Shown one piece after another: positions 1-64,000 of a stretch of 64,000 bases of DNA. Numbering within the stretch: the stretch's first letter is position 1; each line of letters begins with the position of its first letter. The stretch covers positions 107,921,669 through 107,985,668 of the forward strand of contig OX439036.1 of assembly GCA_949317995.1 (NCBI GenBank), read 5' to 3'. The notes below the pieces were generated by a model. The model did no database searches. It was given only the letters and a program-made list of their open reading frames with translations, and was not told where the DNA came from. This DNA is from Acholoe squamosa. Taxonomy: Eukaryota > Annelida > Polychaeta > Phyllodocida > Polynoidae. The position numbers were made by a program, and so were the translations under genes.

Positions 1-111
1 TAGAAAGCTTAAAGTCTCCTGGAAAGCACACAGGCGGTGCTTTTTAGCTAAAGCACACGGGCGGCACTGAAAAGCACACGGGAACTTCGCCCGTGTACTT
101 CCTATGTGTGG

Positions 112-169
112 AGAACACTGCTGTCAAAATGGCGTTAAACATCTATTACTCACTCACTCCCTTCACCTA
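112..169 (+). repeat. SINE 3' tail fragment (ACTC-tail type)
   Basis: This short piece matches the 3' end of the ACTC-tailed SINEs at 24377 and 29765: the motif ATGGCGTTAAACATCTATTA is followed by CTCACTCACTC. The SINE body is missing, so this is a 5'-truncated or eroded copy. Bases 1-111 before it hold only short repeats of the motif AAAGCACACGGG and no gene. Confidence 0.6.
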
Positions 170-310
170 CTCGCTCTAAGTTCCAAAGGATGACTGCTAC
201 CTGCAACACATGTATACAAGAATTGTTAGTTACTATAAGACCGTTTGAGGTGCTTTTAGTTTCGTACTACCGTATGGTAGTGTAGTGGGGGGGGGGCGAA
301 AATTGTGTTC

Positions 311-381
311 GGACTTTCTAGGACTCGAACTGGGGACACTCAAACCTCAAGGCCCATGCTCTACCACTAAGCTACAAGCCC
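311..381 (-). pseudogene. tRNA-like pseudogene or tRNA-derived SINE head
   Basis: Read on the minus strand, this 71-base stretch has an A-box-like TAGCTTAGTGGTAGAGC and a B-box-like AGTTCGAGTCC at tRNA spacing. The ends can pair as a 6 of 7 base acceptor stem (GGGCTTG with AAAGTCC). The anticodon and T stems pair badly, with only about two of five pairs in the T stem, so a working tRNA is unlikely. The loop would place TGA in the anticodon position, but this should not be taken as an isotype call. It may be the pol III head of a SINE. Confidence 0.45.
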
Positions 382-1088
382 TTGACTGCAATCTTCATCC
401 GGCCATCCACACCCTGATTGGTATGATACACGTCATTCGGGGGCAGTGATTACCTGGCGACCAGTTCCTATGTTGTAGGGGCCAGTCTATCGGATATGGG
501 AAATAACTGCCCCTACAGAAGCAAGCACAGGCAAAATTGAAGTTTTTTAAAGCTGCTCCAAAAGTATGCGGCTGAAAAGACCTTTGAGGTGCAGCTCAAA
601 CACGGGATTTTACAATATCATTTCATCGACCTAGCGGAATACATTATTTGCCAATCAGAAAATTCACTTCATTCAGTGCAGACACTTTAGGGTGCATTAC
701 ATGACAACTGGTCCCCATCATGCTGGCTTTTATCAGTCTTTATCTGGCAAGGTACCAGATTAAGCAGGGGTCACCCCACTAAGGATCCAGTCTACCTGGA
801 ACACCTACCACAGGAAGTGTAGGTAGGTCAATGGCAGATTAAGAGTTCAGACTACTTGAAGGGTTAGGCATGAAGCACCTTCAGTGCTTTTGCATTCGCT
901 GGTACAATTCTTGAAGCACACACCATGCTGCGTCCTTGACATTGTTCGGCATGATGCACCGATACAGTTCAGACATGCGGACAGTATTAGTGCATCATGT
1001 AAAGCAGTAAAGGCGTATGTGGCCGATTATAGGTTACAGGGTCACGTGCCCTGAGTGGTGTGTTAGAGTACAACTGATAACGGTACCA
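382..1088. other. No gene or recognisable element
   Basis: I see no convincing ORF, splice-bounded exon or repeat in this stretch. A few weak echoes of family F (GCATGATGCACC near 950) are present. Confidence 0.5.
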
Positions 1089-1494
1089 GCACTGTAAATT
1101 CTTGCCGATGAGTCACGGCTTTTACAAGAACCACGCTTATTGCAGCATATATGGGAGGTTCCTTAAGTGAGGGTGCGGCTTATTGGGGGGATATTTGACA
1201 CTATAGAAGAGTATTGAACTGCCAATAAGACCTATGTGTGACTTAAGTTACAGCTTATTTGCCAACTAAGGGTGCGGCTTTATTCAGGCTATTGAGGTTT
1301 CCCATAATACACTCTGTTCGTGGAGGTTTCCTGTTAATTACCATAAGTAGGCCAGTCACATGACCAATGCCTTTGGCCAGAGCAGGTCACTTGACTGACC
1401 TAATTATGCTAATTAACAGGAAACCTCCACGAACAAACAGAGTGTATTATGGGAAACCTCAATAGCCTGAATACACGAGAATTTACAATAGTAC
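1089..1494. mobile_element. Family B inverted-repeat element carrying a nested palindrome
   Basis: The outer ends read ACTGTAAATTCTTG on the left and CGAGAATTTACAATA on the right, a degenerate version of the family B terminus (TACCGTAAATTCTCTCG). Internally the motif GTGCGGCTTAT recurs, as in other family B copies. No coding capacity is present, so this is a non-autonomous, MITE-like copy. It is interrupted by the palindrome at 1281-1473. Confidence 0.55.
1281..1473. mobile_element. 193 bp long palindrome (foldback insertion)
   Basis: The left arm 1281-1340 (starting TATTCAGGCTATTGAGG) and the right arm 1411-1473 (ending CAATAGCCTGAATA) are reverse complements over about 60 bases with few mismatches. 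The loop between them itself folds: TAGGCCAGTCACATGACC pairs with GGTCACTTGACTGACCTA. The whole unit is therefore one nested hairpin inside the family B element. Confidence 0.8.
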
Positions 1495-2337
1495 CATTTA
1501 GGCTGTTCACAGATAGCACAGATCTATACCGATATGGTGGGAGACCCAGTGAACGCAGACATTACTAAAATTGGGTTACCAGCCAGGTACCACTGATCAC
1601 GGTATCAATGGGTACTACCAGTTGCCCATAAGAAATCTGTAGTGAATAAAAAAAAAATTCTCATTGGTTGAAAATCCCTCGGGGCCACCTCGCGGTGTGT
1701 GCCAGGGTGTAAAAGCTGTAGGACATGGTGAGGCAAAAAGAAAGTTGTGTGTTTCAGTGCTGTAACTGTAGGGTAGGTCGTTTTTCTTTGTTTTTTTTTT
1801 TTTTGTAAAAAATTGAATTACTTCAAAGACTCGTGATGACACGGGGCCGAGTCACAGTAACTTAGGGATAACTAAATTTTTGACTAAAAACTTAATATTT
1901 TCTTCAAAAATAAAGAAAAAAAGTTGGGGTCAGCCCTGTTTTGCTAGATCTATAGGGCTGGGTTATCGTTAATTTTATTTTTTAGCCCAAGAGAACCCCG
2001 GGTGCAGTGTTGCCGAAATGACGCTGTAATGTCGTCCAGAGTGGCCTGCAGACAGCGATCTCAGCTTTCTATTGATTTCTAAAGGTACTTATCCAATAGG
2101 AAGGCGAAGTCACGCGAGACGCGAGACGCCTGGGGTTATCGCATTTTCGCCCAGCGCTATTTGCAATGTTGTGTGAATGGCGGTGCTGCGCACCATCAAC
2201 AAAATAGCTCATTTCTCAGAAACTAAGGGGTGTCTGACCTTCATATTTTATCCACACTTCAAGTAGCAGTTATATATCATCTGGCTAAGGTGCTTTGGCG
2301 GCCAAGCATCTAGTTTCAATGTCGTTGATGAGGGTAC
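1495..2337. other. No gene; outer flank of inverted repeat
   Basis: No supported ORF is present. From about 2100 the sequence (GGCGAAGTCACGCGAG, then CTGGGGTTATCGC) is a diverged inverted counterpart of 5150-5225, so it may be the decayed outer part of the foldback at 2338-4915. Confidence 0.4.
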
Positions 2338-4915
2338 CTCTCCCCAATAGAACCAAAGTTATGAAGTGATGTCACCCTGCCTCACCCACAGTCCCACCAT
2401 TCCACCACCCTCAGTCTCACCCACAGTCCTACCATTCCATATTGACAGTGGAATTAGTACCCACGTACCGCGGCCCTGCCATTTCCTGTTATCCAGGTAC
2501 GGGCTATTACGGGTAGTATAGTAATAGTGCTAGCCCCTATAAACTTGGCCTCAGGGCATGTTTTTTTTTTACAACAGGGGGTGGGAGTGGTTAGCTACTT
2601 TTGTATTTCTACTCTACTCCCGTTCCCCTCCCGTACTAAGGGAGTGGTCATTTATTATCAACAGGGGCCCGGGGGGGGGGGTGGGTTTGAAGGGGGGGCG
2701 TAAAAAATTCTGACCCCTCTCGAGGGGGGGTGCTAAAAAAATTTTGACCCCTCTTGAGGAGGGGCTAAAAAAATTTACCCCCGCGCTACTATAGATCAAA
2801 GAGGGGGCACGAAAACTCTCCGTGCCTCTGGCGCGGGGGACGCAAAATTTTTTTACCGCCGTCGAGGGGGGGGGGAAAAAATTTCCGTGCATCCCACGAT
2901 AACCCACCACCCCCCATGTTGATAAATAATGACCACTCCCTAAGGTAGGGGATGGGGGGGTCCCTCTCCCCGAATTCACTCGATCCTCCCTGGCCCCAAC
3001 CAATTTTAGGGAGTGATCATTATTTTTCATCAGGGGGGGTGGTAGGTTTGAGGGGGGGCGTAAAAATTTCAGACCCCTCAGAGGGGAGGGGGGCTAAAAC
3101 AGTTTTAACCCCTCCTGGGCTAGGGGGGGGATCTTTTTCAAAGAAACCTGCAAAAGTAAAAGGGCACATTCCCACACAATTTTCGGCCCTTCAAGGGGGG
3201 GCAAAAAAATTTAAATTTAAATTTTCTTGCGTGTGCCTAATCCTAGGTCTACACTTATGTACATGGGCAATTGCCTACTGCAGCTTGTCACTGCTGGCGA
3301 CCTTTCTAATATGAGTTGGGCGGCGATCAACTTACTCCGGAACTAAGGGAGTGATCATTTTTTAACAGTGGGGGGGGGCAGTGGGTTTGAGGGGGGGGCA
3401 GAATTTTTTCAATCCCTCAGATGGGGGGGGGTCAAAATAATTTCACCTGTTTTCGTTGGAAAACCCAGCACATTACTATTCCGAGGTAGCAGGTTGTCCC
3501 ATGGGCGCGGCCATTGCTGGAGCTTGTTACCAGCGAGTTCTACTGATAAGACCTATCAGATGGGTACCAGTTGGCTCCTGAAGGACCGCAGTGAATAGAT
3601 TGGGGTTCTCTCATTGGCTAATGAATAAACCTGTTAAGTCCATATAGGTTAAAAAGGCACATTCCTGCACAATTTTCACCCCTTATGGGGGGGTCAAAAA
3701 AAGTCAATAGAGTAAAAAATATGGTTTACCAGGTTAGGCGGGGAGGGTTTGGTGGATGTATGGGTTAGGTGGGAGGGTCAGATATATATGTAATGGTTTG
3801 TTCAGTGTATCGATTTGGATGGCTCTTAGGCTCGCTTAGTAACTATAAGCAACACACAACACGAGAGTTTCATTCCATCTGCTCGGATGGCCTTTATTGA
3901 CTCCTGAGAAGGTCTAGTAACATGCGTATCTGGACTGGACGAGGTCCAGTCCCCTTCTGCTGAACCCTCCCCGCCTAACCAGGGTAGGGCTAAGACTGTT
4001 CGGACTATGTCTGGGTTGGGCTAAGACTGTTTGGACCATGTTCGGGTTAGGCATAGACTGTTTGGAGTTTACCCAATTTGCTCTGTCCCCTTTTCTGGTT
4101 CCCATCCCCACCTAACCTGGTAAACCATATTTTTTACTCTATTGACTTATTTCTAGGCCTATTTCAAAGGTAGGCCTAGCCTAGGCCCTTTCGGGGAGGG
4201 CCAAGGGTTTAAATTTGGTCAACATGTTCTACTGCAGTTAGGGAGTGATCATTTTTTAACAACACGTGGGGAGGGGGGGCTTATAGGTTTGCACACGGAC
4301 GTGTGGAAAAAAATCGACCCCCCTCTCAAGGATGGAAAATTTTTTTGACCCCCCCCCATAAGGGGTGAAAATCGCGCAGGAATGTGCCTTTTTAAAAAAA
4401 TTTTGCGCCCCCCGCGCCAGAGGCGCTGAGAGTTTTCGCACCACCTCTTTGATCTATAGTAGCGCGGGGATAAATTTTTTTAGCCCCCCCTCAAGAGGGG
4501 TCAAAATTTTTTTAGCACCCCCCCTTGAGAGGGGTCAGAATTTTTTACGCCCCCCGTTCAAACCCACCACCCCCCTGGGCCCCTGTTGATAATAAATGAC
4601 CACTCCCTTAGTACGGGAGGGGAACGGGAGTAGAGTAGAAATACAAAAGTAGCTAACCACCCCCACCCCCTGTTGTAAAAAAAAACAATGCCCTGAGGCC
4701 AAGTTTATAGGGGCTAGCACTATTACTATACTACCCGTAATAGCCCGTACCTGGATAGTAGGAAATGGCAGGGCCGCGGTATGTGGGTACTAATTCCACT
4801 GTCAATATGGAATGGTGGGACTATGGGTGAGACAGGGTGAGACTGAGGGTGGTGGAATGGTGGGACTGTGGGTGAGGCAGGGTGACATCACTTCATAACT
4901 TTGGTTCTATTGGGA
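2338..4915. mobile_element. Foldback-type inverted repeat, arms about 0.5 kb
   Basis: The left arm 2338-2869 reappears as its near-identical reverse complement at 4395-4915. Landmarks shared by both arms are CCCAATAGAACCAAAG, CACAGTCCCACCATTCC, GGCCCTGCCATTTCCT and CGTACTAAGGGAGTGGTC. The spacer 2870-4394 contains further G-rich family J pieces and an inner inverted pair (3703-3749 with 4104-4146, around GGTTTACCAGGTTAGG). The open frames inside are low-complexity translations of G and A runs and are not genes. It could be a foldback transposon or an inverted segmental duplication. Confidence 0.65.
3000..3460. repeat. Family J G-rich repeats
   Basis: Copies begin with GGGAGTGATCATT, continue with TATCAACAGGGGGG and GGTTTGAGGGGGGG, then GACCCCTC motifs. 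Similar pieces occur at 2638-2830, 4236-4390, 9478-9545, 21545-21660 and 48480-48660, in both orientations. They are dispersed fragments of one repeat family; the full-length element is not visible here. Confidence 0.5.
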
Positions 4916-5781
4916 ATAGATTGGAAAATTCTTTCATTGTTGGAAAGCCCAGAATTTGGAGCGACAGACTTCACTTGGGTACATAGCTGCCAAGAAAAAT
5001 AAGAGAATATTCATGGTTCTTATTGTGCTGAAATCTTCCTCAAATCCCCATGGTGGCCTACACCTAGAATCATGCCTATATTTCACATAAATCATGAGTA
5101 TTGAGTGTTCTTCTGAGTGACAACAAAGCCCCTGATTCAATCAGCGCTGACGGACGCCACTGAGCGATAATGGAATAACCCCAGCGCACCGATCCTTCGC
5201 AAGTCACGTGACGTTACTTCGCCGCCCTATGGATGTTTTTTCAGTCGGTGAATGATATGTACAAATCCCAGTAGCCTATACCCGATATCCGCCAACATGG
5301 TCCGTTGACCAGTTCAGGTGTTGAATTAAATGAATTCAATGACTTTCAGATTACTCTAACATGAAATAGAAAGGGCGATAGACTCCCTAGAATACATCAC
5401 ACAATCATCGGTCCACCTTGAGGGATGTCTTCCATAAGGGCAAAGATGTGTGCTATGTGGTTCCTTAAGGTTTTAATCAGTTGCCATAGAAACTGATATA
5501 AATGTATACTTGAGTCTACAGGTAGGTGTGATTTCCATTTATCACCATTCACACTGAATGCACGTGCAGCACCTTAACCTTTAGTCCTAGTTCCGCTGTG
5601 TGGCGCCTACTATAAAACCTTACTTATAAGCCGACCTCAGTTGTAAGTCAGGGGTAGCCTTTGAAGAAACACTATGAGCCAATTTTAGGGCCTTAGTTAA
5701 ACTATTTTCTCTTAAATCTATTGTATTAAAACCTGGCTCATATGTCGGGGATAGACTTTGAAGAAACACTTAAAGCCGATT
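4916..5781. other. No gene
   Basis: Nothing coding is supported. The outer inverted-repeat flank ends near 5225. A short direct repeat (GGGGATAGACTTTGAAGAAACACT, seen in shortened form at 5650 and 5748) is the only other structure I see. Confidence 0.45.
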
Positions 5782-6223
5782 TAGGCCACACCAAATTAAA
5801 AAAAAATTGGTCTATGGATTTTCTCTTTTAGAAAATTGGGCTGGAGGGCGAAATTTTTATTTTATTTTTCTAGAAGTTATTTGTCTATGGACTTTGCATA
5901 CTTAAATGTGGAGAGGGCGATTCTTTTTTTTTTTTTTTTTTTTTTTTGGCTCAGATGTCTATTTCAGCTTCTTCTAAGCACACAAAAAATACTGGAATCC
6001 ACATCTGTAAATTTTTCCCTATTCAATGAGTGGTCTGCAGTTTCTGTAACTTCTTTGGTTGACCCCTCAAATTCTTTATCTCAAAAAAAAAAATCAAATT
6101 TGCCAGAAAATGATGCAGGCGGGATCCAAAGACAAGTTATTTTTCAAATAAAAATAAAATTTGCAGTTTAGAAAATAAGGTGCGGGAAATCGATGGACCA
6201 ACTTTTTAATTTGGTGTGGCCTT
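5782..6223. mobile_element. Family G inverted-repeat element
   Basis: The ends are TAGGCCACACCAAATTAA with TTGGTCTATGGATT on the left, and AATCGATGGACCAA with TTAATTTGGTGTGGCCTTA on the right, giving long terminal inverted repeats. The interior is A/T-rich with no transposase. A second copy lies at 56542-56823 in a YTHDC1 intron. After the right end, TTTGGTGTGGCCTTAATTGG is repeated once more (to 6255). Confidence 0.7.
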
Positions 6224-6326
6224 AATTGGGGTAATTTGGTGTGGCCTTAATTGGGGTAGACTTCAGTAAGAAAATAGAAGCCTCATTTGACCAAAAATGG
6301 CAAAAAAAAAAAGAAGAGAAAAGTAC

Positions 6327-6563
6327 TACCGTAAACTCCCGCGTATAAGACGCGTCCTCTAGGCCAAACAAAATGCTGGGGCGTCTTATAGCTTTCTCTC
6401 AAGTTTGGGGTGCGTCTTATACGAGGGGTAATTTTACTATAGAAATGTACTAATCTTACAAATTTCAGCCTTAAAATGTGTGTCTTATACGCGAAAATGC
6501 ATGTGCTAAGTTTGGGGTGCGTCTTATACGCGCAGCGCGTCTTGTACGCGGGAGATTACGGTA
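6327..6563. mobile_element. Family A inverted-repeat element, 237 bp
   Basis: The left end TACCGTAAACTCCCGCGTAT and the right end ACGCGGGAGATTACGGTA form a terminal inverted repeat that includes a flanking TA on each side, consistent with a TA target duplication. Internal repeats of GCGTCTTATA lie in both orientations. Copies of the same length are at 14903-15139 and 58053-58289, with related copies at 31214 and 62886. There is no coding capacity. Confidence 0.8.
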
Positions 6564-7165
6564 TAACCATTTATAGCATTGTGAGGTAATTACCAGTGCT
6601 CATACAGGAACTTTTTTATATGTCGTCCATGCATGCTCATCAATGTAATTCACTACTCAAGTGTTGCCAAAAACCTATATTGACGCAAGCCAAAGTGGCG
6701 TAAAGTTTTTTGATGAGTAAGCATGAATGACATGGCACCTTACGCAGTCTATTTCCCTCTCACGTAGGTCATATGAATATTAATAATTGAAATACCCCTA
6801 TGAGCTGAAAAGAATTTGGAGAAAATTTGAATTAAAAAAAAAAGCTTTACTAAAATTTCTCCACCTTCGCTTCTGAAATAGATCGATTTGAGAATTTCTT
6901 TCACCATTATGAAGCTGAGATAATGACAGGTCATTCTGGCCTGCTTCCTAAGTGCCAACACCGGCCATTAAGATTTTACGCAGGCAAAAGCCGGCATGCC
7001 GGCGTCAATTTGACAACACGACTACTCCTTGGTTGATAAGGAAATTTTTGTTATTTATTATCAGAAAAGTGCCTAAAGGAGAGGAATTAAAGAAACAAAA
7101 CAAAACAAATAAGAAATGCCAGCACTTCTTTGTGCATCATACCGACCCCCCCCCCCCAAATTGGC
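6564..7165. other. No gene
   Basis: I see no supported gene. A weak inverted pair (CATGCTCATCAATG near 6630, TGATGAGTAAGCATG near 6710) suggests an eroded palindromic repeat. A GGCCATTAAGATTTTACGCA motif near 6960 recurs, inverted, near 24300. Confidence 0.4.
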
Positions 7166-7375
7166 ATGACAGGCATGATTGATTGATTGATTGATTTATG
7201 TTTTACAGCACTTTAGCAGCACTAAGTGGCTATCCCGTGCTTCACAGGTTGATAATTTAACAGAGGAATGTGTCAGTGCCCGCGCATATGTGCACCACAC
7301 ACATCCTGAGGGGATAGGAAAGAGGAGATATAGACCCTTTTAAGTGGTCTAGGGAAGCCCGATGACAGGCATGAT
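7166..7375 (-). mobile_element. SINE (AATC tail) with 14 bp target duplication
   Basis: The SINE itself is 7180-7361 in minus orientation. It starts (minus reading) with GGGCTTCCCTAG, contains GGATGTGTGTGGTGCACATA and ends with repeats of AATC. It is flanked by the exact 14-base duplication ATGACAGGCATGAT at 7166-7179 and 7362-7375, the hallmark of target-primed insertion. The body does not obviously resemble a tRNA. Full copies lie at 10595 and 20238. Confidence 0.85.
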
Positions 7376-9717
7376 GCACGTTAATCTTAACCAGGTATTG
7401 TCAGACTGCTAGACACAGTGGACACAGACTATGAATGTCACAACCGGTCCATGTCAGAGTGTCACGTGCTGCATGCCGACACTATGTCCGCTACACCTGT
7501 GCCGTTGTTAATGTGACAGGCCAACATTAGCCACCAGTACCATAAATTCTCTCGTACAAGCCACAAAGTTACGAAGAATTTGCCAAAGCCAAGGTGCAGC
7601 CTTTACAATAGGCCTTTTAAAAGAAAAGACCACCTTATTTTTCATGTTGATTTATTTTGATATTCTTTGTGCTGATAAACAGGATTTTGGCATACTTAGT
7701 AAAAATTCACTACTATAAGGGAGAGCAGCAGGCCTTTCTGCTGCATTACATGACGTCACAATAACTGAGAAGTGCCTAAAGTAATACGCGGGAGATTACA
7801 GTATGCTAGAAGCTAATTAAGCTTGTCAGCTGTTGATTACGACATAATTAATATACCAGTAATTAATGAGTAAATTGACACCAAGACGTGCACGGTAATG
7901 ATGATAAATTAATTACAATAGGGCCACCCTTAAAAATGTGTTTGTTTCCTGTCCAGAGGCATGGTTGATTTTTTTTTTCGTGAGAATGATGTAGGGAATG
8001 ATATTGACTATGTATTCGAGACTTACTATGTACCATATTGTAGTAGGATAGGCGCTCTTCAGGAACGTCTCCTACGTCTCTCGTAAGAGGGCACCACTGG
8101 TGGCTTTGGGTGGTGTGATGTAGGGGGCGGACCAGAGGGAGCTCAGTGCGGAACCAATTAACCGTAACGAGAGGTATATATTCCGCCGTCCTCCTACGAT
8201 CAGGGGATTGGCAGCCCTATGGAGCTGGTAGGCTGACCTTGTCTCAAAACGGCCTAACGGTTACAGAGATGGAAGTTGTCAGGGATTTCCCTGAAAATAG
8301 GGATTTCAAAAATCTTGAAATTTAGTCAAAACAGGGATATCATGAGCCCTCAGGGTAGTCGACAATGTGAGTATTCATGTTAATCATAATACAAATTAAA
8401 TGAAGCTTGTGTTCTTTCCCTAATCCTCTATTTCACATAGGCCCTAGCCTCAGTTGTCTGCTTCAGCCAGTGACTCCACTAAGGAGTAGGGGTTACGTCT
8501 TTCGAGGAGAAGCGCTAACGCGGCGCCATTTTCGCTTGTGAAATATGAGCAGTAAACTTTCGCATATTCACCACCGGAACCAGGGACACACTTCCGATTA
8601 TACCGTTTCTCCCCGAAAGGGTTCACGGGCACTAGGCAGGCCCCCTGGTGTAAGCAGAGGGACTTACTGGCCCAGGGGTAGGCCAGGGGTAAGCTTTGGG
8701 CAGGGGACCACAGGGGTGAACCGGCTCAGTGAGAAATGAATGGAATTCTGCTCTCTGATTGGTCTAAAATTCTTAGTCAGAAGACTGTAGAATACAGTGT
8801 CCCCACATAGTATCTTGCCATTGGTAACCTTATCTGAGTGTTGTGGTCTGGAAAATCCCCTTTAGAGGGGCCATATGAAAACCACCCCACTTCCCCCCTC
8901 CAAACACCACAACTATACACTGCCAATGTTTTAACTCCACACCACACACACTGGCCCATGTAGGCTGAAACAAGGGGAGGGAGTATGGATACAATTATAT
9001 GCACACTGTACATCTACTGATGCCCCTCCTAAATATTGAACATGTCAGGCATTTACTCAAAATCTTTTAGTATTTCAGCCAATAGCCCACATGGAAATGA
9101 AACTGATTCTTTAGATAGAGCATCTAAAAAAAATGAATACAATGAAAAATATCAATTTTTGAAGGGGGGGGGGGTAATTTTCGCAACAGCAGCTTTTCAG
9201 GGAATTTCTCAATACCCGACTTACATCTCTGCGGTTATCTAAGCGAGAGCATTACCACCTCACGGGATACTGACTATAGGCATATGAGAGGTTGAAATGC
9301 ATATGCAAGTCTTCTTGTAAAGGTACCGTAATAAAGTGATTCTGAAACCTACTTGAACCGACTAGTTATTGCTTCGATAATATAGTTATCTCGATATCAG
9401 TAGGATCTTGAAACAGCGATATCTACAATGGGAAAAGTTTTATCTGAAGAATCTAGGTTGCCAATCACTAAAATCCCCCCCCCCTTTAAACCCACCAGCC
9501 CCCCCCCCCCCCCCCGTTGTTAAAAAATGATCACTCCTGCACTTCCTTAGTGAGTCCCATGCCTTCAGGAATAATGTATGATAGTTACTATATCCTGAGG
9601 CAGGGTGCAGCACAGTGTTTTCCCTCACCGACCTGTGTCAGCGCTTTGGCTGTTGTTGTCCTTTACAAGTGGCCGTGGATACATGCTCTATTGTTACCAT
9701 ATTCAAACCCGTAGAAC
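7376..9717. other. No gene; scattered repeat scraps
   Basis: No supportable coding sequence. Visible scraps are a family B start near 7545 (ATAAATTCTCTCGTACAAG), a family A end near 7787 (TACGCGGGAGATTACAGTA) and a family J piece at 9478-9545. Short open frames around 8450-8740 and 9440-9720 have no family resemblance or splice context. Confidence 0.45.
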
Positions 9718-9921
9718 TATTACCATAAATTCTTGTATATACCGCGGCTTATACATAACTTATTACGCCTTAAAGGATGTTCCCAAATCCAGGTGCGGTT
9801 TATACAGCGGTATTTGACACTGTAAAACAGTATTAAACTGCCAATTTTCAAGCCTTGAGCGCGGTTTAAAGCTTTTCCTAAAATCTGCCAGTATGTGAAT
9901 GTGCAGAATTTACGGTGCAAA
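9718..9921. mobile_element. Family B element
   Basis: It opens with TACCATAAATTCTTGTATAT and closes with GTGCAGAATTTACGG. The middle has GGTGCGGTTTATA and the phrase TTTGACACTGTAAAACAGTA, which recurs in the family B copies at 1089 and 28276. No coding capacity. Confidence 0.55.
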
Positions 9922-10034
9922 AGTGCTGAATGTGCTAAATCTGTGCCCTTTGACGAAATATTCATTTGATTGGTTGAATGACTGATCAAAGCGTGCAGAA
10001 CATAAAAAGTGTCACCATGCAGCATGTATTCAGG

Positions 10035-10258
10035 CTTTATAAAACGGCAGCCCATGCACTGCTGCACAATAGAAGTGACCTGAGCAAGGTCACAGTTTCT
10101 CTATCATTGCTGTGGGATATCAGAGGCTTTAGACTTTTGATCAATGTGATGAAAATGGTAACATGTTTTATAAAGACAATAGACAACTCATTCTTCATGT
10201 CGAGACTCTCTGTTGGACTATAACACACTCTAAATATCGTTGTCTATTCTCTAAATAA
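10035..10258. repeat. Local direct duplication, copy 1
   Basis: Segments CTGCTGCACAATAGAAGTGACC, TTTTATAAAGACAATAGACAAC and CGTTGTCTATTCTCTAAATAA (given here in part and approximately) reappear in the same order at 10377-10594 plus 10788-10818. The copies have diverged by substitutions and indels. The function is unknown; both copies lie in non-coding DNA. Confidence 0.6.
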
Positions 10259-10582
10259 ATACTGGTTAATTGTCCAGAGGTGCCACCCTATCTGGTTAGG
10301 TTTTGTCCAGATTTCTGTACTACCGTTATCTGTACTACTACAATCAAATATGCAGAATCATAAAATCTTCTATTGTAGTTTATAAAACAGCTGGCAGTGC
10401 TCTGCTGCACGATAGAAGTGACCTTGAGTGCATTATAGGAGTGTAGTGCACACCTGAGCAAGGTCACCATAGCTGTAAACAAGTCAAGGGCCATTAATTG
10501 GTCTAGACATACCTTAATTGGGTACTTAAGTGATTGGAATGAAATGTACAACGTTTTATAAAGACAGTAGACAACTCCTTCT

Positions 10583-10787
10583 TCACATCGCGAACCGGGC
10601 TTCCCTAGCCCACTTAAAAGGGTCTATATCTCCTCTTTCCTCTCCCCTCAGGATGTGTGTGGTGCACATATGCGCGGGCACTGACACATTCCTCTGTTAG
10701 ATTATCAACTTGTGAAGCACGGGATAGCCACTTAGTGCTGCTAAAGTGCTGTAAAACACAAATCAATCAATCGATTCACATCGCGAA
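10583..10787 (+). mobile_element. SINE (AATC tail) with 12 bp target duplication
   Basis: The SINE spans 10595-10775 in plus orientation: GGGCTTCCCTAGCCCACTTA at the start and AATCAATCAATCG at the end. The 12-base duplication TCACATCGCGAA flanks it exactly at 10583-10594 and 10776-10787. It splits the second copy of the local duplication, so it inserted after that duplication formed. Confidence 0.88.
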
Positions 10788-11099
10788 GAAGATCGTTGTC
10801 TATTCTCTAAATAATTGTCGCCAAACACTGATCATCGTTCACCTTTACCATTTTACTTGATATAGGTGGTCACTGTCTACCCTCTATATGCCCCGTGGTC
10901 CCTTAAATTCATCATACTGTACGTTTAGTCGTTCGACAGTCTGGGTGGTTATTGATAATGATACGATATAACCGGGTTGATACACTCCTGGTGGAATATG
11001 GTCTTACATGTATTAATGGGTTTATAGGTTGACTCTGGGGTTGGGGGGGGGGGTAGATTAGATAAAGGCACTTTGAGTAGTCCACAAACATTGCACTAG

Positions 11100-11359
11100 C
11101 CCCTTAAGGGCCGCTGATGCATTAATGCATCATACCTATTGGTCATCACGATGCATGAATGCAGCCCTGGCAAGTAACTTGCCAAGGCTGCATTCATGCA
11201 CCATGCCGAACTTACAGGATTGATACAAGCTCCCAAAGGGTCGGTATGATGCACCAATGAAGTGCTGGCGAGCAGTGTCGCCAGCACTTGATTGGTGCAT
11301 CATGACGACAAATGCAAATGGGCGTGATGCACTCCTGCAACATAAGCCCCTAAAGGGTT
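11100..11359. mobile_element. Family F palindromic element, about 260 bp
   Basis: The ends are CCCTTAAGGGCCGCTGATGC and CCCCTAAAGGGTT. The interior is two hairpins: GCATGAATGCAGCCCTGGC with its complement, then AAGTGCTGGCGAGC with its complement. GCATCATG motifs are placed symmetrically throughout. Other copies or pieces are at 14340, 17057, 20158, 25120, 32290, 36467, 38995, 42500, 56490 and 63530. No coding capacity. Confidence 0.75.
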
Positions 11360-11443
11360 AAGGTGGGTGGAGTGGTGGCATGATTGCATGGAGTGGGGTG
11401 GGAGGGCGGGGAGTGGACAAGCAGCTCACCTGTGTCACCCACT

Positions 11444-11457
11444 GTCACCATGGTAAC
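11444..11457. promoter_or_regulatory. X-box-like RFX motif
   Basis: GTCACCATGGTAAC fits the RFX half-site pattern GTNRCC-N2-RGYAAC. It is isolated in a G-rich stretch with no gene beside it, so a regulatory role is only a possibility. Confidence 0.3.
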
Positions 11458-11815
11458 CTATAAACACTGCCCCCAACAAACCAAACCTTACCCTCACTGT
11501 CTCATCCTGTACTCACTTCTGGCTAGGGACTACATGATGCCACAGCCATTTTATTAGAACCGGCATTGTCGGTTCTATATACGTCTTAACAGGCTTTGCG
11601 CTTCGTGAAAAATTGCGCCGTGAAATTGCCTGAGTCGACCTGTGCATTTGAGTATAGCCTTTGGTTGGAGCTGGTGTATTACCAGTCAATTACATAGCCT
11701 AAAGACCAGTAAATAATGCTGGTAGGTAGTTAGATTATGGTCTATTTACCCTACCCTTTCCCTGGCAGGTGCCCCTTCACTAATCCTCATGTTTGGCATA
11801 GCTGTGAACTCTCTC

Positions 11816-12012
11816 CAAATACCTTTAGTGAATTGTTATTGTCCCAGGTCGTTCTGGGGCGGGCTGATAGCTTCTACACCAGATCTAGGTGCCTCCAAAT
11901 ACCTGTAGTGAATTGTTATTGTCCCAGGTCGTTCTGGGGCGGGCTGATAGCTTCTACACCAGATCTAGGCGCCTCCAAATACCTGTAGTGAATTGTTTTT
12001 GTCGCAGGTCGT
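11816..12012. repeat. 78 bp tandem repeat, about 2.5 copies
   Basis: The unit contains CTCCAAATACCTGTAGTG, TTGTCCCAGGTCGTTCTG and GCTTCTACACCAGATCTAGG. Two full units are nearly identical and a third breaks off after the Cys/Arg-rich part. The period is a multiple of three, so one frame stays open, but nothing else suggests coding. A separate direct repeat (CTAGGAACTCAATAA to TTTGTAGGGTCAG) follows at 12062 and 12142. Confidence 0.7.
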
Positions 12013-12271
12013 TCTGTTCGTTGATGTACTTATTAGCAGTTCAAACTGATGTGCCATTGACACTAGGAACTCAATAAGATTGTATATTAATTTGTAGGGT
12101 CAGACAGATACCCTTCTACCTTTCTATAGTGGTGCATTGGTGCTAGGAACTCAATAACACTTTATATCAATTTGTAGGGTCAGGGTTAGAGCGTTACATC
12201 TGTTAGACTGATAATAATCTCTGGTTATTCACCAGCGCTGCATTCATGCATTATAATGACGAAAGAGCAAA

Positions 12272-13117
12272 ACTGCCCCTCCCCACACTGTAAAAACATG
12301 TGTTGAACTTACTGTCCCTCCCTACACTGTAAAGAATGTGTGTTGAAATTACACTGCCCCTCCCTACACTGTAAAAAACTGTGTTGTAATTATACTGCCC
12401 CTCCCTACACTGTAAAAAACTGTGTTGTAATTACACTGCCCCCCCTAAACTGTAAAAATGTGTGTTGAAATTTCACTGCCCCTCCCTGCACTGTAGAAAC
12501 ATGTGTTGAACTTACTGTCCCTCCCTACACTGTAAAAAATGTGTGTTGAAATTACACTGCCCCTCACTGCACTGTACAAAATGTGGGTTGAAATTACACT
12601 GCCCCTCCATACACCGTAAAAACATGTGTTGAACTTACTGTCCCTCCCTACACTTTAAAAAATGTGTGTTGAAATTACACTGCTCCTCCCTACACTGTAA
12701 AAACATGTGTTGAACTTACTGTCCCTCCCTACACTGTAAAAAATGTGTGTTGAAATTACACTGCCCCTCCCTACACTGTAAAAACGTGTTAAACTTACTG
12801 TCCCTCCCTACACTATAAAGACATGTGTTGAAATCGATGTCCCTTCCAACACTGTAAAAAATGTGTGTTGAAATTACACCGCCCCTCCCTTCACTGTAAA
12901 AACATGCATTGAACTTACTGTCCCTCCCTACACAGTAAAAAAACGTGTGTTGAAATTATACTGCCCCTCCCTACACTGTAAAAATGTGTGTTGAAATTAC
13001 ACTGCCCCTCCCTTCACTGTAAAAACATGTGTTGAACTTACTGTCCCTCCCTACACTGTAAAAAATGTGTGTTGTAATTACACTGCCCCTCCCTACACTG
13101 TAAAAAATGTGTGTTGA
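12272..13117. repeat. Satellite, period about 40 bp, about 21 copies
   Basis: The unit reads approximately CTGCCCCTCCCTACACTGTA followed by AAAAATGTGTGTTGAAATTA. Two subtypes alternate, one with AACATGTGTTGAACTTACTG, giving a partial 80 bp higher-order period. The array is contiguous with no unique spacers. Confidence 0.85.
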
Positions 13118-13872
13118 GCAAAATGTTGAGACAGACATATCAAAGTGAAGCGACCATAGGCTGGCTTCCATTGGCACTGTGTCCGGCACTGTGTATGTAT
13201 CGTGAAACCCGATGGTAGTTCGTTTCTATAAGGTAAACCTATTGAAAGCTGAATTGCAGCACCCAGCTCCCTGTGTGTAAGCACGGCGACTATACCAAGG
13301 GCAGGAGTAAATCTTACTACATTTTTTTTTTGTATTTATTATAATGGTCACACGTGAAGAGTTTTGAGAACATTGCCTCACCCCTCACCACTGTCCCCTG
13401 TGGGGATGATTTCCCCACAAATGACCTAGGGGTGTATTATCTACCAATGACTGAGCTAGCAGCATGTGCTACCCTCAGGACCCTCGCCCAGTTTAAGTCG
13501 CATCGACAAGACTGTATAGGACTCAGTATGGAGGCTTAGTGGAGCTGCCATTTTGAATTTTGCTGGTTGAGGTAAAACCCACTGATAACACATACCATGA
13601 TGGGTACCTTGTCCCTGGTTAACAACTACTTCCAGGGACATGCTGGTCCCAACTTATCAGTGGGCGTCGCTGGAACCAGCTCCAGACCAGCTAGTGGCCA
13701 ATACCTACGATGTGGACAGAGAAGCTGGTGTGGTGACAGGTCAACAACAAAGCCATCACACCCTCACCCCGGGGGAAGGGGGGTGGGGGGGGGGGGTTCT
13801 AGACTATGTCTGCCATCTATAGTTATCATAATCCAGATTCAAAGATGACTATTTAGATATGTAATGTAGAAG
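13118..13872. other. No gene
   Basis: I see no supported coding or RNA gene. The overlapping short open frames on both strands around 13350-13850 lack start context, splice sites or family resemblance. Confidence 0.45.
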
Positions 13873-13935
13873 GTAAAAAAAAAAAGGATCTACCAGGATT
13901 CGAACCCAGGACCTCTCTCAACCTGGAAGCAGGTC
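13873..13935 (-). pseudogene. tRNA 3'-half-like fragment
   Basis: On the minus strand GGTCCTGGGTTCGAATCCTGG is a good B-box and T-arm, followed by TAGATCC and a run of T, as at the 3' end of a pol III tRNA gene. I cannot find a matching A-box or a 5' acceptor strand upstream. It is a truncated tRNA copy or the right half of a SINE head. Confidence 0.4.
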
Positions 13936-14339
13936 TTTAAAGTGCTTTCAATTCATATTCCATATTGTTGCACAGCACTTGGTTTCTTACGATAGATACA
14001 AATGTATATGTGTAGATTTATTTGAGGAAATATGAGGAAAAAAGGTTTAAATGTGAAAATTGAAATGAGACGCTTTTGTGCAACAAAGATAAGGCAATGT
14101 AGAGTGAAACTGCTGACATATTTTCCAGCCAAAATGAAGCAGAACCTCGCGGACAAAATTGCATTCCTAAGGCCCTATATTTTGGCAAAGAAGAATGTCT
14201 CTTTCGGGGTTAGAAGCAAATAATGTTGCTATTCTCTTGTTTCGAAGGAGCAGGTTGACTACCAAAATATTGGTTACCCAATCTGGTATTAGACTATACA
14301 AACATCCCCTGGAGTAGCGGGTCATGGTGTCGTTTGTTT

Positions 14340-14596
14340 ACCCTTTAAGGGCTGTTGATGCATTAATGCTTCATGCCCATCTGGTCGTCATGATGCATGA
14401 ATGCAGCCCTGGCGAGTAACTCGCCAGGGCTGCATTCATGCTTCATGACGACCATATGGGATTGATGTACAAACTCCCGTAGTGTCAGCATGATGCTCCA
14501 ATGAAGTGATTTTGAGCAGTCTTGCCAGCACTTCATTGGTGCATCATGACGACCTATGGGCATGATGCACTCCTGCATCAGCGGCCCTTAAAGGGT
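14340..14596. mobile_element. Family F palindromic element
   Basis: The ends are ACCCTTTAAGGGC and GGCCCTTAAAGGGT. At 14395-14441 it holds a perfect 23-base stem with a one-base loop (GCATGAATGCAGCCCTGGCG, then AGT, A, and the complement). The second, weaker hairpin (TGAAGTGATTTTGAGCAG with TGCCAGCACTTCATTGG) lies to its right. This is one of the best preserved copies in the window. Confidence 0.8.
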
Positions 14597-14671
14597 GAGA
14601 GCATAGAGTGTGCACAGCTGATGAGTATACTGTCATGCCATACCACGGTTGTCCCGCACCTGACCATACAG

Positions 14672-15183
14672 ACTACCGTAATCTCCTGCATATGAGGCGC
14701 AGCCTGCCTATAAGGCGCACCTAGAGTTTTGGAAAATTCATAACTTTGGTTCTACTGAATGAATTTTCAAAATTCAAAGACCTATGTGTGACTTGGGCCC
14801 CATGGACCCCCCTGGCCCCCCATATATCCTATTATGGCTAAGGGGGCATGTAACATATCAAAAGAAAGGTCTTAAGGTCCCCCTTGTGGATGCAATGAGA
14901 ACTACCGTAATCTCCCACGTAAAAGACGCGCTGCGCGTATAAGACGCACCCCAAACTTAGCACATGCAATTTCGCGTATAAGACGCACATTTTAAGGATG
15001 AAATTTGTAAGATTAGTACATTTCTATAGAAAAATTACCCCTCGTATAAGACGCACCCCCAAGTTGAGATAAATCTATAAGACGCACCAGCATTTTGTTT
15101 GGCGTAGAGGACGCGTCTTATACGTGGGAGATTACAGTAAACCCCCCCATGTAAGACGCACCTTATACGCGGGAGATTATGGT
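14672..15183. mobile_element. Cluster of three family A elements
   Basis: From left to right: a longer subtype (14672-14902) with TACCGTAATCTCCTGCATAT and the internal phrase TAACATATCAAAAGAAAGG; the 237 bp type at 14903-15139, in the opposite orientation to the copy at 6327; and a right-end fragment to 15183. The subtype boundaries abut almost exactly, which suggests serial insertion into or beside TA-rich ends. Confidence 0.7.
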
Positions 15184-15459
15184 ACTATAATCACCGGAAA
15201 GTTGTAACTACCGGGTATATGCCAACCCTGCTGATAAGTGGGGCAGGTGCCACTGGTCAGTTAAAAAGATATTTTGTGAAAAAGTTAGTTAAAACTATGA
15301 CCCATAAATAATGGGAAACCTGTTGAGGCTTGAGTTTGAAAGGGCAAATGTGGCCAATATGAAATTAGAGAAAGCTACTGAAAATGACCCAAAATGAAAA
15401 CTATGGAAACCTGACCTACTTGCCAACATGCACCTAACCCTATATAAAATTTAAAAAAA

Positions 15460-15485
15460 AACACACACACACACACACACACACA
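15460..15485. repeat. (AC)n microsatellite
   Basis: A simple dinucleotide run of about 13 units preceded by an A tract. The flanks 15184-15459 hold no gene. Confidence 0.95.
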
Positions 15486-15529
15486 AACAAGTGATTTGAC
15501 TTGAATTTGAAGGTTTATGGTATAACAGT

Positions 15530-16130
15530 CCCATCCCCCCCCCACCTCCCTCCAGGAAATACACCTGTTGTACTGAGGTACTGAAGGAGGTGGTGGTGCA
15601 CACACTGGAGGACTGTCTACTTGCTCCACGTCCTGCATACACACAGTGGTACCAGCCTCCTCCAGGTCCTGCAGTTACAGCAGGATATTATACACAGGAC
15701 ACAGGCCAGACAAGAAGAAAGGAGACATTTTTATTGGTGGAACCTTACTACCCCCACCTACCCATTACCTCCTACGTCCTACCCACTACCCCAACCCCAC
15801 CCTTCACTCACCCACTTCCCCCTCCCAATAACCTTCCCCTGTACCTCGTATTTCTCAAGAGCCACCATGAAGGGCATTGGCCTCATGGGTCCATAGATAT
15901 AGAAGTTAGGGTCTCCCCCCCCCCCCCCACCCATATCCCTGCAAGACCTCCTGCACTGAATTTATCCCCCCCCGCTTCCCTAGTAGCCCCCCCCCTCCCT
16001 ACATCTGTTGACGTTATGAGTAAACCACCCTATCATCTCTCCTAACCCAGTATCCCGCTCCCTTTCCTCATCCTACCTTAACCCTTGTACCCTTATCTCC
16101 TTCCCCCACCCCCGATCCTCACTTCCCCTT
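15530..16130 (+). other. CT-rich, proline-rich open frame of doubtful status
   Basis: The strand is strongly C and T biased, so long Pro-rich frames are open by composition. In the frame from 15590 the segment AYTQWYQPPPGPAVTAGYYT looks more protein-like than the rest, but I find no clear splice sites or homologue. The tract could be the 5' region of the ORF at 16138, or simple sequence. Confidence 0.2.
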
Positions 16131-16137
16131 CCTTGTT

Positions 16138-16539
16138 ATGCCTGGAACAAGGACTCAGCGCACCCGTCCCCAGCAGACAACTCCAACATCCCGGCAGCAC
16201 CCCACCTCTACCACCCGCCCCACCCCGCAGAACCCAAGAGGAAAGGGTTCCACCACCCCCTCCACTAGGCCCCGGCCGGGCGCTAAAAAGCCCTCGCAGG
16301 GATCTTGGAGACCTGCTGGGGGTCGGGATGGGATGCGGTCCTCCAACAGTTCTATTGAGGATACAACCCCTCCAGGACCACCTGAGAGGAGTGCCACTGT
16401 TACCATGGAAGCGAGTAAACTAAGCAGTAGTTCACATAGCGGAGGAGAGGGGGCAGCACAGGAACCACCAGAGACATTAGAGGTACAATGTAGATATATA
16501 TCTCCTTCCATATTAACAGTGGGCATACCAGATTCGTAA
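16138..16539 (+). CDS. Hypothetical basic S/T/P-rich ORF, 133 aa
   Basis: The ATG at 16138 opens a 133-residue frame. The first 60 residues are rich in Arg, Lys, Thr and Pro (for example RPRPGAKKPS) and the second half is acidic and Ser/Gly/Glu-rich (SSSSHSGGEGAAQEPPE), ending VGIPDS. The composition changes along the frame and the third codon positions are not simply repetitive, which favours a real exon or an old retroelement ORF1. I recognise no domain. The sequence around its end (GGGCATACCAGATTCG) has a diverged partner at 17257, so the region may belong to a repeat. No promoter or splice site is clear. Confidence 0.3.
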   Translation: MPGTRTQRTRPQQTTPTSRQHPTSTTRPTPQNPRGKGSTTPSTRPRPGAKKPSQGSWRPAGGRDGMRSSNSSIEDTTPPGPPERSATVTMEASKLSSSSHSGGEGAAQEPPETLEVQCRYISPSILTVGIPDS

Positions 16540-16874
16540 AAGGCGACAAACTTGGGGTTTCTTGTGTCTTGGGGTGAGCATGTTGGCAGCTGGTGTCCAT
16601 ATGCGCGGGCCTGGGCTTACATGCTTGTATTTTGCCATGGGATTCCCCCTTAGTAAACCACGTCTGAGTGATCAAAGGCTGTGGTTTGTCTGGCCCTGCC
16701 TATGGGACCAGGCAAATAAAAGAACACTTGCTATCCTTCGAAAAGAGTAGGGGAATGAAGCCCCGGTAGCGGTTTTCCCCCTCGACCCTCCTCATAGATT
16801 TGGTCATTCATCTCATAGATTCGGTCATTCATAGATTCGGTCACTGCTTTGTCAGGCAAGCAGCATATAAATAC

Positions 16875-16977
16875 CTGTCCAAAAAGAAAAGAAAGGACTT
16901 AATGTCCGAGAAACCTTGAATGTCTGAGTTCCTCGATGGCCCCCGGACGTAAAACTAAACAAACAAACAAACAATGC
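16875..16977 (+). mobile_element. SINE fragment with AAAC tail
   Basis: It has GAAAGGACTTAATGTCCG, then TTCCTCGATGGCCCCCGGAC, and ends in CAAACAAACAAACAAAC. The same 3' module, in reverse, starts the longer copy at 57738, and a relative lies at 17750-17860. The 3' tail differs from the two GGGCTTCCC SINE subtypes. Confidence 0.5.
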
Positions 16978-17056
16978 GTATAAAGTACTTGTATTAATGT
17001 ATGGAGGACAGTAAATATAAGCCGAGTGGACCTTTAGTTTAAGGGCAGATACTGCA

Positions 17057-17125
17057 TCGTGCCCATTGGTCGTCATGATGCATGAATGCAGCACTGGCGA
17101 GTAACTCACCAAGGCTACATAATTA
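17057..17125. mobile_element. Family F fragment
   Basis: ATGCCCATTGGTCG-type sequence (here GTGCCCATTGGTCGTCATGA) is followed by TGCATGAATGCAGCACTGGC and then breaks off. This is the left half of a family F copy. Confidence 0.55.
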
Positions 17126-17405
17126 TATGCAACATGATGATCCCCTTCTGGAAGTTTTCCCCTGTGGGGTGGGGACCTTCATGTGAGGGCAAGAAGGAGC
17201 AAAATAACTTCATCGGGAGTCCATGAAGGAGTAGTCCCATTCCATAGGACCATACTGACGGGGGCATACCGGATTCTACAAAGCAACAAACTTTTCCCTC
17301 TAGGGCCATTTGGCATATGAATTATGTACACAGAGAGGTACTTTGTATCCAAATGTTGGTTATAATCTAAGGCCATTTTGGACTGTCTTTTAGGGGCCTG
17401 GTCGC

Positions 17406-17406
<1 letters not shown>

Positions 17407-17455
<49 letters not shown>
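17407..17455. repeat. (TG)n microsatellite
   Basis: About 24 TG units followed by a T/C-rich run. Bases 17456-17745 hold poly-G tracts and no gene. Confidence 0.95.
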
Positions 17456-17458
<3 letters not shown>

Positions 17459-17749
17459 TTTTCCTTTCCTTTTTTCTTTTTCTTTTTTTTTCTTTATAGT
17501 GAACGTCATTACCGTATAATAGAAAATGTTAATTTCTTATTTGGCAAGCAACATATCGGGGGGGGGGGGGGGGCTGTCAGTATGTAGGCCTATGCAAGGG
17601 TAGGGGGGGGTAGGCCCAATGTGTACATGGTGCAACAAGGGGGCGGGGAGGGGGGTAATTTTTGCCCAAAAAGTGTACGTAATTTATGGATGGTCCCCAG
17701 GGTATAAATACCTGTCTAGCTGTTTTTGAACAAGCAGCTTTTAAATACC

Positions 17750-17860
17750 TCTCCAGACTGAGAAAGAAAGGACTTCATGTCCGTAAACTAATGAGGCAGT
17801 CCCACGAGGTGTAAGAGCCTTGGGACGTTAAACAAATCATCCAATCAATCAATCAAAACC
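17750..17860 (+). mobile_element. SINE-like fragment with ATCA tail
   Basis: AGAAAGGACTTCATGTCCG is shared with 16890, then GGGACGTTAAACAAATC and repeats of AATC close the copy. It directly precedes the 47 bp satellite. Confidence 0.45.
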
Positions 17861-17900
17861 TTCGGGAGAGTTGTCTTGCTGCACCAGTAAATTGCTGGTG

Positions 17901-19775
17901 AGCATTCCATTTGTTCATTATGCTGACCAGTGGGCATGGTGTACTCCAGCATTCCATTTGTTCATTATGCTGACCAGTGGGCATAATGTACTCCAGCATT
18001 CCATTTGTTCATTTTGCTGACCAGTAGGCATAATGTACTCCAGCATTCCATTTGTTCATTTTGCTGACCAGTGGGCATGGTGTACTCCAGCATTCCATTT
18101 GTTCATTTTGCTGACCAGTAGGCATAATGTACTCAAGCATTCCATTTGTTCATTTTGCTGACCAGTAGGCATAATGTACTCCAGCATTCCATTTGTTCAT
18201 TTTGCTGACCAGTGGGCATAATGTACTCCAGCATTCCATTTGTTCATTTTGCTGACCAGTAGGCATAATGTACTCAAGCATTCCATTTGTTCATTATGCT
18301 GACCAGTGGGCATAATGTACTCGTGTATTCCATTTGTTCATTATGCTGACCAGTGGGCATAATGTACTCCAGCATTCCATTTGTTCATTATGCTGACCAG
18401 TGGGCATAATGTACTCCAGCATTCCATTTGTTCATTATGCTGACCAGTGGGCATGGTGTACTCCTGTATTCCATTTGTTCTTTATGCTGACCAGTAGGCA
18501 TAATGTACTCCAGCATTCCATTTGTTCATTATGCTGACCAGTAGACATAATGTACTCCAGCATTCCATTTGTTCATTATGCTGACCAGTGGGCATAATGT
18601 ACTCCAGCATTCCATTTGTTCATTATGCTGACCAGTGGGCATGGTGTACTCCTGTATTCCATTTGTTCTTTATGCTGACCAGTAGGCATAATGTACTCCA
18701 GCATTCCATTTGTTCATTATGCTGACCAGTAGGCATAATGTACTCCAGCATTCCATTTGTTCATTTTGCTGACCAGTGGGCATAATGTACTCCAGCATTC
18801 CATTTGTTCATTATGCTGACCAGTGGGCATAATGTACTCCAGCATTCCATTTGTTCATTTTGCTGACCAGTGCGCATAATGTACTCGTGTATTTCATTTG
18901 TTCATTATGCTGACCAGTGGGCGTAATGTACTCCAGCATTCCATTTGTTCATTATGCTGACCAGTGGGCATAATGTACTCCAGCATTCCATTTGTTCATT
19001 ATGCTGACCAGTGGGCATAATGTACTCCAGCATTCCATTTGTTCATTTTGCTGACCAGTGCGCATAATGTACTCGTGTATTCCATTTGTTCATTATGCTG
19101 ACCAGTGGGCGTAATGTACTCCAGCATTCCATTTGTTCATTATGCTGACCAGTGGGCATAATGTACTCCAGCATTCCATTTGTTCATTTTGCTGACCAGT
19201 GGGCATAATGTACTCCAGCATTCCATTTGTTCATTTTGCTGACCAGTGAGCATAATGTACTCCAGCATTTCATTTGTTCATTATGCTGACCAGTGGGCAT
19301 GGAGTACTCGTATATTCCATTTGTTCATTATGCTGACCAGTGGGCATGATGTACTCCAGCATTCCATTTGTTCATTATGCTGACCAGTGGGCATGGACTA
19401 CTCCTGTATTCCATTTGTTCATTATGCTGACCAGTAGGCATAATGTACTCCAGCATTCCATTTGTTCATTATGTTGACCAATGGGCATAATGTACTCCAG
19501 CATTCCATTTGTTCATTTTGCTGACCAGTGGGCATAATGTACTCCAGCATTCCATTTGTTCATTATGCTGACCAGTGGGCATGGTGTACTCCTGTATTCC
19601 ATTTGTTCTTTATGCTGACCAGTGGGCATGGAGTACTCCAGCATTCCATTTGTTCATTATGCTGACCAGTGGGCATGGTGTACTCCAGCATTCCATTTGT
19701 TCATTATGCTGACCAGTGGGCATAATGTACTCCAGCATTCCATTTGTTCATTATGCTGACCAGTGGGCATAATGT
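17901..19775. repeat. Satellite with 47 bp period, about 40 copies
   Basis: The unit runs AGCATTCCATTTGTTCATTA, TGCTGACCAGTGGGCATAAT, GTACTCC. Successive starts at 17901, 17948 and 17995 are exactly 47 bases apart. Variants (CATGGTG for CATAATG; CTCGTGTATT for CTCCAGCATT; TTTTGC for TTATGC) recur in clusters, which shows local amplification. There are no unique spacers, so it is not CRISPR-like. The unit aligns without gaps to the inner part of family F elements, and the flank 17872-17900 (GTCTTGCTGCACCAGTAAAT) also looks like family F sequence. Confidence 0.92.
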
Positions 19776-19917
19776 ACTCGTGCATAACAACTGCTATCAT
19801 GTACTGATGTACACTTTTGTGATAAAAAAAAAGATATGACAGCTCGCTACCTGGTGATCCACTTCTGCGCTCATAAATTCAGTTCAATTGAATATCTAGC
19901 GAGTAACACATGCATCA

Positions 19918-20140
19918 TACTGTAAAACCCTGGTCATGAGCTGGATTTTTTTCCTATTTTTGCCCACAACCGGCTTCTAAATTTCCTCCAAACTCTACCC
20001 CCGGCCTATGACTGCGGTTTTAACACAATGAATTAAAGAAAAAATAGGGAAAATTTGGCCCCAAAATCAGCTTCTAGCTTTTCCCAAAAGTCTACCCCGG
20101 CTTATGACCGGGGCTGACTTATGACCGGGGATTTACGGTA
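19918..20140. mobile_element. Family C inverted-repeat element
   Basis: The ends are TACTGTAAAACCCTGGTCAT and ATGACCGGGGATTTACGGTA. Inside, GGCTTATGACCGGGG and the phrase CCAAAACCGGCTTCTA-like sequence recur. Other copies are at 32975-33540 and 43003-43449, with a fragment at 49404. No coding capacity. Confidence 0.7.
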
Positions 20141-20157
20141 CTGACCCTCCAAGAGGG

Positions 20158-20440
20158 TCAGTATGATGCATGAGTTACTCGCCAGGGCTGCATTCATGTA
20201 TCATGCCGACCAATGGGCATGATGCATCAATGCATCATTGATTGATTGATTTGCGTTTTACAGCACTTTAGCGACACTAAGTGGCTATCCCGTGCTTCAC
20301 AGGTTGATAATTTAACAGAGGAATGTGTCAGTGCCCGTGCATATGTGCACCACACACATACTGAGGGGATAGGAAAGAGGAGATATAGACCCTTTTAAGT
20401 GGGCTAGGGAAGCCCGCATCAATGCATCAGTGGCCCTTAA
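20158..20440. mobile_element. Family F copy split by a SINE
   Basis: Family F sequence (GCCAGGGCTGCATTCATGTA, GGGCATGATGCATCAATGC) runs to 20237 and resumes at 20416 through AGTGGCCCTTAAAGGG. The SINE 20238-20415 sits between. Confidence 0.7.
20224..20429 (-). mobile_element. SINE (AATC tail) with 14 bp target duplication
   Basis: The exact duplication GCATCAATGCATCA lies at 20224-20237 and 20416-20429 on either side of a minus-strand SINE. The body and tail match the copies at 7180 and 10595. It inserted into an existing family F element, so it is the younger of the two. Confidence 0.87.
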
Positions 20441-20997
20441 AGGGCTAGAGGGTAAAAAAGAGATACAGATATGGTGAAAGGTACCAGCATCAAAGGTTCT
20501 TTTTAACCTGCCTCTGATAGCCAATCATAGCCTTCAATGGAAAGTAGCACCTAGAGGCAGGTGAAAGCTGCATTGTGAATGGCAGGTGACACCTTTTTAT
20601 GTAAAAAGGCACCACATAGGCTCTCTGTATGGTATTGTGTATTATTGATTAATGGATGAATGTATGGATTACTAGTAATGGATGAATGCATCTACCTACA
20701 TAGAACATTATATGTCTGTGTGTGTGGGGGACACCTTCTGTATTGGATCTATCACTGGGTACTAGTAGCAGCACTGAGCACAGGGGGTGCTAGTAGGGAT
20801 AATTGGAGGGGGAGGGGGGCAATCAAGACACACTCTCCGCCTCAACCCACCTATATATACGGGGGTTTTGTCACTCAGATACACTAGATGGCGCCCTAGT
20901 AGGCCCGCAGGCTACAGGGGCTACTCACTCACCCAGCCCCTGTGGCTTCATTCATTTAACAAGGGGGGCACATACACCTCTATGATAAATTATTTGT
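20441..20997. other. No gene
   Basis: No supported gene. Short open frames near 20660-20985 have no recognisable features. Confidence 0.45.
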
Positions 20998-21535
20998 TAA
21001 CTCAAAAAGCGAGTTATAAGGAGACACCCTGGGGCCCTGCACTTTCAGTCATTTTGGTGGTGCGAATAAGTTTTAAAAAAGATGGAAATTTTATATATAA
21101 GAGGCAGAATTACTTAATGAATTTGTAGTGGCATTAAAGGAGGAGATGTAGGGGTCTTGCAGGAAAAGGTAGTTCATTACCAAGTTTTGTAAATTTTGAG
21201 AAATTGTCAATATTGTACAGACTCAGTTGGTTGGCCGCCATAAGACGCTTTTTGCCTCCAATGGTGAAGGTATATGATGTTGATCCGTGTGTCAACTTTC
21301 CTGCCTTTTTTTGCAATGTGGTGCGAATAGCTCAGTTTTGGCAGGAGTTATGCGAATAATGGCTTGGTGGTGCGAATAACCTGGGGCAGGGATTCCTTGA
21401 CTCCATGGCGTCCCCTGTAAAGGACGGTGTGACAGTCAAAGGGAGTGCTGATGCAACAGGATGAGTGCACAACTCATGTGAGCCAATCACAGGGTTTCAC
21501 TTTTCGAGTTATCAGCAATTTACATTGCTGCATTA
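20998..21535. repeat. Two-copy dispersed repeat, copy 1
   Basis: Starts with TTAACTCAAAAAGCGAGTTA and ends near TTTCGAGTTATCAGCAA. Over more than 300 bases it matches 43502-43985, including TTCAGTCATTTTGGTGGTGC, TTGCAGGAAAAGGTA and GGTATATGATGTTGATCC. The near-terminal AACTCGAAAAG / CTTTTCGAGTT pair forms a short inverted repeat. A third, short piece is at 26045. No conserved reading frame was seen between the copies. Confidence 0.65.
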
Positions 21536-21544
21536 TATTTTCAA

Positions 21545-22062
21545 GTAAGGGAGTGGTCATTATTTATCAACAGAACAGGGGCTGGTGAGTTAGAATTTTA
21601 TGCCCCCTCCCTCAAACCCTCCACACCCCCCCCCCCTGTGTTGATAAATAATGTCCCTAACATCAGACAGGGAAGGTGATTTTATAAACATTGTTCTGCA
21701 AACTGCCTTGAATCGGTTCCCAGTGCCCCCTGGTTGGGTCACCTGAATCAATCATTTCATTTCTGGCCTGAGGCTGTTTGATGACAAGAGGTCCATACCA
21801 GGGTGCCATCACACAGTACTGTCTGTCACTTTGTGGGTGTGTGTGTTTTATAGCCACCTTTCACCACCATCTGCCACTACTCTTGTACAATTACTGTGTA
21901 CCACTTATATACCCCCCCCCCCCCCCACACACACACTGCCATAGCATACCGTATTGTCACAATTCAGTCAGCTGATATGGTACTTTGATTCTCCAAGGAC
22001 CACTTGAATGCATCATGTGATGCTATGATACCGTGAATTCCCTTGTTCCCTTGTACTGTAAG
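21545..22062. other. Family J fragment, then no gene
   Basis: 21545-21660 is a pair of inverted family J ends (GGGAGTGGTCATTATTTATC and TTGATAAATAATGTCCCTAA). The rest, to 22062, contains only C-runs and an AC run. Confidence 0.5.
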
Positions 22063-22361
22063 TACCGTAATCTCCCGCGTATAAGGCGCGTCTTATACGG
22101 GAGGTTTTAGTTCTTCCTGGATCCGCAAGGGGGAGATCAAAACCTTCATTTTGATATCTTACACTCCCATGTAACCTCATCAGCTGAATTTTGGGTCCAG
22201 GGGGGGGGGGTCTGGGGGGTCCATGCAACACATAGGTTTTTGAATTTTCAAAATCCATTCAGTAGAACAAAAGTTATACATTTTTTATTTTTCTGGTCAA
22301 ATCTCTTAACTCTAGGTGCGCCTTATAGGTGGGGTGCGCCTTATACGCGGGAGATTACGAT
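22063..22361. mobile_element. Family A element, long subtype
   Basis: TACCGTAATCTCCCGCGTAT opens it and ATACGCGGGAGATTACG closes it. The interior carries the subtype phrases GGTTTTAGTTCTTCCTGGAT, TTTTGATATCTTACA and AATCCATTCAGTAGAACAAA, shared with 49714 and 56046. A family B right end (GTGCGGCTTATATGAGAG) follows at 22390. Confidence 0.75.
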
Positions 22362-22501
22362 TCTGAAGCCCCAAGTGTTATACAAGGGTGCGGCTTATAT
22401 GAGAGAATTTATGGTATTTTATGAATGGGCGGAAAGTGTAAAAAAATGGGAAACTGTTGGACATTGACATGGAAGCATGGCGACTGACTGTGCCTACCAG
22501 T

Positions 22502-22534
22502 GTTACCATAGCAACGCATTGTTACCATAGCAAC
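22502..22534. promoter_or_regulatory. Paired X-boxes (RFX-type motifs)
   Basis: GTTACCATAGCAAC occurs exactly at 22502-22515 and again at 22521-22534, 19 bases apart, followed by a half-site (TTAGCAAC) near 22547. Each is a full match to GTNRCC-N2-RGYAAC, the site bound by RFX factors, which control ciliary genes in animals. No adjacent gene is certain; the nearest coding candidate starts at 23848. Confidence 0.45.
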
Positions 22535-22702
22535 ACGATGTCATCTTAGCAACACCCATCATGTATCTGTCTGTTCGAGTGTGCACCAGTTGTAGTTAAT
22601 TGATGAATGGAGATAATTAATGACGTGAGTTGATTCCGGCCCGGCCGGACCTCTTCCATTCCTCCATGCTCTGCCGTAGGACCCACACACAGACATAGAG
22701 AT

Positions 22703-22875
22703 GTATATACCGACTTTGCGGAATTAATTATCAACCAATGAAACAATCCAAGCAATTCACCGCAGACCTCTTGGGCGCAGATTGTGTCCCTCTGATAACT
22801 GTTATCAGTGATAACAGCTCGGAACCAGCTTCAGCAATGGCCACATCCATTAGACAATCTGCTAGCTCGGTATAC
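22703..22875. mobile_element. Small GTATAC-ended repeat, copy 1
   Basis: The ends GTATATACCGACTT and CTCGGTATAC are inverted. The interior includes ATTATCAACCAATGAAA and TGATAACTGTTATCAGTG. It is diverged from but collinear with 26503-26674. Confidence 0.55.
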
Positions 22876-23367
22876 TAAAACCCGTCATTGGAGGACATTC
22901 ATGGGCGTTATTATAGGAGACACCCAGTTCTACCCATAACCCTGATAGGGTCGGGTTTGATATTGAGGAAGCACTAACAGATACAGACATCCTGAGGACA
23001 AGGATTAAAGGATAATCCGTAAATATTCCTGTGAATGATAAGGCGCAGACTGAGTTTAAGGAAACACAGGGTGTAAGAGATTGATTGAAATTTTCGGCAC
23101 TTCCCACTTTTCTATAACAAAAGATATCCTCGCCTCTAATTCCCCCCCCCCCCGAAAAAAGGTGCACTAGAAAAAACATCCACAAGTTTAAGTTGCACCT
23201 TAGACGCGAGGTAGTTTGGTAGTTAAATTGTTATCTAGCCACACTGAGTGTCACTGCTGCTGTGTGTAAGACCCAGGAATAAGGCACATGGAACACTAAC
23301 ATAGTCTCAAATCACCTGGATCTTCTCAAGTACAGAAGGAGGGATAACACTCCTCCTCCCCCCCCCT
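22876..23367. other. No gene
   Basis: No supported feature, apart from C-runs. Confidence 0.4.
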
Positions 23368-23552
23368 CAAATCCACCACCACCAACCTCAATCAGCGATA
23401 TAAGACCTCACACCCCAGGTGCCATCTTCTCCCCACCCCTCCATACCTGAACCCCCCCCCCCCCCCATCCACCACCACCAACCTCAATCAGCGTTCTAAG
23501 ACCTCACACCCCAGGTGCCATCCCCTCCCCACCCCTCCATACCTGAACTACA
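23368..23552. repeat. Tandem duplication, period about 100 bp
   Basis: CACCACCAACCTCAATCAGC, TAAGACCTCACACCCCAGGT and CCCCACCCCTCCATACCTGA appear twice in the same order, at 23368 and 23468. Confidence 0.75.
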
Positions 23553-23713
23553 CCCAGTACTAAATCAGCCACACCTCCACCCCTTACCCCTCATGAAAAA
23601 AGAGGGACATAGATATCAGTAATTTTAGATCTAAGTAGATGAGTAAATTTAGCTCCGTTTGTAGCTTTATCCATCATTACCTACCCTGTCCCACCTCCCT
23701 GCATGCATCAAAG

Positions 23714-23739
23714 CACGTGGTGTTGATCACGTGCACGTG
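23714..23739. promoter_or_regulatory. Cluster of three CACGTG E-boxes
   Basis: CACGTG hexamers are at 23714-23719, 23728-23733 and 23734-23739, the last two abutting. This is the binding site class of bHLH-zip factors such as MYC, USF and MITF. They lie about 110 bases before the ATG of the candidate ORF at 23848, in a locally C/G-richer stretch, so they may belong to its promoter. Confidence 0.4.
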
Positions 23740-23847
23740 TGCTGGATCCCTCCCTGTGTGTCCCTGTGCCATCCCGGCCGTCCCTTTGGTGGTGGTAGGT
23801 AGGTAGGTAGGTGAGGGTCGCTTCTAGTGACCGCTGACCGGGATCAG

Positions 23848-24276
23848 ATGATGGGAGCACGCTGTACTGTAGAGAGCGCTAAGCCTATCAGCACGTCACA
23901 GAGTGAGAAACAACCCATAGACCAGATCACTCCCACCGCCGTCCCTGAGAGCAAAGGTAAAACAGGGAGTACCCCGCAGTTAGTCAAACAGACTGAGATA
24001 GCAGAGAAGCCGGCAGCGACAGTGCCAGATCAACTCAAGCAGCAGTCCGAGCAGCTCACAGATCAGCAAACTGAGCAGATACCTGAGCAGTTACTGCCCC
24101 CGCCGCCTCCGGTGTGCTCTCCCACTCCAACCAGTACCGGAGTGTCGCAGATCACGGACCTGACCACCCTCACTTCCCTCCCATCCCACCTGGACGTCAA
24201 CATCAGCCACAACAACAACAACAACAACCACATCATACAACACCCGGACGACTACATCATGGAGGTTGGTGAATAG
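23848..24276 (+). CDS. Hypothetical Q/P/T-rich protein or first exon
   Basis: An ATG at 23848 (a second at 23851) opens 142 codons to a TAG at 24274. The product is polar and probably disordered: a basic Ser/Thr segment, a Gln/Glu-rich stretch (QLKQQSEQLTDQQTEQIPEQ), LLPPPPPVCSPTPTSTG, a Thr/Leu segment, a run of six Asn, and HPDDYIMEVGE. Composition is unlike the repeats around it and codon use is varied, so it looks like a true exon, perhaps the N-terminal exon of a regulatory protein. A possible donor, GAG/GTTGGT, lies just before the stop, and then coding would continue elsewhere; I find no matching downstream exon. Three E-boxes precede it. No family is recognised. Confidence 0.45.
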   Translation: MMGARCTVESAKPISTSQSEKQPIDQITPTAVPESKGKTGSTPQLVKQTEIAEKPAATVPDQLKQQSEQLTDQQTEQIPEQLLPPPPPVCSPTPTSTGVSQITDLTTLTSLPSHLDVNISHNNNNNNHIIQHPDDYIMEVGE

Positions 24277-24376
24277 GCCACAAAGACGCCGTTTTTTGCA
24301 GGCGTAGAATCTTAATGGCCAGTGTAGGGCTTATGATTTCAGCTTTCTAACAGTGAAAGGATTTTTCACATCCACC

Positions 24377-24558
24377 TGGGCTTCCCTAGCCCACTTAAAA
24401 GGGTCTGTATCTTCTCTTTGCTATCCCCTCAGGATGTGTGTGGTGCACATATGCGCAGGCACTGACACATTCCTCTACGAATTGTGTAATGTAGTTCTCG
24501 CCATGAATATGACCTTAGTTGTCGAAATGGCGTTAAACATCTATTACTCACTCACTTT
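24377..24558 (+). mobile_element. SINE, ACTC-tail subtype
   Basis: The body (CTGGGCTTCCCTAGCCCACT to CACTGACACATTCCTC) equals the AATC-tailed SINEs. The 3' module is different: GTGTAATGTAGTTCTCGCC, ATGGCGTTAAACATCTATTA, then CTCACTCACT. Sister copies are at 29765 and 58750. A clear target duplication is not visible. Confidence 0.8.
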
Positions 24559-25119
24559 GCGTACGCCAAACTGGGGTTCCCTGATATAATCTGCTCTACA
24601 GAGACCTGCTATGTCTCCCTTTTCTGCACGTATTAATGCTGCCATGCAGCAAAAATTGGGGTTTTTTTTTTTTTAATTAAAATTTGCTTTATGTTCAAAC
24701 ATTTTCCAATTCTTTTTAGTTACCATACTGTGAATTTTATATGGGTACCTTAAAATAGAAATATTAGTGTGGCCTGTGTGAGAGGAAAGTGGCCTGAATA
24801 AGATGGGTGCCAAGGTGCAGACCTGCGTTGATAAAATAAATTGTCAACACTGGTGAATGTTTATGAGCAGGGAAAGAATTCTAAAAGGTATTCCTTGCTT
24901 TCAGAACTGTATACACCCATGGCGTATACTACACTTCTGATACAACTCCTATACAATACCTACGGTTATATTCCGCGGTTTTAGTTGAGCATTTCAGGGA
25001 ATGTTGTGCTCAGCCACTTTAATCCCTAGATTTACAAGGGGCCCATTATGCCTAGAGGGGAGGGGTGTGGTAAATAGGGTGCCTGTTAAAGCCGCATGGT
25101 GCATCCAGATGCCTTGGCT
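24559..25119. other. No gene
   Basis: Nothing supported here. Confidence 0.4.
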
Positions 25120-25183
25120 ATCATGATGCACCAATGCAGTGCTGGCGAGCCAACCCACCAGCACTGCATTGGTGCATCATGAT
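25120..25183. mobile_element. Family F hairpin core
   Basis: A perfect 26-base stem (ATCATGATGCACCAATGCAG with TGCTGG, paired to 25158-25183) around a 12-base loop. Only the central palindrome of a family F element is preserved. Confidence 0.75.
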
Positions 25184-25348
25184 CGCCCTGTGCACCAATC
25201 CCATGTGATCTTGATAATGCTTGAATCATGGTGATGTACTGGTCTATAATTCCAGATGCATATATAGTACCTAAAATGTATTGAAACTGAAGGTAGAACT
25301 AGGGAAACTTTATAACTCAAGTGTATCGACAGATGTCATTGAGAAGGG

Positions 25349-25652
25349 GTGTGGCTGGACCTTGACATGCACAGTCTGTGAATGTCAAGGCCATTCTGAA
25401 AACCCCTCACCTGTACTTGGGGAACCTTGTCCGGTTATGTTAGGACAGGGCCACACCCAAGGTGAGGGTACTGCCACACCCAGGGTGAGTGGTCTCAGGC
25501 CCAGGGTGAAGGCCATCTGAATGTCACCTTCGGACTGAGAACCTCATATAAAAGACCATGTGTTTGGAGAATCTATTGTCTATTGATATTTGGAAGTTGT
25601 GCTGTTAGTGGAATAAAAGGACACTTCAACTCACGTTACCTCTTAGACTTTC
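25349..25652 (+). promoter_or_regulatory. LTR-like block with TATA box and poly(A) signal
   Basis: TATAAAAG at 25547-25554 is followed 60 bases later by AATAAAAGG at 25612, the compact order of promoter and polyadenylation signal typical of retroelement LTRs. It starts TGTGGCTGG and could end ACTTTCA. The upstream part has tandem copies of CAGGGTGAG-like motifs and a small palindrome CCTTGACAT/ATGTCAAGG. I see no second LTR, primer site or gag-pol nearby, so it may be a solo LTR or a chance arrangement. Confidence 0.35.
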
Positions 25653-26502
25653 ATGTGTGTCCTGAGAACTGGCTGGGCATGCAGAGTGATTCTACCACAT
25701 GAGTATTGATAAGCAGTTTGGATTTACACATTCTGGGACTTAATATATCTACATAGAACATATAGTTCCCCTAAAACACAGACCAGTTCACATGGTGGAG
25801 AGTAACCCAAAAAACATATAGAACTTTACCTGAAGTGACAGTTGAAGGACTTATACCATAGAAGGGGCCTCATGTAGCACAAATACAGTCATGTATTTCA
25901 ATCTATGATTCAGCATATGCTAGATTGAGACCTGTGCTAATTTGAGGACCTGTGCCAAAACGGACCAGGATCATCACTGCTAATGCATTAAAGTATTTAT
26001 TACATTGTCGCCGCAATGCAAGAAGGTTGTTACTGCATCTTTAACACGAAAAGCGAGTTATAATTTCAAGTTTTGCAGGAGAGGCAAAGGAAGTATTCCA
26101 CTTACTATTGAACAAGTGGGAACAGCAACATTGCACTGCGGCCTGTAGGCATAAATATCATAGATGGAGCTTCAATACTTTCATAGTAGCTAGATAAGGG
26201 TCTATATGTTAAAACAGAAGAAAACTCATTTTACCAAAATATCAGTTTAAATACAACTTTCTTGCACTAAGGCGATGACATGGCCACAAAAGCTGGTAGA
26301 CATATAAATGTCAGGTGGTGAGGCCTCTGTCTGCAGTCTATCACACGGGCGTGGTGTAACATATGTATAGCTCACATAGCCATTATCAGCTGGGGGCCGC
26401 CATTAGACCCCGACGGCACTATGACTAACACCTTCAGCCCCCGACTCCGCAGTATATGCCAGGGATGCCTCCCATTGGTCAATAATACAATAGCCATGTG
26501 CC
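25653..26502. other. No gene
   Basis: No supported gene. A piece of the two-copy repeat (CGAAAAGCGAGTTATAA) lies near 26048. Confidence 0.4.
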
Positions 26503-26674
26503 GTATACCGACTTAGCTGGTTTGATTATCAGCCAATGAAATAATCCCTACGCTTCACTGGAGTCTTATCGCGAGGCAGTTGGTACCCATCTGATAGCTG
26601 TTATCAGTGGTAACCGCTGGTAATGAGCGTCAGCAATGGCCGTGCCCATAGGACAATCCCCTACCTGGGTATAC
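26503..26674. mobile_element. Small GTATAC-ended repeat, copy 2
   Basis: GTATACCGACTTAGC opens and CTACCTGGGTATAC closes it. GATTATCAGCCAATGAAAT and CTGATAGCTGTTATCAGTGG parallel the first copy at 22703. Confidence 0.55.
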
Positions 26675-26783
26675 TGTGTGCCCACTGGGTACATGATTCC
26701 TTTATGTTCACTGATCTCTATAATCAATAAGCCTTCACATGTCCAATCAAAGTCACACAGGCAAGGCTGTCATAGTAAGGACA

Positions 26784-27234
26784 TACCGTATTTGCTCGAT
26801 TAGAAGCCTGGGTTTGTAATGATTTCAAGTGGCAAATTGACCAGACTTATATTTGGGGCAGGCTTGTATTTGAGGCAGGCTTCTATTTATTTCACTAGAA
26901 GATTTACTATGCTCCCTTGCCATTTTTACAAGATTTATCCTACGATTTAGACCACTTTGCAGACATTTTCTGATGCTGAAACTCATAATATAACATTAAG
27001 GTAATTTAAATGTGTCTACCTCGTCATTAGACAATTGTTCTTCGCATGGAATACCTAGATATATCACTCAAAATTCAAAGTGTGATTAAATAAATCATCT
27101 CAATTTGATTTCTATCCCATACCCAGGCTTATATTCGGGGCCCGGCTTATCTTAGACCCAGTGCCTCTTTTGACCAGGCTTATAAACGGGGCAGGCTTAT
27201 ATTTGAGACCAGGCTTGTATTCGAGGAAATACGG
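26784..27234. mobile_element. Family D inverted-repeat element
   Basis: Ends TACCGTATTTGCTCGATTAG with AAGCCTGG and CCAGGCTTGTATTCGAGG with AAATACGGT are inverted repeats. Internal GGCTTATATTTGGGGCAGGC-type motifs repeat in both halves. The A/T-rich middle has no transposase. Confidence 0.7.
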
Positions 27235-27242
27235 TTGATGAT

Positions 27243-27504
27243 GGATAGGGGTCCACTCGGTGCTTTTATCCCAGATAATGGAACAAAGCTGGAGGCCGAG
27301 TTCCCCTTATCTAAGGGATAAAAGGACTGAGTGAACCCCTATCCGCCTATAATGTTTATACCATGGTTTCCACCATTAAATTAAACATTTTTACCCTTTA
27401 AAACCATTAAATTCAATGTTATTTGTTGCAAGTCTATAAGCAGTGCCTTTAGTACATAATAAAAGCACCGTGAAACGGTGCCTAAACTGGATAACCATGG
27501 TATA
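27243..27504. repeat. Two successive inverted repeats
   Basis: GGATAGGGGTCCACTCGGTG pairs with ACTGAGTGAACCCCTATCC (27243-27350). Then TACCATGGTTTCCACC pairs loosely with GGATAACCATGGTA (27358-27504). Both look like small palindromic elements. Confidence 0.5.
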
Positions 27505-28275
27505 ACTCGATATATTTAACTAAACGGTCCATAAAACCGAGCATATAAGCCGCACATGTATAAAACAGCATCCAGACTTTGGGAGAATGCTGTTATAGGG
27601 CTATTCTATACTACAAAAAAAAACAAAAACACAATAAGTCTATAGTATGTTCGAGAAGATACTAGGCCTCTTAATTGATCGGACAAGCGATACACACAAG
27701 TACCGTTTTAGTGCTTGTGTGGTGATTTCCGCCCACAGGCCGAAAACAACACAGACGTCAAGCCTGCTAGTACATGGTTTAGTATATATTACAGTCTGGT
27801 CTGGGTCAATTTGCATCGCAGTAGGTGGCCCTACTGTCTATGCTTTTTTCCCATAGACTGTGGTGCCACCTTGTACTGCAAAGATGAGGGTGGCTATCAA
27901 CTGTTTGACTCAGGTACATGGTGCCAATACATAGTGCAGTACTCTGACCTGGACCCCTGCCCCCCCCCCAACTAACATAACATAAGCATACAGTCAATGG
28001 GCACCAATGCAGACCCTAGACTCTACACACAAACTATATCAATGAGTATGTTTAGACCACCACACTCAAATATCTAGTACCTCATATATAAAGTGCACCC
28101 CACGTATAAGACACGTTCTGAGTTGAGGCTAGACACATAAGGCAAAGCTGGGGCCTTTTAACCAGGACTACCATAATCTCCCGTGTATAAGGTGCATACC
28201 TAGTTGAGAAAGCTACAAGGCGCACTTATGGCCTGAATCTTTTAGTACTGTTCTGGTGATTAAATAGCCAGGTCA
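27505..28275. other. No gene; family A/B fragments
   Basis: A family B scrap lies at 27535-27575 (CATATAAGCCGCACATG). Family A scraps lie at 28085-28220 (CCACGTATAAGACACG, CCATAATCTCCCGTGTAT). The open frames at 27647-27975 have no recognisable protein features. Confidence 0.45.
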
Positions 28276-28833
28276 TACCGTAAATTTCTCATGTAAAAGC
28301 TACACTTAGTACCAGAGCCCTACTCCAATTGCGGCCAAATCAAATTGCGGCTTAAGGATGGGATGGGGTTTATAGGAGGGTATTTGGTACTGTAGAACAG
28401 TATCAAACTTCTAATTCTCAAGCTTCCGCTGCGGCTCATTCCAAAGTCGGAGGTGTGGCTTATACAAGGGTGCGCAGGGCCCGACAAATCCCTGTTCCCT
28501 TTTGCCCGTGGCACAAGAAAAAACCCACAGGGCACAGACAAAGTTGAAAGTTGTGCCCGGTAGGCACAAAAGAAAAGTGGTAAAAATCCATTCTGAATTT
28601 TGAAAAATCACTCTGAATATTCACTTTCCAATATTACTATTCATTTTAAAATAGTGAATATGGTGAACATGTAAAGACAATGTGAAAAACCTAAGTCAAG
28701 TATAACTGTTTATATGGGGCACACTTTTCCTGTACAAGGCACAACTTTTCAGATCTTCTGCCTGTGGGCACACCTTCTGTGATTCAATTTGTCAAGCCCT
28801 GGTGCGGCTTATACGAGAGAGTTTACTGCAGTA
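28276..28833. mobile_element. Family B element with a nested family I insertion
   Basis: The outer element runs from TACCGTAAATTTCTCATG to TATACGAGAGAGTTTACTG. It is interrupted by 28475-28801, whose ends CAGGGCCCGACAAAT and ATTTGTCAAGCCCTG are 15-base inverted repeats (13 of 15). The nested unit is flanked by GTGCG on both sides (28470-28474 and 28802-28806), consistent with a 5 bp target duplication. Confidence 0.65.
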
Positions 28834-28899
28834 TAAGGAACAAATAACTAACATGATTGGAAAGGAAAACTGTGCAACTTAAGTTTTTGTCTGGCTTGC

Positions 28900-29036
28900 A
28901 GTGGCGGATTTAGACGCGGGCGTGTGCCCTCTCCTCAGGAGTTTATTTACCTCTTTTTAGCCTAGAATTCAGCCAAAATTAGTGGCTAAATAAGGAGAGC
29001 GCCCCCTCATTTTAAAAGTCCTGGATCCGACACTGA
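28900..29036. mobile_element. Short element with CAGTGGCGGAT ends
   Basis: CAGTGGCGGATTTAGACG and CCTGGATCCGACACTG form an imperfect terminal inverted repeat. A right-end scrap of a similar element (CCTGAATCCGCCATTG) is at 63512-63527. Confidence 0.5.
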
Positions 29037-29339
29037 CTTAAACTGAATCTAGCGTTGCGTGCCAAATGAATTATGAATGACAAACCGAGAGACTGAGCAA
29101 TGGGTTTGGTCATGTGATTTGATGGACATACAACTGTCATGTTATTTCTGACATTAGGAGCTGCAGTTGTCTGACCCTGAGCGCTGTTTGATTTACCTGG
29201 TTTTAAACATCAGTGCTAACATGATGTAGTGTCATGGTGCGGATGTCTGAGCGGCAGCTGTGCGGCTATCGACACCATGATCATTTGCAATGCTGATGAC
29301 GCTTCTCTAATCTACCTATAAGGTTATAGTGGGTGCTGT
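29037..29339. other. No gene
   Basis: No feature recognised. Confidence 0.4.
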
Positions 29340-30750
29340 AGTAGTCTTGGTAAGGGGGGACAAGATTGCCATCTAAGGGGGACAAGATGACTGTGAGGGG
29401 CAAGATGGCTGTCTTAGGGGGGGGGGAAGATGGCCATGTAAGGGATACAAGATGGGCATCTAAGGGGGACAAGATGACTGTGAGGGGCAAGATGGCTGTC
29501 TTGGGGGGGGAAAGATGGCCGTGTAAGGGATACAAGATGGGCATCTAAGGGGGACAAGATGGGCATCTAAGGGGACAAGATGGCAATCTAAGGGAGACAA
29601 GATGGCCGGCTAAGGGGAACAAGATGGCTGTTTAAAGGGGGACAAGATGGCTGTCTAAGGGGGGACAAGATGGCTGTTTAAGGGGGACAAGATAGCTGTC
29701 TAAGGGGGACAAAAGGGCCACCTGATGGGGACAAGATGGCTGTCTAAGGGCAGACAAGATGGCTTTCGGGCTTCCCTAGCCCAATTAAAAAGGTCTACGT
29801 CTACTCTTTCCTATCCCCTCGGATGTGTGTGGGGCACATATGTGTGGGCACTGACACATTCCTCTTTGAAATTGTGTAATGTTCTCACCATGAATATGAC
29901 CTTAGCTGTCGAAATGGCGTTAAACATCTATTACTCACTCAGATGGCTGTCTAAGCACGACAAGATAGCTGTGTACGAGGTGACAAAATGGCCATCTGAG
30001 GGAGACAAGATGGTTGTCTAAGGGGACAAGATGGCTGTCTAAGGGGACAAGATGGCTGTCTAAGGGGGGGACAAGATGGCTGTCTAAGGGGGAGAAAATG
30101 GCCATCTAAGGGGGACAAGATGGCCGTATGAGAAGGGCAAAATGGCAGCCTACAGTAGATGACCTCACACTTCCCTCTAGCGGATGCTCTATACCAGTCA
30201 GCATTGATTAGGTTGTAGCAGCAGCTAGTCATGTTGGTCAGGGACATGAGGTCAGGGTCAGGGACTGAGGGGACAAGATGGCTGTATAAAGGGGCAAGAT
30301 GGCCTTGTTAGGGTGAAAAAATGGCTGTGTAAGGGATACAAGATGGCCATCTAAGGGGGACAAGATGGCCATCTAAGGGGACAAGATGGCAATCTAAGGA
30401 AGACAAGATGGCCGACTCAGGGGAACAGGATGGCTGTTTAAAGGGGGGACAAGATGGCTGTCTAAGGAGGGACAAGATGGCTGTCTAAGGGGGACAAAAT
30501 GGCCACCTGAGGGGGACAAGATGGCCACCTGAGGGGGACAAGATGGCTGTCTAAGGGGAAAAGATGGCTGTCTAAGGGGGGACAAGATGGCTGTCTAAGG
30601 GGGGACAAGATGGCTGTCTAAGGGGGGACAAGATGGCTGTCTAAGCACGACAAGATAGCTGTGTAAGGGTGACAAAATGCCCATCTGAGGGAGACAATAT
30701 GGCTGTCTAAGGGGACAAGATGGCTGTCTAAGGGGGGGACAAGATGGCCG
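29340..30750. repeat. Minisatellite, 22-25 bp unit, about 50 copies
   Basis: The unit is GGGGACAAGATGGCTGTCTA plus AGG, with variants CCATCTAAGG and GGCCACCTGAGG. It is interrupted by a SINE at 29765-29940 and by a unique-looking block (CAGCCTACAGTAGATGACCT to TCATGTTGGTCAGGGACATG) at about 30140-30248. That block recurs at 30768-30872 and, diverged, at 30931-31045. Long frames through the array are by-products of the repeat. Confidence 0.85.
29765..29940 (+). mobile_element. SINE, ACTC-tail subtype, inside the minisatellite
   Basis: CGGGCTTCCCTAGCCCAATT begins and ATCTATTACTCACTC ends the copy. AGATGGCT occurs on both sides, but since the array unit contains the same bases it cannot be counted as proof of a target duplication. 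Confidence 0.8.
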
Positions 30751-31213
30751 TATGAGAAGGGCAAAATGGCAGCCTACAGTAGATGACCTCACAGTTCCCT
30801 ATAGCGGATGCTCTATACCAGTCAGCATTGATTAGGTTGTAGCAGCAGTTAGTCATGTTGGTCAGGGACATGGCAGGAGGTGCACCTGAGGTTACTATGA
30901 CACCAGTAGTGGGGGGACAAGATGACGGCCTTCAGTAGATGACCTCACAGTTCCCTATAGCGGATGCCTTATACCAGTCAGTATTGATCAGGTTGTAACA
31001 GGAGCTATGGTGTTAGCCGGGGGTTCTAGTCATGTTGGTCAGGCACATAGCAGTAAGCGACACCCCGGGGTTACTATGATACCAGTAGTGGGAGAGGAGA
31101 GCTGGACACAGACAGACTGAGCACATTAATATACCATAGATATATCACATAGATACTAAGCACACACAAGGCACAAGGTAATCCTAGTGTGAGATTCTAC
31201 AATAGAACCATAG
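30751..31213. repeat. Copies 2 and 3 of the block beside the minisatellite
   Basis: AGTAGATGACCTCACAG, TAGCGGATGC, ATACCAGTCAG and TCATGTTGGTCAGG repeat at 30778 and 30938 in the same order as at 30150. This shows that array expansion carried flanking DNA along. Confidence 0.65.
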
Positions 31214-31660
31214 TACCGTAAAACCTCGCGTACAAGACGCGTCCTCTACGCCAAACAAATCCCTACTGCGTCTTATAGGATTTCCTCAAGTTTGGGGTGC
31301 GTCTTATACGAGGGGTAATTTTACTATAGAAATGTACTAATCTTTTTAGCCTTAAAATGTGCGTCTTATACGCGAAAATGCATGTGCTGAGTTTGGGGTG
31401 CGTCTTCTACGTGCGGCGCGTCTTCTTCGCGGGAGAGTACGGTACTGTTGATTTGCTATGTATAAGCCGCACCCTGAGCTTGTCCATACTATATCCATAT
31501 AAGCCGCACCTAGGTCTTACAAATTGGCAGTTCTGTACTGTTCTCTAGTGTCAAATACCCTCGTATAAGCCGCAACCCTCACTTAAGGAACCTCCTATAA
31601 GCTGCAAATACATCTGGTTCTTGTATAAGCCAAGGCTTATATCCGAGAATTTAGAGTACC
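31214..31660. mobile_element. Family A element followed by a family B element
   Basis: 31214-31444 is family A (TACCGTAAAACCTCGCGTAC to TTCGCGGGAGAGTACGGTA). It is directly followed by family B sequence (ATGTATAAGCCGCACC, CATATAAGCCGCACCTAGG, ending ATATCCGAGAATTTAG). The two abut as at 14903. Confidence 0.65.
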
Positions 31661-31688
31661 TAGCATATAAGGTGCACCCCACATAGAA

Positions 31689-31999
31689 CAGGGGTGTGAA
31701 ATCTCCGCGGAAATCCGCGTCTTTGGTGTTCAGAAGACCATTTTTGAGATCTAGGCAAATCCACTGAGAAAAGAATTAACATTTGGAGGGGGGGGGGTCT
31801 GACTTACAATTTCTACCAATGTCATTCCAGATTGAGAATTGTTGGTCTCCCAATGGTAATTCCAACCATCCATGTACAACAGAGTGTGTTATAATCTGGC
31901 CACATAACATTGATTAAGCTTTATCCTACATAAAAACATTAGATAGCAAGCCCTATATTACACTTCAGAGGAAATGGGTTTCGGGATTTCACACCCCTG
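31689..31999. mobile_element. Element with GGGGTGTGAAATC ends
   Basis: CAGGGGTGTGAAATCTCCGC and GGGATTTCACACCCCTG are terminal inverted repeats of 14 or more bases. No coding capacity inside. Confidence 0.65.
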
Positions 32000-32972
32000 A
32001 TAGAAGACACCTCTAAGTCCATTTTAAGATCACCGTATCCCTGGCGCTTATTCAAGACCAGCGCTCATTCAAAGACGCAGTGCTTAAACATGCCACTATG
32101 CATACCAGTAGTAATTTAAAGAGAAAAGGCTGTACCAGGATGTAAGGGTATACCGGCATGTGGCCAATGTCTACAAGTAGAGGCGATTGTCATGTAGGCA
32201 GGTACTGCCTCCCATTATGAGGGGGAGGGACAGTCTTGAAAGACCGTTCGTTCTGTTTTCAGTAATCATGAATGATTGTTCACACAATTATTCATGAATG
32301 AAGTGCTGGTGAGCAGTCTCACCAGCACTTCATTGGCGCATCATGCCGACCAATGGGCATGATGCACTCCTGCATCAGCGGCCCTTAAAGGGTGAGATCT
32401 TAGCGGTAAGTGTGTGGGACGGGCCCATAGGGAAGGGCAGGATGTACATATATATAACCACAGTCACTAAGTATAGTCATCAAGTGCACACGTTATAATA
32501 TATGAGACATGGATTATATAAGCACCTATTAATAACTAGTCTGGTTTTGCGTGATATAATAATCTCTTAGTACCTATCAATGTACTGTGAGGGGCTTATA
32601 CACAGCCTCTTGGAACAATACAAAGATGAATTTTCAGGATTTTATTTTATTTGTGGGGCCTCCTACACAGGGTGGAGGGTGTAACGTTAATTGAATCAGT
32701 TTGGCTTAAATTATAAGAGGATGTCTAAATGATAAGTGAAGACTCAGGTAACCAATAGTGTAGAGATGACCTGGTAGTGGTAGACTTGGGTGGGGGTGGG
32801 GGGGTAGGTTATATAAAGGCCGCCTGTGGTGAGTGGGTATTGACACATCCAGTGTGAACACAGTCTAGTATGTACAGGAATCCAGTGTAAAATAATACCA
32901 GGTAGGTCCTATAGGCCATATAAGCCGCACCCAGAGTTTATACTAAACCTTGGTTTTGATCTTTTGTAGTTT
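32000..32972. other. Family F fragment, otherwise no gene
   Basis: 32290-32394 is a right-half family F copy (GAAGTGCTGGTGAGCAGTCT to GCGGCCCTTAAAGGGT); it is the best match to the 47 bp satellite unit. The rest holds no supported feature. Confidence 0.55.
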
Positions 32973-33540
32973 AGTACCGTAAAACCCCGCAAGTAAGCCG
33001 ACCTCAGTCATGAGCCGGGGGTGGAGTTTGAATTCATGGGTACTGTCCCATGTGTTTGAAAATCCTGATTGTTATTCCTGAAGCAAGGAAGAGCCTCTGA
33101 CCAGCCTCTGACCTGACTTCTGCTGCGGCCTTTAAGTGGGGTTTAGAATAAGACGGAACCATCGCTAAAGGAGCGATGGTAAGCGCTGGCACTGGTGTTG
33201 TGGTGGTGGAACTTTCAGAGTAGTTTCCCAAGCCCCTAATGAAAACTGGGTCCCTAGTCTTAAGTGGGGTTGGTCTTTGATATCTTCACTCTAGGACCTA
33301 CCTTAAATCCCCAGTCATAAGCCAGATTTTTTTTTCTATTTTGGGCCCAAACCGGCTTCTAAATTTTTCCCAATGTCCCCCCCCCCCCCCGGCTTATGAC
33401 CTGTTTATTTTTACTATAGAATAAAGAGAAAATGGTAAAAATTTGATCCCAAAACCGGGTTTTAGGATTTCCCTGAACTCCCCCCCCCCCCGGCTTATGA
33501 CCGGGGCCGGCTTGTGACCAGGGATTTACGATTTACGGTA
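32973..33540. mobile_element. Family C element, expanded or double
   Basis: It begins TACCGTAAAACCCCGCAAGT and ends ACGATTTACGGTA. GGCTTATGACC motifs and CCAAAACCGG-type phrases appear twice inside, so this may be two overlapping copies. Confidence 0.6.
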
Positions 33541-34049
33541 CTAATTTGTTGTGTATTTTTTTTAAATTTAACATCATATGCCATGCCTTTGCTTTTTGTA
33601 ACTTGATATCTGGGGCCCAGGAAGACTAGGCTGAGCCCTCTGCAGACTCAGTGGACATCAATTGCTGGGCCTCTGAATGAATATATCAGGGCCCGGTTAG
33701 CTGGGTAGTTTAGAATATGGTCATTTATACACACACTAAAGACTACCGTTGATCAGCCTAGATATTAGGGACGGTATTTCGGACGAATAGTACTTATACT
33801 GAAATTTTCAAGCCCAAAATGTGCAGACAATAAGCAGAGATATACCTTCCCTACTTTACTCGGAATTCCTTGGAGTTTTACAGAGTCTTGCCTCATTGAG
33901 GTCCATGTGATTTACCGTATAATGATAGACACACGTGTTCACCCACATTATATACACATACTATACTACACACACAGTCTGAGTAGTGATTAGTAACCCC
34001 CTCCCCTCCCCCTACACACACAACCCCTACTCACTGCCCGGTGGTGTGG
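33541..34049. other. No gene
   Basis: No supported gene. AC-rich and C-rich simple stretches lie near 33960-34030. Confidence 0.4.
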
Positions 34050-34470
34050 TCCCAGTGCCAAGCAAGCCCACCTCAACCACTAGCATGAGTCATCGCTGGC
34101 TTACAGGGATTCTGGGATAAAGTAGTTCTGCCCGCCGGTTGCTGTAGTCATAACATATAGGCAGGTAATGTGCCAATCTGGCCCTACCTTGACCACCAGC
34201 ATGAATCGTCTCTAGCAGCCTGGGATTTTGGGTAAAAGTAGTCCTGGCCGCTGGTTGCTGTAGTGGTGATATGTAGACAAGCATAGTGCATAGTAAACTT
34301 TCCCCAGAAAATGGGGGACCCATAATGCCTAAACACCAGAGAGGTATTTCATAGAATGTGGAATGGGCGAGTTTGGTACTGCGCGTAGTAATATCCCCAA
34401 CCAAATGGGGACCGTAGTCCCTTAACATGAGAGAGGTATTCCCTAGAGTGTGTGTCGGGTGAGATTGGTG
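34050..34470. repeat. Two tandem dimers, periods about 110 and 94 bp
   Basis: CCACTAGCATGAGTCATCGC, CAGGGATTCTGGGATAAAG and CCGGTTGCTGTAGT recur about 110 bases later in changed form. From 34310, CAGAGAGGTATTTCATAGA and GGGGGACCCATAATGCC recur about 94 bases later. The 112-codon minus-strand open frame across them has no family resemblance. Confidence 0.55.
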
Positions 34471-35465
34471 CCGGTGCTAGGTAGCGGTAACATGGAGGTA
34501 GGACTCACTACATGTGTGTTTGGATCTTACTCTGACTGAGAATATACACTCTACATTGGGCTGTGTTAGGGGGGATTTATTAATGTTAATGATGTGTAGA
34601 AGTTGATAAAGGTATATATACTGATAATACTGGTAGTAGTAGCCTCTATTAGTGGCTGTCCCCCAGACAGACAGTGATCACTCAATAGGGATTTATGAAG
34701 TGAAACTCTGGCTCAAATATAAGCAAGAGGAGTTTCTACAAATCTTTTGACAGTACAGTTCAAAGTATGTCAAATGAGACTCACACCAAATTAGAGGTGT
34801 GCACATTGCCATAGATTCGATATCATTGATTTTGTATGTCAGTTCACCAATTTTCAGTTCCCAAAGCCCTGACTGCCATTGTGCTCTCTTAAGCTCCAAG
34901 CAGTTTTGTAATTGATCATTAGGTGACATATGTTTTTGCGAAGAGGAAAGAAATTAACATGGAATGGAATTAAAATGGTAACTCCATGTTTCTCCATTGA
35001 ATGATCTCAGTCTCAATTTGCCAATATTGAGACGGTACTCAGTCAACACTTGTAGGGTTTATGGTTGGGGTGTTGGATCAGTGTGTGATTGGGAGAAGCT
35101 ACTACGGTGTCACACGGAAAATAATTTTTCTTTTGTCTTCTTTTTTTTTTTTTTTTTTTTGGGGGGGGGGGTCCCACACCTCAAATTTGTGTCCCAAGGG
35201 CATGGAAATTTACAGCTGGCCGGAAAAAGTTCTTTGAGAAAAGGATTTCGCTACCTACCTTGATTATTTTCAACCCTGTTACTTGAACTGAAATAATATC
35301 ACGACAATACAACATGTTCATCATCAACCCAATAAAATCCAAATTGTTGAAAAAAAAAGTCCTGCTCTCATAAAATTTTGAACATGACTTGACCAAATCT
35401 GGTTTTGTGTGTTAGAAATTCTTTCACCGTCTCAAATCTCACCCTATTTTTTTTTTCGTTTTCAG
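34471..35465. other. Upstream region of the peroxiredoxin gene
   Basis: An untranslated first exon and promoter must lie upstream of the acceptor at 35465, but I cannot place them: no TATA box or clear donor stands out. A long T run (35138-35160) and G run precede the exon. Confidence 0.3.
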
Positions 35466-35480
35466 AACGTCGTTATCAGC

Positions 35481-35614
35481 ATGTCTCAGCTTCGCCTCAC
35501 CAAGCCCGCCCCTGAATGGAGCGGTACGGCCGTCGTCAACGGCGAGTTCAAGGAAATCAAACTCAGCGACTACAAGGGAAAATACCTTGTCTTCTTCTTC
35601 TACCCCCTAGATTT
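35481..35614 (+). CDS. PRDX: Peroxiredoxin coding exon 1
   Basis: Residues 1-45 ([11 protein letters not shown] to YPLDF). The exon itself probably starts at 35466, after TTTTCAG, leaving 15 bases of 5' UTR here. Donor TTT/GTAAGT, phase 2. Confidence 0.95.
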
Positions 35615-38600
35615 GTAAGTTTACTTTGTTCTCTCATTACGATTGGCATGCACCGAAATAGCCCGCGTATTAGGTGCACCTCATGTATAAGGCGCACCAT
35701 GAGTTGAAGGAAATGTCGTAAGGCATGTCTGTGGGTCTAGTTCTGACAGTTTTGTACTACCCTATAGTGTGCTATACCTTGCCTATAAGATTCACCCTTT
35801 AATAATAGTTCAGCAGTATTCTATAAGGCATAACAAGATCTATCCCCACGTCTATGTCATGCATTAAAAATGAATGAAACTTATTATGGTACATGGTAAA
35901 AGTGTAATTTTTTGGATTATCTTGATAAAGACCTGAATAGATAACCCCTGATCTTTCCTTAGATCCTTTGGGAACTCTTTGAATATAAAATTCATAGAGA
36001 GTGCTCGTTGATCGATATGAGTCTATATATAAATTGGAAACTTGGAAAGATTTGTCATAAGGATAACAAGATATTCTTTTAAAGAAATATTCTTTGTTCT
36101 GCAGTGATGCCACTTTTCCTGGTTTACCAGGAATTCCTGGTTTTCATTCAAATATTCCTGTATTAAATTATGTTAAATTCCTGGGACCATGTGTCCAAAG
36201 TCCAGTTTTCCTGGTTTTTGTCGGCCAGTGAGTGGCATCTCTGGTTCTGTAATATTATAATTATCAAAATTAAATCTAAATTAGTTAAATCTGAAATATA
36301 ATCATTGTACACCATTCCTTGTTTCAGCACATTTGTCTGCCCGACAGAGATCATTGCCTTCTCAGAGCGTGCTGAGGAGTTCCGCTCCATCGGGTGTGAG
36401 GTCGTCGCTTGTTCCACAGACAGCCACTTCAGCCATCTCGCATGGTAAATTTAGTCTACTCTGACCCCTTAAGGGCCGCTGATGCAGCAGTGCATCATGC
36501 CCATTGGTCGTCATGATGGCGAGGTTGCTTGCCAGCACTTCATTACTACATCATGCCAGCCTATGGAGTTGATAAATCTCGTGGGGCAGAATGAGGCATC
36601 AACATATTCTTCAACTCTTGATAAATAACATTGTTTCTGAGATGAATGACAATCTAAAAAAAAAATTAGACCCTGTTTCCGTACTCAAGTACCACCGTAT
36701 TATCGCTGGTCTAAGATGAGCGGTTGGGGAAATATGATGCAATTACTTATAACTAAATCTAGATATTGAATAAGTGCCAGTTTGTATAAGGGCCGGGGTA
36801 ATGCCCCCCCCCCCCCATGGCCCCTCCAAGCCCGAGGTGGTTATTCATGACTTACCACCCTAACATTTATCATCTGTTTGCAGGGTTAACACTCCACGTA
36901 AACAGGGCGGTTTGGGCGACATGCAGATCCCGCTACTAGCCGACAAGACGTGTGAGATCGCCAAGTCATACGGTGTACTGAAGGAGGACGAGGGAATCGC
37001 CTTCAGGTGGGTGTCATGATTATCAGTCATCGATACCTTTCAAATTGATAAATATCGTTATTTACAAAATATCGACAATTGCATTGATAAAACATGTATA
37101 TTGTAAATATGTCTTTCTTTCCCTTACAGTGCAGATGTAGGGTATTCAAAAACTGAAAGAATTTCGCCCCAAAAATAAATCCTAATAGAACCAGTGTTAT
37201 TGAACAAAATGTCCGGTGATATGATGATATCATGAGTTGGATTATTCAAATACAAAAAAAAAACTAATATGGCTGAATTTTCTATCCAAATGACTCTAAC
37301 TATTCTTCTAATTGGAGTATTTGAAAAATTTCTTTAATGTTAGAAGGCCCAGATCAAGGACAGTTTGGCCTTTGTCTGGGAAGTGGATATAATTGAATGA
37401 TAATCGAAATCGGAATAAATTGGATATCAATGACCCTCATACCCGGTAGTCGCAATTATAATATGAAATTTATTGTGTGTGGCGGCGGGGGCAGTGGCCT
37501 AAGAGCAGCTGTTACAGTATTAACATAATAATGTTGCCTCTTGTATTGTATATACATAATTATTCAATATATATCTATCCCCACGTCTATGTCATGCATT
37601 AAAAATGAATGAAATTTATTATGGTACGTGGTAAAAGTGTAATTTTTTTTGATTATCTTGTATTGTATATACATACAGTAATCTCCCGCGTAGAAGGCGC
37701 GTCTTATAGGCCAAACAAAATGCTGCTGGGTCTTATACGTGGGACTAAAATTGCCTTGAGTTGGGGGTGCTCCTTATACGCAGTTTTTTTTTATATTATA
37801 GAAAAGTACTAATCTTACTAAATTCAGCCTTTATGGGTGCGCCTTATACGCGAGAGATTACGGTAATTATTCAATATTACCGTAATCTCCAACGTATAAG
37901 GTGCGTGTTATATGTGAATCAAAGGCTCCCTGTGCCTTATAGGAGGACCATCCCAAAGTCTGGGTGTGTGTTATTGAATTATTTTCAAAATGAAAATAAT
38001 TCATTCACATGTAACACCACGCGCTAGAATTTTGTCCAAATCGTACTCAGTGACCCATAGACCCTGTCCAGGCAGTACACACGGCCTCCATGCACCTGAG
38101 ACTTACTACAAGTATATACTTCAACTTGATAGCTTATTGGGAGTGCTCAGCCGTGACCAGTACACACGGCCTCCATAACCCCTCACAGGCAACATGATTT
38201 TTTATTAGTCATGCCATACAATAACCCCTTACAGACAGCATGCATACATAGTTCTATTGTAACTATGTTCCTTAACCATAATAAAATAATTCATCACAGC
38301 TATGCTGTGAAAATTTCCCTAAAAAAGATCCTAAACTCCTCAAATTTGCGCCTCCTCGTAAATATGCAAGGTGCGCCTTATACGTGGGGGGTTATGGTAC
38401 TCCTGATGGGACATACCGTATTCGTTCTAGTAAGTGCACATGTGCGGAAAATTAATTGTTAGGTGCTCAAATCCTTATAAGAAAAAATAATTCCAATAAG
38501 TGCACCCCCTAGAGCCTAAAATCATTATTTTTGCCCTAAAAATCTTTATTTATACACTTCATTTGACTGATTCTACACCAGGGTGGGACCCAGAAAGGAG

Positions 38601-41600
38601 GGTGTGCGCTTATTAGAGCATGTGCGCTTATTAGAATGAATATGGTAGTCATAAACCGGCCACCTCTGTTTCACATTCAATTTGACTGGTTACAATAGAA
38701 TTTGATGGCTGTTAGGGGCGGGGGTAGATGGCTGATGAGTGAGTCAATGTTTTGTTGAAGACAGGTGTATCGAGACTTGACTGTTTCGGTAGCTGCTTAC
38801 ACAGATGCCACTTTTCCTGGTTTTGATTCCAAGATTTCTGTGTCAAATTATGTTAAATTCCTGGGAAAAAGTATGCAAAGTCTAGTTTTCCTGGTTTCTG
38901 TTGACAGTGAGTGGCATCTCTGTGCTTATAGGCAGATTTTTAGCATTATAGAATCCAGTAATTTATTGCCTTGTCCCTAAGTCAGGGTGCAACTTTACCC
39001 TTTAGGGGCCACTGATGCATTAATGCGTCATGCCCATTGGTCGTTATGATGCACAAGTGCTGGCAAGCAGTCGCGCCAGCACTGCATCGGAACATCATGC
39101 CGAGCATCAGGAGTTTTGTTCCTGTAGGGTTGGCATGATGCATGAATAGGCAAGTTACTCGCCAAGGCTGCATCAGGGCTCAACAAATCAGTTCAGAGAC
39201 TGAGTGGCCGCTGAGCGCAAGGGCCAAAAAAAGTTGTGCCCAGCAGGCAAGCTCTGTGCCCAGGACCTTTGGTTTCTACACTCAAAATTACATATTGAGA
39301 ACACACATAGTTTTAATATAAATAAAAAGGATTTCATCTCACCACATCTTGACTGAAACAACATTAAAGTCCAGTACACCCAGATAATCTCTTTTGGACA
39401 ACTTGAAAAATATTTTGTGCCCAGTGAATTCTTTTTGAGTCACGGGCATTGGGCACAGGGATTTGTCGAGCCCTGACTGCATTCTTAGATTATGATATCA
39501 AATTGGTTCTTACAAATATATCATATTTTAATTTTGGGTCTAAAGTAACACCTAGGTATTTGTATGACGGTACTTGGTAAATTTCTTGATTTTTTAACTT
39601 GAGCGTTATTTTGTCTTTCGAATTGGGGTAGAAAATCATATATTTTGTTTTTGTTACATTGACAGTTATCAAATTCTCAGTACAGAACACCCAGATAATC
39701 TCAGCAGCATTGCCTTGTGCTGATGTCTTGAGTAGCCTTTGGACAACTTGAAAAATATTTTGTGCCCAGTGAATTTTTTTTTTGAGTCACGGGCATTGAG
39801 CACAGATTTGTCGAGCCCTGACTGCATTCTTAGATTATGACATCAATGGTCATGCTGCATTAATGCATCTGCGGCACTCAAAGGACTTAATTCGAGTTAA
39901 GCGAGGTTTTATCTGAAATTTTGCTCCAACAAATCCATTTCTTTACTCCCACAGAGGCCTGTTCATCATTGACGGTAAGGGTAACCTACGTCAGATCACC
40001 ATCAACGACCTGCCCGTAGGACGCTCAGTGGACGAGACGCTACGACTGGTACAAGCCTTCCAGTTCACAGACAAGCACGGCGAAGGTGAGAAGCAGTAGC
40101 TTAATTACATGTATTTTTTTTTTTTTGAGAAACCTTTCCTTTATTTGTTTTGCTGTATTTACGATGATGTTCAGGCACGTATTATTAACACATGCAAATA
40201 TCAGGTGGTTGCCATTCACCTTTTCAGGCAGTCTCGTAGGCAATCATCTCCACTAATGACGAGTTAATCAGGTTTAAAGTGTGTGCTAACATGTTCCCCT
40301 TTGAGTTAGAATAGAGGATGGTTCTAATTTCTTACTGTTAAGGCGGATTGTAAAAGCAATACATCAAGCTCCCCTATACGTGTGTCATGGCTTTTTGGGC
40401 GATAATGATGTTATGATATAGTAATCAACCATGCGTTTAGATAATAATGGAGGAACGCGTTTTGAGTGGGTACAGGTTTATTTTTGAGTGGGTACAGGTT
40501 TATTTTTCCAAGACTGACTTCCGTGCTACTAAGAGGTACTTTAAAATGTAAACTGTAAAATTCAACATGAGATGAAAGACTGGTTTATTGGCACACCTAA
40601 AACTGTGACTGATGTTATGGAAAGATTCTACAGGGATGGAAATCTTTAACCCTGAATTCAGGGATTTTCAAATCATAAAGCCCTATACATGTACTTTCAT
40701 ATATAAAATCAATATTTAGATGGATTCTTATTTAGCATTTCATGGATTTTTGGCCTCAGGGACTTTCATCCCTGGATTTAGGTGTGTGTTCTGTGTCAGG
40801 GGCGTAGGAAAAGGGGGGGGGGCAGTGGGGCCTGGGCCCCCCAATCACAAAGGAGGTGGGGCCCAAGTATGTCTGGGCCCCCCAAAAATTTTGCCACAAA
40901 CTCATAACAAAATGGAAAAGAAGGTAAAACATTGCATCTCCAATTAGATTGATATGGTGATAGGATAGGAAAAATGGGGGCCTGAGCCTAAAGTCAGATG
41001 CAAAATTGACTAGAAATTACCTTTCTAAACAAATTCCATGTACATATATGTGGATCAACACGGTAAAAGGTACGCCCGCGAGGGGGTGCGTGGGCATACC
41101 TTTTACCGTGTTGATCCACATATGTATGAGGGGTGTCTCGCTTGAGCCAACAATTCTAGGTCGCTGCGATGGGGCCCGCGCTGGGCCCCCCCCCCCCCAA
41201 TGAAGATTTGCTTCCTACGCCTCTCTGTGTGTGTGTGCTTATGGGGATCCTTACAATTTTTTTTGTCTGTTTTTTGCCAAGATTTAAGACTTACCAAATA
41301 CTAAAATAAACTAGAGGAAAGCGTTGAAACGCTGATAACTCGGAAAGGCCATCCATTTCTGATCTTCCATCTATCTGTTTGGGGGGGGTACACTATTGAT
41401 TATTTAGAGGTGGTGTTGACTTGGTAATTCATTCCAAAGGTCTGACATCAGCATTGACATCTCCAAGCAGAAGTTAAGTACAATATAATGAAATCTGGTT
41501 GTAGTATTCCTATACTTTTTACCACAAGACCTCTGTGTGGAGAGTGAGTTGGTACCCATGCTGTGGTTAGCACATAGGTTAACCATCACAAAAGGGCGGG

Positions 41601-42290
41601 GGAAAAGGTTTCCCACTGGAATGTGTATCCTTCAGCATTGGAGGCCCAAAGTGTCGCCTCTATTATTTGTAGACAATATTTTGTAATCCATCAATTGAGC
41701 AAACATCACAGATTTATTCAATCACTAATCACGATATCTATGATATAAACATATTACTCTACCAATATATGAGTATATTTTTATACAATTACACTTCTTT
41801 GTTGCTGTATTTCCACAAAGTTTGGCCATATCTGCCTCTTTTTGGGGAACCCAAAAAACGTCTTAATCCATGGTTGTGCCTATAACTCTTTCCGAGTTGA
41901 TCAATGTCACAAAATGGAAAGTATTGCATTAATCTGCTCGCTCTTAGAAAATCTCGGTTTGTCATTGACAATAAAACCGCTAGGAGATAGATAAAAGGGG
42001 CGTGATAGATCTATCAATGGTATACCACAGGCTTATATCTAGGGTCCCAACAAGGCATATTGATGAGATCCAAGTGGGTCCAAAAACACCCTACAAAGTT
42101 AGGGTTTGATAGTAGCCCACTTCATTTGTTGATAGTTTGTTTGGTATACAAAGATAGATGAAATGTGTGTGTAACTAATCTCGGATTCTCCCGTCTTGTT
42201 TCAGTTTGCCCTGCGGGATGGAAGCCGGGGAAGGCGACGATGAAACCCGACACCAAGAACAGCAAGTCATACTTCGAGTCCAACAACTAG
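35481..42290 (+). CDS. PRDX: Typical 2-Cys peroxiredoxin (Prx1/2 type), 5 coding exons
   Basis: Thiol peroxidase that reduces hydrogen peroxide and organic peroxides using thioredoxin, in the cytosol; no signal peptide is present. Joining 35481-35614, 36328-36444, 36884-37006, 39955-40085 and 42205-42290 gives 591 bases, 196 residues, close to the usual 198-199. All junctions are GT-AG and in phase. The peroxidatic Cys49 is in FTFVCPTE (45-52), with Thr46 and Arg125 completing the active site. The resolving Cys170 is in VCPAGW (169-174). GGLG (92-95) and a C-terminal YF (191-192) are the marks of over-oxidation-sensitive, floodgate type enzymes. Further Cys are at 68, 73 and 107. The ATG at 35481 is the family's normal start ([11 protein letters not shown]). 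The acceptor at 35464-35465 implies an untranslated exon upstream. The frame is intact and all key residues are present. Confidence 0.97.
36104..36244. mobile_element. Family H short element in peroxiredoxin intron 1
   Basis: GATGCCACTTTTCCTGG on the left and GCCAGTGAGTGGCATCTCTG on the right are inverted ends. The middle has TTAAATTATGTTAAATTCCTGG. Further copies are at 38806-38924 and, inverted, 50199-50325. The rest of intron 1 (35615-36327) has only a family A scrap at 35655-35705. Confidence 0.65.
36328..36444 (+). CDS. PRDX: Peroxiredoxin coding exon 2
   Basis: Residues 45-84, with the peroxidatic cysteine motif FVCPTE and ending at LAW. Acceptor TTTCAG/CACA, donor CATG/GTAAAT. Confidence 0.95.
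36467..36560. mobile_element. Family F fragment in intron 2
   Basis: CCTTAAGGGCCGCTGATGCA and GCATCATGCCCATTGGTCGT are followed by a shortened GCTTGCCAGCACTTCATT. Deleted in the middle. Confidence 0.6.
36884..37006 (+). CDS. PRDX: Peroxiredoxin coding exon 3
   Basis: Residues 84-125, including GGLG (92-95) and ending GIAFR, whose Arg125 is the active-site arginine. Acceptor TTTGCAG/GG, donor TTCAG/GTGGGT. Confidence 0.95.
37674..38399. mobile_element. Family A copies in peroxiredoxin intron 3
   Basis: 37674-37865 is a compact copy (TACAGTAATCTCCCGCGTAG to ACGCGAGAGATTACGGTA). A second left end (TACCGTAATCTCCAACGTAT, 37880) pairs with a right end near 38399 (ATACGTGGGGGGTTATGGTA), with 300 bases of unrelated sequence between. 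A short sequence, GTCATGCATTAAAAATGAAT, near 37590 repeats one from intron 1 (near 35858). Confidence 0.6.
38414..38649. mobile_element. Family E inverted-repeat element
   Basis: TACCGTATTCGTTCTAGTAA with GTGCACATG on the left and GTGCGCTTATTAGAATGAAT with ATGGTA on the right are inverted. The shared outer TACCGTA links it to families A to D. Confidence 0.65.
38806..38924. mobile_element. Family H short element, copy 2
   Basis: AGATGCCACTTTTCCTGG to ACAGTGAGTGGCATCTCTG, with TAAATTCCTGGGAAAAAG inside. Same orientation as the copy at 36104. Confidence 0.65.
38995..39173. mobile_element. Family F copy, interrupted at its right side
   Basis: Starts CCCTTTAGGGGCCACTGATG and reaches CTCGCCAAGGCTGCAT, where the family I element at 39174 takes over. 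The hairpin AAGTGCTGGCAAGC / GCGCCAGCACT is preserved in part. Confidence 0.6.
39174..39475. mobile_element. Family I element
   Basis: CAGGGCTCAACAAATC and GGGATTTGTCGAGCCCTG are inverted ends as in the nested unit at 28475. GTGCCCAG-type motifs are scattered inside. CTGCAT on both sides suggests a short target duplication in the family F copy. Confidence 0.6.
39393..39843. repeat. Direct repeat pair flanking a reverse transcriptase fragment
   Basis: TTGGACAACTTGAAAAATAT through GATTTGTCGAGCCCTGACTG and CATTCTTAGATTATGA is present at 39393-39498 and again at 39737-39843, about 344 bases apart. The copies are nearly identical. CAGATAATCTC also precedes both. Confidence 0.75.
39490..39757 (-). 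pseudogene. Non-LTR retrotransposon reverse transcriptase fragment
   Basis: The minus strand encodes a piece of the RT palm/thumb: VTKTKYMIF is followed by [15 protein letters not shown], which match the conserved TKYM-F and YLGV-LD blocks of non-LTR (LINE-type) reverse transcriptases. Only about 85 residues are present; the catalytic FADD-type block and the endonuclease are absent. It sits between two copies of a direct repeat in peroxiredoxin intron 3. The clade cannot be fixed from this length. Confidence 0.75.
39955..40085 (+). CDS. PRDX: Peroxiredoxin coding exon 4
   Basis: Residues 125-169: [35 protein letters not shown], ending HGE. Acceptor CCCACAG/AGGC, donor GAAG/GTGAGA. Confidence 0.95.
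40799..41223. mobile_element. Element with GGGGCGTAGGAA ends in intron 4
   Basis: AGGGGCGTAGGAAAAGGGGG and GCTTCCTACGCCTCTC are inverted ends. GGGCCCCCCAA-type tracts follow inside each end. A 78 bp hairpin lies at 41046-41123. The rest of intron 4 (40086-42204) shows no other clear element or gene. Confidence 0.6.
41046..41123. repeat. Hairpin, 32 bp arms
   Basis: ATATGTGGATCAACACGGTA with AAAGGTACGCCC (41046-41077) pairs with 41092-41123 at 31 of 32 positions around a 14-base loop. Its near-perfection, compared with the decayed host element, suggests a young insertion or gene conversion. Confidence 0.85.
42205..42290 (+). CDS. PRDX: Peroxiredoxin coding exon 5
   Basis: Residues 169-196 with the resolving cysteine in VCPAGW and the C-terminal KSYFESNN, then TAG. 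Acceptor TTGTTTCAG/TTTG. Confidence 0.95.
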
Positions 42291-42725
42291 ACACGCAGGG
42301 TACATCCGCCTGTAAAGGTTCGATAACGGGGTTAGACAGGGAGGGACGGGCCCGGTGAAACAAGATCTATAAAATGTACAACCACCCCCAACGTTAGGGT
42401 AGTATTAAGTCACATGGACATTGCTTTCTGCGACATTACCCAAAATCTGACTCTTGATCTGATTTGGTCTCATGACCTTTTGGTGAATATGATGCGCGAA
42501 TCAACCAGGGGTGAGTAACTCGCCTAGGCTGCATTAGTGCATCATGCCACTTGCAGCTGATACATGTATAGCGTCATAGCGGGGTATGTTCATGCGTTCA
42601 TGGTTTTACTGATTGTTGTGTAGCCAAATACGTCCATTGTCATTCCATTTACTATGGAGATGGAGAAAGGCGTACCGTTTCACCCAGATAGAACTTACAT
42701 AATAAAACAAACTGGACTGTTTGAG
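42291..42725 (+). other. PRDX: Peroxiredoxin 3' UTR (probable)
   Basis: AATAAA at 42701-42706 is the first good polyadenylation signal after the stop. Family F scraps (GAGTAACTCGCC, GCATCATGCC) lie at 42510-42550 inside the presumed UTR. The exact cleavage site is not visible. Confidence 0.5.
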
Positions 42726-43002
42726 TATTGGTATCTGTCGTATTTCAAGTAGACGCAATCCTGTTCTACTTTGTAGATAAACTAGATCATGTTGATCATT
42801 CGATTTCCACCTCGATATTATGTCGATAAAAGAAATATGTATTACGTTTAAATGCCAAAAGCATAATGAGGAGCAGCCAAAGACGGACATAACATGCTAT
42901 CTCTCATCATCTTTGTTGTTGTAAAAACTTTTCTTTGAAAGTAAACAAAAAATACAAGGTCATAAACGAAGTTTGTCTTCTATTTGTTCACTTAAGATTA
43001 TG

Positions 43003-43449
43003 TACCGTAAATCCCCGGTCATAAGCCGGCCCCGGTCATAAGCCGGGGGGGTGAGTTCAGGCAAAATCTATAAGCCGGTTTTGGTGCATTTTAGACTTTT
43101 GCAAAAACCCCGGTCATAAGCCGGGGGGTGAGTTAAGCCCCTTGACCCCCCCCCTTACCCCCCCTAAAACTAAAAAATCTCACCAATTTTTGAGGAAAAT
43201 TAGCCATATTTCTATCAATTTTTTATTGAGTTCTTATAGAAAACACATTGAAATGAACTTGTATGGTAAAAATCGTACATATTAAAGTAATTTTATTTTC
43301 TATTGAATTTTATTGAAATTTGGTAAAAAATTACTTAAACTTTTTAAAAACCCCGGTCATAAGCCGGGGGGGAATTTGGGAAAAATTTAGAAGCCGGTTT
43401 GGGCCCAAAATAGGAAAAAAATCTGGCTTATGACTTGGGATTTACGGTA
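43003..43449. mobile_element. Family C element, full copy
   Basis: TACCGTAAATCCCCGGTCAT and ATGACTTGGGATTTACGGTA form the ends. CCCCGGTCATAAGCCGG occurs four times in direct and inverted order, and an A/T-rich core separates the halves. This is the clearest family C copy. Confidence 0.75.
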
Positions 43450-43501
43450 ACGCTAGTTACTATGGCGACCCTTTCCAAGGTCATTAAAGTTCATCCATCA
43501 T

Positions 43502-43985
43502 TAACTCGAAAAGAGTTATAGGAGACAACTATGGGTCCCCTCATTTTCAGTCATTTTGGTGGTGCGAATAAGTTTAAAAAAAGATGGAAAACTTATACAT
43601 GTATATAAGAGGCAGAATTACTTAATGAATTTGTAGTGCCATTAAAGTAGGAGATGTAGGGGTCTTGCAGGAAAAGGTATTTCAGTACCAACTATTGTAA
43701 ATTTTGAGTAATTGTCTATATTCTACAGAGTCAGTTGGTTGGCAGCCATAAGATGCTTTTTGCCTGTAATGGTAAAGGTATATGATGTTGATCCATGTAT
43801 CAACTTTGCCGCCTTTTTTGGCAATGTGGTGCAAATAGGGCAGTTTTGGCGGGAGTTATGCGAATAGTGGCTTGGTGGTGCCAATAACTGGGTGAGGGAG
43901 TGCTGATGTCAGACCACAAGCTAGACTTGCTCAAGGCTATTGTTTTATTTCTTTTCGAGTTACAAGCAATACAAATTGCTGGCCT
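43502..43985. repeat. Two-copy dispersed repeat, copy 2
   Basis: TAACTCGAAAAGAGTTATAG to TTTCTTTTCGAGTTACAAGC. Matches 20998-21535 in the same orientation. Confidence 0.65.
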
Positions 43986-44690
43986 ATATTTCTAAAACTA
44001 CCATAATGATGCATATATATGGGTATTGAATCACTCAACTGCCAGTAAAAGGTGGAAATGTTCAGTGCAGGACATCGCTACAGGGACTCATTGGGGGGGC
44101 GGGGGACTTACAATTCCAAATACCACTATTGACATGTTATGCCTAAGAACTCCGTATATTTATATATAGTAATAGTATTCCAGTATTTATGCAGTATTTT
44201 ATCTTGCACAATGGAGCCATTTAAATGACCGAATTAACATTTCACTAATCAGCTAACTGCTTAAAGCTGGTATAAAATCTGGTATAGCCTTTTCTGATAC
44301 TTATTTCATAGAATTATATACCCCTCCCTATGTAGTAGGGTGCAATTTATTCTGGTAATAGCTGGCCTGTTATATGCACAATACAGGATATCAGTATGGT
44401 CCTTTTGGTGGGGAGGGAAATCACTTGCTTGATTAGTTATGGTCACAGCCTCCAGGTGGCAGCACTCAGTGGCCTGCTCCACTGCAATAGTTTATACCCC
44501 TCGTGTGCACTGCGTGCCCTACCCCATATGACCCATTCATGTGCACCACATGGACCACTGGTGCTGCCACCTTCAGGCATCTACTGCAGTTCTTTCTTAT
44601 ATTATTCAGCTCTCCACTAGATGGCGACAGCAGCCCTGTACCAATCTAAAAGACTAAATCTTGTATGCCGAACTCGCCTTCGGGAGTCAA
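43986..44690. other. No gene
   Basis: No supported feature. The frame at 44396-44620 shows no family resemblance. Confidence 0.4.
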
Positions 44691-46125
44691 TGGGGGGGTA
44701 TGGGGGGGTCACAATTTCTTTTGACCCCTGAACGAAATTCAAAATTTCTTTTGACCCCTGAACAAATTTTTTTTTCAGCCCATTAGCCCCTCTTTATAGT
44801 GGGAGGTGAAAATGATTTAACTTTTTTCCACTAAAAAGGAAACAGACTACACATTAGGCCTATGCCTACTATAGTCTATACCATAGCACAATTATGGGGC
44901 CCCCAAGGGCATTCCCTGATGTCACAATATCGCCAAAATTCAAGGCTTCAAGTCACATGTCACTTTTTTAGGGAAAATAATAGGCCCTATGTCTAATAAC
45001 CTCAAAAATCAATGTCTCAGCTCACATGTCACTTTTTTAGGGATTGAACATGTCACATGTCACTTTTAAAAGGGTACCATGTTGGAATGTCACCTCAAAA
45101 TGGCCAAATGTCCCCATGTCTTTTTTTACCCCTTGGGGGCCACAATTATGGTGCCTTCACACTCAATTTTCACTTAGCCCCTCAGAAGGGGGGGCAAAAA
45201 AAAAATTTGGCCCCTCCTAAGGGTGTTGAAATCTTTTGGCCAGTCCGCTCAAAAACCCAACACCCCACTCACTCAATCACAGGATTTTTTTTGGGGGGGG
45301 GGGGCAGTGGTCGACAAAGAAATTTCTGACCCCTTTTAACGTCTAACTAAAGAATGAGGAGCGCCATAAGGGCTCAGTCATTTATTGACAAGTGGGAGGC
45401 TGGGCATATTCGATATAGGCCTATCGGTAATTTAAAAACTCATCGCAACGTGTCATTCCACATCCTTATCCGATTTTTTTTTTTGGGGGTGAATCATTTT
45501 GCAAAATAATTTCTTATGAGGAGGTCGATCTGCCAAAATCCATCAAACCTCCCCAAGGTGGTGATGAATGACTCAGCCCTAAAACTTAAAAGGGGTGACA
45601 GAACAATTTTCACCGTCAGCACATAAATAGTTCAGCAGTGTTTAAAATAAAATGACCACGCCCGAACACCGCATGATTTCATTTATCTTCTATGTTATAT
45701 GCAATTGAAAGCAACATACATTGAAGTTTTAAGCTCATATAAACTCAATAGCTGTCGTTAAAGTTATTATCACTCACTGCTATTGATAGATTCCATCAGA
45801 TTTAGATTGATGTGTGAAATAAATATAACCCATTCTTTGTCCATTTGTCCATATAAAGAGAAATTATTGTAGGGGTGATTATTATAGGGGGCAGAATTGA
45901 TGCCTTGGGGGAGGGGGTAATTTCTCTTGACCACTTGCCAATCCTCCCATTTGCCGGTCGTCCCATTTGATCATTTTTTAACAACAAGTCCCTTGTCAAA
46001 TCTAAGAAATGATGTTTGTCCCTTGTCACTTCATCCCCATGTCCCTTGTCGATTTTAAGAAATGGTCTTGTCCCCTTGTTGATTATAAGAAGTGGCCCTG
46101 TCCCCTTGTCGATTTTACCGGTCAG
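44691..46125. repeat. Mixed repeats left of the 29 bp array
   Basis: TTTCTTTTGACCCCTGAAC occurs twice near 44715 and 44745. CACATGTCACTTTTTTAGGG occurs twice near 44955 and 45025. CCTTGTCGATTTTAAGAA-type phrases occur near 46045-46110. The last type also occurs to the right of the array (48680-48880), so the array may have grown inside one repeat element. Confidence 0.5.
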
Positions 46126-48265
46126 GGGCCCTCTATATAGCCTCTATGTGCACCACACAGCCTATATAGCCATTATGTGCACCACACAGCCTACATAGCC
46201 TCTTTGTGCACCACACAGCCTATGTAGCCTCTATCTGCACCACCCAGCCTATGTAGCCTCTATGCACACCACACAGCCTATGTAGACTCCCTGTACACCA
46301 CATTACCTATATAGCCTCTATGTATGTCACACAGCCTATGTGCATCGGACAGCCTATATCTGCACCACAGAGCATGAATAGCCTCTATGTACAACCAACA
46401 GCCTGTATAGCTTCTATGTACACCACACATAGCCTCTATGTGCACCACACAGCCTATTTGGCCTCTACTTGTACCACACAGCCTATATAGCCACCATGTG
46501 CATGCCACTAGCCACCATATGCATGCCACAACCTATATAGCGTCTCCATGTCCACCACACACCCTATATATCCTCTATACCCACCAGCAACCTATGTAGC
46601 CTCTTTGTACATGGCACAGCCTATAGCCTATATGTGCATGACACAGCCTACATGGCCTCTATGTGCATCACACAGCCTATGTGGCATCTATGTACACCAC
46701 ACAGCCTATATAGCCTGCATGACCACCACACAGCCTATAATTATAGCCTCCATGTGCACCACACAGCATATATGGCCTCTATGTGCACCACACAGCCTAT
46801 ATAGCCTCTATGTGCACCACACAGCCTATATAGCCTCCATGTGCACCACACAGCATATATGGCCTCTACGTGCACCACACAGCCTATATAGCCTCTATGT
46901 GCACCACACAGCCTATATAGCCTCCTTGTGGACCACACAGCCTATATAGTAACTATGTACTCCCAACAGCCTATGTAGGCTCTATGTACACTGCATAACC
47001 CATTTAGCCTCTATGTGCACCACACAGCCTATATAGCCTCTATGTGCAACACACAACATATATAGAATCTGTATGCACCACACATCCTATATAGCCTCTC
47101 TGTGCACCACACAACCCATATAGCCTCTATGTGCACCACACCACACAGCCTATATAGCCTCTATGTGCACCACACAGCCCATTTAGCCTCTACGTGCACC
47201 ACACAGCCTATATAGCCTCTATGTGCAACACACAACATATATAGCATCTAGATGCACCACACATCGTATATAGCCTCTCTGTGCACCACACAACCCATAT
47301 AGCCTCTATGTGCACCACACAGCCTATGTAGCCTCTATGTGCACCACATAGCCTATATGACCTCTATGTGCATCACACAACCTAAATGGCCCCCTATGTT
47401 CACCACATAGCCTATATGGCCTCTATGTGCACCACACAGCCTACATAGCCTCTATGTGCACCACGCAGCCTATATGGCCTCTATGTGCACCACACAGCCT
47501 ATATAGCCTCTATGTGCACCACACAGCCTATATAGCCTCTATGTGCACCACATAGCCTATATGACCTCTATGTGCACCACACAGCCTACATAGCCTCTAT
47601 GTGCAGCACACAGCCTATATAGCCTCTGTGTACATCACACAGCCTATATAGCTTCTATGTGCACCACACAGCCTATATGACCTCTATGTGCATCACACAG
47701 CCTATATAGCCTCTGTGTGTATCACATAGCCTATATAGCCTCTATGTGCACCACACAGCCTATATCTATATGGCCTCTGTGTGCATCACACAGCCTACAT
47801 AGCCTATATGTGCACCACACAGCCTATACAGCCTCTGTGTGCATCCATAGCCTATATAGCCTTTATGTGCACCACACAGCCTACATAGCCTCTATGTGCA
47901 CCACACAGCCTATATGGCCTCTATGTGCACCGCATAGCCTATATGGCCTCTGTGTGCATCACACAGCCTACATAGCCTCTATGTGCACCACACAGCCTAC
48001 ATAGCCTCTATGTGCACCACATAGCCTACATAGCCTCTATGTGCACCGCATAGCCTATATGGCCTCTATGTGCACCACATAGCCTATACAGCCTCTGTGT
48101 GCACCACACAGCCTAAATGGCCCCCTATGTGCATCACACAGCCTATATGGCCTCTATGTGCATCACACAGCCTATAAATTATCTCCTCTATGTACATAAC
48201 ATGTACATGACATAGCCTATATAATAACCTATGTGTGCACCACACAGCCCATGTAGCCACAAAAT
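46126..48265. repeat. Array with 29 bp period, about 70 units
   Basis: The unit is TATATAGCCTCTATGTGCAC plus CACACAGCC. Spacing is 29 bases where measured (46801 to 46830), with many point variants and some indels. Since 29 is not a multiple of three, all three frames are visited and give repeats such as YIASMCTTQPI; these frames are not genes. The array is contiguous and has no spacers. Confidence 0.9.
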
Positions 48266-48399
48266 ATTTGAAGTAGGGAAAAGTCAAGATGTGATGAATA
48301 TAGTAAGGAGGGAGGATATAAATCTCTTTTCATGAGGATTTTTTTTTTTAATTTAGAGATTAAAATACATCAATTAAGAATTTAGGGGAAATTAAAGGA

Positions 48400-48960
48400 T
48401 GAGATGTTGGATTTTTTCAAAAGGGTAAAATGTCATATTTCGACAAACGGGCATAATATACAAGGTGGCCCGGAGATGCGCTGAGAATTTTTGCATCTCT
48501 CGCATTGGGCTTTTTGATAAAAAGAAGGTAAAATTTTAGCCCCCTCTCAAGACAAGAGGGGTGAAATCTTTTAGCCCCCCCTCGGGAGGAGTCTGAATTT
48601 TTTACACCCCCCTCAAACCCACCAGCTCTCCCCCCTTGATAAATAACGACCATGGGGGCCCTTGATGGGGGGTCCCCAATGTCCCATGTCAATTTTAAGA
48701 AATGATCATGTCACTGTGTCGATTTTAAGAAATGTTCATGTCAGCCCCCCCCCCCTCGACGGCAGGCAAATTATTTTGGTGCCCCCCGAGGGCTTTTTTG
48801 CTAAAAACAGGGTGAATTTGTTTTAGCCCCCCCTCACGAGGGGTCGATTTTCATGTCCCCATGTCGATTTTAAGAAAGTGCCAATGTCCCATGTCACTCA
48901 GCTCAAAAATGCCATGTCGCCATGTCGATTTTAGGGGTCTAGGTCCCTACCATGCCCTTA
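48400..48960. repeat. Family J and GTCGATTTTAAGAA repeats
   Basis: GGGGTGAAATCTTTTAGCC and TTGATAAATAACGACCAT are family J pieces. From 48680, ATGTCGATTTTAAGAAATG-type phrases repeat with C-rich spacers. Confidence 0.5.
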
Positions 48961-48984
48961 TGTATCGGGGTAGTCCATGTCATG

Positions 48985-49098
48985 CACATTTCAATAGGCC
49001 GTGTGGCGTAGTCCATACGGTGCACATTTCAATAGGCCGTGTGGCGTAGTCCATACGGTGCACATTTTGATATGCCGTGCGGCGTAGTCCGTACGGTG
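48985..49098. repeat. 38 bp tandem repeat, 3 copies
   Basis: CACATTTCAATAGGCCGTGT with GGCGTAGTCCATACGGTG starts at 48985, 49023 and 49061. The third copy is slightly changed. Confidence 0.85.
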
Positions 49099-49713
49099 CA
49101 CAGGAGAGGTATACGGGACTGCTCCTCTGCCACATCCAAATCAGTCACCACCAGTAGGGAATGTATACAACTTTGCTTTATGGCTTCAGATGGCCCCACT
49201 CTACTGGTGCAATCAAGACTGGATAAAATGCTGGAAGCATTTATTTTCACACAGATATATGCTTAAATTTAGCATGGTTAGAACTTACGAAATAGACTGA
49301 AATTTCACCAGAGCACTAACAAGTACTGTGATGATAGGCATGTAGAAAGTGGAAGATCTTTATATTTGAGATCTTGTAGTCTTGTAAAAGTATGGAGTGA
49401 GTAATACCGTTAAGCCACGATCATAAGCTGACATTTTTTTCTTTTGCTATTTTTGGCAGAAATCAGCTTCGAATGTATTGCCAGTCTACCCCCTGGTTTA
49501 AGGGTGGGGTTTTATTACAACAAATTTAAGAGAAAGTACCGGTAGTTAAAGTAAGCCCCAAAGTCTGTACTTGTTTGGCGCCATTTGACAGCTTGTCAGT
49601 CATATTTATGGCGAGAAAACATCATAAGGCATCAATATATGTATATATAAATGGTTTAGTACCCGCGCAGGAGACCTGAAAGGACGAGATAAAGACCCAT
49701 TTTAGAATACGAC
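49099..49713. other. No gene; family C fragment
   Basis: 49404-49545 has an eroded family C start (TACCGTTAAGCCACGATCAT). Nothing else is supported. Confidence 0.45.
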
Positions 49714-49979
49714 TACCGTAATCTCCCGCATATAAGACGCGTCTTATATGGGGGGTTTTAGTTCTCATTGGGTCCACAAGGGGGACACCAAAGACCTTTC
49801 TTTTGATATCTTACATGCCCCCTTGGTCATAATAGGACATAAGGGGGTCCAGGGTGGCCCAAGCTACACATAGGTTTTTGAATTTTGAAAATTCATTCAG
49901 TAGAACCAGTTATGAATTTTTCATTTTTTTGAGATTTTCCAAAACTCTAGGTGTGCCTTATACGCGGGAGATTACGGTA
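49714..49979. mobile_element. Family A element, long subtype
   Basis: TACCGTAATCTCCCGCATAT to ATACGCGGGAGATTACGGTA with the internal phrases GGTTTTAGTTCTCATTGG and TCATTCAGTAGAACCAG. Between 49980 and 50480 follow a family B right end, the third family H copy (50199-50325, inverted) and another family A right end. Confidence 0.75.
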
Positions 49980-50489
49980 TATCCAATATTTTCCCAACTG
50001 TTCCAGCACCACAGGGGGGCCTGGGCTCCTAGAAACACGTAACTTTCTGAATTTTAAAGAAAATAAGTTACACTATTTTAAAATTTTCCACAATTTTTTA
50101 AACTTTCCACGAACTCATACGGGAGAATTTACGGACATCTACTAAAATGCCATTTTGCTGCTTATACAAAGATGCTGCAACACTTGTGAGTATTGTGTCC
50201 CAGAGATGCCGCTCACTGGCTGACAAAAGCCAGGAACTAGATTTCAGACTTTTCCCAGGAAATTGTCTCAATTTAGTACATAAATCTCAACAAAATTAGG
50301 AATTCCTGGCAACCCTGGAAAATTTTTCTCAAGGTTCTTTCATTTGCAATCCATTCAGTAGAAGAAAAGAAAAGTTATGAACTCTTTTTTTTTTTTTTTT
50401 ATTATTCTGACCATTTTCTAAAACTCTAGGTGTGTCTTATTCGTAGGATGTGCATAGATGTGGGAGATAACAGTAACAAAAACATTAAA

Positions 50490-52972
50490 GCAAGGATGTT
50501 TTTTACTCTTTTATTTTGATATCAAACCGTTTAGAAACTACTCCATCTTCACAATTTGTCCATCATCGTTCACATCCCATCCTCTCACACATACTCCCAT
50601 CAAGCCGACTGGCAAACACTTCAGGCTTCTCTGAATAATATTCACAAAGAATATCTCCCGCAGTGCGCCATCTTTAAGATTTGCGACTATCTACAATAAT
50701 GTCTCTATTTACATTGGTAGATTCCTACAGACTCTAAACCTCCGGGTGCGCTTTGAGCGCCTAAACTCTCATTCTAGTCGTATCTTAGAGCTATTATTGA
50801 CTGTGTTTTGATATGATGCCCCAGATAACGACCCATATACAGGGGCGTTTTTTAAGGTTACATGACAATATTTTTATAATGGGACAACAAAGGCTGTCAT
50901 GAAAACATTCACTGATTAAACCAAGTTAAATAGATTAATCTGAAAAAGGTGCAAGACTGATTTTAAACTCCCTGTTTATATCCACAATATAGATTTTGTT
51001 CTTGTACACTCATACATATTGCAGAAAAAAAAACCCAAAAAAAACAACTTTTAAGGATATTCAACTTAAAATTGTGATTAGACTCAATATTTCTATCAGC
51101 AAAAATATCAGAATATGGTGCCTATCTGAGAGATTAATAAGAATAAGCATCAGTCCAATAAAGTGTGATTCTAACTGATAATACAAAAAAAAAGTGTTTT
51201 CAAGTCTTCTCTTCAACCATACCATAAATATATACATATTAGGCAACATATCTAACAAGGAAAGCACTATCTTGTATCCTCCCATCTACAAACTGTCATT
51301 ATACACACAATAGGATCTGTTTCGCTACATAAATTGATTAAGAAAATGTCTTGAGACTCAAGCGACACTCTTTCACTAATGTCACACACCTAGCGCTGAT
51401 GAATATTGAGTTTTCCGAGTAACAACATTAGATCTTGTCCGATAAGTACAAATAAAGCGATGACTACAAAATCTTTACCTTTGAGTGAGGGAATAATAAG
51501 ATACGTACGGAATACACACAGACTTCTGTAGTAAATTGTGTTGAGATACGCATTATGACCAGATGGGGTGAAAACATCAAACTTGAGTCTACCAATCTGA
51601 ACAGTGTCCTTCATAATTCAACTTTTTGATCTGGTAATTCAACAGTCTACTGTTACTTCTTTTCCAGGTACAACATTTCAATATGATACATCAAATCTGG
51701 TAAAAGTCAGAAGTGATATATGAAGGTTAAGGTTAGGCCATTGGCCTATGTTGCCATTGACATTAATGTTCTATGTCATTGCCTATGTCATTGCTGCATG
51801 AGGTAAACAACAAATGGGCATGTGTGAACTATTGGCCCTTAAAGCGTTAAGGTGTTCCTTAAAGGGTTAATAGTCAGATGGCTATTAACCTTGAGAGCCA
51901 CAGAGTTAATCCTCCTCGCACCTTTCTTTGTACTATACTATAATGACACATGTTACCTACCTGGTCTATCAGCACGAGTTATGGGGGGCTTTGAATGAAT
52001 TACATGTAGATTCTCTCTTTGTGGAGTTTGTGGTGCACACAAAATATTCGTGCAAATGTAAGTGTGTAATTTTTCTCTACTGGTATGTTCTATTGTAGCT
52101 AAATTGGAGTCCAGTTACCATATATTTAATTATGCAATTGACTAATGACCAATGGCATAATGAACATAGATATTAAAGAAAGATTGGCCAATCAGCCATT
52201 GTTGGGACAACACTCCAGGGGTTGACGACTAAAGCGATTCCTGGGAAGTATTGCAAAATTTAACACAACCTATAGAATGTTGGGTTGAGTACATAAGCGA
52301 GTTCTTCGTAATCCACAAGCAAATACAGAATTTGTGAGCTCTTGTTTGCTATACAATTAAATGAAACTAAATATCAATCCCCACTGAATACAGACAATGT
52401 ATAGGACTTAATACCAAGAATTAAAAATGTCTTTTTTCTCACATATCTTGGTCATTGCTGAACTATAGTGTTTGAGGTTGACAAGACTGTAAGTATTGAC
52501 AGTGTATTGTTTGCGACTGTCTGTTTGACAGTCCCGAGCACGCAACAACTCGGGACTTAGATAATGGCAATAATAATGCGCTTCTCTTAATGAACAGGAA
52601 GGAATTACAGCAGCAAAATCAGGCAAAAAAGTAGGTGTGTAGGGAAATCTGACCATACCTATCTGCTGACAATGGCGAATCAACGCCGGATGACATTGTT
52701 GGAAAGTCTGCGTCACTCCCCGCAGCACTTGGCATATGGAACTGTCACAAGGCTATGAGTGCAGAGTGTACTAAGACTCTGTCGGGCGAGTGTACCAGCA
52801 CTGTGTTGGGCGAGTGTACCAGCACTAATCCTACATATACCCCCCTGGTGGAGATTTCATCAACTATCCACTACAACCTGTTTCATGCCTGAATTTGTCG
52901 CTCCAATTCCATGAACCCATCTTTGTTGGGATCCCATCACTGACTGTTGTTTTTATGTGGCGGTGTGGGCGC
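50490..52972 (-). other. YTHDC1: YTHDC1 3' UTR (inferred)
   Basis: On the minus strand, after the stop codon at 52973, about 2.5 kb shows no inverted-repeat element of the kinds that fill the flanks, apart from one family F scrap near 51840. An AATAAA (minus) lies at 50510-50515, just before repeat sequence starts again. This suggests a long single-exon 3' UTR. The short minus-strand frames inside (51061-51614) are unrelated to the YTH protein. Confidence 0.45.
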
Positions 52973-53149
52973 CTACCGGCGATCACGGTGTCGATCACGG
53001 TCGCGCCGGTCACGGGGGCTGTGTGAGGAGTGAGAGGAGGATCGTGCCGTTTCTCTAGAATGGCTGACGGCTGAGTGACTTGATGACGATGTGTGGCTGG
53101 AGCTGGCGTGAGCTGTACGCCGCAAGAAGTCATCAACATCACGCTCGTA
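52973..53149 (-). CDS. YTHDC1: YTHDC1 last coding exon
   Basis: 58 residues from [12 protein letters not shown] through Ser/His repeats to [15 protein letters not shown], then TAG at 52973-52975. The VDDFLRR block and an RD-rich end are also found in vertebrate YTHDC1. Acceptor ATCTTTCAG/TACG, phase 0. The minisatellite at 53150-53680 starts right at this acceptor. Confidence 0.9.
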   Translation of the reverse strand, partial: YERDVDDFLRRTAHASSSHTSSSSHSAVSHSRETARSSSHSSHSPRDRRDRDRHRDRR

Positions 53150-56100
53150 CTGAAAGATAACAAATCAAATGTCATTTAACTCCCCTCATACTGAAATATA
53201 ACAAATCAAATGTCATTAACATTACGCTCATACTGAAATGTAACAATCAATTGTCATCAACAATACGATTATACTGGAATGTAACAAATCAAATGTCATC
53301 AACAACACAATCGTACTGGAATGTAACAAATCAAATGTCATCAACAACATGATCGTACTGGAATGTAACAAATCAAATGTCATCAACATCACGCTTATAC
53401 TGAAAAGTAACAATCAATTGTCATCAACAATACGATGGTACTGGAATGTAACAAATCAAATGTCATCAACAACATGATCGTACTGGAATGTAACAAATCA
53501 AATGTCATCAACATCACGCTTATACTGAAACAACAAATCAAATGTCATCAGCAACACGCTTGTACTGAAATATACAATCAAATGTCATCAACATCACGCT
53601 CGTACTGAAACATAACTCAAATGTCATCAACATCAGGCTCGTACTGAAATGTAACAATCAAATGTCATCAGTGTCAAAGTGAAATGAAGGGCATGGTTTT
53701 CCGGTATTTTTTGAAACACTATAGAACAATAGCAAACCTTCGTTTTTCAAGCTAAAAGCGAGGCTTATATTACCTTATAAAGTCAGTCGCGAGGTTTACA
53801 TAGAGGCGCAGCTTATATGTGGGAATTTACAGTAGTAAGAATTGGCATGGTTCAGTGACTTTTATCTTTACTATCCTCTATATTGAGTCTTTCAAATTTG
53901 ATTCTCTCTTATATTAATTTACTCAGTAGATGAATTACAGAAAATATACTGGTTTTGTCTACAATATCCACTACACATGTAAATCACTACTATACCACCA
54001 CAGAACACGTCCAGGGATACATGCTACTGGGGAATATCATTCAACGGTATGCGCCTGAATAATCCAGTCAATGCTTGATTTAAAATTCGGCGACACATGC
54101 AATGGTTCAGAGACTAGGGACAACACTGGGAATCATCCAGGGGCTCATCAATATCTCATGCCTTACCACTAATCGACATAACAGGATGGAAATCTTGTTA
54201 CAGAACTATTAACCACCATGACGGATAAAACACATGCTGTTCCTAAATGTTTAAAATGAAGAGGGGAAAACATACCAGGTTTTCCAACAATACAACTTAA
54301 TCTACTAGGAAGGAGATCTTGTTTACAGAATTACCATCTTCTGTAACCAGATGTCGGTGTACCATAAATTCCCTCATATAAGCCACACGCCCACGCCCTT
54401 GAATAAGTCGCCCCCTGAGTTTGGAAAATTCTAAAAATCTTAAAATGGCATAACTTTTTCTAATGAATGAATCTTCAAATTCAAAAGGTTGTGGGGTCCT
54501 ATGGGCGCCCGGAACCCCCCCCCCCCCCCCCCCCTGTAATGCCTGAACAGTTGGGAAAATATTGGGTAATACCTGGGTTGGGTTTCCATACAAGCTGCGA
54601 CTATCGTGGGAATTTATGGTAACACAGTCGGGTTGCTATGTACACCACCACACCACATACAGGCTTATAGTGTGTGAATGTGGTCACTTACTCGTCCTAC
54701 CTGGTAAGGGTCCGTCTTGGCCGTTCGCCTCTCCGAGGACCGTGAGTGGGAGGAGTGGGAGGTATGTGAGGTGCGGGATGGTGGAGGGTAGTTGATCGGG
54801 GGTGCGTAGTCACGGTGTGTGTGTGCCATCCTGTCGTAGTGGCTCGTGTAGGGCTGCGGGGGTTCCATGTGGCCATATCCAGGCGGGGGCTGGAAGGGGA
54901 AGGACAAATATGGATTGTTACTAACAATAGCAGTTTGTTATTCTTTTAATACTACTAATAGATTTATAACTATATGATGCATGTCTAATTCAGTTGGATA
55001 AATTTCAAACCCAATACTTCAATTGTGAATACAGATACTGTTATATCTAACACCGTGAATTCTCTCGTAAAAGCCGCATCCACTTATAAGCGGTACCCTG
55101 AGCTAGAGAGGAAGCTATAGGCTGCGTCACTCCCGACCTGAGGGCTGAAAATTGATGCTTTAGTTCTCTTCTATAGGGTTAAATACCCCTTATAAGCTGC
55201 ACCTAGACTTTGGGCCGATCCTGTAAGCCGCATAATGATTTGAGTACTGGCACGTGCCGCAGCTTATATGAGAGAATTTACGGTACTTGTTGATTTCTTT
55301 TTTGTTGTTGATTATTTTAGAATTACAAATCATATCATTTTGTGATTAAACATTTACTAACACACTACATGGTTATGATCTTTGATCGATCAACAAATTA
55401 CCCTGTAGAACTTGAGTGTCTAATATTAGACTTGTGTGCATATAAAGCCTATAAGAGATGTTAGGATACCTACTAAGAGGGAACTTACTGGCCCGCTATA
55501 GGAGGGCATCGCCATACGCGGTGGGTGCGACTGGAACTCCCGCATGTAGTCATTGTAGTTCTGAATAGAAACAAACGCGGATTAGGGAGAACTTAATTTG
55601 ATGTCATTTAATACAAGTCCAATAATTTGATATTATGCACATAATTGTAACATGTCTATGTTAACTTGCAGATTATGAGATCATTAACTTTGATTGTTAA
55701 CTGTAAGGCATTACTTAATTTAAAATAAAACAAGATCTATGAAATTTACTTCCGAGCCATAAAGCTTGCATTTATAATATTTCACTTTCAAAAACGAATT
55801 CAAATGTTAAAGGCAACATTTATATTATGTTCATCTTATCAAATTTCAATTTAACTTCATGCAAAAAAATCCGTGAGGAGAACTTGTAAAATCCTTTGTT
55901 GTAGAAAACTATGTAACAATGTAAATACTAACGCCATTAATGAAAGTATCCTTTCTCACCCCTCCATACCGTGGTGTCGACCTGCAATCAACCGGTCAGA
56001 CAATGTCAATTACACATACAGGAATCAAAGTGGCTAAGCACAAGTACTGTAATCTCCCGCGTATAACACTCATCTTATATGCTGGGTTTTAGTTCTCCCT

Positions 56101-59100
56101 GGATCACTAACTACCATAATCTCCCGCGTATAAGACGCGTCTTATTTGCGAGGTTTTAGTTCTCCTTGGATCCACAAGGGGGACACTAAGACCTTTCTTT
56201 TGATATCTTACACTACCACTACTTTATAATTTGACATAATAGATTCAGGAGAGTCTGGATGGGTACTAACTATACATAGCTTTTTGAATTTTGAAAATGC
56301 ATTCAGTAGAAGAAAAGTTACGGATTTTTCATTTTTATGAGCATAATTCAAAACTCTAGGTGCGTCTTATACGCACACTGCTGGAGATTACGGTAACTAT
56401 GACTGGCCAAAGAGTGCCTCAAAATTATTATTTTCTAGATGTTACATATTCCCAAAACCTTGTTTCACATACTTCATTATTCTAATGTCCAGGGCTGCAT
56501 TTATGCATCATGACGACCAATGGCCTGATACAATAATGCATTAGGCCACACCAAAAAAATTAGTTCTATGGATTTATGTTTTTAAAAAATGGTGCGAGCG
56601 AGCAATTTTTTTTTCTTTTTAAAAAGGATTTTTTGGCGTCAAAGGGATTCCTTGCTGGAAACGTGATGGGCAAGCAATTTATTTGCAGAACATCACAAAT
56701 AGAAACCTAGCAAAAAATGATGCAAGCGAAATACATAGACAAACTTTTTTCAAAGAAATTTTTTTTCCAAAACATGGAGAGGGCGATCTGTAGACCAGCT
56801 TATTGTTTTTTGGTGTGGCCTTAGCAATTATTAAGTATAAAGAGGCACGTACCTGTCGCTTCCACGTCTGTCCCTTTGCGAATAGGCTGAAATACAAAGA
56901 CAAAGGTGTTTTTTTTCTCAACACTTTTGATTGGACATACATAACCTAATTCAACCTAACCTATGAAGATTGACCCAGATGGATCTTCAGAAAAAGAAAG
57001 TGAGGAGTTTGCAGGTATGATAAAAGCCGCACCCTTTACTTGAAGGGACCCTATTGGCCACACCAGGGGCTTGATATCATCCCGGTATCCTCTTTCCTCC
57101 CACTTCACTTTGGCTGCTTGTACATGCATATAAGATGAAAACTGAAATTTTGGTACTGATCTATAAGCCGCACCCTACAGTTCAGAACCTATTATAAGCC
57201 TCACTTTCATTTGAGTTCTGGTACTAGCTGCAGCTTATAAATAGGAGGGTGTGAGGGCGGCATGAGGGGGTGAGGGCAGCATGGGGGAGGGTGTGTGAGG
57301 GCGGCATGGGGGGTCAGGGCGGCATGAGGGGGTGAGGGCGGCATGAGGGGGTCAGGGCAGCATGGGGGGTGTGAGGGCGGCATGAGGGGGTCAGGGCAGC
57401 ATGGGGGAGGGTGTGTGAGGGCGGCATGGGGGGTGAGGGCGGCATGAGGGGGTCAGGGCGGCATGAGGGGGTCAGGGCAGCATGGGGGGTGTGAGGGCGG
57501 CATGAGGGTGTGAGGGCAGTATGGGGGGTGTGAGGGTGGCATGGGAGGGTGTGAGGGCAGCATGGGGGGTCAGGGCGGCATGGGGGGTGTGAAGGCAGCA
57601 TGGGGGGGGGGGGTCAGGGCAGCATGGGAGGGTGTCAGGGGGGCATCGAGGCAGCATGGGAGGGCTTCAGGGTGGCATCAGGGCCTTATGGGGGGGGGGG
57701 GGGGTCAGGGCAGCATGGGAGGGTGTATGGGCAGCATGGGGGGGTTTGTTTGTTTGTTTAACGTCCGGGGGCCATCGAGGAACTCATTCAAGAATTTTAA
57801 ACTATTCAATAGTAATGGTAGGCTGCGGGCCTACCTCGGGTTTGCGCATAGATGAGTGGATGGGTGTGTATGCACGCGTGCATATATTTAGGTGTCTGCT
57901 TGTAGCAGTGGGACATGGCTCAAGGCCTCTCTTTATCGTGCTGCCTCATGCAGGTAAAATGTCGCAAACTGTAGACACATCACCCTGTCGGTCACATTAT
58001 CCTGACACTGACGGACCAGCCATTCTTTAATTTTTTTTTTATAAATTATATGTACCGTAATCTCCCGCGTAGAAGACGCGTTGCGCGTATAGGACGCACC
58101 CCCTTCTTGGGAGGAGCATTTTCGCCTATAAGACGCACCTCTTAGGGCTCAAATTTGTAAATTTAGTACATTTCTATAGTAAAATTACCCCTCGTATAAG
58201 ACGCACCCCCTTCTTGAGAGTATGCTATAAGACGCACCAGCATTTTGTTTGGCGTAGAGGACGCGTCTTATACGCGAGAGATTATGGTATATATGATCTA
58301 TATGTACTTATATAAGTTTGGTTTTTGAGGAAGTTCAGGAGTTCTTTTGTTTCTATTGTGTTGAAGACAGCTTTCAGTGTTGTTGCATTTTTAAGATATT
58401 TTCTTCTGTTGCTTGCAGTCCTTCGACAGTTGAGCAAGATATGCTTAACTGTGAGTTCAGTCTTGCATTGTTGGCATGGGAGGGTGTGAGGGCAGCATGG
58501 AGGGGGGGGGGGTGTGTCAGGGGTAGCATTGGGATGTGAGGGTAGCATGGAAGGGTGTGAGGGCAGCATGGGAGGGTGTGAGGGCAGCATGGAGGGGGGA
58601 TGTGAGGGCGGCAAGGGGGCTACCAGGGCGGCGTAAGGGCAGCATGGAAGGGTGTGAGGGCGGCATTGGGGGTGTGAGGGTAGCATGGGGGCTACCAGGG
58701 CGGCATGGGGGATGTGAGAGCCGCATGGGTTTGTGAGGGTGGGATGGGAGTGAGTAATAGATGTTTAACACCATTTCGACAGCTAAGTTCATATCCATGG
58801 CGAGAACTACATTACACAATTTCAGAGGAATGTGTCAGTGCCCGCGCATATGTGCACCAAACACATTGGAGGGGATAGGAAAGAGGAGATATAGACCATT
58901 TTAAGTGGGCTAGGGAAGCCCAGGGCCGTATGGGAGGGTGAGGGCGGCATGGGGGGGGGGAAGTCAGGGCAGCATGGGAGGGTGTCTGGGCGGCATGGGG
59001 GATGCCAATGCATCTTATATGTGGGGGTGTGCCTTCAGATAGGGGATGCACACCTCCTTTTTGCTGACACTTTAATTTGCCCCTAAGACCCTTAATTTGC

Positions 59101-62100
59101 ATGAAAATAGCAGGTGTGCCCACTACTTATCTAAATGCTGGAACCACCACTCGCCTTATATGCAAGGCATAGCTGTAGAACTTTATTTCAGTGGTCACTC
59201 TATTCAATAGTATCTGCATAATACATAATGTTCCAAAAACAACAGTCTCAATAACCCACCATCTCTATCATATGGGTCCATGCGGCCTCGTCTGAATCGC
59301 GACATGTGGTCTCCCCCTCGGTGTCTGAAGTCATCGTATGGACGCCGCCTCCTGATCAGGGGAAAAACATGATAACCTTCCAAATTAACAAAATTCACAA
59401 GACACAAACCTTAACTTACAGATGTAAGAAACTTATTTATAAACATTCCTCTGTGATCTCTAAATCGGTTTGTGTCCTGCTGGTGTGCATGCCGGTCCGC
59501 CCTGCTTGAAAACAAGCTTTTCAATAAAGGAGAAACCATGTTAATAAAATCAACACAATTTGCCAAAAAGCTTCATGTCATCATGCATAAACAAAATTGA
59601 TCCGTCTCGCTTTTCTTCCAATATAACATACTTTCTATGTGACAATATATTTTATTGCTCTGAGTTCTTTTGTTAAGTATATCTTTTTCTCACGCTCCCT
59701 AAAATGGTTGCTTTCTAAATGGAAAATAGACGAGACATTTTATAACATCATAGGAGAAGTCCACAAGTTATTCATGAGATACACAAAGAAAGAGAGACAG
59801 ATACACATTTTGTTGATAAAGGTGACAAAAGCAAAGTGAAGTGGATAATAATTATGTACACTATCAGTTTTAATCGACAGTGTTCGCTAAACAAGGTACG
59901 GTTTATTGCCCCAAGTTTCTCAATCAATTACACCGGAGGAATTCCGACAAAGATACATTTACATCATACACAATTAATTCTTAAATAATTTTTTTTAGCT
60001 GATTCATACGCTGCAAATTGGCCATTTTGCCAGATTTATTACTGACGCTTACGTTTATATTCAACTTTTTTTTCTTAATTCATTATGAGCACTTTGAAGA
60101 GCGTTGAACCAAAAGCCTTGGGGCAGACCGACCTAACATTTTTAAAATATTAATTACCAAATAAACATGACATACCAGGATGTAGGCTCGCCCGCCAGCA
60201 TGGAAGGAGTCCATGGAAGGCTCGGGTATTTTTTGGGAAGAGCGTCCCCTGAGTTCTATAAACTCTATAAGTCCCTTGTATAGCAGTAAGCATTGAATGC
60301 TGAGTCCCTAAGTCCTTTAACTGTAAGATCCCAGTGGCTGTGTGTGGGTGGACACCACTGAGGGTGGCCAGGCCTTCCTCAGTGGATCCCCATCAAACTC
60401 CATTATATCCTCATATAGAGGAGCAAAAATCCTTCAGCTAGCCTTTTCACACATATCATAGAGAACATATAGAATTTTTTACCGCTGGTCTGGACTTTGG
60501 ATTCAGACCGACAGCAAGAGTCTCTTTCATTTTTCAAACCTTAAAGACACCAATTATTTAAAACACTGCAGAATGAGTCCATCTAGGTGTGGATAAGGCG
60601 TTATGACAGTGAGTGACACTGACAGACGGGGGCCCAGTGCCGCACCGGTTTCCTCCTTTTGACACCAACCTGCGACATACAAGAGTCCTGAGGAGGCAGA
60701 CATGCAAGACGTCATTACGTGTGGTAAGATATGGACACAGAGAGCGGGCGGGCTGACGGACGGGCAGGCTGCCGCAGTGCGTCTCACCGCCTCCCACTGC
60801 TTGTATGATGGGGGAATGAGGCAGCAGGGACAGACACTTACTGCTCAAAGTCTCTGGGTTGGACTGACTGAGAGAAAGCTGGACAGCTGACGACGCGGCT
60901 GGTCGCGCGTCGTAAATGTGACTATTAGTAAAGGCAGCTTGTGTGCTACTTGGGACTGCAGTCTTTACGGTGGTGAGGGGTTGCTATAACGGGGGTGTCT
61001 CTATTGCTGAGAGCTCAGTCCCGGGGCACCAGGCTGCATCTGCAGTAGTGCGCCTTGTCACTAGTCCTTGGTCAGTCCTCATGGCACCGAGAACCGTGCG
61101 AGTAAATGAGGGCTCGCAATGACTCCGTCAATGGCTTTGTCGCACGGCTCTCAGCCCCTTAGTAAAGCATGTCTATGACTAGTGGAGCGGGGCTCAGTTG
61201 TCCTGTGCATAAGAGGCAAACTAATAATCATTGACCGATTATTACAGCTAAAAAAGGCAGATTATCAAAAAGTTCCCAGATATGTGCCAATACTTACCAA
61301 TGTTAATAAATGCGCTATGAGGGGAAAATGGTCACTTTTTTTTGTAAACATACTTTTTTTTTGTGGTTGATGCACTATTTGTTTGATAAGTATATAGATA
61401 TGTATGATGATGCTGGGGGGTTGTGAAGGGTTGAAAAGTCCTGATTATCATTGCTATGAGAGATACTATCCATGTTATTAGTACTAGTGATCTGACTTCT
61501 GTTGGACTGTGGAGAGAGGTACTATGTGATGACACCGGCCGGCTAGCGGCTCTGGTATCGTGTTGTGAACTTTAGTTGAAGCTGCAGCAGTTCGCTATGT
61601 TTGATAGCTGTGCCAGTACTACTAGCAGGCAGTGAGGGGGTCCCTGTACCGGCCCGACTCAGCGTCACGTTCACCAACGTGTACACGCTTGGACTGCTAG
61701 AGGTACCAAATCTAAATATAGACCACACGCTTAGTCTCTGAGCGGATCAAGAATCAGATCCTACTATTAGGGCCTCAAGTGGTCACCAATCCATAGGCAC
61801 AACATTGGTTAATGAGTCCAAACAGCAACAGTCCTAACCTAGGTGGTTCCATACGACGAGGTGGCCAGCGGTCCCGGTGTCCCCCGACAGGTCCCCTCGT
61901 CGATGAGTCTGTGCCTACCGGCGCACGCCGGGAGTTCTTCTTGGCCTTCAGGGCGATGGATTTTAAGTCTATGTTCTCATCCATTGGGAAGAGCTTGCAC
62001 AGCGACTCCCCACATTGCGGTTCGATTTCCTGAGTAGAACGGTAAAGTGTGCATCAATAGCTTGTATTTATCATGGTACTGTACATAGATTATCAAAGGT

Positions 62101-63763
62101 GATGAACATAAGTACATCATATCCAATGTGGCTTCAAAAAATGCGAGCAAAACGATGCTTGAAGATGGACAATCGCCCTGCAGAGGCTTCCCACTGATTA
62201 TTCAGAGTTTTAGATGGCTACGATTCAAATGATCTATGGGACATTCATCCACTCTTGAGTGAGGGCACAAAAGGAAACTGAATTTATACATGTCCTCAAA
62301 TTGTCTTAAAAATTGACTTTTGACTAATATTTTAAGAAAAAAAAATATTTGAACTGATATTCAACCTATGAGTGAGAACCCTGCTCTATATCAAATAGTA
62401 TTAGTGAGGAGAAATACAGTACCTGTCCGTCCCTGCCGATCTTGACCGTCTTGTTCTCGTTCCACTGGTTGTACAGGTGAGTAGTCTGGATGAACGGCAG
62501 GTCGCGCCTACAAAATGCCAACGTTCAAAAAAGCATGTTAAATTCGAACAAACTAAATGATAACCTGGAAAGTTAACCAATTATATAAGTTTTTAGCCCT
62601 ATAATGAATAACATTGCTCCTTTCATTACTACTTCAAGCTACAGTAATCTACCGTATAAAAGGTGCATCCCGTGTTTAAGACAGACCCTGAGTTATAGAA
62701 ATAGGGCACAGCTGGGGCTTCATTTTTGACAGTTTAGTACTGATCTATAGCAAAAGTACATGTAACCCAGACTTTGCGCCGATTCCATAGGGTGCAGGGG
62801 TGCCTCTGATTCAGATAGAAGACAAGCCTCAGACACGGGAGATTATGGTAGATCATTATAAGTACAGTCCTAAGTGTTTACAAATGTACCGTAATCTCTC
62901 GCATAGAAGGCGCGTCTTCTACGCCAAACAAAATACTGCTGGGTCTTATAAGCGGGAGGGACACTGCCTTGAGTCTAAGGTGTGCCTTATAGGGGGGGGG
63001 GGTATTTTTACTATAGAACAGTACTAAACTGACAAAAATCTGCCCTCAGAGGTGCGCCTTATACGTGAAACAGACCTCCCTGATTTGGGGTGCGCCTTAT
63101 AGGCGAGCTGCGCCCTATACGTGAGATATAACGGTAATTAATTTACTGAGTGAACAAGTGTAGATGTTATTCAGATGAATACAAAGTATCCATAGTGATA
63201 CTGCAGTCGTTACCTGTTGATCCAGTCCAGTTTGAAGACCCCGCTAAGGGCCTTAGCACTCAGTCCAGGGGGCAGCACCCATCTGATCGGGGGATGGTCC
63301 TTGTCTGCTTCTGCAGCAATCCGAGCAAACCCTGCAAGCAAGATGCGAGTTGTTTAATGGATATAGCCCTAGTCAGTAACTCGACAAGCTTGCATCCATG
63401 CATCATGACAACGCAACCCTCTTTTTTGTCTGTAGTTACTTGTTTATTTGATTATTTTGGGCCCCAATGAATCCTCAAAAATGGGGGATGAGCCCCCTTC
63501 TTTTCTAAGCCCTGAATCCGCCATTGTTACGAGTTACTTGCATGGGCATGATGCATTAATGCACTATCGGCATTTAAAGGGTTAAAGACAAAATAATATT
63601 TGTATAGTTTAGTGCTGGTTACAACCTTGCACGATCCATTCTTGTGTTGTTAAGTTTAACACCTGGAGCTGTTTATAAGAATGAATGAATTTATGAATGG
63701 ATTCTAACCTTGAAACTTGCCGCTCTCCTTGACCGAGAAGATCAGAATAACACTCCGACACTC
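52973..63763 (-). CDS. YTHDC1: YTHDC1, nuclear m6A reader, 3' ten coding exons (partial)
   Basis: YTHDC1 binds N6-methyladenosine in nuclear RNA and affects splicing and export through SR proteins. Ten exons were joined: 63709-63763, 63214-63331, 62423-62507, 61839-62029, 59260-59351, 56853-56886, 55960-55981, 55489-55560, 54701-54889, 52973-53149. They give 1035 bases, 344 residues plus stop, in one frame with GT-AG sites. The first four encode most of the YTH domain: [28 protein letters not shown] (its Trp is the expected second m6A cage residue), [20 protein letters not shown] and [10 protein letters not shown]. Then come [23 protein letters not shown], a Pro/Tyr/His/Ser-rich exon and the end [12 protein letters not shown] plus an RD/RS-rich tail. 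These parallel human YTHDC1 ([15 protein letters not shown]). The N-terminal half, including the first cage Trp, lies beyond the window. Confidence 0.93.
53131..53680 (-). repeat. 41 bp minisatellite made of splice-acceptor copies
   Basis: About 13 units of 40-42 bases, the first being the real exon boundary. On the minus strand each unit holds a pyrimidine-rich ATTTGATTTGTTA-type stretch, TTTCAG or TTCCAG, then a variant of TACGAGCGTGATGTTGATGA, the first bases of the last coding exon. Every unit keeps the CAG. The array therefore places about 12 acceptor-like sites in front of the real one. Confidence 0.88.
54359..54621. mobile_element. Family B element in the last intron
   Basis: TACCATAAATTCCCTCATAT and CGTGGGAATTTATGGTA are the ends. 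It contains a long C run and AATGAATGAATCTTCAAATT. It lies in the last intron, between the minisatellite and the penultimate exon. Confidence 0.6.
54701..54889 (-). CDS. YTHDC1: YTHDC1 exon, Pro/Tyr/His/Ser-rich
   Basis: 63 residues, [20 protein letters not shown] to [11 protein letters not shown]. Low-complexity segment matching the Pro/His/Tyr-rich part that precedes VDDFLRR in vertebrates. Acceptor CTTCCAG, donor CAG/GTAGGA, phase 0 at both ends. Confidence 0.9.
55052..55285. mobile_element. Family B element, well preserved
   Basis: CACCGTGAATTCTCTCGTAA and ATGAGAGAATTTACGGTA are the ends. TATAAGCTGCACC-type motifs repeat inside in both orientations. Confidence 0.7.
55489..55560 (-). CDS. 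YTHDC1: YTHDC1 exon with NYNDYMREF
   Basis: 24 residues, [20 protein letters not shown] to YSGP. NDY-REF is also present in human YTHDC1. Acceptor TTCTATTCAG, donor CCA/GTAAGT, phase 0. Confidence 0.92.
55960..55981 (-). CDS. YTHDC1: YTHDC1 22-nt microexon
   Basis: GTCGACACCACGGTATGGAG plus GG, coding (R)STPRYGG. It is required to bring the phase-2 end of 56853-56886 to the phase-0 start of 55560. Acceptor TTGATTGCAG, donor GGG/GTGAGA. Confidence 0.8.
56046..56396. mobile_element. Family A elements, one inside the left end of another
   Basis: Two left ends (TACTGTAATCTCCCGCGTAT at 56046, TACCATAATCTCCCGCGTAT at 56112) share one right end (CTGGAGATTACGGTA, 56396). This suggests insertion or recombination between copies of the long subtype. 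Confidence 0.6.
56542..56823. mobile_element. Family G element in a YTHDC1 intron
   Basis: TTAGGCCACACCAAAAAAAT and TTTTTTGGTGTGGCCTTA are the ends; AGGGCGATCTGTAGACCAGC parallels 6190-6205. It ends about 30 bases from the donor of exon 56853-56886. Confidence 0.7.
56853..56886 (-). CDS. YTHDC1: YTHDC1 34-nt exon
   Basis: Codes (A)[10 protein letters not shown](R). Acceptor TTTGTATTTCAG, donor ACAG/GTACGT. The phases (1 in, 2 out) fit both neighbours exactly. Confidence 0.82.
57240..57737. repeat. G-rich minisatellite, 17-19 bp unit, part 1
   Basis: The unit is GTGAGGGCGGCATGGGGGG or GTCAGGGCAGCATGGGG, about 27 copies. The same unit continues at 58478-58748 and 58922-59005, so one array has been split by insertions. 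Frames through it are repeat by-products. It lies in the YTHDC1 intron 56887-59259. Confidence 0.85.
57738..58040 (-). mobile_element. SINE-like element with AAAC tail
   Basis: Read on the minus strand it ends GGACGTTAAACAAACAAACA, with TGAGTTCCTCGATGGCCCCC before it, and starts near a poly-T/A stretch at 58030. It is the long version of the fragment at 16875. Inserted in the G-rich minisatellite. Confidence 0.6.
58053..58289. mobile_element. Family A element, 237 bp
   Basis: TACCGTAATCTCCCGCGTAG to ATACGCGAGAGATTATGGTA. The same length as the copies at 6327 and 14903. Confidence 0.8.
58290..58477 (-). pseudogene. Non-LTR retrotransposon ORF2 C-terminal fragment
   Basis: The minus strand encodes [17 protein letters not shown] followed by [13 protein letters not shown] and about 30 more residues. 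The C-x2-C-x8-H-x4-C arrangement is the cysteine/histidine motif found near the C-terminus of many LINE-type ORF2 proteins. The fragment is joined on its 5' side directly to the G-rich minisatellite (the Pro-Cys junction reads out of GGCATGGGAG) and is cut on its 3' side by a family A element. Confidence 0.72.
58478..59005. repeat. G-rich minisatellite, part 2, split by a SINE
   Basis: Units of GTGAGGGCAGCATGGGAGG run 58478-58748 and resume 58922-59005. The SINE occupies 58750-58921. Confidence 0.8.
58750..58921 (-). mobile_element. SINE, ACTC-tail subtype
   Basis: Minus orientation: GGGCTTCCCTAGCCCACTTA at 58921 downward, tail GTTAAACATCTATTACTCAC at 58750. Body and tail match 24377. Confidence 0.8.
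59260..59351 (-). CDS. YTHDC1: YTHDC1 exon with [13 protein letters not shown]
   Basis: Arg/Asp-rich segment [20 protein letters not shown] to DPYDRD. The frame requires a phase-2 exon before it, which 61839-62029 supplies. Acceptor CCTGATCAG, donor GATG/GTGGGT. Confidence 0.85.
60176..60248 (-). other. YTHDC1: Candidate 73-nt cassette (poison) exon of YTHDC1
   Basis: Bounded by TTATAGAACTCAG and CTG/GTATGT on the minus strand. Entered in phase from the previous exon it reads [20 protein letters not shown] and AYIL without a stop. Being 73 nt, it shifts the next exon to a frame that meets TGA after six codons. The main transcript must skip it; inclusion would end the protein early, upstream of five further junctions. 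It may instead be a chance exon-like sequence. Confidence 0.35.
60249..61838. other. YTHDC1 intron, nothing else recognised
   Basis: No exon, RNA gene or repeat element I can support. A short inverted pair (GAGAACCGTGCGA / TCGCACGGCTCTC) lies at 61089 and 61140. Confidence 0.4.
61839..62029 (-). CDS. YTHDC1: YTHDC1 exon, end of YTH domain
   Basis: 64 residues starting [20 protein letters not shown], which match the end of the YTH fold, then a basic Arg/Pro/Gly linker (NSRRAPVG to PPRRMEPPR). Acceptor TTCTACTCAG, donor CTAG/GTTAGG, phase 0 to 2. Confidence 0.93.
62423..62507 (-). CDS. YTHDC1: YTHDC1 exon, YTH domain
   Basis: [20 protein letters not shown] and VKIGRDGQ, a typical YTH segment. 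Acceptor TTTTGTAG, donor CAG/GTACTG. Confidence 0.95.
62640..63135. mobile_element. Two family A relatives in a YTHDC1 intron
   Basis: 62640-62851 is eroded (TACAGTAATCTACCGTATAA to GACACGGGAGATTATGGTA). 62886-63135 is better kept (TACCGTAATCTCTCGCATAG to TACGTGAGATATAACGGTA). Confidence 0.65.
63214..63331 (-). CDS. YTHDC1: YTHDC1 exon, YTH domain with cage Trp
   Basis: [31 protein letters not shown] and VFKLDWINR. The Trp in IRWVLP is at the place of the m6A-binding Trp. Acceptor CTTGCTTGCAG, donor ACAG/GTAACG. Confidence 0.96.
63709..63763 (-). CDS. YTHDC1: YTHDC1 exon, YTH domain beta strand
   Basis: [18 protein letters not shown], the first exon of the gene visible in the window. Acceptor GTTATTGCAG, donor CAAG/GTTAGA. 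No further YTH exon could be found between 63764 and 64000. Confidence 0.95.
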
Positions 63764-64000
63764 CTGCAATAACAACAGGTACCACATAAAAGACTCATGC
63801 TGATTTTGATGTGTATATCTTTACATTATGTTTGGGATTTGAAATACGAGATATAACATTCAATCTTTTGAAACAGAGCAATACCGCCGTCCAGTCCTGG
63901 CTGTCTAGGAATAGGGGGTACAAACACACCTATGTGGAGCATAGGAAAAAGTGTCCCCATTTCCACTCATTTTCTCTTTTTTTTTTTAATCCCAAAATAC

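What the first reader, a model, noticed from the sequence alone, without database searches (positions are those of the whole stretch)
53131..53680. Minisatellite built from the gene's own splice acceptor
The last YTHDC1 intron begins next to the last exon with about 13 units of 40-42 bases. Each combines intron pyrimidine tract, CAG and about 20 bases copied from the start of the coding exon. The first unit is the functional acceptor. All units keep the CAG, so a dozen decoy acceptors precede the real site, in a gene whose product controls splicing. They could modulate last-intron splicing or create alternative starts of the RD-rich tail.
Basis: partly seen in the sequence, partly recalled or inferred. 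Interest (0 to 1): 0.75.

Follow-up and report, generated by a model that had tools for sequence, protein, structure and literature searches.

The report
Tandemly copied splice acceptor in YTHDC1
In this animal's YTHDC1 gene the junction between the last intron and the last coding exon is repeated thirteen times in a row, a kind of repeat already described in lancelets as a 'mirage'; the extra copies look like leftover DNA that is probably spliced out, and using any of them would cut off the protein's tail.

Summary
Thirteen head-to-tail units of 39-42 bp (53129-53663, minus-strand gene) each carry 18-21 nt of intron end including CAG, plus the first 20-21 nt of YTHDC1's last coding exon. The unit next to the exon is the real acceptor; the other 12 keep CAG and a branch-like ATGAC 19-22 nt upstream. 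The gene is YTHDC1. Mitochondrial gene order suggests an annelid (pattern recalled). No decoy can start the RD tail: all 12 reach an in-frame stop after 4 or 8 codons, so their use would truncate the protein. CAG retention is not significant (19 of 42 columns invariant; P 0.08-0.11), though power is low; changes in exon-derived copies show no clear codon-position bias. The real acceptor scores highest of 13 on a recalled matrix. Closest known: 'mirage' minisatellites of lancelet genes, reported there not to disturb splicing. Best reading: a new mirage, made by tandem duplication and array turnover, spliced out with the intron. Use of decoys is untested; no RNA data were available.

The parts
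52973..53149 (-). last coding exon (E11) of YTHDC1: 58 codons [11 protein letters not shown]...RDR plus stop
   Evidence: open frame continuous with E1-E10; translation and stop at 52973
53129..53170 (-). unit 13 (42 bp): functional splice acceptor (CAG, G at 53150) plus first 21 nt of E11
   Evidence: highest acceptor score of the 13 units, 5.92 bits (recalled matrix)
53171..53211 (-). unit 12 (41 bp), decoy acceptor, stop after 4 codons
53212..53252 (-). unit 11 (41 bp), decoy acceptor, stop after 8 codons
53253..53294 (-). unit 10 (42 bp), decoy acceptor, stop after 8 codons
53295..53336 (-). unit 9 (42 bp), decoy acceptor, stop after 8 codons
53337..53378 (-). unit 8 (42 bp), identical to unit 5; decoy acceptor, stop after 8 codons
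53379..53419 (-). unit 7 (41 bp), decoy acceptor, stop after 8 codons
53420..53461 (-). unit 6 (42 bp), decoy acceptor, stop after 8 codons
53462..53503 (-). unit 5 (42 bp), identical to unit 8; decoy acceptor, stop after 8 codons
53504..53543 (-). unit 4 (40 bp), decoy acceptor, stop after 8 codons
53544..53583 (-). unit 3 (40 bp), decoy acceptor, stop after 8 codons
53584..53622 (-). unit 2 (39 bp), decoy acceptor (lowest score, 0.19 bits), stop after 8 codons
53623..53663 (-). unit 1 (41 bp), decoy acceptor, stop after 8 codons; differs from the functional unit in 4 of 42 columns
53664..53670 (-). partial unit TGATGAC at the intron-side edge, the same 7 nt as the unit end; candidate ancestral microhomology and branch-like motif of unit 1
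   Evidence: flanks printed; TRF ends the array at 53670
54701..54889 (-). exon E10 of YTHDC1 (predicted); donor CAG|GTAGGA, phase 0 towards E11
   Evidence: donor score 8.46 (recalled matrix)
53150..54700 (-). last intron between coding exons, which holds the 12 decoy units

Best explanation
It is a 'mirage'-type minisatellite: a tandem duplication that spans the 3' boundary of YTHDC1's last intron and has been amplified to 13 copies. Steps and status: (1) an ancestral stretch of about 42 bp running from a TGATGAC in the intron to the TTGATGAC about 21 nt inside the exon was duplicated, perhaps through the shared 7 nt (inferred from the array's edges). (2) Copying inside the array spread the units (units 5 and 8, 125 bp apart, are identical: shown). 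(3) Because only the exon-proximal acceptor keeps the reading frame (shown), the other copies are intron and free of coding constraint (supported by the substitution pattern). (4) The spliceosome mostly joins E10 to unit 13, the highest-scoring of the 13 acceptors, and removes the array with the intron (inferred from score, reading frame and the published behaviour of lancelet mirages). (5) Occasional use of a decoy would give a protein that ends 4 or 8 residues into the exon and lacks at least the last 51 residues (frame shown; use not tested).
For: Array anatomy and edges. Gene and phase from 11 predicted exons in one open frame; best PDB match YTHDC1, E 1.5e-69. All 12 decoys reach a stop within 8 codons in the phase given by E10. 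Pattern expected of neutral copies: 41 parsimony changes over 42 columns (gaps counted as a state), 11 of them in the 4 CpG columns (2.75 per column against 0.79 elsewhere); exon-derived part 9, 6, 7 changes at codon positions 1, 2, 3; CAG invariant with P 0.084 (all columns), 0.115 (non-CpG columns) or 0.094 (Poisson). Real acceptor ranks 1 of 13 on a recalled matrix. Best donor inside the array scores 2.3 bits against 4.3-9.6 for the ten predicted donors of the gene, so units cannot easily act as micro-exons (recalled matrix). Published precedent: lancelet Adh, globin, troponin C and PGBD5 repeats include exon-intron boundaries and are reported or suggested not to interfere with splicing; copy number differs between globin haplotypes (PMC3087553, PMC3902484, passages). 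[quoted passage not shown]
Against: No RNA reads were available, so splicing past the decoys is inferred. Seven of 12 decoys score 4.1-4.5 bits, above 4 of the gene's ten other predicted acceptors (E1 3.22, E4 2.10, E5 3.67, E8 0.95), and each has a branch-like ATGAC 19-22 nt upstream, so by sequence alone they could be used. The two longest invariant blocks of the unit as drawn, CAGTA and ATGAC, coincide with the acceptor and the branch-like motif, although the longest circular invariant run is not significant (P 0.13). The lancelet globin paper itself notes that the copies could act as cryptic splice sites, and in human duplicated genes 66% of the intron modifications by tandem repeats also have an alternative transcript that keeps the repeat (PMC2812944, passages). 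No relative or second individual could be compared. The rank of unit 13 alone would arise by chance 1 time in 13.
Confidence: 0.8

Rival explanations
1. Regulated decoy switch: the array competes with the true acceptor so that part of the pre-mRNA is spliced to a decoy, giving a C-terminally truncated YTHDC1 (with no downstream exon junction to trigger decay, if E11 is the last exon), with copy number setting the ratio; YTHDC1 itself might tune the choice.
For: Acceptor-like modules (branch-like ATGAC, T-rich stretch, CAG) kept in 12 of 12 decoys; uniform outcome, in-frame stop within 8 codons. Boundary repeats in human duplicated genes often go with alternative transcripts (PMC2812944, passages). 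YTHDC1 is a splicing regulator (recalled).
Against: CAG retention not significant; substitutions look neutral (low power). A candidate m6A motif (DRACH) occurs about once per unit but is not much denser in the array (24.0 per kb) than in the gene region (18.8 per kb) or the rest of the intron (18.4 per kb), and there are 15 on the other strand of the array against 13 on the sense strand. Lancelet mirages reported not to disturb splicing.
Confidence: 0.08
2. Mild splicing burden: decoys are used at low, unregulated levels and the only selection is on unit 13 to stay the strongest acceptor.
For: Unit 13 alone has C at column 15 of the unit and the best score, 5.92 against 0.19-4.49.
Against: Rank 1 of 13 has chance probability 1/13; the scoring matrix is recalled and human-like. 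Not tested against RNA.
Confidence: 0.1
3. Step towards a new exon or intron: parts of the array will be or are already used as exons, as proposed for lancelet globin genes.
For: A published model (PMC3087553, passages).
Against: Best donor inside the array is 2.3 bits; all 12 decoys meet a stop in the phase given by E10.
Confidence: 0.02

Closest known systems
'Mirage' minisatellites of lancelet (amphioxus) genes: Adh3, globins BflGb6 and BflGb9, troponin C, PGBD5 (PMC3087553, PMC3902484; passages read; one attempt to open the original Adh paper by a recalled DOI found nothing held)
   Same: Tandem repeat that spans an exon-intron boundary and includes the splice site; one end of the array is the authentic boundary; copies partly diverged. 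Adh3 units are 10-72 bp, a range that includes 42.
   Different: Annelid (by mitochondrial gene order) rather than lancelet; 13 units of 39-42 bp against 3 and 6 units of 150-160 bp in the two haplotypes of BflGb6; all copies keep CAG whereas many, not all, keep splice signals there; copy-number variation and normal splicing not tested here.
Intron minisatellites and untranscribed exon-4 duplications of earthworm metallothionein genes (PMC12783039; passages)
   Same: Annelid genes with intron minisatellites, and with exon copies that are not in the final transcript.
   Different: The passages read do not say that those repeat units span a splice boundary.
Internal tandem repeats at exon-intron boundaries in human duplicated genes (PMC2812944; passages)
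   Same: Minisatellite expansion at an exon-intron boundary changes what can be spliced.
   Different: There the repeats may form new introns, often with an alternative transcript that keeps the repeat, in primate duplicates; here it is an intron-side array of one gene.
Tandem alternative acceptors such as NAGNAG (recalled)
   Same: Several AGs compete at one acceptor.
   Different: Here whole 42-bp modules with branch-like motif and exon start are repeated, and every alternative gives a stop.

Membership tests
mirage-type minisatellite (boundary-spanning tandem repeat) | tandem repeat whose unit spans an exon-intron boundary and contains the splice site | tested here: met
   unit = 18-21 nt intron + 20-21 nt exon, CAG in 13 of 13; the exon boundary is predicted from the open frame, not from RNA
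mirage-type minisatellite (boundary-spanning tandem repeat) | one terminal unit is the authentic boundary used by the gene | tested here: met
   of 13 acceptors only that of unit 13 opens the terminal exon in the phase of E10
mirage-type minisatellite (boundary-spanning tandem repeat) | units copied within the array | tested here: met
   units 5 and 8, 125 bp apart, are identical; TRF also fits 125- and 167-bp periods
mirage-type minisatellite (boundary-spanning tandem repeat) | end units left out of internal homogenisation | tested here: inconclusive
   tree: units 5, 6, 8, 9, 10 group; end units 1 and 13 fall together (with unit 2) outside it; 42 columns, no support values
mirage-type minisatellite (boundary-spanning tandem repeat) | copy-number variation between haplotypes or somatic instability | not testable with these tools
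   one assembly; one place
mirage-type minisatellite (boundary-spanning tandem repeat) | regular mRNA not disturbed | not testable with these tools
regulated tandem acceptor (alternative 3' splice site) | alternative acceptors used in transcripts | not testable with these tools
   no RNA data
regulated tandem acceptor (alternative 3' splice site) | splice signals conserved beyond the background of the unit | tested here: inconclusive
   not significant and low power: CAG invariance P 0.08-0.11; longest circular run of invariant columns P 0.13
YTHDC1 | YTH domain of the YTHDC1 type | tested here: met
   PF04146 152.6 bits; YTHDC1 chains best in PDB, 238 bits against 127 for YTHDC2 and 41 for YTHDF2

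The most novel reading that the evidence does not exclude
The array is a copy-number-tunable rheostat: twelve acceptor-like decoy modules in the gene of a nuclear splicing regulator divert part of the last-intron splicing to one kind of product, a YTHDC1 without at least its last 51 residues, possibly under feedback by YTHDC1 itself.
Probability: 0.06. Interest if true: 0.8.

Novelty: new member of a known kind. Interest (0 to 1): 0.4.

Why it matters
It is a boundary-spanning minisatellite outside lancelets, in an annelid by mitochondrial gene order, with more copies (13) than the lancelet globin case read here (3 and 6 units). It is also a natural experiment on acceptor choice: twelve near-copies of a working acceptor, each with its own branch-like motif, lie upstream of the real one, and every wrong choice yields the same kind of truncated protein. 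RNA reads would show which acceptor the spliceosome picks among near-identical modules.

Tried and rejected
Alternative starts of the RD-rich tail: rejected by reading frame. Units as micro-exons: unlikely, donors in the array are weak. Selection for CAG: tested, not significant. m6A decoy idea (one TGACA per unit): density 24.0 per kb in the array against 18.8 in the gene region and 18.4 in the rest of the intron, 15 motifs on the other strand; no clear enrichment. Acceptor and branch-like blocks as signs of constraint: longest invariant run not significant, P 0.13.

Background survey in the same genome: 64 loci brought in by searches for the YTH, helicase and kinase families (60 of 236 listed helicase and kinase matches, 4 of 4 YTH matches), 216,057 bases. 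By TRF (period 15 or more) the only array overlapping or within 90 bp of an edge of a coding match was an 18-bp repeat of 2.1 copies in L016, which I set aside. A second test, with 25-nt windows, flagged L025 and L066; L025 was a TA run and an interspersed pair. L066 (a kinase exon, RSK-like by recall) has a 56-bp array of 14.4 copies in the following intron, and a 43-nt stretch over its predicted donor site aligns with the unit (score 31; 4 of 1000 shuffles for the window 1720-1780, 5 of 1000 for 1715-1775, 42 of 1000 for the wider 1700-1790). Against it: a window past the far end of the array, 2720-2800, scores 30 (19 of 1000). The score 31 is reached by 21 of 11,820 windows from 65 other loci. 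Of 13 arrays examined this was the only one whose edge windows beat all control windows, but the winning window lies in diverged intron units, not on the exon edge. So it is suggestive only: a possible decayed donor-side mirage. The other 4 arrays in 52700-64700 score at most 24 against any exon edge of the gene, compared with 84 for the YTHDC1 array itself (no shuffles run for these). Edges of domain matches are only near exon edges, so the survey is insensitive.

Papers: nine searches were answered. I saw all listed hits for (17; 1; 8; 6; 19; 2), but only 15 of 345 for, 8 of 36 for and 10 of 64. Within those listings I saw no title or abstract start reporting such an array in YTHDC1 or a mirage in an annelid; the library lacks most subscription papers. 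PMC4039745, PMC2206037 and PMC10946897 were read in passages and add background only.

Full report
What is there. TRF finds a single array at 53129-53670 with period 42 and 13.2 copies. On the minus strand it divides into 13 units of 39-42 bp. A full unit is 21 nt of intron end (ATTTGATTTGTTACATTTCAG type) followed by 21 nt of exon start (TACGAGCGTGATGTTGATGAC type). All 13 units have CAG. On the intron side the array is preceded by the 7 nt TGATGAC, the same as the end of a unit, and similarity stops there; on the exon side it stops after GATGAC. A DNA search of the own genome (1.48 Gb, 63 contigs) finds the array at one place.

The gene. Eleven exons predicted from the window and about 540 bases beyond it form one open frame. 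The protein matches YTHDC1 in the PDB with E 1.5e-69 and Pfam YTH with 152.6 bits. E10 ends in phase 0, and E11 (53149-52973) gives 58 codons ending in the RD-rich tail. The frame of E11 is closed a few codons upstream of its acceptor (stop-to-stop frame 52973-53164), so unit 13 is the only one of the 13 acceptors that yields the tail. That the start of this exon resembles human YTHDC1 is recalled, not tested.

The organism. The 15,641-bp contig C63 carries, on one strand, nad4L, nad4, nad1, nad3, nad2, cox1, cox2, cox3, nad6, cob, atp6 and nad5 in that circular order (genes named by me from their translations). I recognise the order as the annelid ground pattern from memory. Matches lie tens of megabases along each of contigs C1-C18. 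The species was not identified.

Could the decoys work? Each of the 13 acceptors has an ATGAC, compatible with a branch site, 19-22 nt upstream; for the true acceptor and 11 decoys it lies in the exon-derived part of the neighbouring unit, and for unit 1 in the flank. So each unit is an acceptor-like module. Eight of 13 units have TTTCAG, in line with the earthworm metallothionein acceptor consensus TTTYAGR (PMC12783039, passages); five have TTCCAG, and all 13 have T, not the purine of that consensus, after the AG.

What would a decoy make? In the phase set by E10, 11 decoys give 8 residues and then a stop, and unit 12 gives 4 residues and a stop. A possible second donor 9 nt downstream of the E10 donor keeps the same phase. 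So no decoy can start the RD tail; every one would truncate the protein by at least 51 residues. Whether such a transcript escapes decay depends on E11 being the last exon, which was not tested.

Is there selection on the decoys? On a neighbour-joining tree of the 13 units parsimony counts 41 changes in 42 columns, gaps counted as a state; 19 columns are invariant. The chance that three given columns are all invariant is 0.084, or 0.115 without the four CpG columns, or 0.094 by a Poisson estimate. The four CpG columns take 11 changes (2.75 each, against 0.79 elsewhere). The exon-derived part changes 9, 6 and 7 times at codon positions 1, 2 and 3. This is what non-coding copies under ordinary mutation would show. 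Against this, the two longest invariant runs of the unit as drawn, CAGTA and ATGAC, coincide with the acceptor and the branch-like motif, but the longest run (6, counted round the unit) is not significant (P 0.13). The array is too small and homogenised to be a strong test either way.

How it arose. Units 1 and 2 are closest to the functional unit 13 (4 differences each, against 6-9 for the others), units 5, 6, 8, 9 and 10 form an inner group, and 5 and 8 are identical (no support values). This fits array turnover with the ends left out, as described for the globin mirage BflGb6, without proving it. The shared TGATGAC at both edges is compatible with a first duplication through 7 nt of microhomology, but a leftover partial unit would look the same.

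Comparison with what is known. Tandem repeats across exon-intron boundaries are known in lancelets as mirages (Adh3, globins, troponin C, PGBD5). The passages say that many, not all, copies contain splice signals that could act as cryptic sites, that copy number differs between globin haplotypes, that Adh3 is somatically unstable, and that Adh3 and globin data suggest no interference with regular splicing (PMC3087553; PMC3902484). In human duplicated genes, by contrast, repeats at exon-intron boundaries may form new introns, and 66% of the intron modifications also have a transcript that keeps the repeat (PMC2812944, passages). The structural criteria of a mirage are met here; copy-number variation and undisturbed splicing could not be tested. 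I therefore file it as a new member of a known kind. I saw no mirage in an annelid in the listings, of which searches showed only part of their hits.

Background in this genome. Among 64 loci around exon matches of three families (216,057 bases), by TRF only an 18-bp, 2.1-copy repeat in L016 touches a match edge. One of 13 examined arrays, in L066, may be a decayed donor-side case: the donor region aligns with the 56-bp unit at a score reached by 21 of 11,820 windows elsewhere, but a wider window is weaker (42 of 1000 shuffles) and a window beyond the array's far end scores nearly as well. If real, it would point to a general habit of this genome rather than to a YTHDC1-specific device. A larger survey was not possible.

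Verdict. The regulatory reading is possible, cheap to test with RNA reads, and has no positive evidence yet.

Noticed in passing
L066:1729-2671: Kinase exon (RSK-like by recall) followed by a 56-bp, 14.4-copy intron minisatellite whose unit aligns, weakly, across the exon's predicted donor site: a possible second, decayed boundary repeat.
   Followed up: partly
window 54683-54703 (minus strand): Two in-phase donor-like sites 9 nt apart at the end of E10, CAG|GTAGGA and CGA|GTAAGT, scores 8.46 and 7.04 on a recalled matrix; use of the second would add three residues before the E11 sequence.
   Followed up: partly
G000 contigs C1, C3, C6-C11, C13-C16, C18, C21, C36, C38, C40: 19 of 141 listed kinase matches are near-equal hits to profile positions 55/56/57-263 with a 316-codon open frame; nine of them lie within 200 kb of the start of a large contig and the one on C10 within 190 kb of its end: a possible family near chromosome ends.
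   Followed up: no
window 12271-13117, 17901-19779, 29355-30770, 46133-48176, 57245-57744: The window is rich in minisatellites, e.g. 47 bp x 40 and 29 bp x 70.
   Followed up: no
window 56050-56160, 58040-58300, 62900-63120: By eye, recurrent stretches around 'ATAAGACGCG ... GCGGGAGATTACGGTA' in several introns of the gene, probably a dispersed repeat.
   Followed up: no
L010 about 4450-4850: Long (TA)n-like run in the mitochondrial contig, reading as repeated MY codons.
   Followed up: no
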